Shown: piece after piece, positions 1 to 64,000 of the stretch
Numbering within the stretch: position 1 is the first letter of the stretch
How the letters are laid out: every line of letters begins with the position of its first letter
Source of the DNA: Mesohalobacter salilacus
GTDB lineage: Bacteria; Bacteroidota; Bacteroidia; Flavobacteriales; Flavobacteriaceae
Length of the DNA stretch: 64,000 nt
Assembly: GCA_003931895.1 (NCBI GenBank)
Contig: RRZV01000049.1
Location: 1 to 64,000 of the forward strand
Direction: 5' to 3'
Position numbers and translations under genes: made by a program
The notes under the pieces: model-generated
The model's input: only the letters and a program-made list of their open reading frames with translations
Databases searched by the model: none
Told to the model about the DNA's origin: nothing

Positions 1-1
1 A

Positions 2-64
2 AAATTAGGTAATAAAAAAGATTTTTTTAGTAGTTTAGATTTTTATCGGACAACAATGATTTAA
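2..64 (+). CDS. Possible 3' end of an upstream gene (partial)
   Basis: The frame starting at base 2 is open for 20 codons and ends at TAA 62-64, 12 bases before the trmB start. It could be the C-terminus of a gene that lies mostly outside the window. Too little is visible to name a family, and such a short open frame could be chance. Confidence 0.3.
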   Translation, partial: KLGNKKDFFSSLDFYRTTMI

Positions 65-76
65 ATCTAAAAAACA

Positions 77-751
77 TTGGGCAGTAAAAATAAATTACGA
101 AGATTTAAAGATAACGAAACATTTAGCAACGTTATACAACCAAGCCGTGAAGAGGTTGTTAGCCAATCTTTTGAATATAAAGGCCAATGGAACGCCCAGT
201 ATTTTAGAAACGACAATCCTATTATTGTTGAATTGGGCTGTGGCAAAGGCGAATATACCGTAGGTTTAGCACAAAAATATCCCGACAAAAATTTTGTTGG
301 AATCGATATTAAAGGAGCGAGATTTTGGCGTGGTGCTAAAACGGCTTTGGAAAATGAAATGAAAAATGTAGCTTTTATAAGAACTCAAATCGAATTGGTA
401 GATTTGGTCTTTGGTGAAGATGAAGTCAGCGAAATTTGGATTACTTTTCCAGACCCGCAAATCAAATATAAGCGGACCAAACATAGAATGACCAATCCTG
501 AGTTTTTAGATAAATACAAACACATACTCAAGCCTGAAGGTTTGATTCATTTAAAAACCGATAGCGAATTTATGCACGGTTATACCTTAGGAATTTTGCA
601 AGGTTTGAACCATAAAATTTTATATAGCCATCATGATATTTATGTCAATCACGACGCCGATAAAGATGTTGTTGGCATTCAAACGTTTTATGAAAACCAA
701 TATTTAGAACAATCTAAACCCATAACTTATATAAAATTTAAGCTCAACTAA
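77..751 (+). CDS. trmB: tRNA (guanine-N7)-methyltransferase TrmB
   Basis: This is a SAM-dependent methyltransferase that forms m7G46 in the variable loop of tRNAs in the cytoplasm. The 224-residue protein shows the SAM-binding motif VELGCGKGEY (about residues 50-60) and the family motif FPDPQIKYKRTKHR (about 124-138). The length is normal. The only reasonable start is a TTG at 77, giving MGSKNKLRRF, a common N-terminus for flavobacterial TrmB as I recall it; no ATG lies near. It sits 11 bases upstream of a LysE-type exporter and probably shares its transcript. Confidence 0.95.
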   Translation: MGSKNKLRRFKDNETFSNVIQPSREEVVSQSFEYKGQWNAQYFRNDNPIIVELGCGKGEYTVGLAQKYPDKNFVGIDIKGARFWRGAKTALENEMKNVAFIRTQIELVDLVFGEDEVSEIWITFPDPQIKYKRTKHRMTNPEFLDKYKHILKPEGLIHLKTDSEFMHGYTLGILQGLNHKILYSHHDIYVNHDADKDVVGIQTFYENQYLEQSKPITYIKFKLN

Positions 752-762
752 ACCAACCCATT

Positions 763-1386
763 TTGCACGAAGTCAATTTGTTTGTGATTACATTTTTTGC
801 CGCTTTAGTCGGTGTTATTCCGCCAGGTTTGGTGAATATGGCCGTTGCCAAAACCTGTGTTGAAATCAATAAAAAAGCGGGGAAATACAAAGCTTTGGGT
901 GCAGCAAGTGTGGTTTTTTTTCAAGCTTTAATTGCAATTCTTATTGCAAAAGAAATTTTAAAAAATCCAGAGTTTAAAGATAACATTTTACTTGTTGGTC
1001 TATTTGTTTTGGCGATTTTGTTTGTTTACTTTCTAATTTCTGCTAGGCGACAAAAACCTACAGTCACCGAACCTAAAACCGATAAATTGACTCAAAGCTT
1101 TATGAAAGGCATTTTTATTTCAGGGCTTAATGTCTTTCCGTTACCGTATTTTGTGGTGATTTCAACTTTATTTACGCCTCAAAATCACATTGATTTTACC
1201 TGGACTACAAAGCTTGTCTTTTCATTATCTGCTGCTTTAGGAAGTTTAACCACGTTTTTGCTTTATGTCTATTTTTTTGACAAAATCATCAAGCAAAACA
1301 AACTCTTTAAAACCTATTCTAACTATTTTATGGCGGCTTTGATGTTGTGCTTACTATTAATTACACTTTATCGTTTATATGGCTAA
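763..1386 (+). CDS. LysE family translocator
   Basis: This 207-residue inner-membrane protein has about six hydrophobic segments. Its N-terminal part, with the PPGLVNMAVA stretch at about residues 20-30, resembles the LysE/RhtB amino-acid exporter family. The substrate cannot be inferred. The start is a TTG at 763, eleven bases after trmB. The stop overlaps the start of the next gene by 8 bp, so translation of trmB, this gene and the alkyltransferase-like gene is probably coupled. Confidence 0.8.
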   Translation: MHEVNLFVITFFAALVGVIPPGLVNMAVAKTCVEINKKAGKYKALGAASVVFFQALIAILIAKEILKNPEFKDNILLVGLFVLAILFVYFLISARRQKPTVTEPKTDKLTQSFMKGIFISGLNVFPLPYFVVISTLFTPQNHIDFTWTTKLVFSLSAALGSLTTFLLYVYFFDKIIKQNKLFKTYSNYFMAALMLCLLLITLYRLYG

Positions 1387-1711
1387 AACTTCAACTGATT
1401 TTTTTGAAAAAGTTTACGACATCGTGCGTCAAATACCTTATGGAAAAGTCACAACATACGGAGCCATAGCTAAAGCGCTTGGTGCAGCTAAAAGTGCTAG
1501 AACAGTTGGTTATGCCATGAATGCTTCACATCAATACGACGATGTGCCTGCGCATCGGGTGGTTAACCGAAATGGGGTTTTAACTGGAAAACATCACTTT
1601 CCAGGTACTCGTGTTATGCAACAGATGCTTGAAGCTGAAGGTGTGAAAGTAAAAGATGATAAAATCCTAAATTTTGAACAGCATTTGTGGACGCCAAAAG
1701 TTAAAAATTAA
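1379..1711 (+). CDS. Alkyltransferase-like (ATL) protein, MGMT DNA-binding fold
   Basis: This 110-residue protein is homologous to the C-terminal DNA-binding domain of O6-alkylguanine-DNA alkyltransferase, including the helix-turn-helix IPYGKVTTYGAIAKALG (residues 19-35). The alkyl-acceptor motif PCHR is replaced by PAHR (about residues 57-60), so the acceptor cysteine is missing. Family knowledge: ATL proteins bind O6-alkylguanine without repairing it and hand the lesion to nucleotide excision repair. The ATG overlaps the LysE gene, and the role is probably DNA-damage recognition. Confidence 0.9.
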   Translation: MAKTSTDFFEKVYDIVRQIPYGKVTTYGAIAKALGAAKSARTVGYAMNASHQYDDVPAHRVVNRNGVLTGKHHFPGTRVMQQMLEAEGVKVKDDKILNFEQHLWTPKVKN

Positions 1712-1724
1712 ATTTATGCAACCT

Positions 1725-3494
1725 CTAAGGTAGTTCTAATTGATCATAGGTTCGGTAAAACAGCATAGCCTTTGCGTTTAAAATTTTAATCTGTTCGTCT
1801 TGATAGTTGTAGCGAAATTCTTTGAAAATAATTAAAAAATCTCCTTTTTCATTTTTAAATCTAAAAGTAAACTCTTCTTGAGAAGCTTCATTGAGATAGT
1901 TGTATTTTTCAGCTATAGTTTTTAAATGAGAAGTCATGTTAGTTTCAAATAAAACCTCGCCATAATATCTAAAAGTAATGTTGTTGTTGTCATCAAAGTG
2001 AAGTTGTAAAGCTTTGTCTTCTCTGATTTTATAATCTAATTTTAACTCGGTAAAGTGATTATAATCTGAAACATCAACAGCATAGTTAGGTTTAAAATTT
2101 CTTAGCACATAATTTTTGTAAATGTTAGTGCTTTTTAAATCAGATTTCAATACCTTAATATCTAGGGTGTCAACGAGTTTTCTTGGCATTTTATAGGTAT
2201 TAGCTTCAGAAAAAACCTCATTTGGATTAAACCCAAAATAGGCCTCTGTTTTTGCTAGAGCATTGCGATTGTTGAGGTATTTCACAATGCTTTCAAACCT
2301 GTTATACTCTTCGGCAGTAAAAGATTTTTCTGGCTTATTTTCAAGCTTTTGCATAAGCTCTCCAAGTTCAGAAAACTGTGCATTTATTGAAATTTTAAAA
2401 GCAGATAATGGCCCAAAAGTGCTCAATAAAATTAATAGAAACATCGATTTGGCATACAAACTCAATGCTTTTTTATTAGAAACAATCATGTAAATTAACA
2501 TGACTGTAATCCAAACGGCTAAAACTACTCCTAAATAACGTAATTCTGTAAAATTATAATCAGATATGCGTTTGTAAAGCGCAATAAATAATAAAGCTAA
2601 AAGGGGTAAAATAGCATAGAAATAAAGAGGAAAAAATTTTTGAATAAACTTAGATTTGTGCGATTCGCGCACAGGCTCAATAGCAATATGAATTACAAAT
2701 GCTAATACACTAAGTGCTGATATGAGATAAGTTACAGAACCTCTTGGTAATTCCCAATCTATCAAAATTTTTAAAGCATAAGCATAAACGATTAAAATAT
2801 ATAATAAACTTAATGGCATAAGGATATATAAAATCAGCACTTCGCTAGCCTTATTAAAGCTGACCTTGATATCGAGTTTATCAAGTTTAGGAAAATCGCT
2901 TAAATATACAAAGGTATTGACAATACCTAAGCAAAAAATAAGTGTTTGTAAATAGATATAGCTGTTAAAATTAAAGTCAAACAAAAGTTCCATCGCAGAT
3001 ATAGCGATAGCTAAACCCACATATAGAACCACAGCATATAAGCCGCTTCTCACAAGGGCGATAATGATAGATTTTAAATAATTCCAAAATTTGTGCTTGT
3101 GCCAAGATTTGATAAACGGAGCAAAAATCACGAAAACATGGCCTGCTAAAAGCAATAAAGCCCAACGCCCGTAACCGATATCTGAGGTTTCAGCTTCTAT
3201 AAATTCCAAATAATAATAAAATAAGCCAAGAGCTAAAACGACAAAAAGCTTAAACACAAATCGGTTTAATGTGTTGTGATGTAAAGCTTCAGATAAAAAT
3301 TGACTCCCTATCAACCAGGAAACACCTAAGGCTAAAACCAAATTTAGGCTTTCGTTTTGTTGAATAAGGTCAAAATCATCAACCCCGTAAATACCTATTA
3401 AATAAAAACTTCCCAGCACGACCCAACTTAAAGTGATAGGAAAACGCTCAAAACTCAAGATGGCTTTACGATTTAGTTCGGAAATAAAATTCAT
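1725..3494 (-). CDS. DUF4153 domain membrane protein
   Basis: This 589-residue protein has roughly ten to twelve membrane segments in residues 15-370, followed by a soluble, probably periplasmic, C-terminal part of about 210 residues. The arrangement and aromatic-rich helices match the DUF4153 family of Bacteroidetes. Its function is unknown. The gene converges on the ATL gene and diverges from yebC. The first ATG, at 3494, precedes an amphipathic stretch and the first membrane helix. Confidence 0.75.
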   Translation of the reverse strand: MNFISELNRKAILSFERFPITLSWVVLGSFYLIGIYGVDDFDLIQQNESLNLVLALGVSWLIGSQFLSEALHHNTLNRFVFKLFVVLALGLFYYYLEFIEAETSDIGYGRWALLLLAGHVFVIFAPFIKSWHKHKFWNYLKSIIIALVRSGLYAVVLYVGLAIAISAMELLFDFNFNSYIYLQTLIFCLGIVNTFVYLSDFPKLDKLDIKVSFNKASEVLILYILMPLSLLYILIVYAYALKILIDWELPRGSVTYLISALSVLAFVIHIAIEPVRESHKSKFIQKFFPLYFYAILPLLALLFIALYKRISDYNFTELRYLGVVLAVWITVMLIYMIVSNKKALSLYAKSMFLLILLSTFGPLSAFKISINAQFSELGELMQKLENKPEKSFTAEEYNRFESIVKYLNNRNALAKTEAYFGFNPNEVFSEANTYKMPRKLVDTLDIKVLKSDLKSTNIYKNYVLRNFKPNYAVDVSDYNHFTELKLDYKIREDKALQLHFDDNNNITFRYYGEVLFETNMTSHLKTIAEKYNYLNEASQEEFTFRFKNEKGDFLIIFKEFRYNYQDEQIKILNAKAMLFYRTYDQLELP

Positions 3495-3511
3495 GTGGTT
3501 TTAGGTTTAGG

Positions 3512-3539
3512 TTGAAGTCATTAAAAATATTTATTTTTG
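3512..3539 (+). promoter_or_regulatory. Promoter of yebC (TTG-N17-TATTTTTG)
   Basis: TTG at 3512-3514 and TATTTTTG at 3532-3539 are 17 bp apart and match the Bacteroidetes sigma consensus TTG-N17-23-TAnnTTTG. Transcription would start near 3545, leaving a leader of about 50 nt before yebC. Confidence 0.6.
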
Positions 3540-3596
3540 AGTCACAAATAAAAATAACCAATATAACATTTATTTTGTTAAAATATTATTTCACAT

Positions 3597-4355
3597 ATGG
3601 CTGGACATAGTAAATGGGCAAACATTAAACATCGTAAAGGTGCCCAAGACAAAAAACGCGCAAAGCAATTCACTAGAGCAATTAAAGAAATAACTGTTGC
3701 TGTAAAAGAAGGCGGTGGACCAGACCCTGAAACTAATCCTGCCTTGCGAAACGCAGTTGCCAATGCAAAAGGCGTCAACATGCCTAAAGACACCATACAA
3801 CGAGCGATTAAAAAAGCTAGTGGTGCTGATGCTGATAATTACGAAACCGTAACTTTTGAGGGATACGGGCCTCACGGTATTGCTGTTTTTGTGGAGTGTA
3901 CTACAGATAATACTAATAGGACAGTAGCAAGTGTACGTTCTATATTTACCAAAGGAGGTGGAAGTTTAGGTACTAATGGTTCACTTGAGTTTTTGTTTGA
4001 TAGAAAAGGCGTTTTCTTACTAGATAAAGAAAGTTTAGAAATCGATAGGGAAGAATTAGAACTAGAACTGATAGAAGCTGGTGCAACTGAAGTAGAAAAC
4101 AATGAAAATTTACTCGTCGTTTACACCGATTTTAATGACTTTGGAAAAATGAGCGAAGCCTTAGAAAAACTCAATATTGAACCAAAAAATGCAGAGCTTC
4201 AACGTATTCCATTAAATACGACAGAATTAGAATTAGATCAAGCAAAAAAAATCATGGATTTAATCGATAAATTTGAAGAAGATGATGACGTTCAAAATGT
4301 TTACCATACCTTAGAAATAACAGATGAATTGGCTGAAGAATTAGATAATGAATAG
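3597..4355 (+). CDS. yebC: YebC/PmpR family protein
   Basis: This 252-residue protein starts with MAGHSKWANIKHRKGAQDKK, the hallmark N-terminus of the YebC/PmpR/TACO1 family. It contains the internal signature GGSLGTNGSLEFLF (about residues 121-134). Family knowledge: members have been described as DNA-binding regulators and, more recently, as factors that help ribosomes through difficult sequences. The length is normal and the C-terminus is acidic. It has its own promoter and diverges from the DUF4153 gene. Confidence 0.95.
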   Translation: MAGHSKWANIKHRKGAQDKKRAKQFTRAIKEITVAVKEGGGPDPETNPALRNAVANAKGVNMPKDTIQRAIKKASGADADNYETVTFEGYGPHGIAVFVECTTDNTNRTVASVRSIFTKGGGSLGTNGSLEFLFDRKGVFLLDKESLEIDREELELELIEAGATEVENNENLLVVYTDFNDFGKMSEALEKLNIEPKNAELQRIPLNTTELELDQAKKIMDLIDKFEEDDDVQNVYHTLEITDELAEELDNE

Positions 4356-4364
4356 ATTTTAAAT

Positions 4365-5501
4365 TCAATCTTTCATAAATAATTCTCTGCGGAGCTCTGT
4401 TTCACGTCTAACGGCTACCTCAATATAAATGGCGTTTTTTTCGTCTTCATAAGTTTCAATATAGTTGGTGTAATAATCTAAAGCTTTTGACTTGTCTTTC
4501 ATGAAATTATCGGCAGCAACAGCTCTAAAATACTGAGAGGCTTCGTGATTTATATTTTCATCAAAAGATTTTTGAAACTGCATAAAAGCCATTCTATAAT
4601 CTTGTTTCTCTAAATAATACTTTCCTAATAGATAGTTGAATTCCCACATAGAAGTATCTCGTAACAATTCATAGCGCATCAAGTATCGCCTAGCTTTATT
4701 ATATTCATTTAAAAACAAATAGGTTTCTGCTATTTTTAAACACAATTCAGCATCTTTATCATCTAAAATAAAGGCTTTTTTAAAAGCTACAACTGCATTT
4801 CGTGGTTGTTTGATTTTGAGGTAATTATTGGCTTTAATTTGGTAAATAAATTTTGGAAGATCAGCTTTTAACTTTTCTAAAGTTTCAATATATTCTAAAC
4901 TTTTTAGCCATTGGTTTTCATAGTAATAGATTTGAGCCATCAGGTTGATTAATCTTGGGGTATTAGGAACAAGGTCTAATGTTTTTTCACAAATTGTTTT
5001 AGCTAACTTTAAATTGTCAACTTCCATAAAGTAGCGGCTGGCCTCATGAGCAGCTTTAATATGTTTAGAGTCATAAAGCAAAGCATCAAGGTAAAATTGA
5101 TGATAAGCGGGTTTGTTTAAAGCCTTTGCAATTTTGCCTTTTTGGTATAAAATCTCAGCGTGTTCAGGCATTATTTTAAGCAAACTTGTATAAAGACTAT
5201 CTGCTCTTATTAAACTATTTTGACCTTGCAAAAGTCTAGCATATTGAAATTTTGAAGTCAGATATTCATCGGGTTTTGTTTTCTTTAAAGCCTTATTATA
5301 GTTGTCCTTGCATAGCTTGTACATCCCTTTTGAGCAATAAGCATTTGCAACGAACAATTGATCTGAAATACTGGGGTTTTCAAGATTAGAATAGCTTTCA
5401 ATAGCGAGATTATACTGACCTAACTCCACATAATCTTTAATTTTTTGAGCTTTAATATTACAGACTGTAAATATTAAAACACTAACTAAAACAAGCTTCA
5501 T
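4365..5501 (-). CDS. Secreted tetratricopeptide-repeat protein
   Basis: This 378-residue protein has an N-terminal signal peptide ending near NIKAQ (residues 15-19). The rest is a series of TPR-like helix pairs, for example around LYQKGKIAKALNKPAY and LLGKYYLEKQDYRMAFMQF. It probably acts as a periplasmic scaffold. No catalytic motif is seen and the partner is unknown. It converges on yebC. A -7 element lies 15 bp upstream of its ATG. Confidence 0.7.
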   Translation of the reverse strand: MKLVLVSVLIFTVCNIKAQKIKDYVELGQYNLAIESYSNLENPSISDQLFVANAYCSKGMYKLCKDNYNKALKKTKPDEYLTSKFQYARLLQGQNSLIRADSLYTSLLKIMPEHAEILYQKGKIAKALNKPAYHQFYLDALLYDSKHIKAAHEASRYFMEVDNLKLAKTICEKTLDLVPNTPRLINLMAQIYYYENQWLKSLEYIETLEKLKADLPKFIYQIKANNYLKIKQPRNAVVAFKKAFILDDKDAELCLKIAETYLFLNEYNKARRYLMRYELLRDTSMWEFNYLLGKYYLEKQDYRMAFMQFQKSFDENINHEASQYFRAVAADNFMKDKSKALDYYTNYIETYEDEKNAIYIEVAVRRETELRRELFMKD

Positions 5502-5515
5502 AACGTGATTTTTAG

Positions 5516-5523
5516 CAAATATA
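5516..5523 (-). promoter_or_regulatory. -7 element (TATATTTG) of the TPR-protein gene
   Basis: Read on the minus strand, TATATTTG matches the TAnnTTTG -7 consensus and ends 14 bp before the ATG at 5501. A clear TTG -33 element is not visible; the upstream region is a T-run. Confidence 0.45.
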
Positions 5524-5613
5524 ACTAATATATTAGTTTAACTAAAAAAATAGTTTAAATTAAATTATAGTAGAATTATGTGATTTCAGTGCAGTATCTT
5601 AAGGTGAATATTT

Positions 5614-5621
5614 TAACTTTG
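5614..5621 (+). promoter_or_regulatory. -7 element (TAACTTTG) of the flavin reductase gene
   Basis: TAACTTTG fits TAnnTTTG. It ends one base before the ATG at 5623, so that ATG would lie at or before the transcription start. This argues for the downstream ATG at 5638 as the real start. Confidence 0.5.
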
Positions 5622-5637
5622 TATGATAATTTTTAAA

Positions 5638-6513
5638 ATGAAAAGTTTCAAACCCTCTGAATTAGAAACCCCTAAATTACACTCCTATTTACTTGGTGCT
5701 GTTGGTCCAAGGCCTATTGCGTTTGCAAGTACACTAAGTAAAAATGGTACACCAAACTTATCACCATATAGTTTTTTTAATGTATTTAGTGCGAATCCGC
5801 CAATTATGATTTTTTCACCTGCAAGACGGGTAAGAAATAATACCACAAAACATACACTTGAAAATTGTAAGGAGACTAAAGAAGTTGTTATCAATATTGT
5901 AAATTACGATATCGTTCAGCAAATGTCATTGTCTAGCACAGAATACGCAGAAGACGTAAACGAGTTTGAAAAAAGTGGATTAACCATGCTCAAATCTGAT
6001 GTGGTTAAACCCTATCGTGTAAAAGAATCTCCCGTACAATTTGAATGTAAGGTCAATGAAATTATTGAACTGGGACAAGAAGGTGGTGCTGGAAATTTGA
6101 TTATTTCAGAAGTAGTAAAACTACATATTGCAGAATCTGTTTTAGACGACAATGGCAAAATTGATCAATATGAAATAGACCAAGTCGCTAGAATGGGTGG
6201 TAATTGGTATTCTAGAGCCAATAGAGGTATGTTTGAAGTGCCTAAACCACTATCAAAGCTTGGCATAGGCGTTGATCAAATTCCTCAACAAATTTTGAAT
6301 AGTGAAATTTTAACAGGAAATGATTTAGGTAAACTTGGCAATGTAGAGGCTTTTCCAGAACAATATCAGATTGATGAGTTTTTAAAAAGTGAACATTTGC
6401 ACGAATTTGTTTTAAACTCTAATGAAAAAGGATTGCATCAAAAAGCTCATGAATATTTAAAAGGAGATGATACCTTTGCAGCTTGGTGTATATTATTATC
6501 AAAAAATTTATAA
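5638..6513 (+). CDS. Flavin reductase (DIM6/NTAB) family protein
   Basis: This is a 291-residue flavoprotein of the FMN-binding split-barrel, flavin-reductase-like type. The signature is near the N-terminus: GAVGPRPIAFASTLSKNG (about residues 20-37), then NLSPYSFFN (about 40-48). Such proteins bind FMN and reduce free flavin or act as small-molecule reductases; the substrate here is unknown. An in-frame ATG at 5623 exists, but it abuts the -7 promoter element, so 5638 is preferred. The gene is followed 3 bp later by a DUF3127 gene. Confidence 0.85.
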   Translation: MKSFKPSELETPKLHSYLLGAVGPRPIAFASTLSKNGTPNLSPYSFFNVFSANPPIMIFSPARRVRNNTTKHTLENCKETKEVVINIVNYDIVQQMSLSSTEYAEDVNEFEKSGLTMLKSDVVKPYRVKESPVQFECKVNEIIELGQEGGAGNLIISEVVKLHIAESVLDDNGKIDQYEIDQVARMGGNWYSRANRGMFEVPKPLSKLGIGVDQIPQQILNSEILTGNDLGKLGNVEAFPEQYQIDEFLKSEHLHEFVLNSNEKGLHQKAHEYLKGDDTFAAWCILLSKNL

Positions 6514-6516
6514 AAT

Positions 6517-6891
6517 ATGGAAGTAGAAGGTAAAATAAAAGTAATTGGACAAACCAAAGAATACGGAAGTAACGGCTTTCGTAAACGTGAAGTTGTCATA
6601 ACAACAGAAGAACAATATCCTCAATTCTTAAACATTGAATTTGTACAGGACAAAACTGATTTGGTTGATAAGTTTTCTGTTGGTGAACAAGTGAAAATAG
6701 GAATAAATCTCAAAGGGCGAGAATGGGTAAGCCCTCAAGGCGAAACTAAATATTTTAACTCTATTCAAGGCTGGCGAATAGAGCGTTTAGACCAAAGTCA
6801 AAATCAAGACGCTTCAATTCCTCCAGCAGACCAGTTTGAACCAGTAGATGACCTTAACGAAGAGGATCCAGAGGACGATTTGCCATTTTAA
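6517..6891 (+). CDS. DUF3127 family protein (OB-fold-like)
   Basis: This 124-residue protein matches the Bacteroidetes DUF3127 family: a beta-rich N-terminal domain (VEGKIKVIGQT, then KREVVITTEEQYPQFLNIEF) and an acidic tail ending EEDPEDDLPF. The acidic tip ending in DLPF looks like the C-terminal tail of single-stranded DNA-binding proteins. That is suggestive of an SSB-like role but is only inference. It is closely spaced after the flavin reductase gene. Confidence 0.8.
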   Translation: MEVEGKIKVIGQTKEYGSNGFRKREVVITTEEQYPQFLNIEFVQDKTDLVDKFSVGEQVKIGINLKGREWVSPQGETKYFNSIQGWRIERLDQSQNQDASIPPADQFEPVDDLNEEDPEDDLPF

Positions 6892-6901
6892 TTTTTTTTA
6901 A

Positions 6902-7408
6902 ATGGCAGGTAAATTTAGGTTGAAAGTAAATTGGTTGCCCAGACTAATCATGTTATGCTCTGCTTTTGCTTTCACTTATTTCATATATGTTTATGTTTTT
7001 AATGAAAGTTTTGATCACGCTCTGTTTATGAGCTTGGTAATTGGTTTTTCAAAAGTACTTTTTATTCAGCCTGGTATAGACAACTACTACTTAAAAAAAC
7101 ATTTTGGAGAACAAGACTTTGTATCGACCATTTACATTAGAAGATATTTCATGTTATTTTACAGTAAGCTATTAATCAAAGACGATAAATTGATTTTGCT
7201 TAATACCAAATGGAATGTAAAAAATCATATCATTCAATTTAATTTAAATGAGGTTGAAAGTGTAAAAAAGGTAAAACTCTTAGGTGTTTTAAAAGGTGTG
7301 AGTTTAAAAATTAAATCTGGAGAAAAAACAACCTTTTGGGTATCAAATTCCGATAAAATATTAGAAGTTATTGAGGATAGTAAAAATACCAAACTTGCTA
7401 ATCTTTAA
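6902..7408 (+). CDS. Conserved membrane protein of unknown function
   Basis: This 168-residue protein has two membrane segments in residues 13-55 and a soluble beta-rich C-terminal domain that looks like a PH-type bacterial domain (LLIKDDKLILLNTKWNVKNHI, then a helix). I do not recognise a named family. It is 10 bp downstream of the DUF3127 gene in the same operon and overlaps the convergent glycosyltransferase gene by 11 bp. Confidence 0.65.
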   Translation: MAGKFRLKVNWLPRLIMLCSAFAFTYFIYVYVFNESFDHALFMSLVIGFSKVLFIQPGIDNYYLKKHFGEQDFVSTIYIRRYFMLFYSKLLIKDDKLILLNTKWNVKNHIIQFNLNEVESVKKVKLLGVLKGVSLKIKSGEKTTFWVSNSDKILEVIEDSKNTKLANL

Positions 7409-9083
7409 TTTTTACTAAAGTATCTTTAGAATTGGTTGTAAATCCAAGCTTAGAAAATATACTTAACGTCAAATTATACGACCGTGCGTCTAGGTTTTTT
7501 GGAACCTTAAATTGTGTTTTAAAAACTTTCTTTTCTCCTGCTTTTAAAATCTTGAGTTCAGGTAGAGTTAAGCGATGAGATTTAGCTTTAACAGGGTCAT
7601 CTCCTATAAAAACCACATGGAGATGAAGTGGCATCTGTTTATCATTAAAATGAAAATCAATTTCAGAGGTATTTAAAATTTCAAATTCTATATCATAGGT
7701 TTTATTTTTTTGGAGACTTTTGTTTTTGAGGTGATATTTTATTTCAATAAACCTAGAATCTTGATAATAATCCACAAACCAACCTTTAAAATTCTCTCCT
7801 CTATATTTATGTGCAGGGGCTTGATTTGAAAACCGAACAGCGATAAAGGCTTTTTGGCCGAGATATTGATCTTGCCAACCCCATAATTCAAATTGGGTAT
7901 GCCGTTTTCTATAGAAAGGTTTATTGGCCACCTTAGCATCTGAATTCGCAAAATAATAAGTAGCGGGTTCTTGAAAAGATCCTCTAAATATTACAGGTCT
8001 ATCTTTTACAAATTCTTTCATAGTTTTATAATGTGCTATTTCGCTTTCATCAAAATGCTGCGCAGGAAATTTATCTACTGCAATTAAAACTCTTGCAACT
8101 AAAATTAATCCGACAAAGCTAACAATCACGAATTTTATATATCTTTTTGATCTAGATAGCTTTAGCACAAAAGGAAATACAACAAAAATTATAGGAATAC
8201 TCACAATAGTCGTCCAATGGGCCTCGACTCGACCTTTTAGTGTCATCATGGCAAAAAACAACAGAACACCAACACCAATAAACCGCATCGTTTTTGTAAA
8301 GGTGTCCATTTCCATTTTCTTAAAAACTAAAATCAGGAATAAGCTCAAAAAATAAGGATTTAACACCCCAAACTGACCAGGAATAAACTCTAAAAAATAC
8401 TTGATGTTAAAACCGTGAGAACGTTCTATAAGATGGTATTTAAAGGAAATAAATTCGTTATGATATAACCAGATAAAATGCGGTAAAACAAGTATAAAAA
8501 CCATTAGAAACAGTAACCAAAACCGTTTCTGTTTGACAAGTCTCCAGTGCATAACCATGACTAAAAATAGAATCAAAAAAGCATGATATTTACTATATAT
8601 CATACCAGTAATAGCTATGGCTAACCAAAATATATCTGAAGTTTTTCGTCGGTTTAAAAAATTTTTAAAAGCCCAAGTAAAACCTGCAAAAAAGAAGAGT
8701 AAAACACTATCGGGAGTGGTAATAAAACCATAAGCAGAAAACATGGGTAAACTAAACGCTAACCCGAAAAAATAAAGGACTTGGGTTGTGTTTTGTTTTA
8801 ATTTTTCATCTATAGTTTGCCAAATGAACCAAACTGTAAAGGTGTGTATGACCGTACTAAAAAATCTAATAGACCACAAACCGTCAAAAAACAAATCACT
8901 AAGAAAGGTCAGGACTGCCACCATTGGAGGATGGTCAAAATATCCCCAATCTAAATATTGACCCCAAACGTAATAGTAGGCTTCATCGTGTTTTATACCA
9001 GTTGTAGAGATTTGAATTAAATCAATAATAAACCAAAGCCCGAGCAGAATATAAAATAGCGTTTTGCTACTTAAAGGTTTCAT
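7398..9083 (-). CDS. ArnT/GT39-type membrane glycosyltransferase
   Basis: This 561-residue polytopic protein belongs to the GT-C superfamily of lipid-linked sugar transferases (GT39/GT83, ArnT-like). The conserved first-loop acidic motif is present as KHDEAYYYVWGQYLDWGYFD (about residues 31-50), followed by HPPMVA. About ten to twelve membrane helices follow, then a soluble C-terminal domain of about 200 residues. It probably moves a sugar from a polyprenyl phosphate donor to an envelope acceptor. The acceptor is not evident from the neighbours. Confidence 0.8.
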   Translation of the reverse strand: MKPLSSKTLFYILLGLWFIIDLIQISTTGIKHDEAYYYVWGQYLDWGYFDHPPMVAVLTFLSDLFFDGLWSIRFFSTVIHTFTVWFIWQTIDEKLKQNTTQVLYFFGLAFSLPMFSAYGFITTPDSVLLFFFAGFTWAFKNFLNRRKTSDIFWLAIAITGMIYSKYHAFLILFLVMVMHWRLVKQKRFWLLFLMVFILVLPHFIWLYHNEFISFKYHLIERSHGFNIKYFLEFIPGQFGVLNPYFLSLFLILVFKKMEMDTFTKTMRFIGVGVLLFFAMMTLKGRVEAHWTTIVSIPIIFVVFPFVLKLSRSKRYIKFVIVSFVGLILVARVLIAVDKFPAQHFDESEIAHYKTMKEFVKDRPVIFRGSFQEPATYYFANSDAKVANKPFYRKRHTQFELWGWQDQYLGQKAFIAVRFSNQAPAHKYRGENFKGWFVDYYQDSRFIEIKYHLKNKSLQKNKTYDIEFEILNTSEIDFHFNDKQMPLHLHVVFIGDDPVKAKSHRLTLPELKILKAGEKKVFKTQFKVPKNLDARSYNLTLSIFSKLGFTTNSKDTLVKIKD

Positions 9084-9201
9084 ATAATAATAACTTATTT
9101 ACCTTTATGTCGATTTAACTTATAATCATTACACGATATGAAAACGCTAAGTAAAAGAAGATTAACTGTATAGTCTTAAAATAAAACTATTTAAAATACA
9201 A

Positions 9202-9229
9202 CTTCCAAGAGATTTGAATCCCTTGGAAG
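9202..9229 (-). terminator. Terminator downstream of lpd
   Basis: CTTCCAAG (9202-9209) and CTTGGAAG (9222-9229) form a perfect 8-bp stem with a 12-base loop, nine bases beyond the lpd stop. On the minus strand it is followed by a T-rich stretch. Confidence 0.65.
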
Positions 9230-9237
9230 AATTAGTA

Positions 9238-10629
9238 CTATAAGTGAATGACCTCGCCATAAGCATCAGCCACAGCTTCCATAACAGCTTCACTCATGGT
9301 TGGGTGAGGGTGAATAGCCTTTAAGACTTCGTGGCCTGTTGTTTCTAATTTACGAGCAACAACAGCTTCAGCAATCATGTCAGTTACTCCTGCACCAAGC
9401 ATATGACATCCTAACCATTCACCGTATTTGGCATCGAAAATTACTTTTACAAAACCATCTTTTGTGCCAGCTGCACTGGCTTTTCCAGAGGCTGAAAACG
9501 GGAATTTGCCAACTTTAATGTCGTAGCCAGCGTCTTTTGCTTGCTTTTCAGTCATACCAACACTAGCAATTTCTGGATTAGAATATGTACATCCTGGAAC
9601 ATTGCCATAATCAATTGGTTCAACTTTTTGTCCCGCAATCTTTTCAACACATAAAATACCTTCCGCAGAGGCAACGTGAGCTAAAGCTGGACCATGTGTA
9701 ACATCACCAATGGCGTAATAACCTGGAACATTGGTTTGGTAGTAATCGTTAACAACTATTTTATCTTTTTCAGTTTTAATACCTACATCTTCTAGGCCTA
9801 TATTTTCAATATGAGTTTTGATACCTACTGCAGATAATACAATATCTGCTTCTAAGGTTTCTTCACCTTTTTTAGTTTTAACTTTGGCTTTAACTTTTTT
9901 ACCAGAAGTATCTACACTTTCAACAGAAGAATTTGTCATGACTTTAATACCTCGTTTTTTGTAGATACGTTCAAATTGCTTAGACACCTCTTCATCTTCA
10001 ACTGGAACAACATTAGGCTGAAATTCTACAATTGTTACATCTGTGCCCATATCGCTATAAAAACTCGCAAACTCAACACCAATAGCGCCAGAGCCGACAA
10101 CAATCATTGATTCTGGTTGTTTATCTAAAGTCATGGCTTTTCTGTATTCTATTACTTTTTTACCGTCTATTGGTAAGTTGGGTAATTCTCTAGCATGTGC
10201 GCCAGTAGCTATAATTATATGGTCAGCTTCGTAATCTGTGGTTTTGTCTTTGCTATCCTTTACGCTGACTTTTTTACCTTTTTTGATGGTACCATGACCT
10301 TCAAGAACATCAATTTTGTTTTTTTTCATTAAAAATTGAACTCCTTTACTCATGCCATCAGCGACATTTCGACTTCTTTTAACCACAGCTGAAAAATCTT
10401 TATCGGCTTTATCAACTTTTAGACCATAATCTTCAGCATGATTTAAATAATTAAATACTTGAGCACTTTTTAGTAAAGCTTTTGTAGGAATACAACCCCA
10501 ATTTAAACATACACCACCAAGGCTCTCTTTTTCTACAACCGCTGTTTTTAAACCTAATTGAGAAGCTCTTATAGCTGCAACATAACCACCTGGGCCACTT
10601 CCTACTACTATGACATCGTATTTACTCAT
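9238..10629 (-). CDS. lpd: Dihydrolipoyl dehydrogenase
   Basis: This is the FAD-dependent E3 subunit of 2-oxo-acid dehydrogenase complexes and the glycine cleavage system. It reoxidises dihydrolipoamide with NAD+. Visible are the FAD-binding GSGPGGYVAA (residues 10-19), the redox disulfide motif GGVCLNWGCIPTK (about 38-50), an NAD-binding GSGAIGVEF, the second FAD motif AIGDV, and the C-terminal active-site HPHPTMSE. At 463 residues the length is canonical. The gene stands alone with its own terminator. Confidence 0.96.
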   Translation of the reverse strand: MSKYDVIVVGSGPGGYVAAIRASQLGLKTAVVEKESLGGVCLNWGCIPTKALLKSAQVFNYLNHAEDYGLKVDKADKDFSAVVKRSRNVADGMSKGVQFLMKKNKIDVLEGHGTIKKGKKVSVKDSKDKTTDYEADHIIIATGAHARELPNLPIDGKKVIEYRKAMTLDKQPESMIVVGSGAIGVEFASFYSDMGTDVTIVEFQPNVVPVEDEEVSKQFERIYKKRGIKVMTNSSVESVDTSGKKVKAKVKTKKGEETLEADIVLSAVGIKTHIENIGLEDVGIKTEKDKIVVNDYYQTNVPGYYAIGDVTHGPALAHVASAEGILCVEKIAGQKVEPIDYGNVPGCTYSNPEIASVGMTEKQAKDAGYDIKVGKFPFSASGKASAAGTKDGFVKVIFDAKYGEWLGCHMLGAGVTDMIAEAVVARKLETTGHEVLKAIHPHPTMSEAVMEAVADAYGEVIHL

Positions 10630-10845
10630 GTTAAAAATATTTTCTGATTAATAGAATTTGCAATTTACTAATATTAGAGATAATGGATGTTATTTTGTGT
10701 CTTTTTTAGTGGTTTTTGGCATAAATATCGAAATGTTAAAACGCCTCTTCAACTTTTAGAAAACCTTATCAATTAAATATTCTGAGTTCCTACAGATTTT
10801 TTATCTTTAAACACATTCTAAACAAAACTAAAAATTAAAATAATT

Positions 10846-12471
10846 ATGGGAAAAGGATTTTTTCAAGTGCCACCTGCGGTCAACGAGCCGATTAAATCAT
10901 ATGCTCCTGGTACACCAGAGCGAGAGGAAGTATTGCAAACGTATAAGAGTATGTATGAGTCGCATTTAGAAGTTCCTCTTTACATCGGTAGCAAAGAGGT
11001 AAAATCAGGAAATACTAAACCGATTAATCCGCCGCACGACCATCAACACGAGGTTGGTGTGTACCACAACGCCGAGAAAAAACACGTTGAACTAGCTATT
11101 GAAGAAGCTTTAAAAGCTAAACAAGCTTGGGCAGATTTACCTTGGGAACAACGTGCAGCAGTATTCCTAAAAGCTGCAGATTTGATTTCTGGGCCTTACC
11201 GTCAAAAACTCAATGCTGCCACTATGATTGGACAAGGCAAAAATATTTTTCAAGCTGAAATCGATTCTGCTTGTGAGATTGCTGACTTTTTGAGGTTTAA
11301 TGTGGAATACATGAGTCAGATTTTTGAGGAACAACCCGAATCAGATTCTGAAGCTTGGAATCGAGTTGAACACAGACCTCTTGAAGGCTTTGTGTATGCC
11401 ATAACGCCATTTAATTTTACAGCAATAGCTGGTAACCTACCGACGAGTGCAGCTTTGATGGGCAATGTCACGGTTTGGAAACCTAGTGATAGTCAGATAT
11501 TTTCTGCTAATGTCTTGATGGAAGTCTTTCAAGAAGCAGGCATTCCTGACGGCGTTGTCAATATGATTATTGGTGACCCTGAAATGATTACAAATACAAT
11601 ATTGGCTCATGAAGAATTTTCTGGCATCCACTTTACAGGAAGTACAAATGTGTTTAAAGGCATTTGGTCTAAAATTGGTCAGAACATTCACAACTATAAA
11701 TATTACCCAAGAATAGTTGGTGAAACTGGCGGTAAAGATTTTATTGTCGCTCACAAATCTGCTCATCCAAAGGTCGTTTCAACAGCTTTGGCAAGAGGAG
11801 CATTTGAATTCCAAGGCCAAAAATGTAGTGCTGCATCAAGAGCTTATATTTCTAAAAGCATTTGGCCAGAAGTGAAAAAGCTACTGATTGAAGATGTTGA
11901 GTCTTTTAAAATTGGCCCACCAGACGACATGAAGAACTTTATCAATGCAGTAATTCACGAAGGCTCTTTTGATAAATTGGCTAAATACATAGATCAAGCT
12001 AAACAAAGCGATGAAGCTGAAATCATAGTTGGTGGTTCATACGATAAATCTAAAGGTTGGTTTGTTAATCCTACAGTGATTGAAACCACCAATCCTAAAT
12101 ACGAAACTATGGAAACGGAGTTGTTTGGACCAGTGTTAACGGTTTATGTTTACGATGATGACAAATATGAAGAAACTCTAGATCTAGTTGATGGTACGAG
12201 TATTTATGCCTTAACAGGTTCTATCATTTCGACAGATCGTTACGCCGCAGCTTTAGCTACTAAAAAATTAGAAAATTGCGCGGGTAATTTTTATATCAAC
12301 GATAAATGTACTGGTGCTGTAGTCGGCAGACAACCTTTTGGTGGTGCACGTTCAAGCGGAACGAATGATAAAGCAGGTTCTAAACTGAACTTGTTGAGAT
12401 GGACTTCTCCGAGATTAATCAAAGAAACATTTGTGCCCGCAACGGATTATAGATACCCGTTTATGGGATAA
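10846..12471 (+). CDS. pruA: L-glutamate gamma-semialdehyde dehydrogenase (1-pyrroline-5-carboxylate dehydrogenase)
   Basis: This 541-residue NAD-dependent aldehyde dehydrogenase converts glutamate semialdehyde to glutamate in proline breakdown. The active-site cysteine is in EFQGQKCSAASR (about residue 328) and the general-base glutamate in VGETGGKDF (about residue 290). The N-terminus MGKGFFQVPPAVNEP and the C-terminus with FGGARSSGTNDKAG fit the monofunctional PruA class. No proline dehydrogenase gene is adjacent. A hairpin terminator follows the stop. Confidence 0.95.
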   Translation: MGKGFFQVPPAVNEPIKSYAPGTPEREEVLQTYKSMYESHLEVPLYIGSKEVKSGNTKPINPPHDHQHEVGVYHNAEKKHVELAIEEALKAKQAWADLPWEQRAAVFLKAADLISGPYRQKLNAATMIGQGKNIFQAEIDSACEIADFLRFNVEYMSQIFEEQPESDSEAWNRVEHRPLEGFVYAITPFNFTAIAGNLPTSAALMGNVTVWKPSDSQIFSANVLMEVFQEAGIPDGVVNMIIGDPEMITNTILAHEEFSGIHFTGSTNVFKGIWSKIGQNIHNYKYYPRIVGETGGKDFIVAHKSAHPKVVSTALARGAFEFQGQKCSAASRAYISKSIWPEVKKLLIEDVESFKIGPPDDMKNFINAVIHEGSFDKLAKYIDQAKQSDEAEIIVGGSYDKSKGWFVNPTVIETTNPKYETMETELFGPVLTVYVYDDDKYEETLDLVDGTSIYALTGSIISTDRYAAALATKKLENCAGNFYINDKCTGAVVGRQPFGGARSSGTNDKAGSKLNLLRWTSPRLIKETFVPATDYRYPFMG

Positions 12472-12488
12472 TACTTTATTGCAGTTTT

Positions 12489-12528
12489 AATAAACCCTAA
12501 GAGAATACTAAGTCTTTTAGGGTTTATT
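12489..12528 (+). terminator. Terminator downstream of pruA
   Basis: AATAAACCCTAA (12489-12500) pairs perfectly with TTAGGGTTTATT (12517-12528), giving a 12-bp stem with a 16-base loop just after pruA. The A/T arms on both sides mean it could serve both strands. Confidence 0.7.
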
Positions 12529-12580
12529 ATTTATAATCCTATCAAAGGGGATTTAAAATGAAGAGTACTCTATAGTTTAG

Positions 12581-13282
12581 TCATCCAAAAACAATTTGAA
12601 CGGGTATACCCGTTGCATCCTTATTATTTTTATCAGAAATATATTGAAGTGGACGTTGTTTTTTAGCAATAAGGTAAAGTGCCATAGCATCTAAAATATC
12701 ATCAGGTTTAATTTGTTTTCGTTTATAGGTTTTTAGGAAATCTTCATAAATAGATTTCAGATTTTGGTCTAGAGTAAAAAGTAAATTTTGACGTTCCTTA
12801 AGCCCTGTTTTGTCATGTTTAGAGTATTTTAAATCTTTGTTATTGTTAAGGCTTTTAAAACAGAGCTCAGGATGGGCTTCGTAAATATCAAGGTCTTTTG
12901 GTTTTGTATTCAACCATTCATCTACAGCTTTTATTTTTGGGCTAATATTATAGGCTTGAATAGAAATCCCTTTGCCTGTAATTTTTCGGTTAAATTCTAA
13001 AGCTTCTTTGTAATTTTTTGTATATAAAGCTTCTCGACAGGGAGGAGAAAAAATACTGGACTTGCGCTTGTTGAGATAAGTCCTCGCCTTAACATCTATA
13101 GTGCGGTTAAAATGTTTTGAAGATAATCCGATAGGAATATCAATCAGTATTAGTTTTATTTGTGGGTAGTCTTTAATCAAGTCTTCTAAACTTTTAAAAC
13201 AATCCCAAATGAGTCCACCATCAATTTGACCAATACCACACCAACCCATTTTGCAAGCGTCAAGACCAATAAAATTTGTCAT
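12581..13282 (-). CDS. DUF429 family protein
   Basis: This 233-residue protein has the DUF429 layout: an RNase H-like opening FIGLDACKMGWCG, an acidic strand end LILIDIPIGL (about residues 45-54), and a C-terminal DDILDAMALYLIAKK (about 195-209). The conserved acidic residues suggest a metal-dependent nuclease fold, but the activity of DUF429 proteins is not established. It is a single gene that diverges from the DUF4136 lipoprotein gene. Confidence 0.8.
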   Translation of the reverse strand: MTNFIGLDACKMGWCGIGQIDGGLIWDCFKSLEDLIKDYPQIKLILIDIPIGLSSKHFNRTIDVKARTYLNKRKSSIFSPPCREALYTKNYKEALEFNRKITGKGISIQAYNISPKIKAVDEWLNTKPKDLDIYEAHPELCFKSLNNNKDLKYSKHDKTGLKERQNLLFTLDQNLKSIYEDFLKTYKRKQIKPDDILDAMALYLIAKKQRPLQYISDKNNKDATGIPVQIVFG

Positions 13283-13346
13283 GTCAAAAATTTAAAAAAA
13301 ATCAAAATGCTAATTAAAGTTATTTAGAAGTTGCCAAATAATTACT

Positions 13347-13354
13347 TAAATTTG
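13347..13354 (+). promoter_or_regulatory. -7 element (TAAATTTG) of the DUF4136 gene
   Basis: TAAATTTG matches TAnnTTTG and ends 10 bp before the ATG at 13365, giving a very short leader. The nearest TTG upstream (13331-13333) is only 13 bp away, so no good -33 element is seen. Confidence 0.4.
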
Positions 13355-13364
13355 AAATAAAAAT

Positions 13365-13916
13365 ATGAAAAATATAATCATTTTATTAACTACTGTGGCG
13401 TTGGTCTCTTGCTCATCGACCAAAGTTTTTATGGACTATGATAAAGATGTAGATTTAAAATCATACAAAACCTATAATTATTTTTTATCTGAAGATACAG
13501 GACTGAGTGAATTAGACGAAAAGCGAGTTATTGAAGCTATTGATTCTATACTTCCTCAAAAGGGCTTTCCGCAGAAAACCATCCCAGATTTTAATGTGAA
13601 TTTTTATGCTGAAACTTACACTGTAAACAGTCAAAGCAGCATTGGCGTTGGTCTTGGCGGCGGCGGTGGTAGAGTAGGTGGTGGCGTTTCTGGAGGGATT
13701 CCTATCAATACTTCTAAAGATATGATAGCTTTGACGATTGAATTTGTCGATGCCTTAAACAAAGAATTATTTTGGCAAGCAGTGGTTGAAACTCGCCTAA
13801 AACCTAAGCAAAACCCTACCGAACGGCAAGCTTTTTTTAACATGATGGTGCTAAAGGCTTTAGAGAAATATCCACCTCAGCCTAACAAAACCAAAAAAAG
13901 AAAAAGTAAACTTTAA
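13365..13916 (+). CDS. DUF4136 lipoprotein
   Basis: This 183-residue protein has a lipoprotein signal peptide with lipobox ALVSC (Cys16). The mature part fits DUF4136: KSYKTYNYF, a glycine-rich linker (about residues 94-112), then ALTIEFVDALNKELFWQAVVE. It is presumably anchored in the outer membrane; function unknown. Its 3' end overlaps the convergent pheS stop by 4 bp. Confidence 0.85.
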   Translation: MKNIIILLTTVALVSCSSTKVFMDYDKDVDLKSYKTYNYFLSEDTGLSELDEKRVIEAIDSILPQKGFPQKTIPDFNVNFYAETYTVNSQSSIGVGLGGGGGRVGGGVSGGIPINTSKDMIALTIEFVDALNKELFWQAVVETRLKPKQNPTERQAFFNMMVLKALEKYPPQPNKTKKRKSKL

Positions 13917-14935
13917 AACGTTGACTTAAATTGCTTTAAAAATCGCAAATCGTTTTCGTAAAACATACGGATATCACCAATTTGGTAAAGCAGCATGGCT
14001 ATACGTTCTATACCCATACCAAAAGCAAAACCCGTATATTCTTTTGGGTCAATTTTGCAATTTTTAAGCACGTTAGGGTCGACCATACCGCAACCCATAA
14101 TCTCGAGCCAACCTGTACCTTTTGTTATTCTATAGTCGGTTTCAGTTTCTAAACCCCAATAAATATCGACTTCCGCACTAGGTTCTGTAAAAGGAAAATA
14201 CGATGGGCGCAACCTGATTTTTGATTTGCCAAACAATTGGGTCGTAAAATAAATCAAAGTTTGTTTGAGGTCTTTAAAAGAAACATCTTTATCAATATAC
14301 AAGCCTTCAACTTGGTGAAAAATACAATGTGAGCGTGCTGAGATGTCTTCGTTTCTAAACACGCGTCCAGGTGAAATGGTGCGAATTGGTGGTTTATTGT
14401 TTTCCATATAGCGCACTTGCACACTTGAAGTATGTGTTCTCAACAATAAATCTTCAGGGTCATTTTGTACAAAAAATGTGTCTTGCATATCTCTGGCCGG
14501 ATGGTGCTCTGGCAGATTAAGTGCTGTAAAGTTATGCCAGTCGTCTTCAATTTCTGGACCTTCAGATACATTAAAACCGATGTTTGAAAAGACTTCAATA
14601 ATTTGATTTTTAACGATAGAGATAGGATGTCTAGACCCGATTTCGCTGGGTTCAGCAGGACGAGTTAAATCGCCGTACATACTTTTTTCATCAACTACTT
14701 TGGATAGCTCTGACTTGAGTTGTTCAACTTTTTGCGTAGCAGCTTGCTTTAGTTGATTGATGGTTTGCCCAAAGGTCTTTTTGTCTTCAGCTGGAACAGA
14801 TTTGAATTCAGCAAAATACTGATTTAAAATCCCTTTTTTACCCAGATATTTAATTCTAAAAGCCTCTACATCATCTAAATTGTCTGCAGCAAATGCTTCT
14901 ACAGTTTTCAAATGAGATTTTAACTCCTCTATCAT
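13913..14935 (-). CDS. pheS: Phenylalanine--tRNA ligase alpha subunit
   Basis: This is the catalytic subunit of the class II alpha2beta2 PheRS, which charges tRNA-Phe. The 340-residue length is normal. The N-terminal coiled coil is followed by the catalytic core with motif 2 GRVFRNEDISARSH (about residues 193-206), then GCGMVDPNVL and motif 3 FAFGMGIERIAML. The beta subunit gene is not in the window. It is the last gene of a minus-strand run that includes bioD and bioF. Confidence 0.97.
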   Translation of the reverse strand: MIEELKSHLKTVEAFAADNLDDVEAFRIKYLGKKGILNQYFAEFKSVPAEDKKTFGQTINQLKQAATQKVEQLKSELSKVVDEKSMYGDLTRPAEPSEIGSRHPISIVKNQIIEVFSNIGFNVSEGPEIEDDWHNFTALNLPEHHPARDMQDTFFVQNDPEDLLLRTHTSSVQVRYMENNKPPIRTISPGRVFRNEDISARSHCIFHQVEGLYIDKDVSFKDLKQTLIYFTTQLFGKSKIRLRPSYFPFTEPSAEVDIYWGLETETDYRITKGTGWLEIMGCGMVDPNVLKNCKIDPKEYTGFAFGMGIERIAMLLYQIGDIRMFYENDLRFLKQFKSTF

Positions 14936-14985
14936 AATGATTCAAATTTTCAGAATTGCAAATCTACAATTATAATTTTTCAAGC

Positions 14986-15342
14986 TTAGTCGATATAATT
15001 TTTTTCTACAAAATATTGCACAATGGCTTCTTTCATCAATACACTTTGCTCGCCAGCTTTAAGAGGTGGCAATTGCTCTAAAACTTTATAATGTGGCCAA
15101 CCCTCTTCATCTACAAAGTCAAATTCGTAGTAGCCATAAGGTTCTAATAATCTACAAATGGCAATGTGCATCAAATTGATTTTATCGTCTTTTTTATATT
15201 TAGCGTGAACATCACCTTTTTCTTGAACCCCAATTAAATAGATAATAGCATCTATATCCAGCTCGTCACCTTCTACAAATTGAATAGACAGCTTTTTGGT
15301 TAACTCTTCCCATTGCGATTTCAGTTTTTCATCTCTTGCCAT
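14986..15342 (-). CDS. Conserved hypothetical protein
   Basis: This 118-residue soluble acidic protein starts MARDEKLKSQWEELTKKL and contains LDIDAIIYLIGVQEKG and a central aromatic-rich strand EPYGYYEFDFVDEEGWPHYK. I believe similar small proteins are found next to core genes in Bacteroidetes, but no function is known to me. Its ATG is 2 bp from the bioD stop, so it is cotranscribed. Confidence 0.7.
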   Translation of the reverse strand: MARDEKLKSQWEELTKKLSIQFVEGDELDIDAIIYLIGVQEKGDVHAKYKKDDKINLMHIAICRLLEPYGYYEFDFVDEEGWPHYKVLEQLPPLKAGEQSVLMKEAIVQYFVEKNYID

Positions 15343-15344
15343 AA

Positions 15345-15980
15345 TTATAAGTTAATCAAGTTTTCTCTAAATTTATCAGCGTAATCTTTTATGACGTGTG
15401 GTGTAAATTCTTTTTCTTCGTTTATTCTGCCAATAAATTTAGCTGAGGTTTTAGACAAGATAATGTTTTCAGTTGTTGGATGTTGGTCTCCACTAAAAAT
15501 AATTCCAATATTTTTATTACCCTGCTGTTTTAAGTAATCTAAACTCAAAAGTGTGTGATTGATGCTACCGAGATAATGTCTTGAAACTAATATAATTTTA
15601 TCGTCTTCCGAGATTAAGTCAGCAATCGTGTCTGTGGTATTTAAAGGAACCAACAATCCACCAGCACCTTCAATGACAAGAGGTTTAGAAGTCTTTGGCC
15701 TTGTGATTTGATTGATATCAATTTGAAGCCCATCAATTTCAGCAGCTGCATGCGGACTCATCGGTGTTTTTAAAGCGTAAGCATTTTTATGATAATGAAT
15801 CGTTTCATCATTGACCATAGCTTTGACTTTATGCGTATCAGAATATTCTAAATCGCCGGCTTGAATGGGTTTACAGTAGTCGGCTTGTAGAGCTTTGACC
15901 ACAATGGCAGATACAACAGTTTTCCCCACGTCTGTACCTATGCCTGTGATGAAATAATGTTTTGAGTTTTTAGACATCAT
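15345..15980 (-). CDS. bioD: ATP-dependent dethiobiotin synthetase
   Basis: BioD closes the ureido ring of dethiobiotin from 7,8-diaminopelargonate, CO2 and ATP. The P-loop GIGTDVGKTVVS is at residues 13-24, the catalytic lysine and substrate region CKPIQAG at about 36-42, and VIEGAGGLLVPL at about 102-113. The length of 211 residues is normal. It lies in the biotin cluster with bioF, from which it is separated by one CarboxypepD_reg gene; bioA and bioB are not in the window. Confidence 0.93.
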   Translation of the reverse strand: MMSKNSKHYFITGIGTDVGKTVVSAIVVKALQADYCKPIQAGDLEYSDTHKVKAMVNDETIHYHKNAYALKTPMSPHAAAEIDGLQIDINQITRPKTSKPLVIEGAGGLLVPLNTTDTIADLISEDDKIILVSRHYLGSINHTLLSLDYLKQQGNKNIGIIFSGDQHPTTENIILSKTSAKFIGRINEEKEFTPHVIKDYADKFRENLINL

Positions 15981-16044
15981 TTATTTTTGAAATGTCAAAT
16001 TTATAACCCTAATTGTCAAAGCAAAGTTGATTTAAGAATTTATT

Positions 16045-17073
16045 TTAATTGTTTTTCAAACTAAAATTTACAGGAAGCATTTTAGCGACTTTAGATTCAG
16101 CTAAATCACCAATCAATAGCACATTTTGAATATCTATATTATTTCCAAACTGATCGACACGACAAAACGGTTTCTGAAATTGAAGTGTGCTTAATTCACC
16201 TTTATGCTTTAACGTGATTTTCGTTGGAATATATTTAGACTTGAACGTTTTCATTACTTTCGACCTTAAATAAATTAGAAAAAAATCATTTTCTATAGGT
16301 TTTACGCCAAATATTTCTTTAGGGTTTTTCAGAAAGCCCTTGTAACCGACCTGAAATTTTGTTTTATCTAAGTTGTCTTCAATAAGGGATCTGAAAAACA
16401 TATTGAGAGAGCTTTCATAAATTTTTTGTCGCCTTTTTAATTTCTTAGGGTTGATGTCTTCAAAGAAAGAAAAGCCGACATAATAGGATTGTTTCAAATA
16501 ATGTATATCTAAGGTTTTGCTGGAGTATTTGACTTGAAAATCTTTTAAATCAAATTTAATCTTATAGCCCAAATAATCATTTTTAACAATTATGGGGTTT
16601 GTAGATTTTGCATAAAGGGTATTTTCTTTTACAACATAGTATACGATAACATCATCAAGATTCAAAATCTCACATTGTCTTGCGGGTCTTCCTTTCCCTA
16701 GAAAATTGGCTTTAAAAACTTCAAGCATTTCTTTTCTGCTAAAAGGTGAAGCATACAGATCTACTGTATCTAAATTTTCAGGATTTGGTTTGAGTTGATA
16801 AGTGTTTTTGAGGTTTTTTAAGTTGTTTTCATACAATGTTTCATAACCCAGGTAAGTAATGACCAAAATAGGTTCAGAAATATTTTCAGGTTTTTTGATA
16901 TTAAAAAAACCATCTGTATTTGTGATTACACCACGCGTTGTGCCATCAAAATAAACCGTAGCTCCAACTAAAGGCTCATTGTTTTCATCAACTACTTTAG
17001 CCTTAAGTTGTTGTGCATAAGTGTTTTGAGCTATCGCAAATATCAGAAAGAGCAGAAAAATATTTTTCATCAC
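16045..17073 (-). CDS. Secreted protein with CarboxypepD_reg-like domain
   Basis: This 342-residue protein has a signal peptide ending at NTYAQ, then a CarboxypepD_reg-like beta-sandwich (residues 22-95: KVVDENNEPLVGATVYF, GVITNTDGFF). The remaining 250 residues have no membrane barrel that I can see. The same fold begins the DUF5686 protein on the far side of bioF. Its ATG overlaps the bioF stop (ATGA), so it is embedded in the biotin operon although its predicted place is the cell envelope. Confidence 0.75.
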   Translation of the reverse strand: MMKNIFLLFLIFAIAQNTYAQQLKAKVVDENNEPLVGATVYFDGTTRGVITNTDGFFNIKKPENISEPILVITYLGYETLYENNLKNLKNTYQLKPNPENLDTVDLYASPFSRKEMLEVFKANFLGKGRPARQCEILNLDDVIVYYVVKENTLYAKSTNPIIVKNDYLGYKIKFDLKDFQVKYSSKTLDIHYLKQSYYVGFSFFEDINPKKLKRRQKIYESSLNMFFRSLIEDNLDKTKFQVGYKGFLKNPKEIFGVKPIENDFFLIYLRSKVMKTFKSKYIPTKITLKHKGELSTLQFQKPFCRVDQFGNNIDIQNVLLIGDLAESKVAKMLPVNFSLKNN

Positions 17074-18209
17074 ACAGTCTGTTTTAAAGATTTTATAAGA
17101 TTGATGATTTCTCCTTTAGTATTAAAACTATGCAAACAAATGCGAATACGTTCTTTGTCTTTTGGGACGGTGGGATGCAAAATGGCTTTGATTCCAAAAC
17201 CTTGTTGCTGAAGTGTTTTGGCAAGCTGTTTTGCTTCTGTATTTCCGGAAATCAAAAACGATTGAATAGCCGTTTGACTTGGTATAAAATGCGATTCGAG
17301 TTTATACTTTTTAATTTCTTCAGTAAAATTAGAAATTATAATTTGCAGTTCTGTCTTTTCTTTAGTCGCCTTTTCAAAATACTGAAGTGAAGCTAAGACT
17401 GAAGCCACTTGATGTGGTGATGCCGCTGTGGTGTAAATAAAGGGTTTAGAAAAATTTATGAGATAAGATTTCAATTGTTCTGAACCTAAAATAAACGCGC
17501 CGTGGCTCCCTAATGATTTTCCGCAAGTGAGTATTCTGGCAAAAATTTTATGGTCTGTATTTTGAGCGAGTCCTTTATAATGATCACCACAAACGCCAAC
17601 TGCGTGCGCTTCATCAATAATGAGGTGGACATTATACTTTTCTGAAATTTCAACTAAATTCGAGATATCTGATGTGTCGCCATCCATAGAGAACACACTT
17701 TCTGTGACTATAAAAATATTTTGGGGTTGCAGTCTTTCAACTTGTGTCTTGATTTTATGCTCTAAATCCCTGTAATCACAATGTTTAAACTTATAGGCTT
17801 TTGCATTGGTCATTTGTAAACCATCTCGAATGGAGGCATGGCAAAGCTCGTCGTAAAATACCACGTCTTTTGGTTTTAAAACTGCAGACAATAATCCGAT
17901 ATTGGCATTGTAGCCGGAGTTATAAAATAAAGCTGATTCTGCATTAAAAATAGCTCTTGCTTTTTGTTCTACGATTTCGAAAAGACCGTGGTTTCCACTG
18001 AGTAAACGCGAACCTGTGGAGCCGAGTTGATCTATTTTGTGCTCTTTTAAAATAGATAAATATTGCTCATGAATACAGTTGTTTTGGGCATAGCCTAAAT
18101 AATCATTGGACAAAAAATCGACTTTAAAATGCTCTTGTTGTAATTCCCGAAAATTCCCCTTGGTTTTTCTTTGTTCAAGTAGTTGGTATAAGTTTTTGGG
18201 TAATGACAT
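17070..18209 (-). CDS. bioF: 8-amino-7-oxononanoate synthase
   Basis: This is a PLP-dependent alpha-oxoamine synthase that condenses pimeloyl thioester with alanine, the first step of biotin ring assembly. The 379-residue protein shows FLSNDYLGYA (about 29-38), GSTGSRLLSGNH (about 58-69), the DEAHAVG motif (about 199-205) and the PLP lysine in TCGKSLGSHGA (about 229-239). It lies upstream of bioD in the same direction. A related KBL activity is possible from fold alone, but bioD nearby supports BioF. Confidence 0.9.
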   Translation of the reverse strand: MSLPKNLYQLLEQRKTKGNFRELQQEHFKVDFLSNDYLGYAQNNCIHEQYLSILKEHKIDQLGSTGSRLLSGNHGLFEIVEQKARAIFNAESALFYNSGYNANIGLLSAVLKPKDVVFYDELCHASIRDGLQMTNAKAYKFKHCDYRDLEHKIKTQVERLQPQNIFIVTESVFSMDGDTSDISNLVEISEKYNVHLIIDEAHAVGVCGDHYKGLAQNTDHKIFARILTCGKSLGSHGAFILGSEQLKSYLINFSKPFIYTTAASPHQVASVLASLQYFEKATKEKTELQIIISNFTEEIKKYKLESHFIPSQTAIQSFLISGNTEAKQLAKTLQQQGFGIKAILHPTVPKDKERIRICLHSFNTKGEIINLIKSLKQTV

Positions 18210-18228
18210 GTATAAGAATTTAAGCTAT

Positions 18229-20670
18229 TTAGTTGAGGGTAAAAGTTACATTGAGCTTAAATACAAAATTATCGCTTGATTTATCAAAACTATAGAACCC
18301 ATAACGATAAAACCCGCCAGCACCAATGCCGGCATAAAAGGCGTCTAAGTAATTTAATTTCAAAATTTTAGTGACTTCCAAGCCCGATTCAATAAAAATC
18401 TCTTCCTTGGTATTAAAATTCCAGTTGTGAGATTGTGGATGCTCTAAATCGCCCCAACCCATATTGTGATGCAAAATGAGACCTGGATTAAAATCTTTGG
18501 TTTTAAACAATAAACTCCCTAAATCGTGAGTCAAAAATAAATGCACATATTGATCTGATAAAAACTCATAAGGCAACATGGTTTGAAACGTGTCTGGCAT
18601 CACAATCGGGATATCGTCGTCATTACTGCCTTCACCGGTAAATAATAGGCCTAAAGGAATATCACTATCTATATAGCCTGCCTGAACATGATACCGGGTT
18701 TGACCAAAATTACGCGTAAAAAAACTCTGAGATAAGCTGGCTTCAATTTTTTGATAATTAAATGCACCGTCTAGAAACGAGTCAAAACCTTTTGTATATC
18801 TCAAATTAAATACAGGATACTTAGTGCCAAGGCTTATCCGTTTTTTTGGGGTTTCTACAATGCGCTCACGAAAAGCATATCTTAAATTGAGAACGGCTTC
18901 AGAATTTCTAAAGTTAGCAATGTTGTTTAAATTGTTTACAAAAGCATAATTGAATTGAGGTCTAATCCATTCATTTCTTAAAGCGATGCGCCAAGTTAAA
19001 TATTTAAAATTTCGACGTCCAAACTCCAGTTGAAAATGCTCTACTAAATCCATTCTGGAAGCGATAAACCGTCTTAAATCTCCATTGCCAGAAAAGTTTT
19101 GCTTGTGTATGCTTGACCTGCCAATTTCTCTAACATCATTGTTGTAATTGAACTGCAAAAACATGTCTTCTGACTTGTCGATGTTATACCGAGCTTTAGC
19201 TCCAAATTTCCACTCACTATCTTTAAAACCATAAGCCGTATAGCCGCCAAAAACAAAATTTTCTATGAGTTTATCGTTAGTTTCTAAACCAGCACCAAGC
19301 CTAAATCCTTCGTGACGATTGTAGCCAAAAAATCGATTAAAAGGAATATTAAATTTTCCCCAAGGAATGTAGCCGTCGCTCATAGTAGTGGCTACATCAA
19401 AGACTTTATCTAATTTTAAACGTTCGCCAATGCTGTCAACAACTTTATATGTGTTTTTGTCGGTTTGGCTGAGGCTGTCTATTCTGTATTGATTCCAAAA
19501 ATCTTCATCGCGTTTTGGAGCGTTATCGGCGTATTTCAATTGAACCTCACTAAAATCTTTAGATTTCAAACTGTCTGAAAATTTAATTTCTTTTAAGTAG
19601 GATTTACCATTAATGAAAATGCCTTGCTGTGTTGTGATTTCAAAATTAAGTTGTTCAGGAAACCAATGTTTCTCTTCAACACGTTTGTATTTTTGTTGAA
19701 TTTTTAGGTGGGTTATCAGTTCGTCATAAGGTTCAGCTACAATATTTTGAATAGCATAACCGTCAGAATTGATATACATAAATCCTTTTAGTCCATCTAT
19801 ATTCGCCTCTTTTTTGGGGTAAAATGAAATATTAAAAATAGTGTCATTTCCTCTTGGTATTTCCTCTTCTAAGGTATAATCGTAACGTTTTATACTTCCT
19901 TTGGCGATAGGATTTAAAAAATGTAAATCCATAAGACTGATATTATCTTCGTAAAACCCAAAAGGTTGTAATTCTGTAGCCAAAACTGCAAAATAAGGGT
20001 TTTTAAACCCAGAAACTCTTGTAGCAACTACTGTTTCTTCGCTTAAATCTGGAGGTAGAAATTTTCGTTTTGTAACCGATTCAAACAACATGATATTAAA
20101 GTTGCCCTCTCTTATGAGTGTTTTTTCGAAACCGCTTAGCGTATCATTTTCAGGATCTAATTCTCCTTTTTTAATTTGATTTAAAAAAACTTGTCTTAAC
20201 GAATCTGACTTTTCTTGGCGTCCTTGTTTATCAATAATACTTTTGTTGTAAGAAGTATAACTAAAACCTCCTTTTTTTAAAGGGTTATTAATTTCTTTAT
20301 TGGCTATAACTTGCCTTATAATGCGTAAAGCAGGGTTTTCAGCATTAGTAATAACAACTTCATCAAGGCTTTCCAAAGAAGGCTTAAGAGCAATGATTAA
20401 ATTTTTATTGGTATCAGGTTTTAGTTTTAAAGTTTTGTAACCTAAATAAGAAATTGTTATGCTTTTAATTGGTTTGTTGCTTTCATAAAAAAACTTGCCA
20501 TCAATATCGGTAATCACACCACGTTTATTATTGTTATTGAAAGTAACGTTGGCGAAAGCTAAATTTTCTTTAGTCTCGGCATCTATAATCTTTCCATTAA
20601 TTTTGTATTGTCCATAAATGTTTAGAGTTGATAATAAGACAAATAAAAAAGATAGAAAGCTAAATTTCAT
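18229..20670 (-). CDS. DUF5686 outer-membrane protein with CarboxypepD_reg-like domain
   Basis: This 813-residue protein starts with a signal peptide ending NIYGQ and a CarboxypepD_reg-like domain (about residues 23-100: KINGKIIDAETKENLAFANV). A long region rich in alternating hydrophobic beta strands follows, ending in FKLNVTFTLN with a terminal aromatic/asparagine pattern usual for outer-membrane barrels. This is the DUF5686 architecture typical of Bacteroidetes; no function is assigned. It is the first gene of the run leading into bioF, 19 bp upstream. Confidence 0.85.
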   Translation of the reverse strand: MKFSFLSFLFVLLSTLNIYGQYKINGKIIDAETKENLAFANVTFNNNNKRGVITDIDGKFFYESNKPIKSITISYLGYKTLKLKPDTNKNLIIALKPSLESLDEVVITNAENPALRIIRQVIANKEINNPLKKGGFSYTSYNKSIIDKQGRQEKSDSLRQVFLNQIKKGELDPENDTLSGFEKTLIREGNFNIMLFESVTKRKFLPPDLSEETVVATRVSGFKNPYFAVLATELQPFGFYEDNISLMDLHFLNPIAKGSIKRYDYTLEEEIPRGNDTIFNISFYPKKEANIDGLKGFMYINSDGYAIQNIVAEPYDELITHLKIQQKYKRVEEKHWFPEQLNFEITTQQGIFINGKSYLKEIKFSDSLKSKDFSEVQLKYADNAPKRDEDFWNQYRIDSLSQTDKNTYKVVDSIGERLKLDKVFDVATTMSDGYIPWGKFNIPFNRFFGYNRHEGFRLGAGLETNDKLIENFVFGGYTAYGFKDSEWKFGAKARYNIDKSEDMFLQFNYNNDVREIGRSSIHKQNFSGNGDLRRFIASRMDLVEHFQLEFGRRNFKYLTWRIALRNEWIRPQFNYAFVNNLNNIANFRNSEAVLNLRYAFRERIVETPKKRISLGTKYPVFNLRYTKGFDSFLDGAFNYQKIEASLSQSFFTRNFGQTRYHVQAGYIDSDIPLGLLFTGEGSNDDDIPIVMPDTFQTMLPYEFLSDQYVHLFLTHDLGSLLFKTKDFNPGLILHHNMGWGDLEHPQSHNWNFNTKEEIFIESGLEVTKILKLNYLDAFYAGIGAGGFYRYGFYSFDKSSDNFVFKLNVTFTLN

Positions 20671-20748
20671 GAAATAATATTTATGTTACGATTTCATTTT
20701 CTTCATTGTTTTTTGAAGATAAAAACAAACTGTGTGCCAAATCTACAG

Positions 20749-21132
20749 TTAAGTCAGTTTGCTTTCTTTTTCTTCTTTATCTTCACTACTCAATTCGTGG
20801 GTTTTTTTGTTGTATTGATCTTTTAGGTCATCAATATGAGTTTTGTCGCATAGTTTATTTCCAATGAAATAACCCGTTCTGCCAAGTAAATGACCACCAA
20901 TAGGTGCGGTTAAAAAGATAAAGATTATAATGGCTAAAACCCGTGTTGAAATCGCTAAGTCATTAAAAAAAATGGCTGCAGCACCAATGAGTAATCCTAC
21001 ACCAAGTGTCGCTGCTTTGGTGTTGACCGATATTCTTAAAAACGTATCTGGCATTCTAATCAAACCTACTGCGGCGAGTAGGGCGAAAAGTGTTCCTAAA
21101 CTTGAAAATATAATAATTAACCACTCATTCAT
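20749..21132 (-). CDS. mrpG: Mrp Na+/H+ antiporter subunit G
   Basis: This 127-residue membrane protein of the MnhG/PhaG family is the last gene of the mrp operon. It has three helices; the signature GLIRMPDTFLRISVNTKAATLG is at about residues 23-44. It has a charged tail. The start overlaps mrpF by 8 bp. It is part of the seven-subunit Mrp complex in the inner membrane. Confidence 0.92.
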   Translation of the reverse strand: MNEWLIIIFSSLGTLFALLAAVGLIRMPDTFLRISVNTKAATLGVGLLIGAAAIFFNDLAISTRVLAIIIFIFLTAPIGGHLLGRTGYFIGNKLCDKTHIDDLKDQYNKKTHELSSEDKEEKESKLT

Positions 21133-21400
21133 TTTTGTCTCTTTTTTCTAAATAATATGTAAAAGCAACTGTGCCTAAAAATGCAATTAAGGCTAAAATT
21201 AAAGCAATGTCTAAAAAGTTAGGCTGATTGTTGATGATGCTGTAAATAGAAATGATTCCAATACCAATGGTCACGATAAGGTCTAAAGCTATTATTCTAT
21301 CTACAATGCTTGGTCCTTTGAGAAAGCGAACAAAAACTAACACTATAGAAAGTGATAGTAAAGGCAAAATAATGTAATATAAATAATCGTTTAAGCTCAT
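21125..21400 (-). CDS. mrpF: Mrp Na+/H+ antiporter subunit F
   Basis: This 91-residue protein of the MnhF/PhaF family has three hydrophobic helices. The signature FLKGPSIVDRIIALDLIV (about residues 27-44) carries the conserved Asp-Arg pair. It overlaps mrpE by 4 bp and mrpG by 8 bp, as expected for coupled translation within the operon. Confidence 0.92.
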   Translation of the reverse strand: MSLNDYLYYIILPLLSLSIVLVFVRFLKGPSIVDRIIALDLIVTIGIGIISIYSIINNQPNFLDIALILALIAFLGTVAFTYYLEKRDKNE

Positions 21401-21873
21401 CGGGTTATTAATAAAATTCGTCGTTCAAATCCATTTTTGATATGATGTATAAATTCGTCTTTATCTTTAACATACATAGAATGTACATACAATACTTTTT
21501 TATCATCAGAAACGTCTAAACTTAGCGTTCCTGGTGTAAGTGTGATAAGGTTGGCTAATAAAGAAATTTCAAGGTTAGTTTCAACATCTAAGGGTATTTT
21601 TATAATTCCTGGAGTAACGTGAAGGTTTGGTGTCATCACTTCATAAGCCACTTCAATGTTAGCTAAAACTAACTCATAAATAAAGTAAAAGAAAAACGCT
21701 ATAACGCGTGGTAAAATTTTCACGTATTTATTTTCGCCAGCACTGGAACCAATTAACCAAATAATCAAAAATCCAAGAATAAACCCAAACGAAAAATTAT
21801 AGGCATTGTAAGCTCCGGTCAAAAAGACCCAAATCAGCATCAATAATATGTTAGACAAAAATTGTGATTTCAT
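21397..21873 (-). CDS. mrpE: Mrp Na+/H+ antiporter subunit E
   Basis: This 158-residue MnhE/PhaE family subunit has two N-terminal membrane hairpins and a soluble C-terminal region. The conserved ANLITLTPGTLSLDV (about residues 109-123) is clear. It overlaps mrpF by 4 bp and follows mrpD by 3 bp. Confidence 0.92.
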   Translation of the reverse strand: MKSQFLSNILLMLIWVFLTGAYNAYNFSFGFILGFLIIWLIGSSAGENKYVKILPRVIAFFFYFIYELVLANIEVAYEVMTPNLHVTPGIIKIPLDVETNLEISLLANLITLTPGTLSLDVSDDKKVLYVHSMYVKDKDEFIHHIKNGFERRILLITR

Positions 21874-21876
21874 AGC

Positions 21877-23385
21877 TTAAGGTTTTAAAACCGCATCGAT
21901 ATAATTTTGTGAGTTATACAAATCTTCTGCTATTCTTTCTGATAAAGCTTGTATGTGTTGTGCGCCAAAGCCAATATACAAAGAAAATATAGCCAATAGC
22001 ACTATTGGCGTTACAAATTGCCATTTCTGAATAGGGTATAATTTATCAAAAAATATAAACCGTTTATTGACTTTCAGCTCAGGTTGGTTTTTCCAAAAGG
22101 CTTCAGACCAAATTTTAGCAATTACTACTAAGGTGATAAAACTACCTAAAATCAAAGCTCCTAAAAACCAATAATTTCCCGTGTTGTAGCTACTCAAAAA
22201 TAATGAAATTTTAGGCCAAAATCCAGATAGAGGAGGAACACCAACTAATGAAAATAAAACCACAATAATCAATAGACTTAATTTGGGATAACTTTTGTAC
22301 AAGCCACCAATCATTTTCATATTTGTTGTAGCTTTAAGGCGATATATAACACCGCCAATTAAAAATAAATTGGTTTTAACAATAATATCGTGGATTAGAT
22401 AAAAAATTACACCAGTTAAAGCCATAACATTAAAAACTCCTAAACCACCAATCATAAAACCAATGTGGCAAATGATAAGAAATGAAAACACTTTTCTAAT
22501 ATTATTTTGAATAATAGCACCAAACGACCCACTTATGATGGTTAATACTGCAAGTACCAGTAATAGATTCATTAAAAAAGGATCTTGTGGAAAAATCAAA
22601 GTCATCATCCGTATTAAGGCATAAACTCCAACTTTTGTTAACAAACCAGCAAAGATGGCGGAAACTGCTGATGGTGGTGTGTGGTATGATGCCGGCAACC
22701 AAAAATTAAGCGGAAAAACTGCAGATTTTATGGCAAAGGCTGTTAAAAACAAGACAGCACAGACATCTACTATAACTTGATTGTTCACGTGTTGTATTTT
22801 TACAGCTATATCGGCCATATTTAGGGTGCCAGTAAGGCCATATATCACACCTAAACCTGTTAAAAATATAAGCGAACCAAAAAAGTTAAGCGTAAAATAC
22901 TTTACTGCACCTTCTAACTGATTTTTTTCACCACCAATACTAATTAACACAAACGAACTGATAATGATAATTTCAAACCACACATAAAGATTAAACATAT
23001 CGCCAGTTAAAAACGCGCCATTTAAGCCTAATAGTAAAAAGTGATAAACACTAAAAAAGCCAAACCTCAATCTGGCATTAATGATAGACACTGTAGAAAA
23101 AATAGAAACTGATAAGCCAGCAATAGCAGTAAGTAATATTAATGTTGCTGAGAGCATATCGCCAACAAATACAATACCATAGGGAGCTTCCCAATTTCCT
23201 GCATTAACAACATGTGTTCCGTATTGCCAAGTAAAGATAAATACAGCTATAGCAACACCCAAGGCTACAAAATTTCCTATGATGGTCACAATTTTCTGAA
23301 CTTTCACTTTGTTCCAAAAAAACATCAGCACAATGCTAAAAAACAAGTGAACAATTAGTGGGTATGTGATAATATTTTCACTCAT
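21877..23385 (-). CDS. mrpD: Mrp Na+/H+ antiporter subunit D
   Basis: This 502-residue subunit is homologous to NuoM/NuoN-type proton channels (Proton_antipo_M), with about 14 helices. Conserved features include [14 protein letters not shown] (helix 5 glutamate, about residue 138) and [24 protein letters not shown] with the essential lysine (about residues 216-239). It is one of the two ion-translocating subunits. It overlaps mrpC by 4 bp. Confidence 0.93.
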
Positions 23386-23735
23386 GAATCTTCGTCTAAA
23401 GTGTTTAGCATGTCAAGGTCGTCGGTTTTTAAAACTTTGTAGGCCCGCTTAACCAAAATAATAGCAAAAGCCTGAAGACCAAAACTAATAACTATTGAAG
23501 TTAAAATTAAAGCTTGTGGAATAGGGTCGGCGTATATATCGGCAAAATGTTTTAATTCAGGTGCAATAATAGGTGGATTTCCTTTGGTAATTCTACCTAA
23601 TAGAAATATTAATAAGTTGACACCATTTCCAAACAATATGATACCTATAATGAGTTTGACAATACTTCGTCTTAAAATCATATAGGTGCCAGCGGCGTAA
23701 AGCACTCCAGTCATTATGGCTAAAAGTATTTCCAT
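23382..23735 (-). CDS. mrpC: Mrp Na+/H+ antiporter subunit C
   Basis: This 117-residue protein is homologous to NuoK, with three membrane helices. Conserved are [10 protein letters not shown] (about residues 37-46) and [20 protein letters not shown] (about 71-90). It overlaps mrpD by 4 bp and follows mrpB by 3 bp. Confidence 0.93.
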
Positions 23736-23738
23736 CAG

Positions 23739-24152
23739 TTAAGCATTTTCAGATATGGTGAATATAATAGTTAGTGAGACGCCCACAACAACAAAATATA
23801 CGCCCGTGTCAAAAAATAAAGCAGAGCCTACCTTACCAATAACAGGGATATGTCCAGAAGCCCAAAGTCCCGTCATAAATGGTAAATCATAAAAAAACAC
23901 AGGAGCTACAGCACTAGAAAAAGAAATTAATAAACCTAAAGGCATTAAAAATCCAGGGTGAATTTTTATGATTTTACGGGTGTTTTTAAGCCCATTCGCA
24001 AAAGCATCTAAAACAAAGGCTATGGCAGCAATTAATCCACCTACAAAACCGCCACCGGGTAAATAGTGTCCTCTCAGCAAAATAAAAACTGAAAACAATA
24101 GCAACACCGGCAAAAGTATATCTGAAGCTGTTTTAAGTATTAATGTTTTCAT
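23739..24152 (-). CDS. mrpB: Mrp Na+/H+ antiporter subunit B
   Basis: This 137-residue MnhB family protein has four helices. The signature [20 protein letters not shown] (about residues 27-46) is intact. It completes, with the C-terminal part of MrpA, the membrane region unique to Mrp complexes. It lies 7 bp after mrpA. Confidence 0.92.
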
Positions 24153-24159
24153 AGCTATT

Positions 24160-26466
24160 TTATTTTTTATCTCTTGCTTTTAACCTGAGTTTTAAAAGCC
24201 CAAAAACGCCAATTGCGGCTACGATAAGCACGGTTATTTCTATTAATGTATCACTACCTCTAAAATCGACCAATATAACATTTACAACGTTTTTTCCTTT
24301 AGCTAAAACATAAGAATTTTCAGCATAAAAATTACTGACTTCTGAATTTTTAGGTTCACTAATTACTTTTAAAATCAAAAATGTAATCATTCCTCCAAAT
24401 ATAGCAGAAAGAATGCCATGTTCTACACGCAAATAGTTTTTTGAAAATTTTAAATACTTTGGCAATCTATATAAAACCAAGACAAACAAAATTACAGTCA
24501 GCGTATCCACAGAAAATTGTGTCATAGCCAAATCTGGTGCACTGTAAAATAAATAGAGCAAGCAAAAAGCAAAACCAATAATTCCCATTGCAGCAACAGC
24601 AGCCAATCGAGACGGTGTGAATACTGTAAATAGCGTTGATAACAGCATAATCATGATAATGACAATTTCATATACCGTTAAATCAGCAAGCGAGTTATAG
24701 TCTATTCTTAAAACAGGATCTTGAAGCAAAAGGTAGCCTACCAAAACAATTATAAAAGTGACATATGTTGCCACATAATGTCTTAAATATCCATTTTGAA
24801 ACAACATGGTCCAATATTTTGAGGTAATTTTAAAAATAGTGACCACATAACCAGATATTGATTTTGGAGATAAAAACTCAAATTTATCAGCTGAAGTTTT
24901 TAGTCGATCAGATGGTTTTAAAATCAAATAAAGAATAAAACCTAAAACAATAGTTAGCGTAGATAACCAAAATATATTATTGAAGCCATGCCATAATTTG
25001 AGATGTAAACCACTTTCACCACGACTTAAAATTTCGGCACCTGGCATAATCAAACTATCGCCAAGCAGAAAAGGCATAAACCCTAAAATCAAGCCTAATG
25101 AAACCATAAGCATTGGCGGCAACCATAAGCGAATACTTGGCATATGAAGATGCGGGAGCGCTTCAGGTTTTTTGCCTAAAAAGGGTTTGACACCAACTAA
25201 AAATCCGCCGTAAAAAAGCAATACGTTAGTCGTTATAGCAATTCCTGTTAGTAACCAAGTATTGTTTTTAAAATGTAAAGTAGATTCGTAGATTAAATCT
25301 TTCCCTACAAACCCAAGCGTAGGAATTACGCCACCACTGATTAAAGCGGCAATAAAACCCACGACAGCAATTGGCATTAGACCATTTTTTAAACCTGAAA
25401 GTTTTGTGATATCTCTTGTGCCCGTTTCGTGGTCTATTATTCCTGTAATTAAAAATAATGAAGCTTTATATAAAGCATGAACAACTATAAATACCATAGC
25501 AGCGACCAAAGCTTCGTAGCTTCCTAGACCGGTTAAAAAGGTCAAAATCCCCAAAGCACAAATAGTTGAATAGGCAAGTATGGCTTTCAAATCAGTTCTA
25601 AACAACATATGTATAGCAGAATACAACATCGTTATCGCCCCTATAGTAATCAATGTGGTATTCCATAAAGGCGTTTCTCCTAAAATGGGGCTGAACCTTA
25701 AAATAAGATAAATACCAGCTTTTACCATCGTTGCTGAGTGAAGATAGGTAGAAACAGGTGTAGGCGCTTGCATAGCACCAGGTAACCAAAAGTGAAAAGG
25801 AAACTGAGCCGATTTGGTAAAGGCGGCGAGAAAAACTAAAATTACAATGAAAACATAACTGCTACTCATCACAATTTCATTACTCATAGTGAGCATTTCA
25901 GAAATGGTATAAGTTGAGGTAACTTGACCCAGAATCACAGCAGCAGCTAATAAGAATAAGCCACCAACCCCAGTGATGCCTAAAGCTAATAAAGCCGATT
26001 TTCTACAGCTTTCGCTTTCATTATTAAAACCTATGAGAAAAAACGAGCTGATACTGGTTAATTCCCAAAAAATAAACATAGTGATTAAATTATCAGAAAG
26101 TACAAGTCCCAGCATTGCCGACATAAATATACCTAGATACGAATAAAATCGATCTAAATATTCGTGTCCTTTTAGATAAGATGAAGTGTACCAAAAAACT
26201 AAAGTGCCTATCCCAGAAATCATCAAGACAAATAGTAGTGATAAGCCATCAAGCATAAAACTCAAATCAACTTTAAAAGTAGGAATCCAGTTATAAGTTA
26301 TTTTTATGACTTGATTATTGGCAATATCATCTAAAAAACTACAGAAATATAAAAATGTAGATAGAGGGATTAATGTTGTAAGCCAGGCCCATTTGCCTTT
26401 TATAATCTTACTTATAAAAAGCATTGCTAACGATAATAAAAAGCCAAGACAGACAATTAATAGCAT
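24160..26466 (-). CDS. mrpA: Mrp Na+/H+ antiporter subunit A
   Basis: This 768-residue subunit is the first gene of the operon. The N-terminal two-thirds is NuoL-like (Proton_antipo_N and _M): [18 protein letters not shown] (about residues 130-147) and the essential lysine region [20 protein letters not shown] (about 216-235). The C-terminal part carries the Mrp-specific region with [19 protein letters not shown]. The operon exchanges Na+ for H+ for salt and pH homeostasis, fitting a marine lifestyle. All seven subunits are present, so this is a complete group 1-type complex. Confidence 0.94.
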
Positions 26467-26483
26467 AAGAAAAACTTAAATCA

Positions 26484-26516
26484 CAAATATATAAGTATTT
26501 TTAAAAGAAAATGCAA
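26484..26516 (-). promoter_or_regulatory. Promoter of the mrp operon (TTG-N22-TATATTTG)
   Basis: On the minus strand TTG (26516-26514) precedes TATATTTG (26491-26484) by 22 bp. Both match the Bacteroidetes consensus, 17 bp upstream of the mrpA ATG. Confidence 0.55.
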
Positions 26517-26569
26517 CTTTAGAAACACTCTGAATAGATAATTTTAAATTAATATCTTATAATTAAACT

Positions 26570-26596
26570 TTGGAATGATTTTAGATTATAAATTTG
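26570..26596 (+). promoter_or_regulatory. Promoter of the DUF4837 gene (TTG-N16-TAAATTTG)
   Basis: TAAATTTG (26589-26596) matches the -7 consensus. TTG at 26570-26572 lies 16 bp upstream, one base short of the usual spacing. The gene starts 16 bp downstream. Confidence 0.45.
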
Positions 26597-26612
26597 TTAA
26601 AAATTTTCAATC

Positions 26613-27575
26613 ATGAAACGACTTCTTTTTTTAATGGCATTAGTCTTAACGGCCTGCGATGACGGCAAAAAAGTTTACATAGCTGATTCGTCGGGTAATC
26701 TTAATATGGTCAATATTGTATCAAATAATCAATTATGGGATGGCAAATTGGGTGAAGAAGTTAGAAATGTGATGGCAAAAGATGCTGAAGGCTTACCACA
26801 AAAGGAGCCTTTATACAAGCTTAGACATATACCTACAAGTGCTTTTACAGATTTTGCAAAGAAAAACAGAACGTTTTTGAAGTTTGAACTTGCAAAGCAA
26901 AATAAAATCACTTTTGCGAAAGACAGTTTTGCAAGGCCGCAGTTAGGTATTTTTATTCAAGGGAAGAACAATAACGAACTTGTAAATACTTTTAATAAAA
27001 ATAAAGAAAAAATACTTAACGCCATAAATAATATCGAGATTCAGGAGAAATGGCGACGGATGAACAAGTCCTTGGATAAAGATTCAAAAATTGAAAAAAG
27101 TTTAGGTGTCTCAATAAAGTTTCCAACAGCTTATAGATATGCCAAAGAAAGTAATAAAAATTTTGTGTGGTTGAGAAAAGAAATCGAAAAAGGAAGTATG
27201 GAAATTTTTATTTATGAAATACCAATTTCAAGGATAGAAAATGATAATTCTGTTATTTCTAATATTGTTAAAGTAAGGGATTCAATAGGGAAAGCTAATG
27301 TTCCAGGACCAAGACCTGGCACTTACATGATTACTGAAGAAGCCTATATGCCTTATTTATACGAAACTAAAATAGATGGAAAATTTGCTTACGAAACTCG
27401 TGGCACTTGGGTAGTAAAAGGTGCTTTTATGGGTGGTCCGTTTCTTAGTTATGCCATTAAAGATAAAGCCAATGATAGATTTGTTGTAATAGAAGGAATA
27501 GTTTATAAACCTACAGCACAAAAAAGGAATAATATATTTGAGATTGAAGCTATAGCCAGATCCTTAAAATTTTAA
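26613..27575 (+). CDS. DUF4837 lipoprotein
   Basis: This 320-residue protein has a lipoprotein signal (MKRLLFLMALVLTAC, Cys15). The mature part fits the Bacteroidetes DUF4837 family: PQKEPLYKLRHIP near residue 65, GVSIKFPTAYRYAKES at about 168-183, and the C-terminal TRGTWVVKGAFMGGPFLSYA at about 271-290. It is presumably envelope-located with unknown role. It converges on the wzc-like gene with a 1-bp gap. Confidence 0.85.
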   Translation: MKRLLFLMALVLTACDDGKKVYIADSSGNLNMVNIVSNNQLWDGKLGEEVRNVMAKDAEGLPQKEPLYKLRHIPTSAFTDFAKKNRTFLKFELAKQNKITFAKDSFARPQLGIFIQGKNNNELVNTFNKNKEKILNAINNIEIQEKWRRMNKSLDKDSKIEKSLGVSIKFPTAYRYAKESNKNFVWLRKEIEKGSMEIFIYEIPISRIENDNSVISNIVKVRDSIGKANVPGPRPGTYMITEEAYMPYLYETKIDGKFAYETRGTWVVKGAFMGGPFLSYAIKDKANDRFVVIEGIVYKPTAQKRNNIFEIEAIARSLKF

Positions 27576-27576
27576 A

Positions 27577-29961
27577 TTAAAATTGATACCATTTTTTCTT
27601 TTTTACGTCCTCTGAATAACCATAACCATAACCGTAATTATAATCATATCCTTTTTTGGTATTTACACCATTAATAGCAATTGCAATATTTTTAAGTTTT
27701 TTTATCTCTTTAAGCTCTTTAATATGATTTAATATTTTAAGTTCTGTAAAATTGGTTCTCACCATATATATAATAATATCGGCGTGTTCAAAAATGGTTA
27801 ATGTATCTGTTACCAACATTGTAGGTGCAGTGTCAACTAGAATGTAGTCATACTTTTCTTTTGCTTCTTTGAGTAATTCTTCAAAACGGCCATTATTTAA
27901 TAATTCTGAAGGGTTAGGAGGAATTTCACCAGAAATAATTACGTCAAAATTTAAATCATGTTTATGTTTTAATTTGACATCATCTAGTTCAATTTCGCTA
28001 TCAACGAGATATGAAGATAGGCCTATACTATCTTTAGAAACCTCTAAATAGTTATGAAGTTGGGGGTTTCTTAAATCACAACCTATTAAAAGTGTTTTAT
28101 GGTTATTAGATGCCAGTACAGAGGCTGTATTTATAGCGGTAAAGGTTTTGCCTTCTCCTTTTGTACTTGATGTTGAGAAAAACACTTTAGAGTCAGAATT
28201 GTTCTTTTTATTGGTAATAAAATAATTTAAATTGGTTCTTAAAATCCTAAAAGACTCAGCCAATGAAGAGTTATCGGTCGGTTTTATAATTTTCCCGTTA
28301 TATTCTTTATTAAGCGGTATTTCTGCAATAACAGGTATATTTAATCGAGATTGAACTTGTTCCTTGGTTGAAATTTTAGTGTCAAATAAAAAAATCAGAT
28401 ACAAAACTCCAATAGGTAAACCTAAGCCAACAATTAGACCTCCTAAATATATCATTCTAGGTTTAGGGCTTATTGGAGTGGAGGAAGTGTAAGCATAATC
28501 AACAACTTTTGCAGTTGGCGCTGTAATTGCAGCTGATAAAGCTGCCTCTTCTTTTTTCTGAAGTAAAAAGATATACAGTTTTACTTTTACGGCTTGTTGT
28601 CGCTGAATAGAACTAACAATTTTTTCTTTTTCAGGCATAGATTCAATGGTGGCATCTGCTCTTTGCTCTCTTTTAGAAATATTTTGTAGTGATATTTCTA
28701 AACTGCTTAAATAGTTTTGTATGGAAATTTTAATGTTAGAATACAATTTGTCAAGCTCTTCTGATAATCTTTTGACTTGTGGGTTTTGCCTAGTTGAAGA
28801 ATTTAATAATTTATTTCTTTGAGCAACGAGTTGATTAAAATTTTCAACCAAACTTGTCGTTGTGCCATTTTCGATACCTATATCGCCCGGTAACATGGTG
28901 TAAGGGGTGTTTTTATCTATTTCATCTTTTAAAAAACGAGATATTTGAAGTTGGGTTTGAATTTCAGATTTTCTTTTTTCAGCATCTGAATAAGTTTGAA
29001 ACATCATTTCAACGCCACTTTCAATATTGACAATATCATTAGAGCTTTTAAAGTCAACTAAATCAGACTCAACTGTGTCTAGTTCATTGACAAGCATTTT
29101 AAGTCGTTCTGTAACAAATTCTTCCGTTCTAATGGCAATAGCTCTATCATCTTCAATACCGTCTTGGTTAAATTTATCTACTAATTCATTGACAATAGCC
29201 TCATTTTTGGCTTTATTTTGCCCATTAATTTTTATTTGTAAAACCTCGCTGATATCGCCTATAGGCTCAGTGTTTATTTTGCCCAAAAGACTTCCTACAG
29301 CAGCGTTGACAGACCTATAATTAAAAAAGATTGTTCTGCCTTCAGGAGTTTTGTTTTCATAATCAAATAAGGGATTTCTATGTATTACAAATTGCGAATT
29401 TTCAATACTAATTTCTTCACCAAAGCTAAAGGTCTTCTTATAAGAATTATCAATAATTTTAAGTTCAAAACGATTAGAATTGATGAGTTCAAAAACGAAA
29501 GTGCTACTTTTAGTAAACTGAGTATTTGTATCGTCGATATTTAACCAATTAACTTTAAAGGGGACTTCAGAGCCAAAAATCTCATTGTCTTTTATTCTGC
29601 CGCTTACGTAATAGTAGGTGTCTAAGTTAAGCTCATCTACTACTTTTTCAACAAGACGCCTTGACTTCAAAATTTGCATCTCGTTTTCTAGATTAATTTT
29701 ACTCATATCAAAAAGAGGTGAATTGCCGACTAGACCTGACAAATCCATGCCACTGTCTTTCTTTTTGAGGATTTTTATCTTAGCGCTTGTTTCATATATA
29801 TTTGGTGAGTATCTTAAGTATAAATAACATATAGCCATAACAACTATAACACTTGCTATAATCCACTGCCAATACTTAAGATATCTAAAAATTTCTTTTT
29901 TTAGACTTTCGTTGCTGCTATTGGTGTTGTCTGGATAAGTTGATTTGTTTTCGATGGGCAT
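27577..29961 (-). CDS. Wzc-like polysaccharide co-polymerase / tyrosine autokinase
   Basis: This 794-residue inner-membrane protein controls chain length and export in Wzy-dependent exopolysaccharide assembly. It has a Wzz domain between two helices (about residues 35-55 and 507-528), with long periplasmic coiled coils. The C-terminal BY-kinase has Walker A STKGEGKTF (about 591-599), Walker A' GCDLRNPQ and Walker B ILVDTAP. The C-terminus carries a tyrosine cluster (YDYNYGYGYGYSE), the usual autophosphorylation site. It is followed in the same operon by the gene for export lipoprotein transcribed just upstream (20 bp gap). Confidence 0.93.
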   Translation of the reverse strand: MPIENKSTYPDNTNSSNESLKKEIFRYLKYWQWIIASVIVVMAICYLYLRYSPNIYETSAKIKILKKKDSGMDLSGLVGNSPLFDMSKINLENEMQILKSRRLVEKVVDELNLDTYYYVSGRIKDNEIFGSEVPFKVNWLNIDDTNTQFTKSSTFVFELINSNRFELKIIDNSYKKTFSFGEEISIENSQFVIHRNPLFDYENKTPEGRTIFFNYRSVNAAVGSLLGKINTEPIGDISEVLQIKINGQNKAKNEAIVNELVDKFNQDGIEDDRAIAIRTEEFVTERLKMLVNELDTVESDLVDFKSSNDIVNIESGVEMMFQTYSDAEKRKSEIQTQLQISRFLKDEIDKNTPYTMLPGDIGIENGTTTSLVENFNQLVAQRNKLLNSSTRQNPQVKRLSEELDKLYSNIKISIQNYLSSLEISLQNISKREQRADATIESMPEKEKIVSSIQRQQAVKVKLYIFLLQKKEEAALSAAITAPTAKVVDYAYTSSTPISPKPRMIYLGGLIVGLGLPIGVLYLIFLFDTKISTKEQVQSRLNIPVIAEIPLNKEYNGKIIKPTDNSSLAESFRILRTNLNYFITNKKNNSDSKVFFSTSSTKGEGKTFTAINTASVLASNNHKTLLIGCDLRNPQLHNYLEVSKDSIGLSSYLVDSEIELDDVKLKHKHDLNFDVIISGEIPPNPSELLNNGRFEELLKEAKEKYDYILVDTAPTMLVTDTLTIFEHADIIIYMVRTNFTELKILNHIKELKEIKKLKNIAIAINGVNTKKGYDYNYGYGYGYSEDVKKKKWYQF

Positions 29962-29980
29962 TTTAAAAAGTGTTGAAGTG

Positions 29981-30745
29981 TTATCTAGTAATAATTACTA
30001 CCGCAGAAAGTAAAATGGATGCGACGGATGTTAATATCCCAACATTACCAATAAAACCGGCTGTTTTCACCTGAGGATTGTTTGGCTCTACATATATCCA
30101 ATCATTCTGTCTGATAAAGTAAAAATCAGAATTCATCCACTCTGATTTTGTGAGATCTATCCTTTTAGTTATTCTTTCATTATCTAAAGTTCTAACTATT
30201 ACTATATTATCTCTTCTGCCTCTAATGGTTAAGTCACCAGCCATACCTAAGGCTTGTAATAAAGTAAAATTGGGTTCAGTAATTTCGTAGGTGCCTGGTT
30301 GGTTTACTTCGCCTTGAATGGTAAATTTAAAATTTAAAATTCTAATAGAAACGTATGGGTCTTTTAAGTAAGGCGAAAGTTTTGCTTTTATTTTTTGTTC
30401 AGCTTGAGATAAACTTAAACCAGCAATTTCCACTTTTCCTATTTCAGGTAGTTCAACATTACCATCTTCGTCTACTAAATAACCTTGTAGTTTTAGTAAA
30501 CCGACTTGTTGGTTGCCAGAGTTTCCAGCCATTAGGCTTTTTGTGAAAGGCATGACACTTTCTGGATCTAATGCTTTAATATCTATCTTTAAAATATCAG
30601 TTACCTGGACTTTTGGTTGAGGTTTAACTTTAGATATGTTATCTAGTTGTGAGTTATCAATATCCTGAAGATAGATTACATCTTTTTTGCTAGCACAGCT
30701 GATAAATAAAATACCAGCTAAACAGAAGGTTATAGTTTTAATCAT
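29981..30745 (-). CDS. Wza-like polysaccharide export lipoprotein
   Basis: This 254-residue outer-membrane export protein has a lipobox LFISC (Cys17), a Poly_export domain (about residues 40-130: VQVTDILKIDIKALDPESV) and an SLBB domain (FTIQGEVNQPGTYEI, about 140-154). It ends in one hydrophobic segment, GILTSVASILLSAVVII. It pairs with the Wzc-like kinase encoded 20 bp downstream. The ATG at 30745 is the only one that gives an intact signal peptide, yet the -7 promoter element ends only 5 bp before it. Confidence 0.92.
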   Translation of the reverse strand: MIKTITFCLAGILFISCASKKDVIYLQDIDNSQLDNISKVKPQPKVQVTDILKIDIKALDPESVMPFTKSLMAGNSGNQQVGLLKLQGYLVDEDGNVELPEIGKVEIAGLSLSQAEQKIKAKLSPYLKDPYVSIRILNFKFTIQGEVNQPGTYEITEPNFTLLQALGMAGDLTIRGRRDNIVIVRTLDNERITKRIDLTKSEWMNSDFYFIRQNDWIYVEPNNPQVKTAGFIGNVGILTSVASILLSAVVIITR

Positions 30746-30750
30746 ACCTG

Positions 30751-30758
30751 CAAATATA
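30751..30758 (-). promoter_or_regulatory. -7 element (TATATTTG) very close to the wza-like ATG
   Basis: On the minus strand TATATTTG ends at 30751 and the ATG begins at 30745. Transcription starting 5-8 bp downstream would begin at or next to the ATG, so the message would be leaderless or nearly so. Confidence 0.5.
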
Positions 30759-30764
30759 ATTTTT

Positions 30765-30797
30765 TTGAATATGTTAAGTAATAAATTCTTAGATTTG
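30765..30797 (+). promoter_or_regulatory. Promoter of the dehydratase gene (TTG-N22-TAGATTTG)
   Basis: TTG at 30765-30767 and TAGATTTG at 30790-30797 match the consensus. This element diverges from the wza-like promoter only a few bases away. It places the transcript start near 30803, which favours the ATG at 30829. Confidence 0.55.
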
Positions 30798-30828
30798 TAT
30801 TGAAAATGTGCTAACTAACCTATTTATT

Positions 30829-32742
30829 ATGCTTTCAATTAAAAAAACCTTGTATCATAAACTAAAAAAATTATCGAGATACCACGTCCCGCGAGGACTT
30901 ATTTTGTGGATTGATACTTTTTTGAGTTTTATTGCCTTATTCCTAACTTTTATACTGATTAATGCTTCTACGGGTTATTTTGATGTAGGTGATAATTATT
31001 GGGTTAATTTTGGGATAATATTTGTCATTCAGTTTTTATCTATCGTGTTTTTTAAATCCTACCTGGGTATTATTCGATATACTAATTTAAAAGATGCTTT
31101 TAAACAAATACAATCTATTTTATTTACCATTTTTATAATTTTTAGTATAAATGTGGTACGTGATTATATAGGGGAAAACCGTATTTTCCCTAATACAGGA
31201 GTGATTGTTTATGGTTTTATAGCATTTACATTTCTGTTTTTTTACAGAATTATTATAAAACAAACGTATCAAGCTATTCATAAAACGAACTCAAACAAGT
31301 ATGTTTATGTTTTAGGTACCAGCTTAACCGATGTAGCAATTGCAGAGAGCATAAATAATGATACCCAAACAGAGTATCAACTCGCTGGATTTATATCAGA
31401 AAGTAGTACCTTAAAGAAGAAGAGAATTTTAGATTTGCCAATTATCAGTCTCGATGATGTAAATTCTTCAGAAACTCATAATACAGTTATTGTAACTGGA
31501 GAAAAAATAAAGCGTTTTAGGAAGAATGACTCTGAAGTGCTAAATATATTGCTCAATAAAAAATTTAATATTTATAAACTTCCTGAAATTGAAAATTGGG
31601 ATGAAGATTCTATCCTGTCGAATATTAAAAAAGTAAATTTAGAGGATCTTTTACAAAGATCCCCCATAAAACTTAATCGTTCTAAGCTCCAACACGTTTA
31701 TAAGGACAAAACAATTCTTGTTACAGGTGCTGCAGGTTCTATAGGAAGTGATATTGTTAAACAGCTTACTGCATTTCGACCTAAAAAAATCATTATGCTT
31801 GATAATGCAGAAACCCCTCTTCATGAGATGGGCTTATTTATGAGCCGAAATCATTCTGATTTAAATATTGAAACCGTAATAGCAGATGTTAGAAACTTTA
31901 AGCGTCTAAAACAAATATTTGAAACCCTTAAGCCACAGATAGTTTTTCATGGTGCAGCATACAAGCATGTTCCGATGATGGAGAGTAACCCCATAGAAGC
32001 TATGGATGTGAATTTTTGTGGAACAAAAAATTTAGTAGATTTAGCAGTAGATAATGTTATAGATAGATTTGTATTTGTCTCTACAGATAAAGCCGTTAAC
32101 CCAACAAATATAATGGGGGCCTCAAAAAGAGCTGCCGAAATATACGTACAATCTAAATCGAGAAAAGCTTCTGACGAGACAGCTTTTATTACGACCAGAT
32201 TTGGCAATGTACTTGGGTCAAACGGATCTGTGATTCCTTATTTTAAAAGACAAATTGAAAACAAAGAAGCTTTGACTGTGACTCACCCAGATATAACAAG
32301 GTACTTCATGACAATTGACGAGGCTTGTCAATTGGTTCTTGAAGCAGGAGCAATGGGTAAAGGCGGCGAGATTTTTGTTTTTGATATGGGTAAACCTGTT
32401 AAGATTTTAGATTTGGCAAATAATATGATCAGATTATCTGGTTTGACTCCTGATGTTGATATAAAAATTAAATTTATAGGCCTAAGACCTGGAGAGAAAT
32501 TGTACGAAGAGTTACTTGCTGACAAAGAAAACACTTTACCTACTCATCATCAAAAAATCCTTATTGCAAAAGCGACATATAATTTTGATAACTCAAAAAT
32601 TAAATTACTTAGTGATTTAGCATACTTTATTAAAGACAACAACCAAAATAAAAGCCTTAAAGGTCTTAAATTACTAGTTCCAGAATTTAAAAGCCAATCC
32701 TTAACTGAGGAGGTTGAAGCAAATTCTATTCACTTTTCTTAA
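30829..32742 (+). CDS. FlaA1/CapD-type nucleoside-diphosphate-sugar 4,6-dehydratase
   Basis: This 637-residue inner-membrane protein has four N-terminal helices (to about residue 150), a CoA-binding-like domain, and a C-terminal extended-SDR domain with Rossmann motif VTGAAGSIGS (about 299-308). The catalytic region STDKAVNPTNIMGASKR has Met in place of the usual SDR tyrosine, as in PglF/WbpM. It likely makes UDP-4-keto-6-deoxy-HexNAc for the first sugar of the exopolysaccharide. A GTG at 30808 is in frame, but promoter position and ATG at 30829 (MLSIKKTLYH) favour the shorter form. Confidence 0.9.
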   Translation: MLSIKKTLYHKLKKLSRYHVPRGLILWIDTFLSFIALFLTFILINASTGYFDVGDNYWVNFGIIFVIQFLSIVFFKSYLGIIRYTNLKDAFKQIQSILFTIFIIFSINVVRDYIGENRIFPNTGVIVYGFIAFTFLFFYRIIIKQTYQAIHKTNSNKYVYVLGTSLTDVAIAESINNDTQTEYQLAGFISESSTLKKKRILDLPIISLDDVNSSETHNTVIVTGEKIKRFRKNDSEVLNILLNKKFNIYKLPEIENWDEDSILSNIKKVNLEDLLQRSPIKLNRSKLQHVYKDKTILVTGAAGSIGSDIVKQLTAFRPKKIIMLDNAETPLHEMGLFMSRNHSDLNIETVIADVRNFKRLKQIFETLKPQIVFHGAAYKHVPMMESNPIEAMDVNFCGTKNLVDLAVDNVIDRFVFVSTDKAVNPTNIMGASKRAAEIYVQSKSRKASDETAFITTRFGNVLGSNGSVIPYFKRQIENKEALTVTHPDITRYFMTIDEACQLVLEAGAMGKGGEIFVFDMGKPVKILDLANNMIRLSGLTPDVDIKIKFIGLRPGEKLYEELLADKENTLPTHHQKILIAKATYNFDNSKIKLLSDLAYFIKDNNQNKSLKGLKLLVPEFKSQSLTEEVEANSIHFS

Positions 32743-32808
32743 TTTATCTAATGTAAGCTTATAGCAACATTACGACAACAAGCTTAACCGTTTAATGTCT
32801 ATTGTTTA

Positions 32809-32838
32809 TTGTTTTACTTAATAAAGGTAATATCTTTG
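32809..32838 (+). promoter_or_regulatory. Promoter of the GT2 gene (TTG-N19-TATCTTTG)
   Basis: TTG at 32809-32811 and TATCTTTG at 32831-32838 are separated by 19 bp and match the Bacteroidetes consensus, 35 bp before the ATG at 32874. Confidence 0.6.
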
Positions 32839-32873
32839 TAAAATAATTTATTCAACGCCAAAGTTTTTAATTT

Positions 32874-34346
32874 ATGGATTATATCATTGTGAGTCTTTAT
32901 GGGCTTTGCTTGAGTCTTATATTTATTTACAGTTTAGCTCAGCTTAATTTATTGATAAATTATGTAAAGGCAAAAAAAAACACTAATGATGCGCCTAAGT
33001 TTGATTTTTCAGACTCAAATAATATCCCTAAAGTTACCGTTCAGCTTCCTGTTTATAATGAATTATATGTTGTCAACAGGCTATTAGAAAACATTTCTAA
33101 GCTAGACTATCCAAAAGATAAACTTGAAATACAAGTGTTAGATGATTCGGAAGATGAATCAGTTTACACAACAGCAGAAAAAGTAAAATCACTACAAAGT
33201 CAAGGTATTGATATTAAACATATAAGAAGACAAAACAGAGAAGGGTTTAAGGCAGGCGCTTTAAAAGCAGGTTTAGAGATAGCTAAAGGAGATTTTATAG
33301 CTGTTTTTGATTCTGATTTTATGCCAAAATCAGATTGGTTACTAAAAACAATCCCTTACTTTAAAGATGAAAAAATTGGTGTTGTACAGACCCGATGGGG
33401 GCATATCAATAGGGATTATTCTTTACTTACTAAAATACAAGCCTTTGCTCTTGATTTTCATTTCGTTTTAGAACAAGTTGGAAGAAATTTTGGTAAACAT
33501 TTTATCAATTTTAATGGCACAGCGGGTGTGTGGAGAAAAGAATGTATACTTGATTCCGGAAATTGGCAAGGTGACACCCTTACGGAAGATTTAGATTTAA
33601 GTTACAGAGCCCAACTCAAACACTGGAAATTTAAATATTTAGAAGAAGTAGAAACACCAGCTGAATTGCCAGTGATTATGAGTGCTGCAAGATCTCAACA
33701 ATTTAGATGGAACAAAGGCGCTGCCGAAAATTTTAAAAAATTTAGTGTAAGATTATTAAAAGATAAATCCATTTCTAGTCGGACCAAGTTTCACAGTTTT
33801 TTTCACCTGCTTAACAGTAGTATGTTTTTAATTGTACTCCTTATATCAATTCTTAGTGTGCCTGTGCTTTACATTAAAAAAGATCACCCAGAGCTCAATT
33901 GGGTATTTAATGCGTTAGCATTTTTTGCTATAAGTACAGTGATTTTCTTCTTTTGCTACTGGCAGTCTTACACTAGAATTCATGGTGGAGGAATAAAAAA
34001 CTGGTTTAAATTTATAGGAATGTTTTTTACTTTTTTTTCTGTAGCTATGGGGTTTTCTGTACATAATACTATAGCTGTTTTAGAAGGGCATTTCGGTAAG
34101 AAATCAGCGTTTATTAGAACACCAAAATTTAACATTAGCAAAGTAAAAGACAGCTGGAAGACTAATATTTATATTAATAAAAAAATACCAATGAGTGTTT
34201 TAATAGAACTCGTTTTATTTATATATTTTGGTTTTGCTATTTTTAGTGCTTTTTATACTCAGGATTTTGGTTTAATTATTTTCCACGTAATGTTATTTTT
34301 TGGGTTTGGTTATGTTGCATTTAAATCTTTAATAACCAACTTTTAG
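32874..34346 (+). CDS. Processive family 2 glycosyltransferase (cellulose-synthase-like)
   Basis: This 490-residue membrane glycosyltransferase has one N-terminal helix, a cytoplasmic GT-A domain and about four C-terminal helices. The catalytic signatures are complete: VLDDSED (about residues 89-95), FDSDFMP (about 144-150), TEDLDLSYRA (about 235-244) and the processivity motif QQFRW (about 276-280). It transfers sugars from a nucleotide-sugar donor, probably building or decorating the exopolysaccharide. It is followed 9 bp later by a GT87-like gene. Confidence 0.9.
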   Translation: MDYIIVSLYGLCLSLIFIYSLAQLNLLINYVKAKKNTNDAPKFDFSDSNNIPKVTVQLPVYNELYVVNRLLENISKLDYPKDKLEIQVLDDSEDESVYTTAEKVKSLQSQGIDIKHIRRQNREGFKAGALKAGLEIAKGDFIAVFDSDFMPKSDWLLKTIPYFKDEKIGVVQTRWGHINRDYSLLTKIQAFALDFHFVLEQVGRNFGKHFINFNGTAGVWRKECILDSGNWQGDTLTEDLDLSYRAQLKHWKFKYLEEVETPAELPVIMSAARSQQFRWNKGAAENFKKFSVRLLKDKSISSRTKFHSFFHLLNSSMFLIVLLISILSVPVLYIKKDHPELNWVFNALAFFAISTVIFFFCYWQSYTRIHGGGIKNWFKFIGMFFTFFSVAMGFSVHNTIAVLEGHFGKKSAFIRTPKFNISKVKDSWKTNIYINKKIPMSVLIELVLFIYFGFAIFSAFYTQDFGLIIFHVMLFFGFGYVAFKSLITNF

Positions 34347-34355
34347 GTCTCAATC

Positions 34356-35744
34356 ATGAGATTAGCTAATCCTATACCAAACAATTTTTCTTATAATACA
34401 GTTATTGTTTTGGCAATCATAGGAAGTTTATCCTATGGATTTCTTACCTATTTTACTGTGCGATCAGATTTTTTTCAATTGATTTTACTCACAGCTATAA
34501 GTTTTTTGGTTACTTATGTTGTAATTGAAAAGAGTAAATTAAGCTTTAACCATTTACTTTATTTAGCTTTAATTTACAGGTTAATTTTTATATGGGCTAT
34601 ACCTAATCTTTCTCAAGATTTTTTTAGATTTTTTTGGGATGGTCAGCTAATTTTACAAGGGATCAACCCATTTATTGAAAATGTTAACTACTATTTTAAT
34701 GAAGGCCTAGATCAAAATATTACCCAAGCAGACATTCTTCTTCAAGGCATGGGAGAGCTTAATGCTAGCCATTATTCAAATTATCCGCCAACCAGTCAGT
34801 TTATTTACGCTGTATCGGCTTGGTTAGCAAAAAACTCAATAATGGGGTTTATTATTTCACTGAGGTTGATTTTAATAAGTTTTGATATTCTGTTTGTGTT
34901 TTTTGCTAAGAAATTACTGATTCACTTTAATAAAAACCCTAAAAACTTATTTTGGTATATTCTCAATCCACTTTGTTTAATTGAGGTTACAGGAAATCTG
35001 CATCTTGAAGGTGTAATGATTTCATTATTTATAATCGGATTTTATTTTTTAATAAAAAATCAAAAAATTTTAAGTGCCCTTTTTTTGAGTTTGTCAATTT
35101 CAACAAAACTGCTAAGTCTTATTTTCTTACCTATTACTTTAAAGTATTTTTTAAAAACATATAAATTTAAAAGAGCTTCAAAAGGAATATTCTATTTTGG
35201 ATTTTGGCTATTGTTATTTCTAGCTATTCAATTTGCTTTTTTTTATGATGAAAAATTTATAAGTAATTTCACAGAGAGTGTTGGTTTGTGGTTTGGTAAA
35301 TTTGAGTTTAATGCAAGTATTTTCTACGTGGTGAGATGGTTTGGTTATCAACACACAGGGTGGAATATTATTCAAACTTACGGTAAAATTATGCCGATTA
35401 TAAGTATAATTTTGTTCTTGATTTTACTTTTAAAATTTAAAACGAGTCCAGTTAAAATGCTGGAATGTTTTATGTGGATGTTAACAGTTTACTTTCTACT
35501 CTCAACGACGGTTCACCCTTGGTATATTTTGTTTCCGCTTGCCTTAAGTGTTTTTAATACATATAAATATGTATATGTATGGTCTTTTGTGGTGATATTC
35601 AGTTATTTTTCTTATAAAATTTCGGGAGATGTTTTTGAAAGTACTTGGCTATTAGCCATAGAATATGGAATATTACTAATGGCTATAATGTTAGATATAG
35701 GTAAGAGAAAAACTTATTTTAAGGCTACTTTTTTAAGCAAATAA
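34356..35744 (+). CDS. Polytopic membrane glycosyltransferase, GT87/GT-C-like
   Basis: This 462-residue protein has about twelve hydrophobic segments. The first loop holds LSQDFFRFFWDGQLILQGIN (about residues 85-104), a mannosyltransferase-like (GT-C, GT87-type) motif with aspartates, followed by NYPPTSQFIYAVSAW. It probably uses a polyprenyl-phosphate sugar. It is in an operon with the GT2 gene. Its last 31 bp overlap the convergent small PID-like gene. Confidence 0.75.
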   Translation: MRLANPIPNNFSYNTVIVLAIIGSLSYGFLTYFTVRSDFFQLILLTAISFLVTYVVIEKSKLSFNHLLYLALIYRLIFIWAIPNLSQDFFRFFWDGQLILQGINPFIENVNYYFNEGLDQNITQADILLQGMGELNASHYSNYPPTSQFIYAVSAWLAKNSIMGFIISLRLILISFDILFVFFAKKLLIHFNKNPKNLFWYILNPLCLIEVTGNLHLEGVMISLFIIGFYFLIKNQKILSALFLSLSISTKLLSLIFLPITLKYFLKTYKFKRASKGIFYFGFWLLLFLAIQFAFFYDEKFISNFTESVGLWFGKFEFNASIFYVVRWFGYQHTGWNIIQTYGKIMPIISIILFLILLLKFKTSPVKMLECFMWMLTVYFLLSTTVHPWYILFPLALSVFNTYKYVYVWSFVVIFSYFSYKISGDVFESTWLLAIEYGILLMAIMLDIGKRKTYFKATFLSK

Positions 35745-35923
35745 TAACCTAGAAGCGAGCCAAACAATAAAAACGGAACAACGAAAAAGTCTATTGGGAT
35801 ATCGTCTACGCCACCAGGACCACCTCCGCCGTCAGGTGGTGGGGGCGGGCCGCCTTGAGCATTTACTTTGTATACTACCAAAAACAATGCTACTGTTGCT
35901 AGTATTTTAAAAACCTTATTCAT
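35714..35923 (-). CDS. Small secreted protein with a PID-CTERM-like sorting end
   Basis: This 69-residue protein has a signal peptide ending at KVNAQ, a Pro/Gly stretch (GGPPPPPDGGGGPGG, about residues 24-38), and a C-terminal part of IPID, one hydrophobic helix (FFVVPFLLFGSLLGYYLL) and a lysine-rich end. This resembles the short PID-CTERM sorting-signal proteins of Bacteroidetes. It sits at the end of the exopolysaccharide locus. Its promoter fits the consensus, supporting a real gene despite its overlap with the 3' end of the neighbour. Confidence 0.7.
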   Translation of the reverse strand: MNKVFKILATVALFLVVYKVNAQGGPPPPPDGGGGPGGVDDIPIDFFVVPFLLFGSLLGYYLLKKVALK

Positions 35924-35940
35924 TGATTAGTTTCAACTTA

Positions 35941-35970
35941 CAAATATAGTATTTTGTATTTAATACTCAA
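35941..35970 (-). promoter_or_regulatory. Promoter of the PID-CTERM-like gene (TTG-N19-TATATTTG)
   Basis: On the minus strand TTG (35970-35968) and TATATTTG (35948-35941) are 19 bp apart, ending 17 bp before the ATG. This is one of the best consensus matches in the window. Confidence 0.65.
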
Positions 35971-36144
35971 TTTTTTATTTAAAATATACATTAATTAAAG
36001 ATTAACTTTTTAATGTCCCTATTTTTTATTTTTCTAAAACTTCAAAATATTTATTTATCTAAATATTGTAAAAGACTCACCCCCTTCATTAATAAACAAC
36101 TCAATAGTTCAATACCCTAATTAAAAAATCTAACGATCTTAGCT

Positions 36145-39100
36145 TTAATTTAGTTTATATTTAATCTTATTTAGTTGTAGGCTACGCAAAAGACCTGACG
36201 ATACACCTATTTGTCTGGTTTTGCTGTATGCGTTCAGCTTAATTTTTTCGTCTTTATCATAAATAACCAGATCTAAAGTTTTTTGTCCTGAATGGGCTTT
36301 GCAAATGTCATTTAGTTTATCAACTTGCTTTTCTTCAATAGATTTGATATCTAATTGGAGTTGTATTTTCTTTGTAAAATCAGGAATCACATCTTGCAAC
36401 TGCTTAAAAGACAAATATTGTGTTCTTATCCGTCCAGGTTCACCTGTTTCACGGTTTATATACTGTGTGGGTTTTACTTTTAAATGAACAAATTGATCAG
36501 GAATTAGATAATGACGATTTTTTAGGTAGTCTTCTCCAAAAATCCAAAACTCATGACTGTCTTTGTAGTCTTCCAAAACAAATGTTGCAAAACCTTTACC
36601 GTTTTTACTGACTCTGTGGTTGACATCAGTGATAACTCCAGCGATTTTCATTTCTTTGTTAATGTAATCTTCAAGATGAGAAAATGCGCTTAAATCAGTA
36701 TTGCAATAATGTTTGAGCTCTAATTTGAAATCATCCAATGGGTGAGCAGAAAGAAAGAGGCCCACTACTTCTTTTTCGGCTTTTAATGTTTTCATGTTAT
36801 GCCAAGGTTCACAAGGCGGTACTTCAGGCTCTGGAATTTGAACTTCACTGGCATCACCAAATAAACTGACTTGAGCAGAGTTTTTATTTTCTTGATATCG
36901 AGCAGCGTATTTAATTACTTTTTCAATAAAAGTTTGTTCAGATTCGTCAGTTTGATGAAAAAATTGCGCGCGATGTTCATTTCCAAGATTATCAAATGCA
37001 CCAGCATAAGCCAAACTTTCAAAAGCTTTTTTGTTGGCAGCCCTTAAATCAATTCGCGTGGCCAAATCAAATATAGACTTGTATTCGCCATCTTCCTTCC
37101 GATTATCGACAATAGTTTTTACCGCATTTCGACCAACGCCTTTAATAGCACCCATACCAAAGCGAATAGCATTATCTTTATTAACTGAAAATTTATAGAA
37201 CGATTCATTGACATCAGGCCCTAAAACAGGAACTCCCATTCGGCGACATTCTTCCATAAAAAAGGTTACCTTTTTAATGTCACTCATGTTGTTTGAAAGT
37301 ACGGCTGCCATATATTCTGCGGGATAGTGAGCTTTAAGGTAAGCAGTTTGATATGCAACAAAAGCATAACAAGTGGAGTGCGATTTGTTAAACGCATAAA
37401 GGGCAAAGGCTTCCCAATCTTTCCAGATTTTTTCTAATTTTTCTTCTTCAAAGCCTTTGGCTTTAGCCTGATTAATGAATTGAGGTTTTAGCTTGGCCAG
37501 CACATCTTTCTTTTTTTTACCCATAGCTTTTCTCAAAATATCGGCTTCACCTTTGGTAAAATCAGCTAATTTTTGGGAAAGCAACATCACTTGCTCTTGA
37601 TAAACTGTTATACCATAAGTTTCTTCTAAAATTTCTTGCATTATAGGTAAATCGTACTCAATATCTTCATCGCCGTGCTTGCGCTTGATAAAGCTTGGAA
37701 TGTATTCCATGGGTCCAGGCCTATACAAAGCGTTCATAGCGATAAGATCTTCAAAAACAGTAGGTTTGAGGTCTTTCATATGCTTTTGCATACCTGGTGA
37801 TTCGTATTGAAAAATACCTACGGTTTCACCACGTTGAAAAAGCTCGTAGGTTTTTTCATCATCAAGTGGAAATTGTTCCGGATCTAAATCTTTGCCGTGT
37901 TTCGCTTTTACAATTTTAACGGTGTCTTTAATTAGGGTTAAAGTTTTAAGCCCTAAAAAATCCATTTTTAGCAGACCTGCAGATTCAACTACATTGTTAT
38001 CAAACTGAGTAACATAGAGATCAGAATCTTTGGCAGTTGCTACTGGGACAAATTTTGTAATATCATCAGGTGTAATGATGACGCCGCAAGCGTGTGTTCC
38101 TACACTTCTCACAGAGCCTTCAATTATTCTGGCCTGATTGATAGTTTCAGCCTGATCATCTTCGTTTTCACTGATTTGAAGTAGTTGCATAATTTTTTCA
38201 ACATCTTCACTTCTAAACTTGGCTTTGAGTTCTTTTTCATCTTTGCCAAAAATTTTAGACAACTTAGTCATATCAGGAACCAATTTGGCAATTCTGTCGG
38301 CTTCGTAAAGGGGTAAATCTAAAACTCGAGCCGTGTCTCTAATAGCAGATTTAGCAGCCATCGTACCATAAGTGATGATTTGTGCCACTTGGTTTTCGCC
38401 GTATTTTTCAATCACATAATTCAACACTTTGCTTCTACCTTCATCGTCAAAGTCGATATCAATATCGGGCATACTGACACGTTCTGGGTTTAAAAACCGC
38501 TCAAAAAGCAGGTCGTATTTTATGGGATCAATATTGGTGATTTTCAAACAATAAGCCACAGCACTTCCTGCAGCTGAACCACGTCCTGGACCTACAGAAA
38601 CCCCCATGTTTCTGGCTTCGCGAATTAAATCTTCTACGATTAAAAAATAACCGGGATACCCCGTATTAGCAATAACGGAGAGTTCAAAATCTAAACGTTC
38701 TTTAATCTCTTCAGTGATTTCTGCGTAGCGGTTTTTAGCACCTTTGTAGGTCAAGTGTTTGAGGTATGCGTTTTCACCGCGTTTGCCTTTATCTTCATCG
38801 TCTTCTACATTCTTAAATTCTTCGGGAATTTCAAAAGCAGGCAAAAGCACATCTCTCGCTAAATCGTAAAACTCTACTTTTTCAGCAATGTTTTTGGTAT
38901 TGACGATAGCCTCAGGATAATCTTTAAACAGATTTTTCATGTCTTGAGCAGACTTGAAATAATACTCATTATTAGGTAAACCATAGCGATAACCGCGACC
39001 ACGACCAATTGGTGTCGATTGCTTTTCGCCATCTTTTACGCATAATAAAATGTCATGAGCGTTAGCATCTTCTTGATTTTCGTAGTAAACATTGTTAGAG

Positions 39101-40500
39101 GCCACTAACTTGACCCCGTGTTTTTGAGCTAATTTGATTAAACTTTGATTGGCGCGATCTTCATCTTCTTGCTGGTGTCTGTTAAGTTCAATATAAAAGT
39201 CATCTTTGAACTGCTCTTTCCACCACAACAGGGCTTCTTCAGCTTGGTTTTCACCAACATTTAGCAACATTGACGGAATTTCTCCATATAGGTTTCCTGA
39301 TAAGACAATAATATCGTCTTTGTATTGCTCGATAATGGTTTTGTCAATTCTAGGGACATAATAAAAACCTTTGGTGTAAGCAATAGAAGACATTTTAGCC
39401 AGGTTGTGATAGCCACTTTTGTTTTTGGCGAGCAGTACAATTTGATAGCCGTTGTCTTTATGGCTTTTGTCTAAATGATTTTCACATACAAAAAATTCGC
39501 ATCCGATAATTGGCTTAACTGATTGGTCTTGTTGTTCTTCGGATAAAGCTTGATTGTGTGCTTTAGCGGCATTAACAAAATGAAAAGCCCCCATCATATT
39601 GGCGTGATCGGTTAGGGCAACCGCAGGCATATTGTTTTTAGAGGCGACCTGTATCAAGTCTTGAACCGATAGTGTGGATTGTAAAATAGAAAATTGGCTA
39701 TGGTTGTGCAGGTGTACAAAAGTTTCATCAGAAAGTTGCTGAAGATTTTGATCTAATTCTTTTTGACTTGGCTTTTCAGTTTCATGGGTTTTTTTCTCTT
39801 GTTGAAGGGCTTTTGAAGCTTTAGCTAAGTTGATATGCTTTAAACCAATAAGCTTAAAAGATTCAGGGTGTTTGTTTTGAAATTCAGTGATATAGCCAGC
39901 TTCTGCATTGAGTTGAGTCTCTGAATAGTGTGCTTTTCTGATTAACTCTAAAAAACATCTTGTGGTAGCCTCAACATCAGCAGTAGCATTGTGGGCTTCT
40001 TTAAATGGTTCATTAAATAGAAATTGATGAAGTTCAGTTAAAGTCGGTAGTTTAAAACCGCCACCACGACCACCTGGAATTTCACAGAGTTTTGCTGTTT
40101 TTTCTGTACATGTATCTAATACTGGGAGCTCTGTTAACGGACTTTTTACTTCAGAGCGATAAAATTCAGCGCCCATAATGTTGATGTCGAAATCGACATT
40201 TTGACCGACTACAAAACTGGCTTTTTCTAAAGCATGATTAAAGGCTTGAAGTACTTCGCTAAGGGGTTGACCCTCTTTTTTTGCTAAAGCGGTAGAAATA
40301 CCGTGGATTTTTTCAGAATCGTAAGGAATATCAAAACCTTCGGGTTGTATTAAAAAATCTTGGTGTTCTATGAGATTGCCCCATTGGTTGTGAACTTGCC
40401 AGGCAATCTGAACGGCTCTTGGCCAATTGTCAACATCGGAAATAGGAGCGTTGAAGCGTTTAGGTAAGCCAGTGGTTTCGGTATCAAAAATAATATACAT
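36145..40500 (-). CDS. dnaE: DNA polymerase III subunit alpha with N-terminal DEDD exonuclease
   Basis: This 1451-residue replicative polymerase adds an N-terminal DnaQ-like 3'-5' exonuclease (about residues 1-180: FDTETTGLP, GQNVDFDINI, HNATADVEATTR) to the DnaE core. A PHP domain follows (HLHNHSQFSIL, about 263-273). The polymerase acidic motif MPDIDIDFDDEGR is at about 675-687 and DFLGLKTLTLI at about 850-860. An OB-fold lies at about 1290 onward (IAGVITDVNHRVSKNGKG). The fusion should give proofreading in cis; I recall it as usual for this phylum. Confidence 0.95.
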   Translation of the reverse strand: MYIIFDTETTGLPKRFNAPISDVDNWPRAVQIAWQVHNQWGNLIEHQDFLIQPEGFDIPYDSEKIHGISTALAKKEGQPLSEVLQAFNHALEKASFVVGQNVDFDINIMGAEFYRSEVKSPLTELPVLDTCTEKTAKLCEIPGGRGGGFKLPTLTELHQFLFNEPFKEAHNATADVEATTRCFLELIRKAHYSETQLNAEAGYITEFQNKHPESFKLIGLKHINLAKASKALQQEKKTHETEKPSQKELDQNLQQLSDETFVHLHNHSQFSILQSTLSVQDLIQVASKNNMPAVALTDHANMMGAFHFVNAAKAHNQALSEEQQDQSVKPIIGCEFFVCENHLDKSHKDNGYQIVLLAKNKSGYHNLAKMSSIAYTKGFYYVPRIDKTIIEQYKDDIIVLSGNLYGEIPSMLLNVGENQAEEALLWWKEQFKDDFYIELNRHQQEDEDRANQSLIKLAQKHGVKLVASNNVYYENQEDANAHDILLCVKDGEKQSTPIGRGRGYRYGLPNNEYYFKSAQDMKNLFKDYPEAIVNTKNIAEKVEFYDLARDVLLPAFEIPEEFKNVEDDEDKGKRGENAYLKHLTYKGAKNRYAEITEEIKERLDFELSVIANTGYPGYFLIVEDLIREARNMGVSVGPGRGSAAGSAVAYCLKITNIDPIKYDLLFERFLNPERVSMPDIDIDFDDEGRSKVLNYVIEKYGENQVAQIITYGTMAAKSAIRDTARVLDLPLYEADRIAKLVPDMTKLSKIFGKDEKELKAKFRSEDVEKIMQLLQISENEDDQAETINQARIIEGSVRSVGTHACGVIITPDDITKFVPVATAKDSDLYVTQFDNNVVESAGLLKMDFLGLKTLTLIKDTVKIVKAKHGKDLDPEQFPLDDEKTYELFQRGETVGIFQYESPGMQKHMKDLKPTVFEDLIAMNALYRPGPMEYIPSFIKRKHGDEDIEYDLPIMQEILEETYGITVYQEQVMLLSQKLADFTKGEADILRKAMGKKKKDVLAKLKPQFINQAKAKGFEEEKLEKIWKDWEAFALYAFNKSHSTCYAFVAYQTAYLKAHYPAEYMAAVLSNNMSDIKKVTFFMEECRRMGVPVLGPDVNESFYKFSVNKDNAIRFGMGAIKGVGRNAVKTIVDNRKEDGEYKSIFDLATRIDLRAANKKAFESLAYAGAFDNLGNEHRAQFFHQTDESEQTFIEKVIKYAARYQENKNSAQVSLFGDASEVQIPEPEVPPCEPWHNMKTLKAEKEVVGLFLSAHPLDDFKLELKHYCNTDLSAFSHLEDYINKEMKIAGVITDVNHRVSKNGKGFATFVLEDYKDSHEFWIFGEDYLKNRHYLIPDQFVHLKVKPTQYINRETGEPGRIRTQYLSFKQLQDVIPDFTKKIQLQLDIKSIEEKQVDKLNDICKAHSGQKTLDLVIYDKDEKIKLNAYSKTRQIGVSSGLLRSLQLNKIKYKLN

Positions 40501-40709
40501 GTGCTGCAGAAGTTTGAGGTAAATTTATAAAATAGAGGCCGAAAATAGTATTGAAAAATTTGAAAGTTATGAACGAGTTTTGATAACCTTGAGGGTTTTA
40601 AAAATCTAAAAGTTATAATTCACTTATAAAAATTTGGTGTTCAAACGGACTATAATTATGCGCTGTGTGCTTTTTTTATTTGTTTTCAGCCAAGTTTTGA
40701 TACTGCTCA

Positions 40710-40828
40710 GAGACCTTTGGGCATTGCCTCGGCTTAGGGATTGAGGCTTTGTTGGAGCTTTTGGCACGCCCTAAGCGTGACAAAGCGACTGCCGAAAGCC
40801 CGACTCCCGCAAATGCGGGAGGAAGCCC
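40710..40828. repeat. Intergenic block with three hairpins (possible flavobacterial dispersed repeat)
   Basis: The 328-bp gap between dnaE and the DUF456 gene holds a GC-richer block. It contains stems GCCTC/GAGGC (40726-40747), CACGC/GCGTG (40765-40779) and CTCCCGC/GCGGGAG (40804-40821, four-base loop). The phrase GCGACTGCCGAAAGCCCGAC between the last two looks to me like one that recurs between genes in many flavobacterial genomes. That memory needs a search. No ORF is visible. Confidence 0.5.
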
Positions 40829-41335
40829 CTAAAATATCACATTCCAATGTTCAACAATTTTGTATATGAATAAGCCTAAATAAATTATACTTACTAAGGC
40901 TTTCATAAACGTCGAGGCTAAAAACCCTATAAAAGACCCAACTGCTGATTTAAAAGCGTGTTTTGAATTGCTTTTGGAATTGAATAAAATTTCGCCTAAA
41001 AATGCGCCAATAAATGGACCGATAAGAAAGCCTAAGGGAGGAAAAAATAGACCTACAACTAAGCCGACTGTAGAGCCAATAGCCCCAGCACGGCTTCCAC
41101 CGAGATATCGGGTTCCGATGATGGGAATAACGTAATCTAAAGCAAAAATGATTGCCGCGATAGCTAGAGTTATACTGAGAAATGTATAATTAAAAGTGAT
41201 TTCTGGAATGAGGTAAAGCATAAGTAAGCCTAGCCAACTGATAGGTGGGCCTGGTAAAATAGGGAGGAAGCTCCCTAGAATGCCACCGAGACAAAAGATA
41301 AAGCCTAAAGTGAGCAATAAAATATCGATAATCAT
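40829..41335 (-). CDS. DUF456 membrane protein
   Basis: This 168-residue hydrophobic protein has glycine- and proline-rich helices (GGILGSFLPILPGPPISWLG near residues 17-36; FPPLGFLIGPFIGAFLGE near 97-114), the pattern of the DUF456 family. It has four to five membrane segments. Function unknown. Its stop directly follows the structured intergenic block. Confidence 0.85.
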   Translation of the reverse strand: MIIDILLLTLGFIFCLGGILGSFLPILPGPPISWLGLLMLYLIPEITFNYTFLSITLAIAAIIFALDYVIPIIGTRYLGGSRAGAIGSTVGLVVGLFFPPLGFLIGPFIGAFLGEILFNSKSNSKHAFKSAVGSFIGFLASTFMKALVSIIYLGLFIYKIVEHWNVIF

Positions 41336-41384
41336 ATATGTCTATTAATTTTACAGTTTGAAAAGGGTAAATTTATAAATTATA

Positions 41385-41706
41385 TTATACTTTTGAACAG
41401 TTCGGTTTTAGGGGAAGCTTACAGATTTGAGATCTGGACAATTGGCCTTCCATATCAAAGTATTTGCGATCAATGGCCAAGTCAATATCTTCAGAAAAGC
41501 GATTTATTAATCCATAGCCTTTGCTCAAAGAGGGTACCTCCTTTAAACACTAAGGCTTCTGCATAGGGTAATGAAAAAACAATTCTGAGAATTTCTGTAA
41601 CCCACCAATCTTTTTCTATTGCAAATGCAGGAAGATCAGCTCTAACACCTGTTTGGATAAATATATTTTCCTTTTGTTCTTTAGTAAGATTTAGTAAATC
41701 ATTCAT
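41385..41706 (-). pseudogene. AbiEii-type nucleotidyltransferase toxin, frameshifted and truncated
   Basis: The first 45 codons encode an AbiEii/AbiGii nucleotidyltransferase N-terminus (AFAIEKDWWVTEIL, then VFKGGT). A one-base shift near 41530 ends that frame early. Read in the next frame, the family sequence resumes: SLSKGYGLINRFSEDIDLAID, containing the catalytic GGTSLSK and DID signatures, then soon stops at 41385. About two-thirds of a normal toxin of roughly 300 residues is missing. The start overlaps the antitoxin stop by 8 bp, the usual AbiE operon order. Confidence 0.85.
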
Positions 41707-42310
41707 AATAATGCATTAGTAGATCCCCAAAAATATCAGTTATCCATGAAGGAGCAAGTTTCATATCGTGATATATGTTTTCAGTCTCTTCTTTTTTTAG
41801 GTGTTCCTTAATTTTAAGTATTTCTTCTCGCGTAATATTATTTTTTCCAATCTCCTTTAATGCCTGAATAGCTAGGCCGCTCAACCTTCCTTTGGCAGCT
41901 AAATTTTTCGGACTAGTTTTTTTAAACTTTATTTTACGCTTACCAATAATTATGGAACGCGGTGAACCGTCGGTTAAAAAAACAGCATTCATTGGGACTT
42001 GTGTTGAAAGTCCAAGTAGATTTAATGCTTGTATTCCTGTAGGAATAATACGAGCATTATCGCGTAATGCAATTTCTTCTGCAATAGATTCGATATCAGG
42101 ATAAAGTACACCTAGCATCTTGTCTTTCTCTGGATAAAGGTAAATTCCGCGTGCCAAACGTTCCAAAAACCCCTCATTGGTAAGTCGCATTAAAGATTTC
42201 TTTGTGTTTTCTACACCATACTTTAGTTCAAAATCTGATGGCATTACGATCTTACCCTTTTTTCCAAGTTGAATTTCGTCCTTTATTTTCTCTTTTATAG
42301 ACTTCAACAT
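41699..42310 (-). CDS. AbiEi/DUF6088-type antitoxin and autorepressor
   Basis: This 203-residue protein has an N-terminal winged-helix (KKSLMRLTNEGFLERLARGIYLYP, read as residues 35-58) and the following domain typical of AbiEi and DUF6088 antitoxins (RDNARIIPTGIQALNLLGLS). AbiEi proteins neutralise AbiEii toxins and repress their own operon by binding inverted repeats. Here the promoter carries a perfect 12-bp inverted repeat. The antitoxin frame is intact although the toxin is broken. Confidence 0.8.
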   Translation of the reverse strand: MLKSIKEKIKDEIQLGKKGKIVMPSDFELKYGVENTKKSLMRLTNEGFLERLARGIYLYPEKDKMLGVLYPDIESIAEEIALRDNARIIPTGIQALNLLGLSTQVPMNAVFLTDGSPRSIIIGKRKIKFKKTSPKNLAAKGRLSGLAIQALKEIGKNNITREEILKIKEHLKKEETENIYHDMKLAPSWITDIFGDLLMHYYE

Positions 42311-42315
42311 TTTTA

Positions 42316-42350
42316 TTTTGTCCCAAATATATGCTTTTTTTGGGACAAAA
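42316..42350 (-). promoter_or_regulatory. Autoregulatory inverted repeat and -7 element of the AbiE locus
   Basis: TTTTGTCCCAAA (42316-42327) and TTTGGGACAAAA (42339-42350) form a perfect 12-bp inverted repeat with an 11-bp spacer, 6 bp upstream of the antitoxin ATG. The minus-strand -7 element TATATTTG (42331-42324) overlaps the proximal arm, so a bound repressor would block the polymerase. Confidence 0.75.
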
Positions 42351-42545
42351 ATTAATACAATTAATTTTCTTCAATATTAAGAATCTCCTAAATACTAAAA
42401 ATATTGTCTAGAATGAATAATACTAGTATTAAAAATTTTCAAATGAAAAAAGTTTACTTCTTTAATGAAACTTACAAGCAAATGAAATCAGTTAGAGTTA
42501 GATATAATTATTAAATAAAAAATACTTTATTCTGTACTAATAGAA
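42351..42545. other. AT-rich intergenic stretch without a recognisable gene
   Basis: Nothing beyond a 23-codon ATG frame near 42443 is visible on either strand. It separates the AbiE promoter from the tRNA-Met terminator. Confidence 0.5.
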
Positions 42546-42552
42546 AAACAAA

Positions 42553-42578
42553 AAGGCTTCACATTTCTGTGAAGCCTT
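42553..42578 (-). terminator. Terminator of the original tRNA-Met gene
   Basis: AAGGCTTCACA (42553-42563) and TGTGAAGCCTT (42568-42578) form a perfect 11-bp stem with a 4-base loop. On the minus strand it is followed by TTTGTTTTT. It lies 11 bp beyond the tRNA 3' end, the expected place for the tRNA terminator. Confidence 0.85.
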
Positions 42579-42589
42579 GTATTTGCTAG

Positions 42590-42631
42590 TAGCGGGGACT
42601 GGACTCGAACCAGTGACCTTCGGGTTATGAG
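42590..42631 (-). tRNA. 3' fragment of tRNA-Met(CAT), attL of an integrated element
   Basis: Read on the minus strand this is the 3' part of a tRNA: anticodon loop CTCATAA with anticodon CAT, anticodon-stem 3' strand CCCGA, a 5-base variable loop, a perfect T-arm (ACTGG, TTCGAGT, CCAGT), acceptor 3' strand CCCCGCT and discriminator A. No CCA is encoded. The expected TCGGG 5' stem strand does not follow beyond 42631, so the gene is cut at the anticodon loop. This is the classic footprint of integration into a tRNA 3' end. The intact copy should lie at the far (right) end of the element. Confidence 0.88.
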
Positions 42632-42724
42632 TTTTAAATCACATCCTTATATAAATTGTAAAAGGCTGAAAATTAACAGTATGTTATTTTGTTTAGATTT
42701 TAGGTTTTAAATTTTTAGGTACGA

Positions 42725-43216
42725 TTATATGATTTTAAAAAAATTTAAATTAATTGTTTCTAACTCAACACATTTTAAATTTCTTTTTTTAAAGCTTACG
42801 TTATAATTATTAACTATGTAATTCATTATAGTTTCTAGATGAATTACTGATTTTCTAAAATGTTTATCATAAGTTAGGGATGCATCTTGTATATCGACAT
42901 TTGCATCGTGGTTTTCTTTCAACAAATATCTAGAACGCCTTGATAGTGAAAGTAATTTATTATATGCTAAAAAAGTGTTTTCATCTAATTTAGCTGGAGA
43001 CATAACTTCATAGGGATTAATAAGCTTGTTTACTTGATTATGGGTAAGATAATTTTTTTGAGTTTTTTTTACGATATGAGCATTCATTAAGTGCAAAGCA
43101 GAATAAAAACAAACTGTCACTTTCCAGTCCCAATGATAATTTTCACTGCAACTGATTTTAGACAAAAAATCTAAATTTTTTTTTGATTGGGTTATATGAT
43201 CACTAAAAGTACCCAA
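42725..43216 (-). CDS. HEPN-domain protein, putative RNase
   Basis: This 163-residue helical protein resembles HEPN proteins: WKVTVCFYSALHLMNAHIV (residues 31-49) is the typical first-helix pattern. An R-x6-H motif, RYLLKENH (Arg96, His103), fits the R-x4-6-H ribonuclease signature. Many HEPN proteins are toxins or abortive-infection effectors. Its gene is 6 bp downstream of a second gene of unknown type, and the pair sits between attL and the repressor, a common accessory position in prophages. Confidence 0.6.
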   Translation of the reverse strand: MGTFSDHITQSKKNLDFLSKISCSENYHWDWKVTVCFYSALHLMNAHIVKKTQKNYLTHNQVNKLINPYEVMSPAKLDENTFLAYNKLLSLSRRSRYLLKENHDANVDIQDASLTYDKHFRKSVIHLETIMNYIVNNYNVSFKKRNLKCVELETINLNFFKII

Positions 43217-43222
43217 TAATAA

Positions 43223-43696
43223 TTAAGAAATAGAAACTTTATTGTAATGCTCAGGAACTTCTAAGCCATCAACTGTTTCTACTATTGTTGTAGATATATA
43301 AAATCCATATTGGCTAAATTTTGCATTGATTTTAGCCTCTGTTAGAATTAAATGATTTTCCATCACATCGTCATTATCTTCAATTTCAGCCCAAACTAGT
43401 ATTTTTGTGTTAGAAAGTTCAAACGCTAATTTTTTAGGCCTAGAATCGCAATTTTGAAGCTCTTCCATATAAGCATTTATAATCTTTTCTATAAAAAAAA
43501 TTGAACTAGCTTCACGAGTTAATGTATGAATTTTGGTCTGATTATCTGATATAAAAGCTTCGTAAAATTCTTTTTGGCTATCGTTTAATATACCAGTATC
43601 ATATTTAAGCTTGTCAAGTTTGAGATTATCTATCATTTGACCAAACCAACTTTCGCTCGAAGTATTTGAGGTGATATCAGCTGAACTAACATTCAT
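43223..43696 (-). CDS. Unknown protein, partner of the HEPN gene
   Basis: This 157-residue soluble acidic protein is not recognised. Its C-terminal half (ILVWAEIEDND, then LILTEAKINAKFSQYGFYISTTIVE) looks like an alpha/beta domain. It is encoded directly upstream of the HEPN gene, with a 6-bp gap, so it may be the antitoxin, adaptor or sensor of a two-gene module. That role is inference from gene order only. Confidence 0.6.
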   Translation of the reverse strand: MNVSSADITSNTSSESWFGQMIDNLKLDKLKYDTGILNDSQKEFYEAFISDNQTKIHTLTREASSIFFIEKIINAYMEELQNCDSRPKKLAFELSNTKILVWAEIEDNDDVMENHLILTEAKINAKFSQYGFYISTTIVETVDGLEVPEHYNKVSIS

Positions 43697-43795
43697 AAGG
43701 AGTAATTTTCATAAACTTTAATAGAAACAACTATTAAAATATTTATACATTACAAATATATATAAACATTAATATATTTAAAAACATTTAACTTT

Positions 43796-43927
43796 TTAAT
43801 CCCCCTTCTTATGCTTATGCGGTTTGAGCGATGGCGTATTGCCCGGTGTTTTCTTGTTATCACGTTGCCGTCTGTCGGGCTTGCTTGTTGTTTTGGCTGT
43901 TCGTTTTGGTCCTCGTTTTATTCCCAT
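43796..43927 (-). CDS. Small highly basic protein
   Basis: This 43-residue open frame runs from ATG 43927 to TAA 43796. Its product begins MGIKRGPKRTAKTTSKPDRR and ends KPHKHKKGD, with about one-third Lys or Arg. It is 46 bp downstream of the repressor gene in the same direction and its DNA is less AT-rich than its surroundings. Nucleic-acid binding is likely from charge alone. It could also be a fortuitous ORF. Confidence 0.5.
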   Translation of the reverse strand: MGIKRGPKRTAKTTSKPDRRQRDNKKTPGNTPSLKPHKHKKGD

Positions 43928-43973
43928 GATATTAAATATTTAGTTTATACTCTACCCATTCTTCCAAACAACC

Positions 43974-44354
43974 CTAAGATACTCTTTTCTCGGTGGGATG
44001 CTCTTTGTTGCGCTTTCTACATTCTGCAAGACTTTCTTTAAGCAACTGCACTTGATCTTCTAAACTTTTAATCAGTTTATCTTTAGTGGCCATTTCATTT
44101 TGATTAATACGCTCCGCATTACCATCACCATTTAACATTTCTCCTTCGCCTGTTATTAACCAGTAAGGATTTATTTGCTTATAAATGAGTAAAATTTCAG
44201 CTACTGCACTTGAATTTAGGTCGCTTAATTTTGATTTACCAGTGAAATTACTATACTTTAGGCCTACTTTTTCAAAAAAAATTCTCTTGCTATCTTCCAC
44301 GTTTTCAGATATATACAAAACTCTTTCTTTTATGTTAGGTATTTTTTTACTCAT
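43974..44354 (-). CDS. Phage repressor-like DNA-binding protein
   Basis: This 126-residue protein has an N-terminal helix-turn-helix region (about residues 10-60) and the phrase INPYWLITGEGEML (about 61-74), seen in many Bacteroidetes XRE-type phage repressors. A coiled-coil C-terminus (KDKLIKSLEDQVQLLKESL) should give dimers. No peptidase domain is present. The gene diverges from the rightward early promoter, the standard immunity-region layout. Confidence 0.75.
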   Translation of the reverse strand: MSKKIPNIKERVLYISENVEDSKRIFFEKVGLKYSNFTGKSKLSDLNSSAVAEILLIYKQINPYWLITGEGEMLNGDGNAERINQNEMATKDKLIKSLEDQVQLLKESLAECRKRNKEHPTEKRVS

Positions 44355-44357
44355 TTA

Positions 44358-44390
44358 TTTGTTTTTTAGGTAAAATTTATACTACATTTG
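44358..44390 (+). promoter_or_regulatory. Rightward early promoter (TTTG-N21-TACATTTG)
   Basis: TTTG at 44358-44361 and TACATTTG at 44383-44390 match the host consensus. They face away from the repressor gene, whose ATG is only 4 bp to the left, so this is the likely lytic promoter. Confidence 0.6.
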
Positions 44391-44439
44391 TATCACATTA
44401 AAGATAAAGACCAAACATCATACCGAAAACCGATACAAA
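44387..44439. promoter_or_regulatory. Inverted repeat TTTGTATC/GATACAAA, possible repressor operator
   Basis: TTTGTATC (44387-44394) overlaps the early -7 element, and its exact reverse complement GATACAAA is at 44432-44439. The arms are 37 bp apart. They could be two half-sites for the divergent repressor, but eight bases in AT-rich DNA is modest evidence. Confidence 0.35.
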
Positions 44440-44459
44440 ATTTATAAAAGTATAAAAAT

Positions 44460-44963
44460 ATGAGTAATACAGGTGCTTATAGTCAAAAAAAATCTAAAGA
44501 CAAACACTGTAAAAAATGTGGCAATAAGGTAGTTGTGTATAAAAACTCAATTGCTGAAGACTTTGGTTGTTTTATTTGGAGAAACTCAAGACTTCATCTA
44601 GTTATATTTATTTCTGTAGTGGCTGGTTTAAGTTTTTTTAATACTGTTTTGCTTACAACCTACTGGAAAGAAAACAGAGATCTGCAATACAAAATTGAAG
44701 AATACATAGATGAAATAAAAGTTAATCGAAACAGTGAAGGCCTTTCATTGGCAAAGACAATTAGTCCTCAAGACTGTTATATAACGTATCAATTTCATCA
44801 AAAAGAACTTTATCAACAGTGGTTAGGCTATCAACCTTATACCCCAGCTTCTCGGTTATGTTCTTTTGCTTCTCAATCTTTTTTTCAAGGGAATGAATTT
44901 GATTATTTGAGTGAACCTGAAGCCAGCCTAACCAACCAGCCATCAATAAACTTAAAACTGTAA
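44460..44963 (+). CDS. Small membrane protein with CxxC motif
   Basis: This 167-residue frame opens the rightward early region. It has a CKKCGNK zinc-ribbon-like start (residues 17-23), one membrane helix (LHLVIFISVVAGLSFFNTVLL, about residues 46-66) and a short helical stretch. From about residue 100 it runs over the 3' end of the convergent gene and looks less protein-like, so the true product may be shorter or the overlap may be recent. Function unknown. Confidence 0.55.
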   Translation: MSNTGAYSQKKSKDKHCKKCGNKVVVYKNSIAEDFGCFIWRNSRLHLVIFISVVAGLSFFNTVLLTTYWKENRDLQYKIEEYIDEIKVNRNSEGLSLAKTISPQDCYITYQFHQKELYQQWLGYQPYTPASRLCSFASQSFFQGNEFDYLSEPEASLTNQPSINLKL

Positions 44964-45315
44964 GCCCTATGGTAATTATATTGTATTTAGTTAAAGGTGT
45001 TCTGTTTAAAGCCTTATATATTTTGTCGAAACCACCTTTGTCCAGTATTCTTTCGGTGTTTTCATTTTTACGAGCAAACACGGCATCATCTTTAAAAGAA
45101 CATTCACAGGCTTCATGTTCGGCTAGAATAGACAAGTATTTTTTAAACTCTTCAACAAAATCATATGTTTCCTCTATTTCTCCATACAAGTTGTGTTTGT
45201 ATCTAGGTAAATATCTCCCAAATATCAATACATCTGGTAATATAGTCTCTTTCTTCAAGCATTCTTTAAGTATAAAATCTAAAACAGGAATGTCTTTTTT
45301 ATCAAAACTAACCAT
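44761..45315 (-). CDS. Membrane protein with coiled-coil tail, accessory gene
   Basis: This 184-residue protein has a soluble N-terminal part (to about residue 105), one membrane helix (IITIGLTVLSLLMAGWLGWL) and a C-terminal coiled coil (IHSLEKKIEKQKNITEKL). It is transcribed against the early operon, as is usual for lysogeny-expressed accessory genes. It overlaps the convergent 44460 gene by about 200 bp. The family is unknown; a superinfection-exclusion role is only a guess. Confidence 0.6.
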   Translation of the reverse strand: MVSFDKKDIPVLDFILKECLKKETILPDVLIFGRYLPRYKHNLYGEIEETYDFVEEFKKYLSILAEHEACECSFKDDAVFARKNENTERILDKGGFDKIYKALNRTPLTKYNIITIGLTVLSLLMAGWLGWLQVHSNNQIHSLEKKIEKQKNITEKLGYKVDSLTTVDKVLFDEIDTLYNSLED

Positions 45316-45348
45316 TTAAAAAAATTTAAAACTAAAAGTATAAAATCT

Positions 45349-45591
45349 ATGTCAAATCAAAACAACACCGCACAAAAAAATTATGTAGAAACACAGTATG
45401 ACAACCGCATTATCAATTGGCTTGTTGATGCGCTTCAAGTTTCTAAAGTTTACATAAGAAGATGCTTAAGACGTGAAGAACCTAAGATGATGGAAAAATT
45501 TATCGTTGACAAATACAACGAAATTGATGCCAAGTTTAACGAAGTGCTAAATGACGAAATGCAGTCGCTTATTCAAAATAAAGAAAACTAA
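45349..45591 (+). CDS. Small DNA-binding-like early protein
   Basis: This 80-residue protein contains WLVDALQVSKVYIRRCLRRE (residues 24-43), which reads like a helix-turn-helix, and an acidic C-terminal helix. It is the first of a run of closely spaced early genes; the next starts 6 bp later. A Cro-like or replication-accessory role is possible but not shown. Confidence 0.6.
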   Translation: MSNQNNTAQKNYVETQYDNRIINWLVDALQVSKVYIRRCLRREEPKMMEKFIVDKYNEIDAKFNEVLNDEMQSLIQNKEN

Positions 45592-45597
45592 AAAGAT

Positions 45598-45936
45598 ATG
45601 TCAGATCAAAAAAAATCTTCAGTGAAAACCCAATATGCCATCATTAGAGGTCTTGGAAATTTGTATGGCAGAATTGTTAAGGCAGAAATTATTGAAGTTA
45701 TAGAAGAAGAGCGGATAGAGGTACAACTCCCAAATGGAGAAAGAAAGCATTTTGATTATGATACGGGGTTAGAAATTTTATCAAGAGGTATAGTCTGCGA
45801 TAAAGACAGTTATTTAGAAAAATTAAAAGTCTGTTACTCAATGTATCAGCTTGACCTAACCCACTACCATAGTTGGATAAACGCAAAAGAAATAAACCTA
45901 ATGGATTATCATTTGTATTTAAACAACATCTTCTAA
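45598..45936 (+). CDS. Early protein of unknown function
   Basis: This 112-residue protein has a beta-rich N-terminal domain (KTQYAIIRGLGNLYGRIVKAE, continuing past residue 30) and a helical aromatic C-terminus. I do not recognise it. Its stop overlaps the convergent nuclease-like gene by 18 bp. Confidence 0.55.
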   Translation: MSDQKKSSVKTQYAIIRGLGNLYGRIVKAEIIEVIEEERIEVQLPNGERKHFDYDTGLEILSRGIVCDKDSYLEKLKVCYSMYQLDLTHYHSWINAKEINLMDYHLYLNNIF

Positions 45937-46365
45937 AACCTTACTAATGTCCACATTAAAAACATCAAAATTAGAATTTGTTTTAGGCTTTGAAACATTC
46001 CTATTTTTAAGCCTATACAGTTTTTTAAATAAAATTTTGTTTGGGCTAAAAGCGATAACAATACCATTTAAAACATTTGGGTTTTTACTCATTAATTTTT
46101 CTAATTTTTTTAAATCAGAGTCAATATCCTTTAAATGGCAAATTTCAATATATGCAACAGGAACGTTGCTTTTTTTAGTTTGTTTTAATACAACGACATC
46201 AGGCACTTTACCAATATCATATTCAGGCAAAACTTTGTACCTGCTATATTTTTTCACAGTTTTGGTTTTATACATCAACGCATATAATATTTCAGCCAAA
46301 ATACTTTGGTGTAATAAAGTATTTCCAACGCCTTTCAAGCCTTTAGTTTCGATTTTAGACTTCAT
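45919..46365 (-). CDS. Putative PD-(D/E)XK-like nuclease
   Basis: This 148-residue protein has an order that fits a restriction-endonuclease-like core: helix (LLHQSILAEILYALMY), then PEYDIGKVPDVVVLKQ with the PD motif, then VAYIEICHLKD with an acidic residue on the next strand. The ATG at 46365 (MKSKIETKG) is preferred to one 48 bp upstream, whose extra residues look unlike the rest. It opposes the early operon, so it may be a defence or lysogeny-expressed gene. The plus-strand frame over it has no comparable pattern. Confidence 0.55.
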   Translation of the reverse strand: MKSKIETKGLKGVGNTLLHQSILAEILYALMYKTKTVKKYSRYKVLPEYDIGKVPDVVVLKQTKKSNVPVAYIEICHLKDIDSDLKKLEKLMSKNPNVLNGIVIAFSPNKILFKKLYRLKNRNVSKPKTNSNFDVFNVDISKVLEDVV

Positions 46366-46432
46366 AGAAAATAGTTTAAAAAGAAAATTATTTGATAAAG
46401 ATATTAAAACCATTCAACTATAAAATAGAATT

Positions 46433-46774
46433 ATGAAAAAAGCAATTACCATTTTAATACTATTTAGCTTCTTGTCTTGCAAAAGTTATGATTATTTATA
46501 CACTAAAGAGGTTAATCTGCCAAAGAGGGTAGAACTTCTTTTTAAAGAAATAAACTACACACCCTGCAATCAAAAGGAAGCCTTAGATAAGCTTCTAAGC
46601 TTTACTGAAAATAATGTTTATGTTTTTTTTGAATATCAAAAAACTTACCCTAAGTGGGTTCAAGCATACTTTGAGCTTAATAATAATGAACTACATCACA
46701 TAAGCCCAAAGCAAGTTTACGAGTCGTTCAACGAAAAGCTAAAGCACGATATAAACTACCTAACCTATAAATAA
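46433..46774 (+). CDS. Small lipoprotein
   Basis: This 113-residue protein has a lipoprotein signal peptide with lipobox FLSC (Cys16) followed by KSYD. The mature part is helical with no recognised domain. An envelope protein in the early region could alter the host surface, but nothing more can be said. Confidence 0.6.
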   Translation: MKKAITILILFSFLSCKSYDYLYTKEVNLPKRVELLFKEINYTPCNQKEALDKLLSFTENNVYVFFEYQKTYPKWVQAYFELNNNELHHISPKQVYESFNEKLKHDINYLTYK

Positions 46775-46792
46775 CCCAAAATACCTATCAAT

Positions 46793-47131
46793 ATGCCACT
46801 TATCACAAATCAAATACTTTACCTAAAATACATAGACGGCAAACATGTTGTTTCTGCACAAAACAAACATTATAAAGAAAAAATTGTTGGTCAAGGCGGT
46901 ATTAGTCATTTAATAGATTTTGTAAACACGCTTAATGATAAAGTATATAATGTTCAACAATTACAAAACCTATTTGCCAATTATACACTTCAAAAGGTTT
47001 TAAAACAAAATAACATTCAATTATCTAGAAACCGTAGCCTACTTAATAGGTTTAAGCGGTCTTTAATCGGTCAAGGTTCCGGGGTATGCCTTGGCCGTAT
47101 TTTTTATAAATCTAAAAACCTATTTCAATGA
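46793..47131 (+). CDS. Early protein of unknown function
   Basis: This 112-residue basic protein is unrecognised; it contains IGQGSGVCLGRIFYKSKN near its end. Its TGA overlaps the next ATG (47128), typical of coupled early genes. Confidence 0.55.
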   Translation: MPLITNQILYLKYIDGKHVVSAQNKHYKEKIVGQGGISHLIDFVNTLNDKVYNVQQLQNLFANYTLQKVLKQNNIQLSRNRSLLNRFKRSLIGQGSGVCLGRIFYKSKNLFQ

Positions 47132-47628
47132 AAGTTATTGCTGTATATGAAATGTTATCAACAGATAACGGCTACCACAAAATAGAACATTTTAATAGCC
47201 TTGAAGATTGCTATACATGGTTATACCAAACTTTTAATTATGTAGAACATTTTGACACACTAACCAGGGTAAAAAACAAAAAAATATTCCTTGATCTATT
47301 CGGTATGGGTAGCCAAAGATTAAGACTCACACAACTCTCAATGGATGGTATTTCAGAAAAAATAACAATTATCAAAATCAAGGAGAAAAAATCTAAAAGC
47401 AATCCAGCGCTTTATCTGTCATGGCAATTTGATCCAGACCCAGTATTTGAAGGCGAAAAAAATCCAAGAGTAAAAGCAGTTGTTACCAATCTTAAATCAG
47501 GCAGACGCTTTATAATAAGTCACTACCCAAATGAGGATAAAGCCAAAAAGCTTGCACCTAAAAAGCTTCAAAAAATGCTTAAGAACCCCTCAACCAGTTT
47601 TAGCAAATTTTTAAAGCCTTTACTATGA
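47128..47628 (+). CDS. Early protein of unknown function
   Basis: This 166-residue protein has a mixed alpha/beta N-terminus (VIAVYEMLSTDNGYHKIEHF) and a lysine-rich C-terminus. No motif is recognised. It overlaps both neighbours by 4 bp (ATGA), so it is translated within the early operon. Confidence 0.6.
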   Translation: MKVIAVYEMLSTDNGYHKIEHFNSLEDCYTWLYQTFNYVEHFDTLTRVKNKKIFLDLFGMGSQRLRLTQLSMDGISEKITIIKIKEKKSKSNPALYLSWQFDPDPVFEGEKNPRVKAVVTNLKSGRRFIISHYPNEDKAKKLAPKKLQKMLKNPSTSFSKFLKPLL

Positions 47629-47792
47629 AAAAACTAAGTGAAAAACAAGCTTTATTTAATCTAGGCCAATGCAAAGGTGTTGATCTTGATCTGGAGCTAA
47701 AAACAATCAGTTGCCCACAACAAATAGAAAACAACGAAAACATATTGTTTTTAAGACAAAACGGCGATAAAATTCAACTCAAAATATTTTGA
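47625..47792 (+). CDS. Small early protein (55 residues)
   Basis: ATG 47625 overlaps the preceding stop and the frame closes at TGA 47790-47792. The product starts MKKLSEKQALFNLGQCKG. The exact coupling to both neighbours and the lack of alternatives support it. Function unknown. Confidence 0.55.
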   Translation: MKKLSEKQALFNLGQCKGVDLDLELKTISCPQQIENNENILFLRQNGDKIQLKIF

Positions 47793-47793
47793 T

Positions 47794-47988
47794 ATGACAG
47801 TAGAAAACTATCAAAAACATGAGAATGTAAATACCGAGTTAGGCAAGGCAATGAAGCACCTTAACAAAGCCGCAAGACTTATTATAAACTGCGGCGAAGC
47901 TCACAAGCAAAACCGTATGGAGTTAATAAGCTTACGTATAGAATTATCAAAACTTAAACAACACTACGATTTTAAAAACCTAGACTAA
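47794..47988 (+). CDS. Small coiled-coil early protein
   Basis: This 64-residue, mostly helical protein (ELGKAMKHLNKAARLI, then MELISLRIELSKLKQH) reads as a coiled coil. It starts 1 bp after the previous gene and its stop shares a base with the next ATG. Confidence 0.55.
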   Translation: MTVENYQKHENVNTELGKAMKHLNKAARLIINCGEAHKQNRMELISLRIELSKLKQHYDFKNLD

Positions 47989-48305
47989 TGGAAAAAGTAT
48001 ATGGCATAAGCCTTTCAACTAAACACAAAAAAGACAACACTCAAGACGATTTTTGGATGTATAAACCAGATTATAATATTGAGACTGCTATACTAACAGC
48101 TATTACGCTTTTACAGTTAATTCCCTATCAAGCATTTAAGGCTTATGTTGAAATTATCCAGTATGATGTTTTAAAGGACAAATCCTTAAAATATGATAAA
48201 GTTCTTTTTAAAAAATACTTACGAGCAGAAACAGACAATGAGGTAGATGAAGATACTATCAGAAAAAAAATAATGAAAAAAATAAAACATGCCAAAAATC
48301 AATAA
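47988..48305 (+). CDS. Early protein of unknown function
   Basis: This 105-residue protein is mainly helical, with a lysine-rich end (TIRKKIMKKIKHAKNQ). It is not recognised. It overlaps the genes on both sides, and its end runs 17 bp into the next small gene. Confidence 0.55.
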   Translation: MEKVYGISLSTKHKKDNTQDDFWMYKPDYNIETAILTAITLLQLIPYQAFKAYVEIIQYDVLKDKSLKYDKVLFKKYLRAETDNEVDEDTIRKKIMKKIKHAKNQ

Positions 48306-48468
48306 AATATTTTTAATAGATATCACGCCAGAACAATTTGTAGCCGCTTGTGATCATGACGAGCTTCAAGAGCTTAAACTGGAACTCGATAAAAAATTAA
48401 ACAGAACCCAAACTGTGGCAGAAGCCATGAGTATAGTAAAAAAACAATTCAAAACTTTAGAACAATGA
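48289..48468 (+). CDS. Small early protein (59 residues)
   Basis: ATG 48289 to TGA 48466-48468. The product (MPKINKIFLIDITPEQF) has one beta strand and a helix DELQELKLELDKKL. It overlaps the next ATG by ATGA. Function unknown. Confidence 0.5.
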   Translation: MPKINKIFLIDITPEQFVAACDHDELQELKLELDKKLNRTQTVAEAMSIVKKQFKTLEQ

Positions 48469-48635
48469 GCAAAAACAAACTTACAACAGATCAATTTTTA
48501 GAAGGTTGCAAAACACGAGGCTACACCTTCAATAAAATCAAAAAGGAAATTTATATCGAGCCTAGACAAAAACCAGATGGCTATTTAGATAAAGCCAGAT
48601 GGTTTGGCTATAAGCTAAAACTCAAAAAAGCTTAA
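48465..48635 (+). CDS. Small early basic protein (56 residues)
   Basis: ATG 48465 to TAA 48633-48635. It is basic (KTRGYTFNKIKKEIYIEP) and ends in LKLKKA. It is coupled to the previous gene. Function unknown. Confidence 0.5.
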   Translation: MSKNKLTTDQFLEGCKTRGYTFNKIKKEIYIEPRQKPDGYLDKARWFGYKLKLKKA

Positions 48636-48641
48636 AACACA

Positions 48642-48836
48642 ATGTCTCTATCCGTTGATTTTGCCATACAAGCCTATAACAATCTTGACTCAGAAGGTCA
48701 AGAGGAGTTTGTGCGTTGGGTAAACAAACATCACGGAACGCCAAAGCCTAAGAAACGTAAAAAGCGTAAACAAAGAGACTACAAGCCAGAAATTAAGGCT
48801 CGTATAAAAAAATTATATGGAATTGAAATGCCTTAA
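48642..48836 (+). CDS. Small basic early protein
   Basis: This 64-residue protein has an acidic helical start (IQAYNNLDSEGQEEFVRWVN) and a very basic middle (KPKKRKKRKQRDYKPEIKAR). It is probably nucleic-acid-binding. It ends the run of small genes before the structured leader of the replication gene. Confidence 0.55.
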   Translation: MSLSVDFAIQAYNNLDSEGQEEFVRWVNKHHGTPKPKKRKKRKQRDYKPEIKARIKKLYGIEMP

Positions 48837-48850
48837 CCATAAGACACCAA

Positions 48851-48907
48851 GCCGCAAATTGCGGAATGCTTGCGACGCCCGGTGCAAAAACGCCGGGTGT
48901 CAATGCA
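48851..48907 (+). other. Strong hairpins in the leader of the replication gene
   Basis: CCGCAA-A-TTGCGG (48852-48864) is followed by GACGCCCGG (48874-48882) pairing with CCGGGTGTC (48893-48901, one G-T pair). An outer CTTGC/GCAAG extends the second stem. It is the most GC-rich spot for kilobases, lies in a 174-bp gap before the 579-codon gene and lacks a T-tract. It may be an RNA control element, an origin structure or an attenuator. Confidence 0.5.
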
Positions 48908-49010
48908 AGTGTTTAAACAATCTAGTTGCTCTAAAGCAAAATAACTGGAAACACAAAGACAAAATCATAATAGCTCAATTTTATAATCAACTCATAAAAA
49001 ATTCTGCACC

Positions 49011-50750
49011 ATGCAAAACGATCCGCAACAAGTCAGAAACATTATACCAAAACATCTGCAACAACACATCCAACAACAAAAGCAACAAGAACAGCAACAC
49101 GTTGCAACAACAAAAGCAACAACAAGCAACAACAAAGCAACAACAAAGCAACAACAAGCAACAGGCAAAACAACCTACATTAAGCCCTGTATAAATCAAC
49201 AAGATTTTGCCCAAACCCTTAGTAATTATAGGGTGTTTGTACACAATTACAACAAAGCATTACCAGAAACTAACAAAAACATTCGTCATTACAACAACAA
49301 CGTGTTGCAACATAAGAGCAACGAGGACGCAACAAAAGAAATTGAAAACAAAATTTCTTTATTTCACTATTCAAACAGCTCGTCTTACAATAATTGGCAG
49401 TACAACAAAAGCGTAGAAAAATTTAATAAGGAAAACGGCTTATGGCTTAAAAAACGTAAAATACAAAGCGTAAAACCAGCCACAGTAGAATATTTTGCTG
49501 CTTTCCTACACGAGTACATGACTCAACTTCACAAACGCAACAAAATCAGAACCCAAGCTGGCATCAACCACAAGCAAAATTTACCAGATTTTAAACTAAA
49601 CCCCAACAACATTATAAAGCAAATGCGTAATGGTATTCAAAACTTAGACGTTTCTACAAGGTCTGTAAGAAGGCATCGTCAACGCTTAGAGGAATGCGGT
49701 ATTTTAAAAGATTACAGTTTTCACAGCCACGCCAGACCTATACAGATAAGTTTCAACACAAGCGTTTTATGTGCTTCTGAGAGCTCGAAAAACCAAAAAC
49801 AGCAAAAAACTGAAAATCAAACTCTTAGTTCTGATAAACGGACAGTTTGTCCGCATACCAACGTAGTTGTTACTAGTACATTTAAAAATAATAAAAAAAA
49901 GAAAGAGATTGTTGATAACCAATCTCATGATAAGGAAGTAAAAAGTGCTAACGCTTACAAGAACAATTACAAGAACACCAAGCCACAAGTTGCGAAGTCT
50001 GAAATTGCTGGCCCGGCCGAAATTTCAAAAAAAGAAGCTCAATACAGCCAAAATTTAAGAGATCGCCTTGAAATTCCTTTTGATTTCGCCGCCAAACTGG
50101 CTAATGGCGAATTTGATTATTACCTTCCAATAGATAAAAGGCGTTTACTTTACGAAGTTCGCACCGGAACACTAAACGCTGACGAGTTTAAAGAATTTTG
50201 CATTCAAGACTTTTTAAAATCATCTGCCAAACTTTGGAAAAACAACCACGCCGCAGCTGGGTGTTGGTATAACACTTACGAAATGTTGATGAACGAGTGG
50301 TTTGTGACTTTTGCAGGTGTAACTTTTGACAAAAAAACAACTTTTGAAAAACTTTTAGAATACAGATATAGACTTAATAGAGCTAAATCATTTTTTGACC
50401 ACACCAACTGGAATAATGTAAGATACCCTAGCGATTATTTTAACCTTCAAGTAAAAGATCCTAAAAATGTTTGTTTTGGCTACACTAGAAAATTTTGGAA
50501 ACAAAAGCTAAAAAAAGACGAACAGTATCAAGCAAAACAAGCCAAAAGGCGAGGCAAAGCTAAAAGGATTGACGCTCAAAGAAAACAAGATAGACAACAC
50601 AATCGAAAACTTAAAGCTGCAGTCAATAAATTCCTAAAAAAGACAATAACTTTTGATCAACTCACTGATTATGTAACCAACAATTTACCATCAAGTTATC
50701 TATATAAAATTCCTAACATCATTCAAGAAAAAACAAAAACCTATGCTTAG
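49011..50750 (+). CDS. Putative replication protein (winged-helix)
   Basis: This 579-residue protein has a Gln/Thr/Asn-rich N-terminal 50 residues encoded over a repeated DNA hexamer. A likely winged-helix domain follows (about residues 155-250), with LDVSTRSVRRHRQRLEECGI as turn and recognition helix. Then comes a charged linker, a conserved-looking central domain (about 345-500) and a very basic end. Size, basic DNA-binding character and position between the early operon and a methyltransferase suggest an initiator or O-like replication protein. No helicase or nickase motif is seen, so the call is tentative. Confidence 0.55.
   Translation: MQNDPQQVRNIIPKHLQQHIQQQKQQEQQHVATTKATTSNNKATTKQQQATGKTTYIKPCINQQDFAQTLSNYRVFVHNYNKALPETNKNIRHYNNNVLQHKSNEDATKEIENKISLFHYSNSSSYNNWQYNKSVEKFNKENGLWLKKRKIQSVKPATVEYFAAFLHEYMTQLHKRNKIRTQAGINHKQNLPDFKLNPNNIIKQMRNGIQNLDVSTRSVRRHRQRLEECGILKDYSFHSHARPIQISFNTSVLCASESSKNQKQQKTENQTLSSDKRTVCPHTNVVVTSTFKNNKKKKEIVDNQSHDKEVKSANAYKNNYKNTKPQVAKSEIAGPAEISKKEAQYSQNLRDRLEIPFDFAAKLANGEFDYYLPIDKRRLLYEVRTGTLNADEFKEFCIQDFLKSSAKLWKNNHAAAGCWYNTYEMLMNEWFVTFAGVTFDKKTTFEKLLEYRYRLNRAKSFFDHTNWNNVRYPSDYFNLQVKDPKNVCFGYTRKFWKQKLKKDEQYQAKQAKRRGKAKRIDAQRKQDRQHNRKLKAAVNKFLKKTITFDQLTDYVTNNLPSSYLYKIPNIIQEKTKTYA
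49025..49163 (+). repeat. GCAACA iteron-like array
   Basis: Ten exact GCAACA hexamers begin at 49025, 49058, 49082, 49094, 49104, 49116, 49126, 49137, 49148 and 49158. The last eight are spaced 12, 10, 12, 10, 11, 11 and 10 bp, about one DNA turn. Spacings are mostly not multiples of three and the hexamer is read in all three frames (Ala-Thr, Ser-Asn, Gln), so protein repetition does not explain it. Two more copies are at 49307 and 49329. Confidence 0.65.
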
Positions 50751-51045
50751 AAAAAAATGTATTTGTGGAGAAAAAAACAGTAACGGTAGTTGTAAAAACT
50801 GTAGTAAAATTAAAATGATACCACTACTTAAAAATGACGAGTTCAAAATTAATCATTCAGGAACTGGAAAGCTTATAAACCCTGTCTTTTATAGCTATCT
50901 AAAACAGAACCATAAAAGCAATGAAGTTATAATAACAGGTATGCTTAATAGATTTCAAAAACAACCTATCTACAAAGCATCCAGATACATTGATTTTTAT
51001 GACAACCAGACTAAAACATTAATCCATAGACATGAAGCTTATTAA
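50743..51045 (+). CDS. Small zinc-finger-like protein
   Basis: This 100-residue protein begins with four cysteines in two pairs (CICGEKNSNGSCKNC, residues 6-20), a likely zinc knuckle. No family is recognised for the rest. Its ATG overlaps the replication gene stop by 8 bp, so the two are probably coupled. Confidence 0.6.
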   Translation: MLRKKCICGEKNSNGSCKNCSKIKMIPLLKNDEFKINHSGTGKLINPVFYSYLKQNHKSNEVIITGMLNRFQKQPIYKASRYIDFYDNQTKTLIHRHEAY

Positions 51046-51385
51046 AACAACACTTAATCACGAGCTGTTGATGGTTTTGTGCAGTATTATCAAAAACACA
51101 ACGCAACAAACAAAAGCAACAGAGAGCAACAATAGCAACATTGTTTATTTCAGTCTTTATCACGATTTGTATTACAAACTTCTAAAGCTCATTGCAAAAC
51201 CACATAGAGTAAAATCTGAAATATTAGTCAAGTTTAAAATACATGAAGCTATAATATTAAATGATATGATTATAGATTTCATTGAAGATCATGACGATAT
51301 ATATATGTGCAATATGCTAAGAAAGGTTCATTTTGATATAGATCAACAACTTCCAACACTTAATCAATTAAATATTTCAGTATGA
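51032..51385 (+). CDS. Protein of unknown function with internal GCAACA cluster
   Basis: This 117-residue helical protein is not recognised. Codons 24-36 lie over a second cluster of four GCAACA hexamers. It overlaps the genes on both sides (14 bp and 4 bp). Confidence 0.55.
   Translation: MKLIKTTLNHELLMVLCSIIKNTTQQTKATESNNSNIVYFSLYHDLYYKLLKLIAKPHRVKSEILVKFKIHEAIILNDMIIDFIEDHDDIYMCNMLRKVHFDIDQQLPTLNQLNISV
51103..51140 (+). repeat. Second GCAACA cluster
   Basis: Exact GCAACA copies start at 51103, 51116, 51126 and 51135 (spacing 13, 10, 9 bp). This is the same hexamer as in the 49 kb array, two kilobases away and in a different gene. Confidence 0.55.
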
Positions 51386-51699
51386 GTATAATCAACACAA
51401 TTTTAAATGTATTTTTTTGGGTCATTTTTTTTATTGGCTTTTTTTTTATTGGCTACATATTAGTTTTTCAAGTATGGCCAAAAGTTGCCTACAAGTTTAA
51501 ACCTAAAAGTTTTAAAGCAGCACTAAAGCATCGCAAAGCAGAAGCACGCTTAAAAGCCAAACAACAAGGAAAACAACCTTATGTTTTAAACAAAGACAAT
51601 CCAGATAAAAAAATAACCATTTGGGCAACATCCCTAAGACGAGCTCAACGTAAATACAAGCAATTATCAACTAAAAAAAGACCAAAAGAAATTTTTTAA
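51382..51699 (+). CDS. Single-pass membrane protein
   Basis: This 105-residue protein has one N-terminal membrane helix (FFWVIFFIGFFFIGYILVF, about residues 11-29) and a long basic cytoplasmic tail. Function unknown. It overlaps the preceding gene by 4 bp and the next starts 3 bp later. Confidence 0.6.
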   Translation: MSIINTILNVFFWVIFFIGFFFIGYILVFQVWPKVAYKFKPKSFKAALKHRKAEARLKAKQQGKQPYVLNKDNPDKKITIWATSLRRAQRKYKQLSTKKRPKEIF

Positions 51700-51702
51700 G
51701 AC

Positions 51703-51933
51703 ATGGAAAACAATCTAAAAACACTGCCGTGGGCACCGAGAAAAAAACAAGTGTATAAAATGTATTCACAACTTAGCGAAAATCAAGTAAGGCGAGAAAT
51801 GCACATTATTATTAGAACAAACAGAAAAATTCCAAAAGACAAACCTTTAAAGGATCATCACTTATATCATAGTGAGTTTAAAGAACTGATAGATCTGTTA
51901 GGTATGCCGAAAGGTTACAAATCATGGGATTAA
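51703..51933 (+). CDS. Small soluble protein of unknown function
   Basis: This 76-residue protein is predominantly helical and basic (LPWAPRKKQVYKMYSQLSEN) and not recognised. It lies 3 bp after the membrane-protein gene and 13 bp before the methyltransferase gene, within the same transcript. Confidence 0.55.
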   Translation: MENNLKTLPWAPRKKQVYKMYSQLSENQVRREMHIIIRTNRKIPKDKPLKDHHLYHSEFKELIDLLGMPKGYKSWD

Positions 51934-51946
51934 AACATGTAAAATA

Positions 51947-52693
51947 ATGACTCACGGCAGTTTATTTAGTGGAATAGGTGGTTTTGATTTAGCTAGTAAA
52001 CAAGTAGGCTTTAAAAATATATTTCATTGTGAAATTATTGAATATAAACGAAAAACACTTATAAAAAATTTTCCAAACACAAAAACTTATGCAGACATAC
52101 AAAACTTTGAAGGTCAAAAATACAAAGATAAAATTGACATCCTTTCTGGAGGATTTCCATGTCAAGATGTTAGTATTGCTCAACAATCAAAAAAAATTAA
52201 CCAAAGAGACATTTCAGGAAAAAGAACTGGATTATGGCAAGAATATGCGAGAGTTATTCGGGAAATTGAACCTGGAATTGTCATCTTTGAAAACAGCCCA
52301 ATGCTACTTATTCGAGGATTTGAAAAAGTCTTATGCGACTTTCACAAGCTCGGGTATGATGTTGAATGGCGATGTTTTTTCGCTTCCGACTTCGGGTACC
52401 CCCATTTTCGGAAAAGACTTTATGGTGTTGCCTACTCCCGCTGCAAGCGATGGAAAAATACTATTAAAAAAGGTGGAGTCTTACAAAAAGTATTACCAAA
52501 AAAAACACCAAGACAAATCCCTTTATCAATTCCAATTAAACGGTTTAACGGCAATTCAAGCTATGAAGATGTACGAATGGATGATGGGTTTTCCAAAGAA
52601 CTGGATAAAAACTTTATACACGGATTTGGAAACGCAGTAATACCAGAAATACCCTATCAAATATTTTATAAATTAAAAAACCTTAAAACTTAA
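51947..52693 (+). CDS. DNA (cytosine-5) methyltransferase
   Basis: This 248-residue protein has the ordered C5-methyltransferase motifs: I (FSGIGGFD, residues 7-14), IV with the catalytic cysteine (GGFPCQD, about 68-74), VI (ENSPML, about 111-116), VIII (FGYPHFRKRLYGVAYS, about 145-160) and X (GFGNAVIP, about 229-236). The target-recognition region between VIII and X is very short, about 65 residues. No cognate endonuclease is adjacent, so it is probably an orphan phage methylase that protects against host restriction. Its 3' two-thirds also carries a second open frame with its own conserved-looking motifs. Confidence 0.88.
   Translation: MTHGSLFSGIGGFDLASKQVGFKNIFHCEIIEYKRKTLIKNFPNTKTYADIQNFEGQKYKDKIDILSGGFPCQDVSIAQQSKKINQRDISGKRTGLWQEYARVIREIEPGIVIFENSPMLLIRGFEKVLCDFHKLGYDVEWRCFFASDFGYPHFRKRLYGVAYSRCKRWKNTIKKGGVLQKVLPKKTPRQIPLSIPIKRFNGNSSYEDVRMDDGFSKELDKNFIHGFGNAVIPEIPYQIFYKLKNLKT
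52089..52640 (+). CDS. Overlapping +1-frame ORF with methylase-associated motifs
   Basis: This 183-codon frame lies wholly inside the methyltransferase gene in the +1 frame. Its product carries SLKTAQCYLFEDLKKSYATF, then SGMMLNG, then VLPTPAASDG and the ending YEWMMGFPKNW. As I recall, that order (SGxMxNG, LPTPxASD, WxMGFPxxW) typifies phage proteins or C-terminal regions associated with C5 methylases. Both frames look conserved at once. The start is uncertain (ATG at 52089, 52167 or 52245). Confidence 0.45.
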   Translation: MQTYKTLKVKNTKIKLTSFLEDFHVKMLVLLNNQKKLTKETFQEKELDYGKNMRELFGKLNLELSSLKTAQCYLFEDLKKSYATFTSSGMMLNGDVFSLPTSGTPIFGKDFMVLPTPAASDGKILLKKVESYKKYYQKKHQDKSLYQFQLNGLTAIQAMKMYEWMMGFPKNWIKTLYTDLETQ

Positions 52694-52712
52694 ATCTATA
52701 AACCCAAAACCC

Positions 52713-52802
52713 ATGAAAACTATCAAAAATCTTATTGTTTTAGCCTTTTTTACCATTGCCTTTTGGATCATGTTTTTATATTTTTTGACAAGTGTTGAAT
52801 AA
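52713..52802 (+). CDS. Tiny membrane peptide (29 residues)
   Basis: ATG 52713 to TAA 52802 encodes MKTIKNLIVLAFFTIAFWIM followed by a short hydrophobic end, essentially one transmembrane helix. It lies 20 bp after the methyltransferase stop. Phages often encode such peptides, but support is only the clean hydrophobic pattern. Confidence 0.4.
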   Translation: MKTIKNLIVLAFFTIAFWIMFLYFLTSVE

Positions 52803-53026
52803 CTTGCTAGCTATGAGTAGTGCGACTTTGGAGCATTACTTATAGCGTGAGTTGTGCACCACAACTTTAAACCTTAAACTCATAAAACTTAAACTCATAA
52901 ACTAAAAACTACCTTAAATAATTCAAAACAACCTCAATTAAACCCAAAGTCTTTTAAAGTCTTAAACTTCAAAAAAACCATATCATAATTTAGCAATCGA
53001 AAGCAAGTTCATTGATAGGTTTAGGT
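52803..53026. other. Non-coding gap before the virion module
   Basis: About 220 bp without a gene. It contains a short direct repeat (CTTAAACTCATAAA, twice around 52872-52900). No consensus promoter was found, although a late promoter might be expected here. Confidence 0.4.
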
Positions 53027-54787
53027 ATGGACATAGATTTAGGTTTAAGAAGAAAGGTTGTAAAAAACTCTGAATTTGACAGTTTGATAGAAAAATCAAG
53101 CTGTCAATCTTCTTTTTTAGGTCAAGGCGATACATTTTTATCAATTCAATTGATAGCTGAATTAGCCAAAAAACATCGCAAACAAACCCAGAAATGGGCT
53201 AAAAGACTTAAAAAACCTACAACTCAACAAACTGTTAATGGTGATTATAAGTTTTTATATGATCACTTTCAGTATAAAGCTGATGCAGAAAAACAAAATC
53301 TTAAATCTCCCAAATGTGCATGGTCAAAAAGATTTGATGGTATTGATTGTAAAACGTATAGCCTCATAGCTTCAACGCTTTTACTTAATCAAAACATCAA
53401 TCACTATATCCGAAAAATCAAACAACCCGGATTTATTGAAGATCAATACACGCATGTATATGTTATAGTACCTAAAGATCAAAAAACAAACAAGCTTAAT
53501 AAAGGCTATTACGTTGTTGATGCAACAACGCATGACAACAAAGAGCCTTTATTTATTGAAAAATATGACGTTTTTATGGAAGCAATGCCACATTATGGAC
53601 TTAATGGATTAGCTATGAGCAATATAAGCCAAAGCATAAAAGCAATGGAAAAACTTGCAGATATTCTTAATGATGCTGGAGTTTTAAAATCCATTACTGA
53701 TGCTATGCTAATAAGGGTTAATAGGTTTGTTAACAAAGGCATTGATCCAGTTATTGCTATAAGCAGAAACGGAATTGTTATTGAAGGTCAACTTTTTAGG
53801 TTTCAACAACCAGGACAAAAAATAGAGATTCCAGAAATATTTGTCCAAACAAAATCTCAAGGTTTGCAAAGAGCTGTTAATTCAAGCTTGTCTAAAAACG
53901 CAGAATTTACTTCTACAAATGGAAATTCAGGTGGTGGAAGCATAGATTTTGGTAATGTATTTAATACATCAAACGACGATTGGTTTCAAACAGCCTTGTC
54001 TGATATAGGAGATTTTTTTGGAGGTATTTTTGGAGGTGGTTTTTATAAAGAAAATCATGTCAAAGAAAACGCTGAAAGACTTCACAATGAGCATAACAAA
54101 CTAGTTGATGAAATCAATAATTCACTGTCAAATCAAAACTTTAATATTTTCTCCCAAAAAATCGCAAGACTAAGACATATTTCAGAGCTTGTTGAAAAAG
54201 CATTTATAAAGAAAAAAAGCGAAGGCTGGAGTAACCAGTCAGAAAGCAATCTACAAGCATCAATTGATATTGCTAAAAGATACAACACCCAAATTAACAA
54301 GGCTATAGATGCTTACGTAAGTCAATTCTTTAATATTTCAGGTTCAGGAGGTAGTGTAAGCTTTAGCTCAGAAGGGTGGGAAAAGGAAAAGGGCTTTTTT
54401 GGGATGTTTTTAGGTAGTCCAGTTGTGTTTACAAAACAATATCAAAACCTACAACCAAAACAAACTAACATTCCTGCATTTAAAATTACTAAAAAGTTAA
54501 CTGAAGCAATTTTTCAAAAAAAGCAAGTTGATACAGGGAGCTTTTTGTCTGACTTAAAAAATATTGTCCTTCAGTTTTTAGGCAATGACAACAATAACAA
54601 TTCTAATAATCAAACTACCCCTAATAATAGTCATCAATCAACCGGTACAGTAAACACAAATTCACCATCTAAGGCTGGCTTTACACAAAATTTATTATTA
54701 GGCAGTTTAATAGCTGGCGGTTTATTTATAGGAATGCGAAAAATGGGTAAGAAAAATGGAAAGTTGCAAAACATTAAATCAAATTAA
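53027..54787 (+). CDS. Membrane protein with transglutaminase-like domain, putative virion protein
   Basis: This 586-residue protein has a papain/transglutaminase-like triad order in its N-terminal third: Cys in GIDCKTYSLIAS (residue 108), His in YTHVYVIV (143) and Asp in YYVVDATTH (165). A long helical middle follows. An Asn/Gln/Thr-rich stretch precedes a C-terminal membrane helix (LLLGSLIAGGLFIGM) and a basic tail. The TTG at 53012 is in frame, but the ATG at 53027 is preferred. It is the first gene of the late module. The enzyme activity is inferred only from motif order. Confidence 0.6.
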   Translation: MDIDLGLRRKVVKNSEFDSLIEKSSCQSSFLGQGDTFLSIQLIAELAKKHRKQTQKWAKRLKKPTTQQTVNGDYKFLYDHFQYKADAEKQNLKSPKCAWSKRFDGIDCKTYSLIASTLLLNQNINHYIRKIKQPGFIEDQYTHVYVIVPKDQKTNKLNKGYYVVDATTHDNKEPLFIEKYDVFMEAMPHYGLNGLAMSNISQSIKAMEKLADILNDAGVLKSITDAMLIRVNRFVNKGIDPVIAISRNGIVIEGQLFRFQQPGQKIEIPEIFVQTKSQGLQRAVNSSLSKNAEFTSTNGNSGGGSIDFGNVFNTSNDDWFQTALSDIGDFFGGIFGGGFYKENHVKENAERLHNEHNKLVDEINNSLSNQNFNIFSQKIARLRHISELVEKAFIKKKSEGWSNQSESNLQASIDIAKRYNTQINKAIDAYVSQFFNISGSGGSVSFSSEGWEKEKGFFGMFLGSPVVFTKQYQNLQPKQTNIPAFKITKKLTEAIFQKKQVDTGSFLSDLKNIVLQFLGNDNNNNSNNQTTPNNSHQSTGTVNTNSPSKAGFTQNLLLGSLIAGGLFIGMRKMGKKNGKLQNIKSN

Positions 54788-54788
54788 A

Positions 54789-55679
54789 ATGCAAACGGCA
54801 AGCAAAAAAAATTGTAAAGACAAAGGTTTCTTAGGTCGCATGTGGTGCAAAACAAAAAATTTTGTTGAAGATAACGCCGGAACTATTGTCGGTGGTTTAA
54901 TTGGTGGATTTGCTGGTGCATTAATTGGCAAAGGTATTGATAAATTTATTGTGCCTATGCTTTTTGACACAGCTCAAAGACTTAACATTCAATTAAATGA
55001 AGATTTAGCTTCTAATTTCTTACTTGAAGAATGGGCAGAAAACTTTATGGACGACTTAATCTTTAGTATTAACAAACCACTTATTCAAGCTAGTGATGAT
55101 GAATTAAAGTCAAAACAAATAATTGATCATTTAAACTCAGGATTATTTAAACTATCAGTTTTAAAAGCATACTACGATTTTAATGCTCAAACTAAAAAAC
55201 TTAAAGGAACACTTAAGGCTGTAGAGGAACAAAAAGCCGTGGCCGTTCAAGATGCAATTGTTAAAATAGTAGAGAGTTATAATGAAGCAGTAGAAGGGGT
55301 TAACAGCCCTTATGTGATGGCTGAAAAACCCTTTAAGCCTTCCAAGCAAAACAAAATATCTGGATTAAATCTTGACTGGAAGGGTGCAAGCGTTGATTCT
55401 AACCGCATACTTTATGTAAATAAAAACGCTAACAATACAGGAGCAACAGTAATTACTAATCCAGAAACGGGAGGCAACACTCCTGTTTCAATTGATCAAA
55501 ATCAAAACACAAATACTAACAATAACAGTTCTGGCACAACTAAAGAAACAAGCGATCAGGCTTTCTTTCCTACAAATCAGCCTACCGAAACAAATACTCA
55601 AAAAGAAGATAAAAACAAATATTGGTTAATCGGCGGGGCTTTAGTTTTAGCCGCACTAATATTTAGAGGTAAAAATTAA
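54789..55679 (+). CDS. Two-helix membrane protein, putative virion component
   Basis: This 296-residue protein has a glycine-rich hydrophobic segment near the N-terminus (AGTIVGGLIGGFAGALIGKG, about residues 29-48), a helical soluble middle, a long Asn/Thr/Gln-rich low-complexity linker (about 210-270) and a C-terminal helix (YWLIGGALVLAALIF). The linker plus C-terminal helix resembles the gene upstream. An ATG at 54756 overlaps that gene; 54789, 1 bp after its stop, is preferred. Confidence 0.6.
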   Translation: MQTASKKNCKDKGFLGRMWCKTKNFVEDNAGTIVGGLIGGFAGALIGKGIDKFIVPMLFDTAQRLNIQLNEDLASNFLLEEWAENFMDDLIFSINKPLIQASDDELKSKQIIDHLNSGLFKLSVLKAYYDFNAQTKKLKGTLKAVEEQKAVAVQDAIVKIVESYNEAVEGVNSPYVMAEKPFKPSKQNKISGLNLDWKGASVDSNRILYVNKNANNTGATVITNPETGGNTPVSIDQNQNTNTNNNSSGTTKETSDQAFFPTNQPTETNTQKEDKNKYWLIGGALVLAALIFRGKN

Positions 55680-55698
55680 TCAAAAACAGATAATAATC

Positions 55699-56190
55699 AT
55701 GGTCAAAACACCAACACTCAAAAATGTTACAGACACAGCCTTAGATGGCGTGACTTTAACTGGTGGAGCAATGTTAAGCAACGGTGTTGCTACGTTGATC
55801 CCGCAAGAACACGAAATGATTGGTAAAGGCATTTTCTCTGGACTTACAATCGTCGGAGCAAGTGCAATGAAAACAAAAGGAAACCAATTAGGAAAATCGA
55901 TAAAGCTATTGCTTCTCGGCATGGGTATCATGCAAGCAGCAAGTTTAGGTCAAATCGCACTTAAAAAAGTAATTGAACCAAAAACAGACCCATCAACAGT
56001 TGATAAAATTGTTGAGGGTATTGCAGGATTACGTGGATGTTCATGCAATGGCTTAAATGGCGAACTACCAAGACTGATGGCTACTTCTAACGTGCCACAA
56101 ACACAACTAAAAAACATTGAAATAGACTCAGAGTTTATTCCTAGTAAAGATGTTGTAGATGTAGAGCATGAGGAGCTTCCACTTATGTAA
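55699..56190 (+). CDS. Membrane protein, putative virion component
   Basis: This 163-residue protein has two hydrophobic stretches (GIFSGLTIVGASAM and SIKLLLLGMGIMQAASLG) in residues 44-86 and a soluble C-terminus with a CSC pair near residue 115. Not recognised. It lies 20 bp downstream of another membrane protein and just upstream of the capsid candidate. Confidence 0.6.
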   Translation: MVKTPTLKNVTDTALDGVTLTGGAMLSNGVATLIPQEHEMIGKGIFSGLTIVGASAMKTKGNQLGKSIKLLLLGMGIMQAASLGQIALKKVIEPKTDPSTVDKIVEGIAGLRGCSCNGLNGELPRLMATSNVPQTQLKNIEIDSEFIPSKDVVDVEHEELPLM

Positions 56191-56252
56191 TTAACCGAAA
56201 GAAAAAATAATCAACAACAATAATCAAAATCAATAATTAAAAAAAAAGAGAC

Positions 56253-56882
56253 ATGAAAACTAAGTTTCAATTAGCACAAGCATTTTTATTCGCTCTAGCT
56301 GCAGCGAGTGCATTTTCAAGCAGTTTAAATGATCTTGTTAATAGATCAAAAGGTCGTGACGTTGCAGAAACAACTCTTCAGAGTGATGAGTTATTTGCAC
56401 GAAGAGATGTGTCTGGACAAGGCGGAATCTTTGAATTTATTAACAATGAAGTTGACAAAGCTCAGGGGTTAGTAAATTTTGACAAGGGTAGATTAGCCCA
56501 AAACGAAGCTTTTATTTTTGATGCTATATCAATTTCTTTTGGAGAAGCAGATGCAGGAGATGTTACTGCTGGTGCGGTTGATTATACAGCCGATATGATA
56601 GCTGCTCTTAAAAATGCTGAGTTTGAAATCAAACAAAGTGGTAGAAAAGTTATAAGCCTTCCTGTAGCATCACTTTATAACCCTTATGTAGGATCAAGTG
56701 AAAAGGATAATTGGACAGAACTAGGAAACTTACATTACCTAGTTGATAACGAAGATTTTACTTGGAACATTAAATTTCCTAGTAACTTGTCTGTACCACA
56801 ATTTACGGGTAGTACTGGTTCAAAAAAGAGTTTTTTACAAGTAAGGCTAAGAGGCTACAGAACTTCTAAACGTTCAATTTAA
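56253..56882 (+). CDS. Candidate major capsid protein
   Basis: This 209-residue protein has a hydrophobic or helical N-terminus (LAQAFLFALAAASAFSSSL) and a mostly beta C-terminal domain: NEAFIFDAISISFGEADAG, AEFEIKQSGRKVISLPVAS, FTWNIKFPSN, SFLQVRLRGYRTSKR. The alternation suits a jelly-roll. It is the only gene in the module with a strong terminator right after it, fitting high expression. No HK97-fold signature is seen. The capsid call is inference; a signal-bearing surface protein is an alternative. Confidence 0.45.
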   Translation: MKTKFQLAQAFLFALAAASAFSSSLNDLVNRSKGRDVAETTLQSDELFARRDVSGQGGIFEFINNEVDKAQGLVNFDKGRLAQNEAFIFDAISISFGEADAGDVTAGAVDYTADMIAALKNAEFEIKQSGRKVISLPVASLYNPYVGSSEKDNWTELGNLHYLVDNEDFTWNIKFPSNLSVPQFTGSTGSKKSFLQVRLRGYRTSKRSI

Positions 56883-56905
56883 TAAAAGTAATTTTTTTTC
56901 ATAAC

Positions 56906-56945
56906 AAAAGCCACCAATACCAACCGTGTGTTGGTGGCTTTTTAA
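56906..56945 (+). terminator. Terminator after the capsid candidate
   Basis: AAAAGCCACCAA (56906-56917) pairs with TTGGTGGCTTTT (56931-56942), followed by a short A/T-rich tract. It lies 24 bp beyond the stop at 56882 and is the clearest intrinsic terminator in the element. Confidence 0.8.
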
Positions 56946-56955
56946 ATAAGATACT

Positions 56956-57315
56956 ATGGACAACTTAAGACTAAGTTCGGTAACTTTAAAAATACCAAGT
57001 GGTGAGAAAATATCAAACGAAGCTGAATTCGAAACCATTCATAACAAAATTGTAGGCTATTCAACTCACACAGTAAAAAAAGCAGACAACACATCTGTTA
57101 AGCTCACAATTAATGACAATGGGAATGAAATAAACAGACCTCACAATACAGCATTCTCTGAAACTTCGGGCAGATCTAGTTTTATGGATGCTTTAATCCC
57201 GACCCAAATCGACCAACCAGGACGACTAAGCGCTGTTGTTAAAACAAAACAAGCAGTTGCAAATGATGTAATTGTAGAAGTTTTAATAGCATCTCTTAAC
57301 AACAAAAATTGCTAA
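56956..57315 (+). CDS. Putative minor virion protein, beta-rich
   Basis: This 119-residue protein is beta-rich throughout (LRLSSVTLKIPSGEKIS at the start, ANDVIVEVLIASLN at the end). It starts 11 bp after the terminator and is followed directly by another small beta-rich protein. I do not recognise it. Position and composition suggest a capsid-associated role. Confidence 0.55.
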   Translation: MDNLRLSSVTLKIPSGEKISNEAEFETIHNKIVGYSTHTVKKADNTSVKLTINDNGNEINRPHNTAFSETSGRSSFMDALIPTQIDQPGRLSAVVKTKQAVANDVIVEVLIASLNNKNC

Positions 57316-57585
57316 ATGAAAGTCAAGTTAGGCATAACAATAATTTCTAAAAACACATCAGGTTTTCTTGTTAGTGGCATTAAACCATCACTTTTTAATG
57401 CAGGAAGCAACGATGTTGAAGTTTTAGAAAGAACATTAAAGCCTGGTCAAGATGCACCAATTGACTTTGGTGATCACGAAGTAGAACACGAAATTGATGT
57501 AGAGTTTAAAGGGACTGGCAAAAATAAACTAGTTGTTTATACAGGTATTCCGATAAAAGATTCTAGCAAAAATTGTGATGAGTAA
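57316..57585 (+). CDS. Small beta-rich protein, putative virion component
   Basis: This 89-residue protein starts immediately after the preceding stop (no gap). It reads as a beta sandwich: VKLGITIISKNTSGFLVSGI, then EHEIDVEFKGTGKNKLVVYT. No family is recognised. Its end overlaps the next gene. Confidence 0.55.
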   Translation: MKVKLGITIISKNTSGFLVSGIKPSLFNAGSNDVEVLERTLKPGQDAPIDFGDHEVEHEIDVEFKGTGKNKLVVYTGIPIKDSSKNCDE

Positions 57586-58390
57586 ATTAGAGCAAATACA
57601 GAAAGCATTAGACGAGTCAAGAGCTAATGTATTTATAAACGTATTGTGGCCAAAAACACATACTAAAATTGACTCTGCAAACAAGCAAAAAATTGAAAAC
57701 AAAGGTGGTCTCAAAACTTACTTTTTCGAGCTTCATAAAAAACATAATTTATCAAGTGTTGATGTTGAATTTAGAAAACCAAACGGTACATCTAGCAAAC
57801 CTTTTGGGCAAAGGCTAGAGTTAAATTTTAGTAAAAAAAATAAAGAAATGCCAAACAACGAAATCATTCAAAATCAAAGCCATACTCAAAATGTTCCAGA
57901 GGGATTAAATGGCCTAAATGGACTTAGTATGTATTTCGAAAAACTGAGGGATGAAGGAAAGGACTTTAAGCAAAAGTATGAAGCTTATGAAAAAGAAAAT
58001 AAGGAATTAAGAGATAAAGTAAACTCCATTCAGCGTAAATATGACTTGCTAGAATATGAAAATAAAAACCTTATTGAAAAAAACAAAGAAAAATCACCTA
58101 TTGATGGAGATACCATAAAGAAAATAGTGTTGCCATTAGCTCAACAGTATTTTCAAAGCAGGCAAGGCCTAAACGCCCCAAAAACCGAAAACAAATCTTT
58201 GTCCCAAAACCGTAAAGAGATCATCAACTTAACTAAAATGACAGAAGTAGATGAAAGTATCATTGACCGAATATATTTTGTATTTATTCAATACGCACAA
58301 GGGAATAACGAATTTGTACAAAAAATTGAAAAACTTATAAAAGATGAGCAAAACATTTCAAACAAAAATAACAGTCAAGGGCAGCAATAA
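57578..58390 (+). CDS. Coiled-coil protein of unknown function
   Basis: This 270-residue protein has a soluble N-terminal domain (about residues 1-80), a strong coiled coil (about 115-170: YEAYEKENKELRDKVNSIQ, then YDLLEYENKNLIEKN) and a helical C-terminus. The ATG at 57578 is chosen; a GTG one codon earlier is also in frame. It may be a scaffold or assembly protein given its place among virion candidates. Confidence 0.6.
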   Translation: MSKLEQIQKALDESRANVFINVLWPKTHTKIDSANKQKIENKGGLKTYFFELHKKHNLSSVDVEFRKPNGTSSKPFGQRLELNFSKKNKEMPNNEIIQNQSHTQNVPEGLNGLNGLSMYFEKLRDEGKDFKQKYEAYEKENKELRDKVNSIQRKYDLLEYENKNLIEKNKEKSPIDGDTIKKIVLPLAQQYFQSRQGLNAPKTENKSLSQNRKEIINLTKMTEVDESIIDRIYFVFIQYAQGNNEFVQKIEKLIKDEQNISNKNNSQGQQ

Positions 58391-58517
58391 CTTTGATTTA
58401 AAAGCAAGACAAGAAGCACTACAATTTTTAAACCAAGAAGCTTCTACGAGCGAATTAAAAAACTTAATAAGGCTTGCTAAAGACCCTACAATGAGAGAAA
58501 TGCTAAAAAACATGTAA
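58344..58517 (+). CDS. Small protein (57 residues) of unknown function
   Basis: ATG 58344 to TAA 58517 encodes a mostly helical product beginning MSKTFQTKITVKGSNNF and including LARQ-like and LKNLIRLAKDP helices. It overlaps the previous gene by 47 bp in another frame and ends 2 bp before the next ATG, so it fits the tight packing. Confidence 0.5.
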   Translation: MSKTFQTKITVKGSNNFDLKARQEALQFLNQEASTSELKNLIRLAKDPTMREMLKNM

Positions 58518-58519
58518 AA

Positions 58520-59122
58520 ATGAATAATAAAGGCTTAAAAAATCCAGCGGCAATAATAGCAGCATCAGAAGCATCAGACAAGCTGAGCAAAATTTCTGAT
58601 AGTGCTAAAAAAACCGTTTCGGATATCAACAGCAAGACCAACAACGCTCTAGCGTGGGTTGCCGCTATTGGTGCCGCTGGTGTTGTCTATTTTATTTTTA
58701 CACAGTTTAATAAAATTAACAAAGTTCAAAATGAAGTAGGAAACACAATAGGTGACGCTATTGATAATATAAAAGAAGGAGCTTCAATAGAAGGTGGTGG
58801 TAGTGGTGCTATTACTGGATCTTCAGATTTAGGAAATATAACCATAACCGAAGTTCAAGCGCAATCTAAGGCAAGCCAATTGATGGAGGCAATGGATAGG
58901 CTAGGAACTGACTTTGATAGAATAAAAAATGTATTAAATGGCATTACCCCAGCCGATTTTGTTTTGATAGCAGACAAGTTTGGCTTGGTAAGATATAATC
59001 TAACTGGACGAGCATTTTGGCCATATCCAGAAAGAAATTTACTTGAGTGGTTAGCCTTAGAGCTAAATGAAGATGAAATGAATGAGCTTAGGCAACTGCA
59101 CCCTAAAATATTTGGCACATGA
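58520..59122 (+). CDS. Membrane protein with annexin-like repeat
   Basis: This 200-residue protein has one membrane helix (LAWVAAIGAAGVVYFIFTQF, about residues 44-63), a glycine-rich linker, and a C-terminal helical domain: LMEAMDRLGTDFDRIKNVLN, then a second helix pair LEWLALELNEDEMNEL. The GTD-type loop resembles an annexin repeat, seen in some Bacteroidetes mobile-element proteins as I recall. Calcium or membrane binding is conceivable but unproven. Confidence 0.55.
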   Translation: MNNKGLKNPAAIIAASEASDKLSKISDSAKKTVSDINSKTNNALAWVAAIGAAGVVYFIFTQFNKINKVQNEVGNTIGDAIDNIKEGASIEGGGSGAITGSSDLGNITITEVQAQSKASQLMEAMDRLGTDFDRIKNVLNGITPADFVLIADKFGLVRYNLTGRAFWPYPERNLLEWLALELNEDEMNELRQLHPKIFGT

Positions 59123-59457
59123 AGAAAATAATAGTGAAAGATCAAAGCGGAGAAACATTAGAAAACGCCGAAATTAAAATAGGTAATAAAGGGTTTTTAA
59201 CTAATAAGTTTGGAACAGCTATAATAGATGCTAATCCACAAGATTTAGTACTGGTTTCGTTTGTTGGTAAAGAAGATTTTATGTCAACATTTGCTAATTT
59301 ACCAAATACTGTTGTTTTAAAAAACGAGAGTTTACAGGAGGTTACCGTGTTTTCTAACAAAAAGAAAAGCTATTTCAAACCCATAGCAATTGGCACATTT
59401 GCAACAATTTTAGGATTTATAATACTAAAAAACCAACCCAAAAAAATAACTTTATAA
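59119..59457 (+). CDS. CarboxypepD_reg-like domain with C-terminal membrane anchor
   Basis: This 112-residue protein has an N-terminal beta-sandwich typical of CarboxypepD_reg-like domains (VKDQSGETLENAEIKIGNKG, LTNKFGTAII, ending VVLKNESLQEV) and a C-terminal membrane helix (IGTFATILGFIIL) with a basic end. It overlaps the previous gene by ATGA and the next by one base. A membrane-anchored spike-like structural protein is a reasonable guess. Confidence 0.6.
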   Translation: MKKIIVKDQSGETLENAEIKIGNKGFLTNKFGTAIIDANPQDLVLVSFVGKEDFMSTFANLPNTVVLKNESLQEVTVFSNKKKSYFKPIAIGTFATILGFIILKNQPKKITL

Positions 59458-60047
59458 TGGCTTCATTTTCAACATATATACCACTATTGTTAAACGTAGA
59501 AGGGGGTTTTCAAAACCATCCAGAGGATCAGGGCAACTATAATAGTTTGGGAGAATTAATAGGTACAAACCATGGTATTAGTACAAGGCTTTACGAAAAA
59601 ATTATAGGCAGACCACCTAAAGAGTGTGATATTAAATGTATCACTAAACAAGAAGCTATAAGCATATACAAAAATGAATTTTGGAATAAATTAAGAGCTG
59701 ATGAGATAAACAGTCAAGCAGTTGCAAACACTGTAGTTGATCATCATGTTAATAGTGGCCGAGGAGTGATTTTGGCTCAGCAAGTTTTAAATCAAAATTT
59801 TGGTTTTGAATTAACTAAAGATAACATCTTAGGAAATAACACATTAAATGCGCTGAATACAATAAGTGAGATAAAATTTGTTAAGGAGTATAATTCAGCC
59901 AGAGAGGATTTTTATAAAGCACTAAATAATAACACAGCTTTTATTAATGGCTGGATTAATAGAATAAAAAAATTTGCTATAAACAATAGTGAAAGCATTT
60001 CTGTTATGGCACTAGTAATGGCTTTAAGCACTTTTTTTTTGTCTTAA
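59457..60047 (+). CDS. GH108 N-acetylmuramidase, endolysin
   Basis: This 196-residue peptidoglycan hydrolase of the GH108 family has the catalytic glutamate in the N-terminal NVEGGFQNHPED (Glu15). GTNHGISTRLYEKI and the C-terminal putative peptidoglycan-binding part follow. A C-terminal hydrophobic helix (ISVMALVMALSTFFLS) may tether it to membrane, which is unusual for a soluble endolysin and would suit a virion-associated lysin. It starts the fibre and lysis block. Confidence 0.85.
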   Translation: MASFSTYIPLLLNVEGGFQNHPEDQGNYNSLGELIGTNHGISTRLYEKIIGRPPKECDIKCITKQEAISIYKNEFWNKLRADEINSQAVANTVVDHHVNSGRGVILAQQVLNQNFGFELTKDNILGNNTLNALNTISEIKFVKEYNSAREDFYKALNNNTAFINGWINRIKKFAINNSESISVMALVMALSTFFLS

Positions 60048-60059
60048 AAACTAACAACA

Positions 60060-61457
60060 ATGGGAGTAGTGGTAAAAAATAACTTACTGAATTTAAAAAC
60101 CTCTAATTTTTTAGGACAGTTTGTTTCTTTATCAGAATTAGAAACAGAACACCCAAATCCTGAAACAGGAAGCTATGCTTATGTTGATAGTGGAAACGGT
60201 AGCGAGGTACAAGTGTATGTTTGGGATAAAAATGATAGCACATACATTAAACAGGCTGGAAATATAACTAACGTATTAAACCAAAAAGTTGATAAAGTGA
60301 CAGGTAAAGGATTGTCTGAAGAAGACTTTACTTTAGCACTAAAAAATAAGTATAATAATTATCAAGAAGGTCAGTATAGAGGAAGATACGACTCATTTTT
60401 TGATCTAATATTTGCTGTACCAGCTGGCGGTAATACTACTAACGGTGATTACGCTACTTTTTATGACGGTAGCATTTTTCGTGATGCTATGGCTTTTTAT
60501 TCAGCTAAACAAATGAATTGGTTTAGATTAGCTAGTATTGATCATGTAAATAAAAAAGTTGATAAAGTATCAGGAAAAGGACTATCTACTGAAGATTTTA
60601 CTACTGCCGAAAAAGAAAAGCTCTCAACATTAGAAAGTTCAAAATTTTTAGGACAGTATTTAGCTTTAGCAGAACTAGAAACGCAACATCCCAATCCAGT
60701 AGTTGGTAGCTACGGATATGTAGATTCAGGAGTAGGAAATGATGTAAATGTTTACGTATGGGATAATGACGACAAAAGATTTATTAAACAAGCTGGAAAT
60801 ATAGCAAGTGAAACACCTTCTTCTATAAGAACTAAATTATTAGAGAACCCAGACACTAAATTACTTACTGATGCAGAAAAAAACAAAGTAATTAATTTAC
60901 CTATCAACACAGTTTCTAGCCTCAATCAAAAAGTTGATAAAGTGCCAGGGAAAGGACTATCTACTGAAGATTTTACTACTGCCGAAAAAGAAAAGCTCTC
61001 AACATTAGAAAGCTCAAAATTTTTAGGTCAATTTACGACCATAGCAGCACTAGAAGCAGATCATCCTAACCCCAAAGTAGGAAGTTATGCCTATGTCGAT
61101 GCAGGAGTTGGAAAAGACGTAGAAGTTTATGTTTGGGATAATGATGATTTAAAATTTATTAGGCAAGCCGGAAACATAGCGAGCGAAACACCAACTTCAA
61201 TTAAAACTAAACTTCTACAGAACAGTGATACAAACATTTTAACTGATACTGAGTTGGCTAAGCTTAGAGATATGCCAATTAAAATATTAAGAAATGATCA
61301 GACTACTCAGATGTCATTAGCACAATTAAACACCGCGTACCCAAATGCAATTGATGGAGATGAAGTTATTTGTCCTCAAATAAACAGAATATACATGAAA
61401 GCTTTAACTGAAACAAGAAATCTATGGCAAGAAATCACAACCGTAGATGTAAGCTAA
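60060..61457 (+). CDS. Fibre/spike protein with internal repeats
   Basis: This 465-residue protein has three copies of a beta module (FLGQF, then HPNP, GSYAYVDSG, VYVWD and IKQAGNI) at about residues 18-80, 196-258 and 319-382. The copies are joined by linkers with GKGLSTEDFTTAEKEKLSTL, a phrase common in phage fibre proteins. A receptor-binding or host-attachment role is likely. The C-terminus carries a different domain. Confidence 0.75.
   Translation: MGVVVKNNLLNLKTSNFLGQFVSLSELETEHPNPETGSYAYVDSGNGSEVQVYVWDKNDSTYIKQAGNITNVLNQKVDKVTGKGLSEEDFTLALKNKYNNYQEGQYRGRYDSFFDLIFAVPAGGNTTNGDYATFYDGSIFRDAMAFYSAKQMNWFRLASIDHVNKKVDKVSGKGLSTEDFTTAEKEKLSTLESSKFLGQYLALAELETQHPNPVVGSYGYVDSGVGNDVNVYVWDNDDKRFIKQAGNIASETPSSIRTKLLENPDTKLLTDAEKNKVINLPINTVSSLNQKVDKVPGKGLSTEDFTTAEKEKLSTLESSKFLGQFTTIAALEADHPNPKVGSYAYVDAGVGKDVEVYVWDNDDLKFIRQAGNIASETPTSIKTKLLQNSDTNILTDTELAKLRDMPIKILRNDQTTQMSLAQLNTAYPNAIDGDEVICPQINRIYMKALTETRNLWQEITTVDVS
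60576..60652 (+). repeat. Fibre-gene direct repeat, copy 1
   Basis: About 77 bp encoding the linker between fibre modules. It recurs nearly identically 375 bp downstream; the first 62 bp are exact, with the first T/C difference at 60638. Confidence 0.8.
60951..61027 (+). repeat. Fibre-gene direct repeat, copy 2
   Basis: Second copy of the repeat at 60576, offset 375 bp and in frame. Such repeats allow module gain or loss by recombination. Confidence 0.8.
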
Positions 61458-61484
61458 AATATTACAAAAAAAAATAGAAGTATT

Positions 61485-61733
61485 ATGAAAACTAAACTAA
61501 TAGACTTGTCAAACTTGTGGTTTGCAGTAGCATTTACGACCGTATTTCTTTTTATAAGAAATATTTTAGAATGGAATGAAACATCAGCTTTTGTCATACC
61601 GCTCATTATAGCCATGATTGTTGAAGTATTTCTATACTACAGCGCTTTTACAAAAAGGCTATCTGGGATGGCTTTATTTGTCAGACTCGTTACAAGCTTG
61701 ACACCAAGTTTAATTTTATTTTTTACAACATGA
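61485..61733 (+). CDS. Small three-helix membrane protein, holin candidate
   Basis: This 82-residue protein has three hydrophobic segments (WFAVAFTTVFLFI, AFVIPLIIAMIVEVFLYY, FVRLVTSLTPSLILFF). Size and position after the fibre and near the muramidase suit a class I-like holin. Two other small membrane proteins follow, so the assignment among them is open. Confidence 0.5.
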   Translation: MKTKLIDLSNLWFAVAFTTVFLFIRNILEWNETSAFVIPLIIAMIVEVFLYYSAFTKRLSGMALFVRLVTSLTPSLILFFTT

Positions 61734-61984
61734 AACTATTAAGCAAAATAACACCAGCATACGATAAGTTAAAACACGCTTTTTTCGGCACGTTAATTTT
61801 TATTGTCGCTTCATTATTTGTCGCTCAAAACATTGCGTTTATGGGCATTCTAATTGGTTCAGTCTTGTGGGAAGCTTATCACTACTTTATAAAACCAAAA
61901 TACAAACGCAATAGCCTTAAAGAAATGGTGCTTGATGTCTTTTATAGCAATATTATTAATCTTTTAATCCTATTATTTATATGA
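61730..61984 (+). CDS. Small membrane protein of the DKLKH type
   Basis: This 84-residue protein has the start YDKLKHAFFGTLIFIVASLF and two to three hydrophobic segments. Proteins with a DKxxH..G opening are frequent near lysis genes of Bacteroidetes phages as I recall. It overlaps both neighbours by 4 bp. Confidence 0.5.
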   Translation: MKLLSKITPAYDKLKHAFFGTLIFIVASLFVAQNIAFMGILIGSVLWEAYHYFIKPKYKRNSLKEMVLDVFYSNIINLLILLFI

Positions 61985-62322
61985 TACACACAATTTTTCA
62001 AATCGAACAAGCAGGGAATAAACTACTAGACTACGGTATATTAGGGGTGGTATTGTTGTTTATTGGCTTTTTCGCCTGGAAAATGTATCAAAAAATTAAT
62101 GCAGATCAAGAAGTATGGAGAAGTGAAGCTATTCAAAGCCGAAAGGACTTAATAGAGCTTTCTGTTAAGCAAAATGAACTCAACTCAAAACTTGTTGATA
62201 TTAGGGAGAAAGATGTAGAACAAAATAAAGACAATCATAATAATATCAAGCGTCACTTAGAGCGTTTGCCAGAAGAAGTTGCAAAAGAGGTTAAGATAAA
62301 TCTTACAAGCTCCAGAACATGA
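61981..62322 (+). CDS. Holin-like protein with one helix and coiled-coil tail
   Basis: This 113-residue protein has one membrane helix (YGILGVVLLFIGFFAWKMYQ, about residues 18-37) and a charged coiled coil (DLIELSVKQNELNSKLVDIR). The layout recalls UviB/BhlA-type holin-like proteins. It is translationally coupled on both sides. Confidence 0.55.
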   Translation: MIHTIFQIEQAGNKLLDYGILGVVLLFIGFFAWKMYQKINADQEVWRSEAIQSRKDLIELSVKQNELNSKLVDIREKDVEQNKDNHNNIKRHLERLPEEVAKEVKINLTSSRT

Positions 62323-62417
62323 AAGTATTTTATAACATGTTGAATTTTTTGATTTTCAGTTTAGTTGTTGCACTTGTTGTTCTAGCGGTGGCGGGTCTTT
62401 TTATGTTATTTGAATGA
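62319..62417 (+). CDS. Tiny membrane peptide (32 residues)
   Basis: ATG 62319 to TGA 62417. The product starts MKVFYNMLNFLIFSLVVALV and is almost one transmembrane helix. Both ends overlap neighbours by ATGA, which argues for real coupled translation. Confidence 0.55.
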   Translation: MKVFYNMLNFLIFSLVVALVVLAVAGLFMLFE

Positions 62418-62989
62418 AAAAATATATCTACATACTCATTTTTTTAATATTTGCTTGTGGAAGCAAAAAAAAGTCTGTTGAGCAAACCAAAACTAAAACG
62501 ACACTTAAAACCAATCAAAAACTCCAGAAACAAAACGATATTTCAAAATCTCAAAAATCCTCGATTTCAAGCCGAGAGGTTATACAATTTAGCGAGCTTT
62601 CATTTAACAAAAAATTAACTCTCGATCTTACACAAGCCAATCCTAAAAAAACTATAAAAGTAAAAACACCAACTGGTGATTTTGAAATAACCGGTGCCAA
62701 TGCTAAAATCAAAAAAGAAACCGAAACTAGAGAAGCTAACCAAAATACCATAACCAACATAGATCGGTCAAGTGATTTTACGTTGTTAGACAGTTCTTTT
62801 CAAAATTCAGAAACTGAGATAGATTTTAACGAAAAAGATAAGCGTAAAACCAAAGACAAAGAAGCAAAGAGTTTTAATTGGTTATGGGTTTTGTTCGGAT
62901 TAGCCATTGTCCTTGTGGTTTATAAACTGTATCAAAAGTTTAGTATTTCAACTAGAATCAAAAATTTATTTAAAAGTGTAATATCATGA
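62414..62989 (+). CDS. Unimolecular spanin candidate (lipoprotein with C-terminal TM)
   Basis: This 191-residue protein has an N-terminal lipoprotein signal (ILIFLIFAC, Cys15, followed by GSKKK), a Lys/Thr/Ser-rich periplasmic stretch and a C-terminal membrane helix (WLWVLFGLAIVLVVYKLY, about residues 153-170) with a basic end. Lipidation at one end and an inner-membrane helix at the other is the u-spanin topology, used to fuse inner and outer membranes at lysis. It stands beside holin-like genes, about 2.4 kb from the muramidase. Confidence 0.6.
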   Translation: MKKYIYILIFLIFACGSKKKSVEQTKTKTTLKTNQKLQKQNDISKSQKSSISSREVIQFSELSFNKKLTLDLTQANPKKTIKVKTPTGDFEITGANAKIKKETETREANQNTITNIDRSSDFTLLDSSFQNSETEIDFNEKDKRKTKDKEAKSFNWLWVLFGLAIVLVVYKLYQKFSISTRIKNLFKSVIS

Positions 62990-63444
62990 AAAACATAATA
63001 TTATTATCTATAATTGGAGCTGGATTTTGGGCTTTAAATTCTATAGGAAATAAAAAAAATGAAATCATTAATATTTCAAAAAAATTAAAGTTCAAACCAT
63101 TTTGGCCTTCAAAAATTAATTTAAAAAACGGCAAGCTAAACATTAAGTCTGACCTAGAAATTGTTAATACTTCAACAAACGATTTTACTTTAGATGGTGT
63201 TGGATTGATGACAATCAAAAAAATTATTTTAAAGCTTGATGAATCTGGTCAAGCAATTGGAACTGCTTTAACAGACATTAAAAACATAAGTGTTCCTGCA
63301 GGAGGTAATATTGTTATTAAAAATGTTGATTTTGAGGTTTCGTTAAATAGTGCTTTTGACAAATTAGGTGAAATAATATTTTCAAACCCTAAATTCTTCA
63401 TAGATGCAGAAATTGAAGTCTTAGGAAAAAAAATGATTATATGA
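62986..63444 (+). CDS. LEA2/WHy-like domain protein
   Basis: This 152-residue protein has an N-terminal hydrophobic segment (IILLSIIGAGFWALNSI) and a beta-sandwich domain in which KLNIKSDLEIVNTSTNDFTL is followed by AGGNIVIKNVDFEVSL, the pattern of LEA type 2 (WHy) domains. Role in a phage unknown; a membrane-anchored virion or lysis protein is possible. It overlaps genes on both sides. Confidence 0.6.
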   Translation: MKNIILLSIIGAGFWALNSIGNKKNEIINISKKLKFKPFWPSKINLKNGKLNIKSDLEIVNTSTNDFTLDGVGLMTIKKIILKLDESGQAIGTALTDIKNISVPAGGNIVIKNVDFEVSLNSAFDKLGEIIFSNPKFFIDAEIEVLGKKMII

Positions 63445-63563
63445 TGAATGACAAAACAATAGAGACATTACAAATTGTGGCAACAGTATTAACTGTTGTT
63501 TTGAGCGTTTACAGATTAAAAGAAATGACCAAAAAAGATAGTAAGAATGAATCTAATCAATAA
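63441..63563 (+). CDS. Tiny membrane protein (40 residues)
   Basis: ATG 63441 overlaps the preceding stop; TAA 63561-63563. One helix (LQIVATVLTVVLSVYRL) and a lysine-rich end. The coupled start supports it; function unknown. Confidence 0.5.
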   Translation: MMNDKTIETLQIVATVLTVVLSVYRLKEMTKKDSKNESNQ

Positions 63564-64000
63564 GTATAACAGTCTTGACGGTGAAATTGTAAATAGAGAG
63601 GTTTTACAAAACATGCTAAATGAAGCCAAAGCTTCTAATATTGAAGTGGTTGCTCAAAAATTATCAAAGGCATTACAACATGATAGTTTGAGATTTAAAG
63701 TTCAACTAAAAGACAAATTAAATCCATTAGAAGCATTAGGGCTTAAAGGCTTGACTGAGTTGTTTGAAAAAGCACCAGACAAAACATTAATTGGTCTACA
63801 AAAAGCAGTTACACCTAAAGAAATTTTCGACAATATTTCTAAAGATATATTAGATGCTATCGATAACTCTGGAGACTTAGAATGGCGAAAACCTTGGAAA
63901 AACAAGTATGGTTTTTCAGCTACAAATTTTGTATCTAAAAAGCCTTATTCGGGTATTAATTCACTTTATCTGAACTTAATATACCCAATGATTAAAAATA
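63547..64000 (+). CDS. ArdC-type antirestriction protein, N-terminal part (runs off window)
   Basis: Open from ATG 63547 to the window end (151 codons seen). After a helical N-terminal part of about 105 residues comes the ArdC N-terminal ssDNA-binding domain pattern: EWRKPWKNKYGF, SATNFVSKKPYSGINSLYL. Family knowledge: ArdC-like proteins of plasmids bind ssDNA and protect it, and the C-terminal half is often a metallopeptidase. It may also be part of a larger phage polyprotein. The rest lies outside the window. Confidence 0.75.
   Translation, partial: MNLINKYNSLDGEIVNREVLQNMLNEAKASNIEVVAQKLSKALQHDSLRFKVQLKDKLNPLEALGLKGLTELFEKAPDKTLIGLQKAVTPKEIFDNISKDILDAIDNSGDLEWRKPWKNKYGFSATNFVSKKPYSGINSLYLNLIYPMIKN

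Follow-up and report, generated by a model that had tools for sequence, protein, structure and literature searches.

A double-coded phage-type gene that very probably encodes both chains of a C5-cytosine DNA methyltransferase

Layout of the locus

The DNA analyzed here (the window) is a stretch of 64,000 nucleotides from contig RRZV01000049.1 of Mesohalobacter salilacus, and the parts of the methyltransferase gene described below lie on its forward strand. Frame A (51947 to 52693; 248 amino acids) is a C5-cytosine methyltransferase with motifs I to VIII and motif X, without a canonical motif IX, and it would correspond to the alpha chain of the enzyme proposed in this study. Frame B (52089 to 52640; 183 amino acids from the first ATG), the putative beta chain, is a gene lying within A, in the +1 register, and contains the sequence identified as motif IX. 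The first-pass annotation had placed two open reading frames at these coordinates and had quoted pairs of motifs from them; both frames turned out to be coding, with B conserved, and each quoted pair is identical DNA in two reading frames.

In frame A, motif I (FSGIGG; 51965 to 51982), motif IV (PCQ, with the catalytic Cys; 52157 to 52165), motif VI (ENS, the canonical form being ENV; 52289 to 52297), and motif VIII (HFRKR; 52403 to 52417) were recognized by sequence in the order of the C5-methyltransferase family (PF00145) and are named as is usual for these enzymes. The LPTP-to-IX segment that follows (52428 to 52568), functionally frame B according to its selection pattern, is a probable target-recognition region. 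It is succeeded by motif IX (MYEWMMGFPKNWI; 52569 to 52607), assigned to frame B from the identity between the window and the related loci L068 and L086 and from an hhalign match to the motif IX of single-chain enzymes, and then by motif X (GNAVIP; 52628 to 52645), recognized by sequence in frame A. Motifs IX and X are thus not found in one chain, X being in A and IX in B.

When each frame was searched separately, as had been proposed with the first-pass annotation, A matched PF00145 (E value of 3.9e-41, covering only profile positions 2 to 178 of 324) and phrog_363 (E value of 5.6e-54), while B matched phrog_1008 (E value of 3.4e-14), had phage homologues by tblastn, and matched no Pfam or NCBIfam family. 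Catalytic motifs are absent from frame B of the window. The annotation had credited frame A with motifs I to X, which was borne out for I to VIII and for X and not for IX; the PF00145 match ends at position 178, a canonical motif IX was not found in frame A, and the corresponding stretch reads MYEWMMGFPKNW in frame B. Furthermore, the longest +1 open run in A extends over 191 codons, compared to a mean of 64.5 in 2,000 synonymous shuffles of A (p = 0.0005). Among 198 genomes of the same phylum, window B had no close relatives besides itself.

The surroundings contain phage-like genes with few known families (53012 to 60047), in particular a transglutaminase-like protein with a score below the cut-off (53012 to 54787), a glycine-zipper protein just under the cut-off (54756 to 55679), and a GH108 lysozyme-type protein (59457 to 60047). 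No restriction endonuclease was recognized among 13 neighboring proteins of the window by comparison with PHROGs and Pfam (E ≤ 0.01), most of them having no family assignment. Elsewhere in the window, a long reverse-strand open reading frame (44761 to 45315) overlaps the forward-strand ones at 44460 to 44963 and 44969 to 45319, and a second (45919 to 46413, reverse strand) overlaps the one at 45947 to 46423 (forward strand). On another contig of the same genome (C41, 1427 to 3509), a different C5-methyltransferase was recovered as a two-piece match with a TAG within the second piece.

Occurrence of the nested arrangement and its start signals

At E ≤ 0.01, a tblastn search with window B retrieved 34 phage records, and in 20 of them the match spans at least 80% of B. 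All of the 59 aligned B proteins match PHROG 1008, and their comparison with Pfam and NCBIfam gave two chance-level matches of single members each (E values of 0.015 to 0.079). Nine of the 34 records were examined (L002 to L010), and in eight of them B is an open +1 frame of the methyltransferase; the ninth, Vibrio phage S4-7 (L007), has a conventional enzyme read in one frame, with its motif IX in A and only a short B-like stretch. The annotation of the eight nested records lists only A in seven cases and only B in one, namely, Pseudomonas phage phPA-G, where B is annotated as hypothetical. A different B protein matched 116 phage records, six of which were examined as well. The nested phage records examined have hosts in several bacterial phyla, belonging to Bacteroides, Porphyromonas, Vibrio, Mycobacterium, Pseudomonas, Acinetobacter, Microcystis, and Paenibacillus, and the two Escherichia coli prophage relatives that we examined are both nested. 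In the prophage of E. coli strain ECCTRSRTH03 (L521, 995 to 2170), RefSeq gives two incomplete pseudogene pieces, and A is open throughout with B open beside it.

A broader sample of 380 sites, whose counts include near-duplicates, was assembled from three motif-IX DNA patterns in viral contigs (at least 120 matches each) and from a longer pattern that gave 20 matches in genome contigs. Among the matches listed, the catalytic N terminus lies in the -1 frame at 329 of the 380 motif-IX sites, with that frame open through IX, and at 321 of those 329 the motif X pattern occurs in frame A with IX in +1. All motifs share one frame at six listed sites, and 18 show other arrangements: frame A is closed before IX in eight (some of them with both IX and X in +1), motifs I to VIII and IX are in one frame and X in another in six, and the relation is +2 in four. 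No catalytic N terminus was found at the remaining 27 listed sites, 23 of which are open reading frames running off the sequence end; the other four are short open reading frames at L077 (11 amino acids), L105 (65 amino acids), and L346 (33 amino acids), plus L333, an open reading frame of 159 amino acids with the motif about 800 nucleotides from the contig start. In the set selected by EWMMGFP-coding DNA, 115 of the 120 listed contigs hold both A and B, and the sites without a catalytic N terminus comprise five at a sequence end and two chance matches in short open reading frames. A free-standing B family was also considered, and none occurs among the 380 listed motif-IX sites, those without an N terminus being mostly at sequence ends.

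Loci were also selected by frame A, taking the best 80 of at least 600 matches for one query and all 23 for the other, which gave 97 distinct loci after the removal of six duplicates. The first-pass annotation had proposed testing whether both frames are open at homologous loci; at 95 of these 97, the B family is present as an overlapping +1 frame (75/75 and 20/22 for the two queries). Outside these sets, at L394, a locus in a bacterial genome of the window's class (1405 to 2412), A is open, without a recognizable motif I, and the B-family +1 pieces are broken by two stops; L394 is probably a decayed copy. The two exceptions among the 97 are L614, which is frameshifted, and L626, at a contig end. 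The former (1501 to 2290) is mycobacteriophage-like, 96% identical to the query over the best segment, and contains one extra base, with the frames swapping midgene. A simple pattern detected a motif-IX-like string in 72 of these 95 B proteins; variants of the motif occur, as in L609. In the B proteins of L365, L366, and L402, which belong to a third clade, several WPTPxAxD-like repeats occur between the positions of motifs VIII and IX, and these might be repeated recognition units.

In 216 distinct nested A genes, the +1 open run exceeds chance in 193 at p ≤ 0.05 and in 144 at p ≤ 0.005. The controls were 32 enzyme open reading frames from L007 and the genome searches, and three of them also have a +1 run beyond chance (p ≤ 0.05): L370, which is the window gene, L393, which proved to be nested, and L007. 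The interrupted locus L394 is also one of the 32 controls. We found no earlier description of the arrangement in phages in the titles and abstract openings of open-licence PMC papers, which is weak evidence of absence.

Start signals were surveyed in 250 distinct nested genes in which motif I could be located (48 of 298 were dropped). The start codon of B lies 4 nucleotides after that of A in 122 of the 250, in 117 cases as NTGAATG, and a Shine-Dalgarno-like string, loosely defined and counted without a control, accompanies 101 of the 122 tandem starts. Where B starts at an internal ATG, a match of at least 4 nucleotides to AAGGAGGT precedes 64 of 106 such codons, compared to 216 of 1,098 control ATGs lying out of frame (p = 6e-18; 46 genes were excluded because motif I could not be located), and the entire AAGGAGGT is present at two loci with an internal B start. 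In the window, a Shine-Dalgarno match is absent both before the B ATG and before the A start. An ATG at the position of the window's B start, 142 nucleotides into A, occurs also in L002, L003, and L010.

Selection on the two frames and the reading of the gene

The per-frame measurement of constraint that had been proposed with the first-pass annotation revealed selection on both frames. Isolated differences were counted in 73 disjoint pairs of loci with nucleotide identities of 67 to 97%. Changes that alter A and B together occurred at a rate of 0.0057, compared to 0.0459 when A alone is altered, 0.0505 when B alone is altered, and 0.185 when both proteins stay the same. Over the overlap, NN/NS is 0.124 (0.106 to 0.144) for B and NN/SN is 0.113 (0.095 to 0.132) for A. 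The +2 frame was tried as a control and discarded; since the +1 frame is itself constrained, +2 is not a true null, and neighboring genes were taken instead (33 gene pairs from 20 locus pairs), with an NN/NS of 0.593 (0.377 to 0.924) and an SN/SS of 1.3 (0.93 to 2.0). Changes that are silent in A and alter B are suppressed in the overlap, with an SN/SS of 0.27 (0.24 to 0.32). Moreover, in the 13 pairs that have a 5' part coding for A only, changes at A positions 1, 2, and 3 number 91, 50, and 237 there, compared to 477, 239, and 440 in the overlap.

A regional analysis could be made for the 54 of 73 pairs that had landmarks, the other 19 being dropped. The dominant frame of selection switches from A to B and back to A along the gene. 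Over motifs I to VIII, omega for A is 0.069, and after IX, around motif X, it is 0.051. In the LPTP-to-IX segment, NN/NS is 0.094 and omega for A is 0.65 (0.46 to 0.91), with 656, 54, and 64 changes at A positions 1, 2, and 3, a distribution which implies that frame B, and not A, is read there. The motif IX region has an NN/NS of 0.024; since the sampling patterns fix most IX residues, the IX figures of this first set are partly built in, which does not apply to the segment ahead of IX or to the A-selected set. The A-selected set agrees (37 pairs, 36 by region), with an NN/NS of 0.127 from VIII to IX and 112, 19, and 45 changes at the three positions, and the third clade agrees less sharply (47 pairs, 41 by region; VIII-to-IX NN/NS of 0.186 and NN/SN of 0.307). 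Over motifs I to VIII, the NN/NS intervals of 0.21 to 0.40 in the first set, 0.28 to 0.46 in the A-selected set, and 0.25 to 0.44 in the third clade overlap that of the null (0.38 to 0.92), so the constraint on B in that region rests on SN/SS. In particular, the first 200 nucleotides of the overlap give an NN/NS of 0.31 (0.19 to 0.46), again overlapping the null, and an SN/SS of 0.24 (0.19 to 0.30), and since the latter compares with 1.3 in the null, B is taken to be constrained there.

The window itself follows this pattern in comparison with L068. In the I-to-VIII part of the overlap, 77 of 112 residues of A and 62 of 111 of B are identical; in the LPTP-to-IX segment the values are 34 of 47 for A and 40 of 47 for B, with 12, 3, and 4 changes at the A positions; and in motif IX they are 11 of 13 for A and 13 of 13 for B, the latter also against L086. 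The comparisons with L086 and L523 agree with that pattern. Against the more distant L002, B is no better conserved than A in the LPTP-to-IX segment (10 of 41 versus 13 of 44).

It could be argued that frame B is untranslated and that its conservation merely echoes that of frame A. The motifs of A do force some motifs of B, and the single-frame enzyme of L007 yields short B-like +1 peptides, within a +1 run of 121 codons that is itself beyond its shuffles; B-like stretches are likewise present in the +1 frame of the single-chain genes L021 and L344. However, an echo of A would not account for the overall suppression of SN changes relative to the null, for the position pattern of the LPTP-to-IX segment, or for the excess of Shine-Dalgarno matches before internal B starts, and we regard this explanation as extremely unlikely.

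The identity of the conserved EWMMGFP stretch of B was approached through five single-chain enzymes (L021, L044, L049, and L063 in viral contigs and L344 in a genome contig), in which EWMMGFPxGW stands directly before X in the same frame as I to VIII. The C terminus of B aligns with the motif IX stretch of these enzymes (hhalign probability of 97.3, E value of 2.2e-11), and they in turn align with 15 canonical enzymes (14 from bacterial genomes and that of phage L007) with a probability of 99.9 and with IX and X in register. The B profile matches the canonical set directly with a probability of only 0.7, too weak alone, so the assignment relies on a two-step homology with the single-chain enzymes as the bridge; by this homology, the EWMMGFP stretch of B is methyltransferase motif IX. 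Judging from the selection pattern, B probably carries the target-recognition region as well. Structure prediction was less informative: AlphaFold2 applied to B alone (52 sequences) gave a mean pLDDT of 58 and a pTM of 0.31, a Foldseek search with this model found no match at E ≤ 0.001, and a search of solved structures with the B profile found none at E ≤ 10. In an AlphaFold2-type model of L287, a natural relative with one open reading frame, the catalytic part is confident and the B-derived part mostly is not.

The first-pass annotation had regarded B as a methylase-associated family; its residence on methyltransferase DNA stands, and its separateness does not, as B carries motif IX. The same observation bears on the view that B is an independent phage protein (a regulator, an anti-restriction protein, or an accessory protein) overprinted on a complete methyltransferase. 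B is indeed a conserved family with a PHROG of its own, and selection does act on both frames, as such a view would have it. Nevertheless, the product of an independent overprinted gene should be unrelated to the function of the host gene, and motif IX of B is homologous to that of the single-chain enzymes. A complete enzyme in A is also at variance with the PF00145 match that stops short of IX, with the strict motif IX pattern being found in none of the 216 nested A genes (a pattern that caught only 8 of the 32 controls), and with A being nearly unconstrained from LPTP to IX. This view is therefore very unlikely.

The switch of the dominant frame from A to B and back could also reflect a single chain made by two programmed frameshifts, the first taking ribosomes from A into B ahead of the LPTP segment and the second returning them to A beyond IX, and some loci (L043, L072, L280, L287, and L288) do have I to VIII and IX in one open reading frame and X in another frame. 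Against this, A remains open across the B-coded segment at 329 of the 337 listed sites, compared to 7% expected from synonymous resampling of B (200 genes, the third clade left out), and the open frame of B, judged by SN/SS, is already constrained far upstream of where a switch would occur. The persistence of an open A, together with the B start signals in many relatives, indicates that an uninterrupted A chain is needed and that B has a start of its own in those relatives, neither of which a double programmed frameshift would account for. Two opposite programmed shifts would moreover be required, and we consider such a mechanism very unlikely.

We thus propose, with high confidence, that the two chains of a heterodimeric C5-cytosine DNA methyltransferase are both products of one double-coded gene, a proposal drawn from comparative sequence analysis. 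Ribosomes initiating at the A start would produce the alpha chain, with the cofactor-binding and catalytic domain (motifs I to VIII) and motif X, joined by a linker that would be the LPTP-to-IX stretch translated in frame A. Those initiating at a second start (the tandem NTGAATG or, in other members, an internal ATG with a Shine-Dalgarno sequence) would read the +1 frame and produce the beta chain, which would supply the target-recognition region and motif IX; in the window, initiation would presumably take place at the B start described above. The two chains may then assemble into the usual two-domain fold, giving an enzyme that presumably modifies phage DNA against host restriction.

Origin of the nested gene and comparison with known systems

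The first-pass annotation had suggested that the whole B family arose by overprinting on methylases. An overprinting origin is supported, not for the whole family and in both directions, the IX stretch being older in B. Since the single-chain relatives keep IX with I to VIII, B would be the overprinted frame over motifs I to VIII and X, and A the overprinted one from LPTP to IX; we therefore favor a reciprocal overprinting of a split enzyme. Relative to the single-chain genes, in which IX is in the frame of I to VIII, the nested genes require the frame to move by +1 ahead of IX and to revert ahead of X. It is possible to hypothesize that two frameshifts in opposite directions turned a single-chain enzyme into the nested form; refusion of nested into single-chain genes is possible too, L021 and L344 having B-like +1 stretches. 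In L226, L232, L287, and L288, the frame differs downstream of a glycine-coding G-rich tract just after motif VIII, which shifts IX or X relative to I to VIII and could reflect phase variation or an assembly error.

Taken as a whole, it seems reasonably probable that phage C5-methyltransferases include a very large family in which most of the gene is double-coded, read from A to B to A with mutually overprinted frames, and that this family is among the largest same-strand full overlaps known in prokaryotes, M.EcoHK31I being a single characterized relative. Gene finders and curated families mostly recognize one frame, with the result that one half of an enzyme common in phages would be missed or called hypothetical, and because the probable DNA-recognition region lies in B, specificities inferred from frame A alone would use the wrong frame. 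The family would also offer a testable example of extensive same-strand overprinting that nature has replicated many times, and its relatives with one chain or with a different split could reveal how a gene comes to be divided between frames.

Existing records capture parts of this arrangement. PHROG family 1008 is labelled "DNA methyltransferase," though window B is without catalytic motifs. In Paenibacillus phage Diva (gp49/gp50), a nested +1 gene is annotated within the methyltransferase and carries the note "g49 internal gene," and this internal gene is named DNA methyltransferase with no role stated; in the main text of a paper on 48 P. larvae phages, as far as the available portion of it goes, the word "internal" does not occur (PMC6070908). 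The single-chain phage-type enzymes (L021, L044, L049, L063, and L344) resemble the window in the type of motif IX (EWMMGFPxGW), in motif X, and in a homologous catalytic domain, and differ from it in having I to VIII, IX, and X all in one frame.

Among two-chain enzymes, M.AquI is described in a passage of PMC3404938 as two chains that form one enzyme, split in the variable region. A comparable split is seen in phages Catdawg (gp6/gp5; L362) and ArV1 (067a/067b; L364), where I to VIII are followed by IX and X in the next chain, shifted by +1, and where the chains are annotated as two methylases or methyltransferases. In the window, by contrast, motif X remains with I to VIII in the first chain, and the gene for the second chain lies inside the first gene instead of following it.

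The closest parallel is M.EcoHK31I, a restriction-modification enzyme that recognizes YGGCCR; Lee, Kam, and Shaw are said to have reported in 1995 that its small chain is encoded within the larger gene in a different frame. The putative small chain of the window is likewise nested in the large gene in another frame. Sections of PMC3404938 assign motifs I to VIII and X to the larger chain of M.EcoHK31I and motif IX only to the smaller, and an excerpt of PMC3439449 terms the enzyme naturally split; as far as these parts of the papers go, the window shows the same division (I to VIII and X in the large chain, IX in the small one). The former source also notes that inactive fragments of other C5-methyltransferases can reassemble into an active enzyme (PMC3404938). 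Two differences stand out: the predicted target-recognition domain of M.EcoHK31I was placed in the larger chain (PMC3404938), whereas the LPTP-to-IX segment is selected in frame B here, and M.EcoHK31I is a single restriction-modification enzyme, whereas the nested arrangement described in this study is common to many phages.
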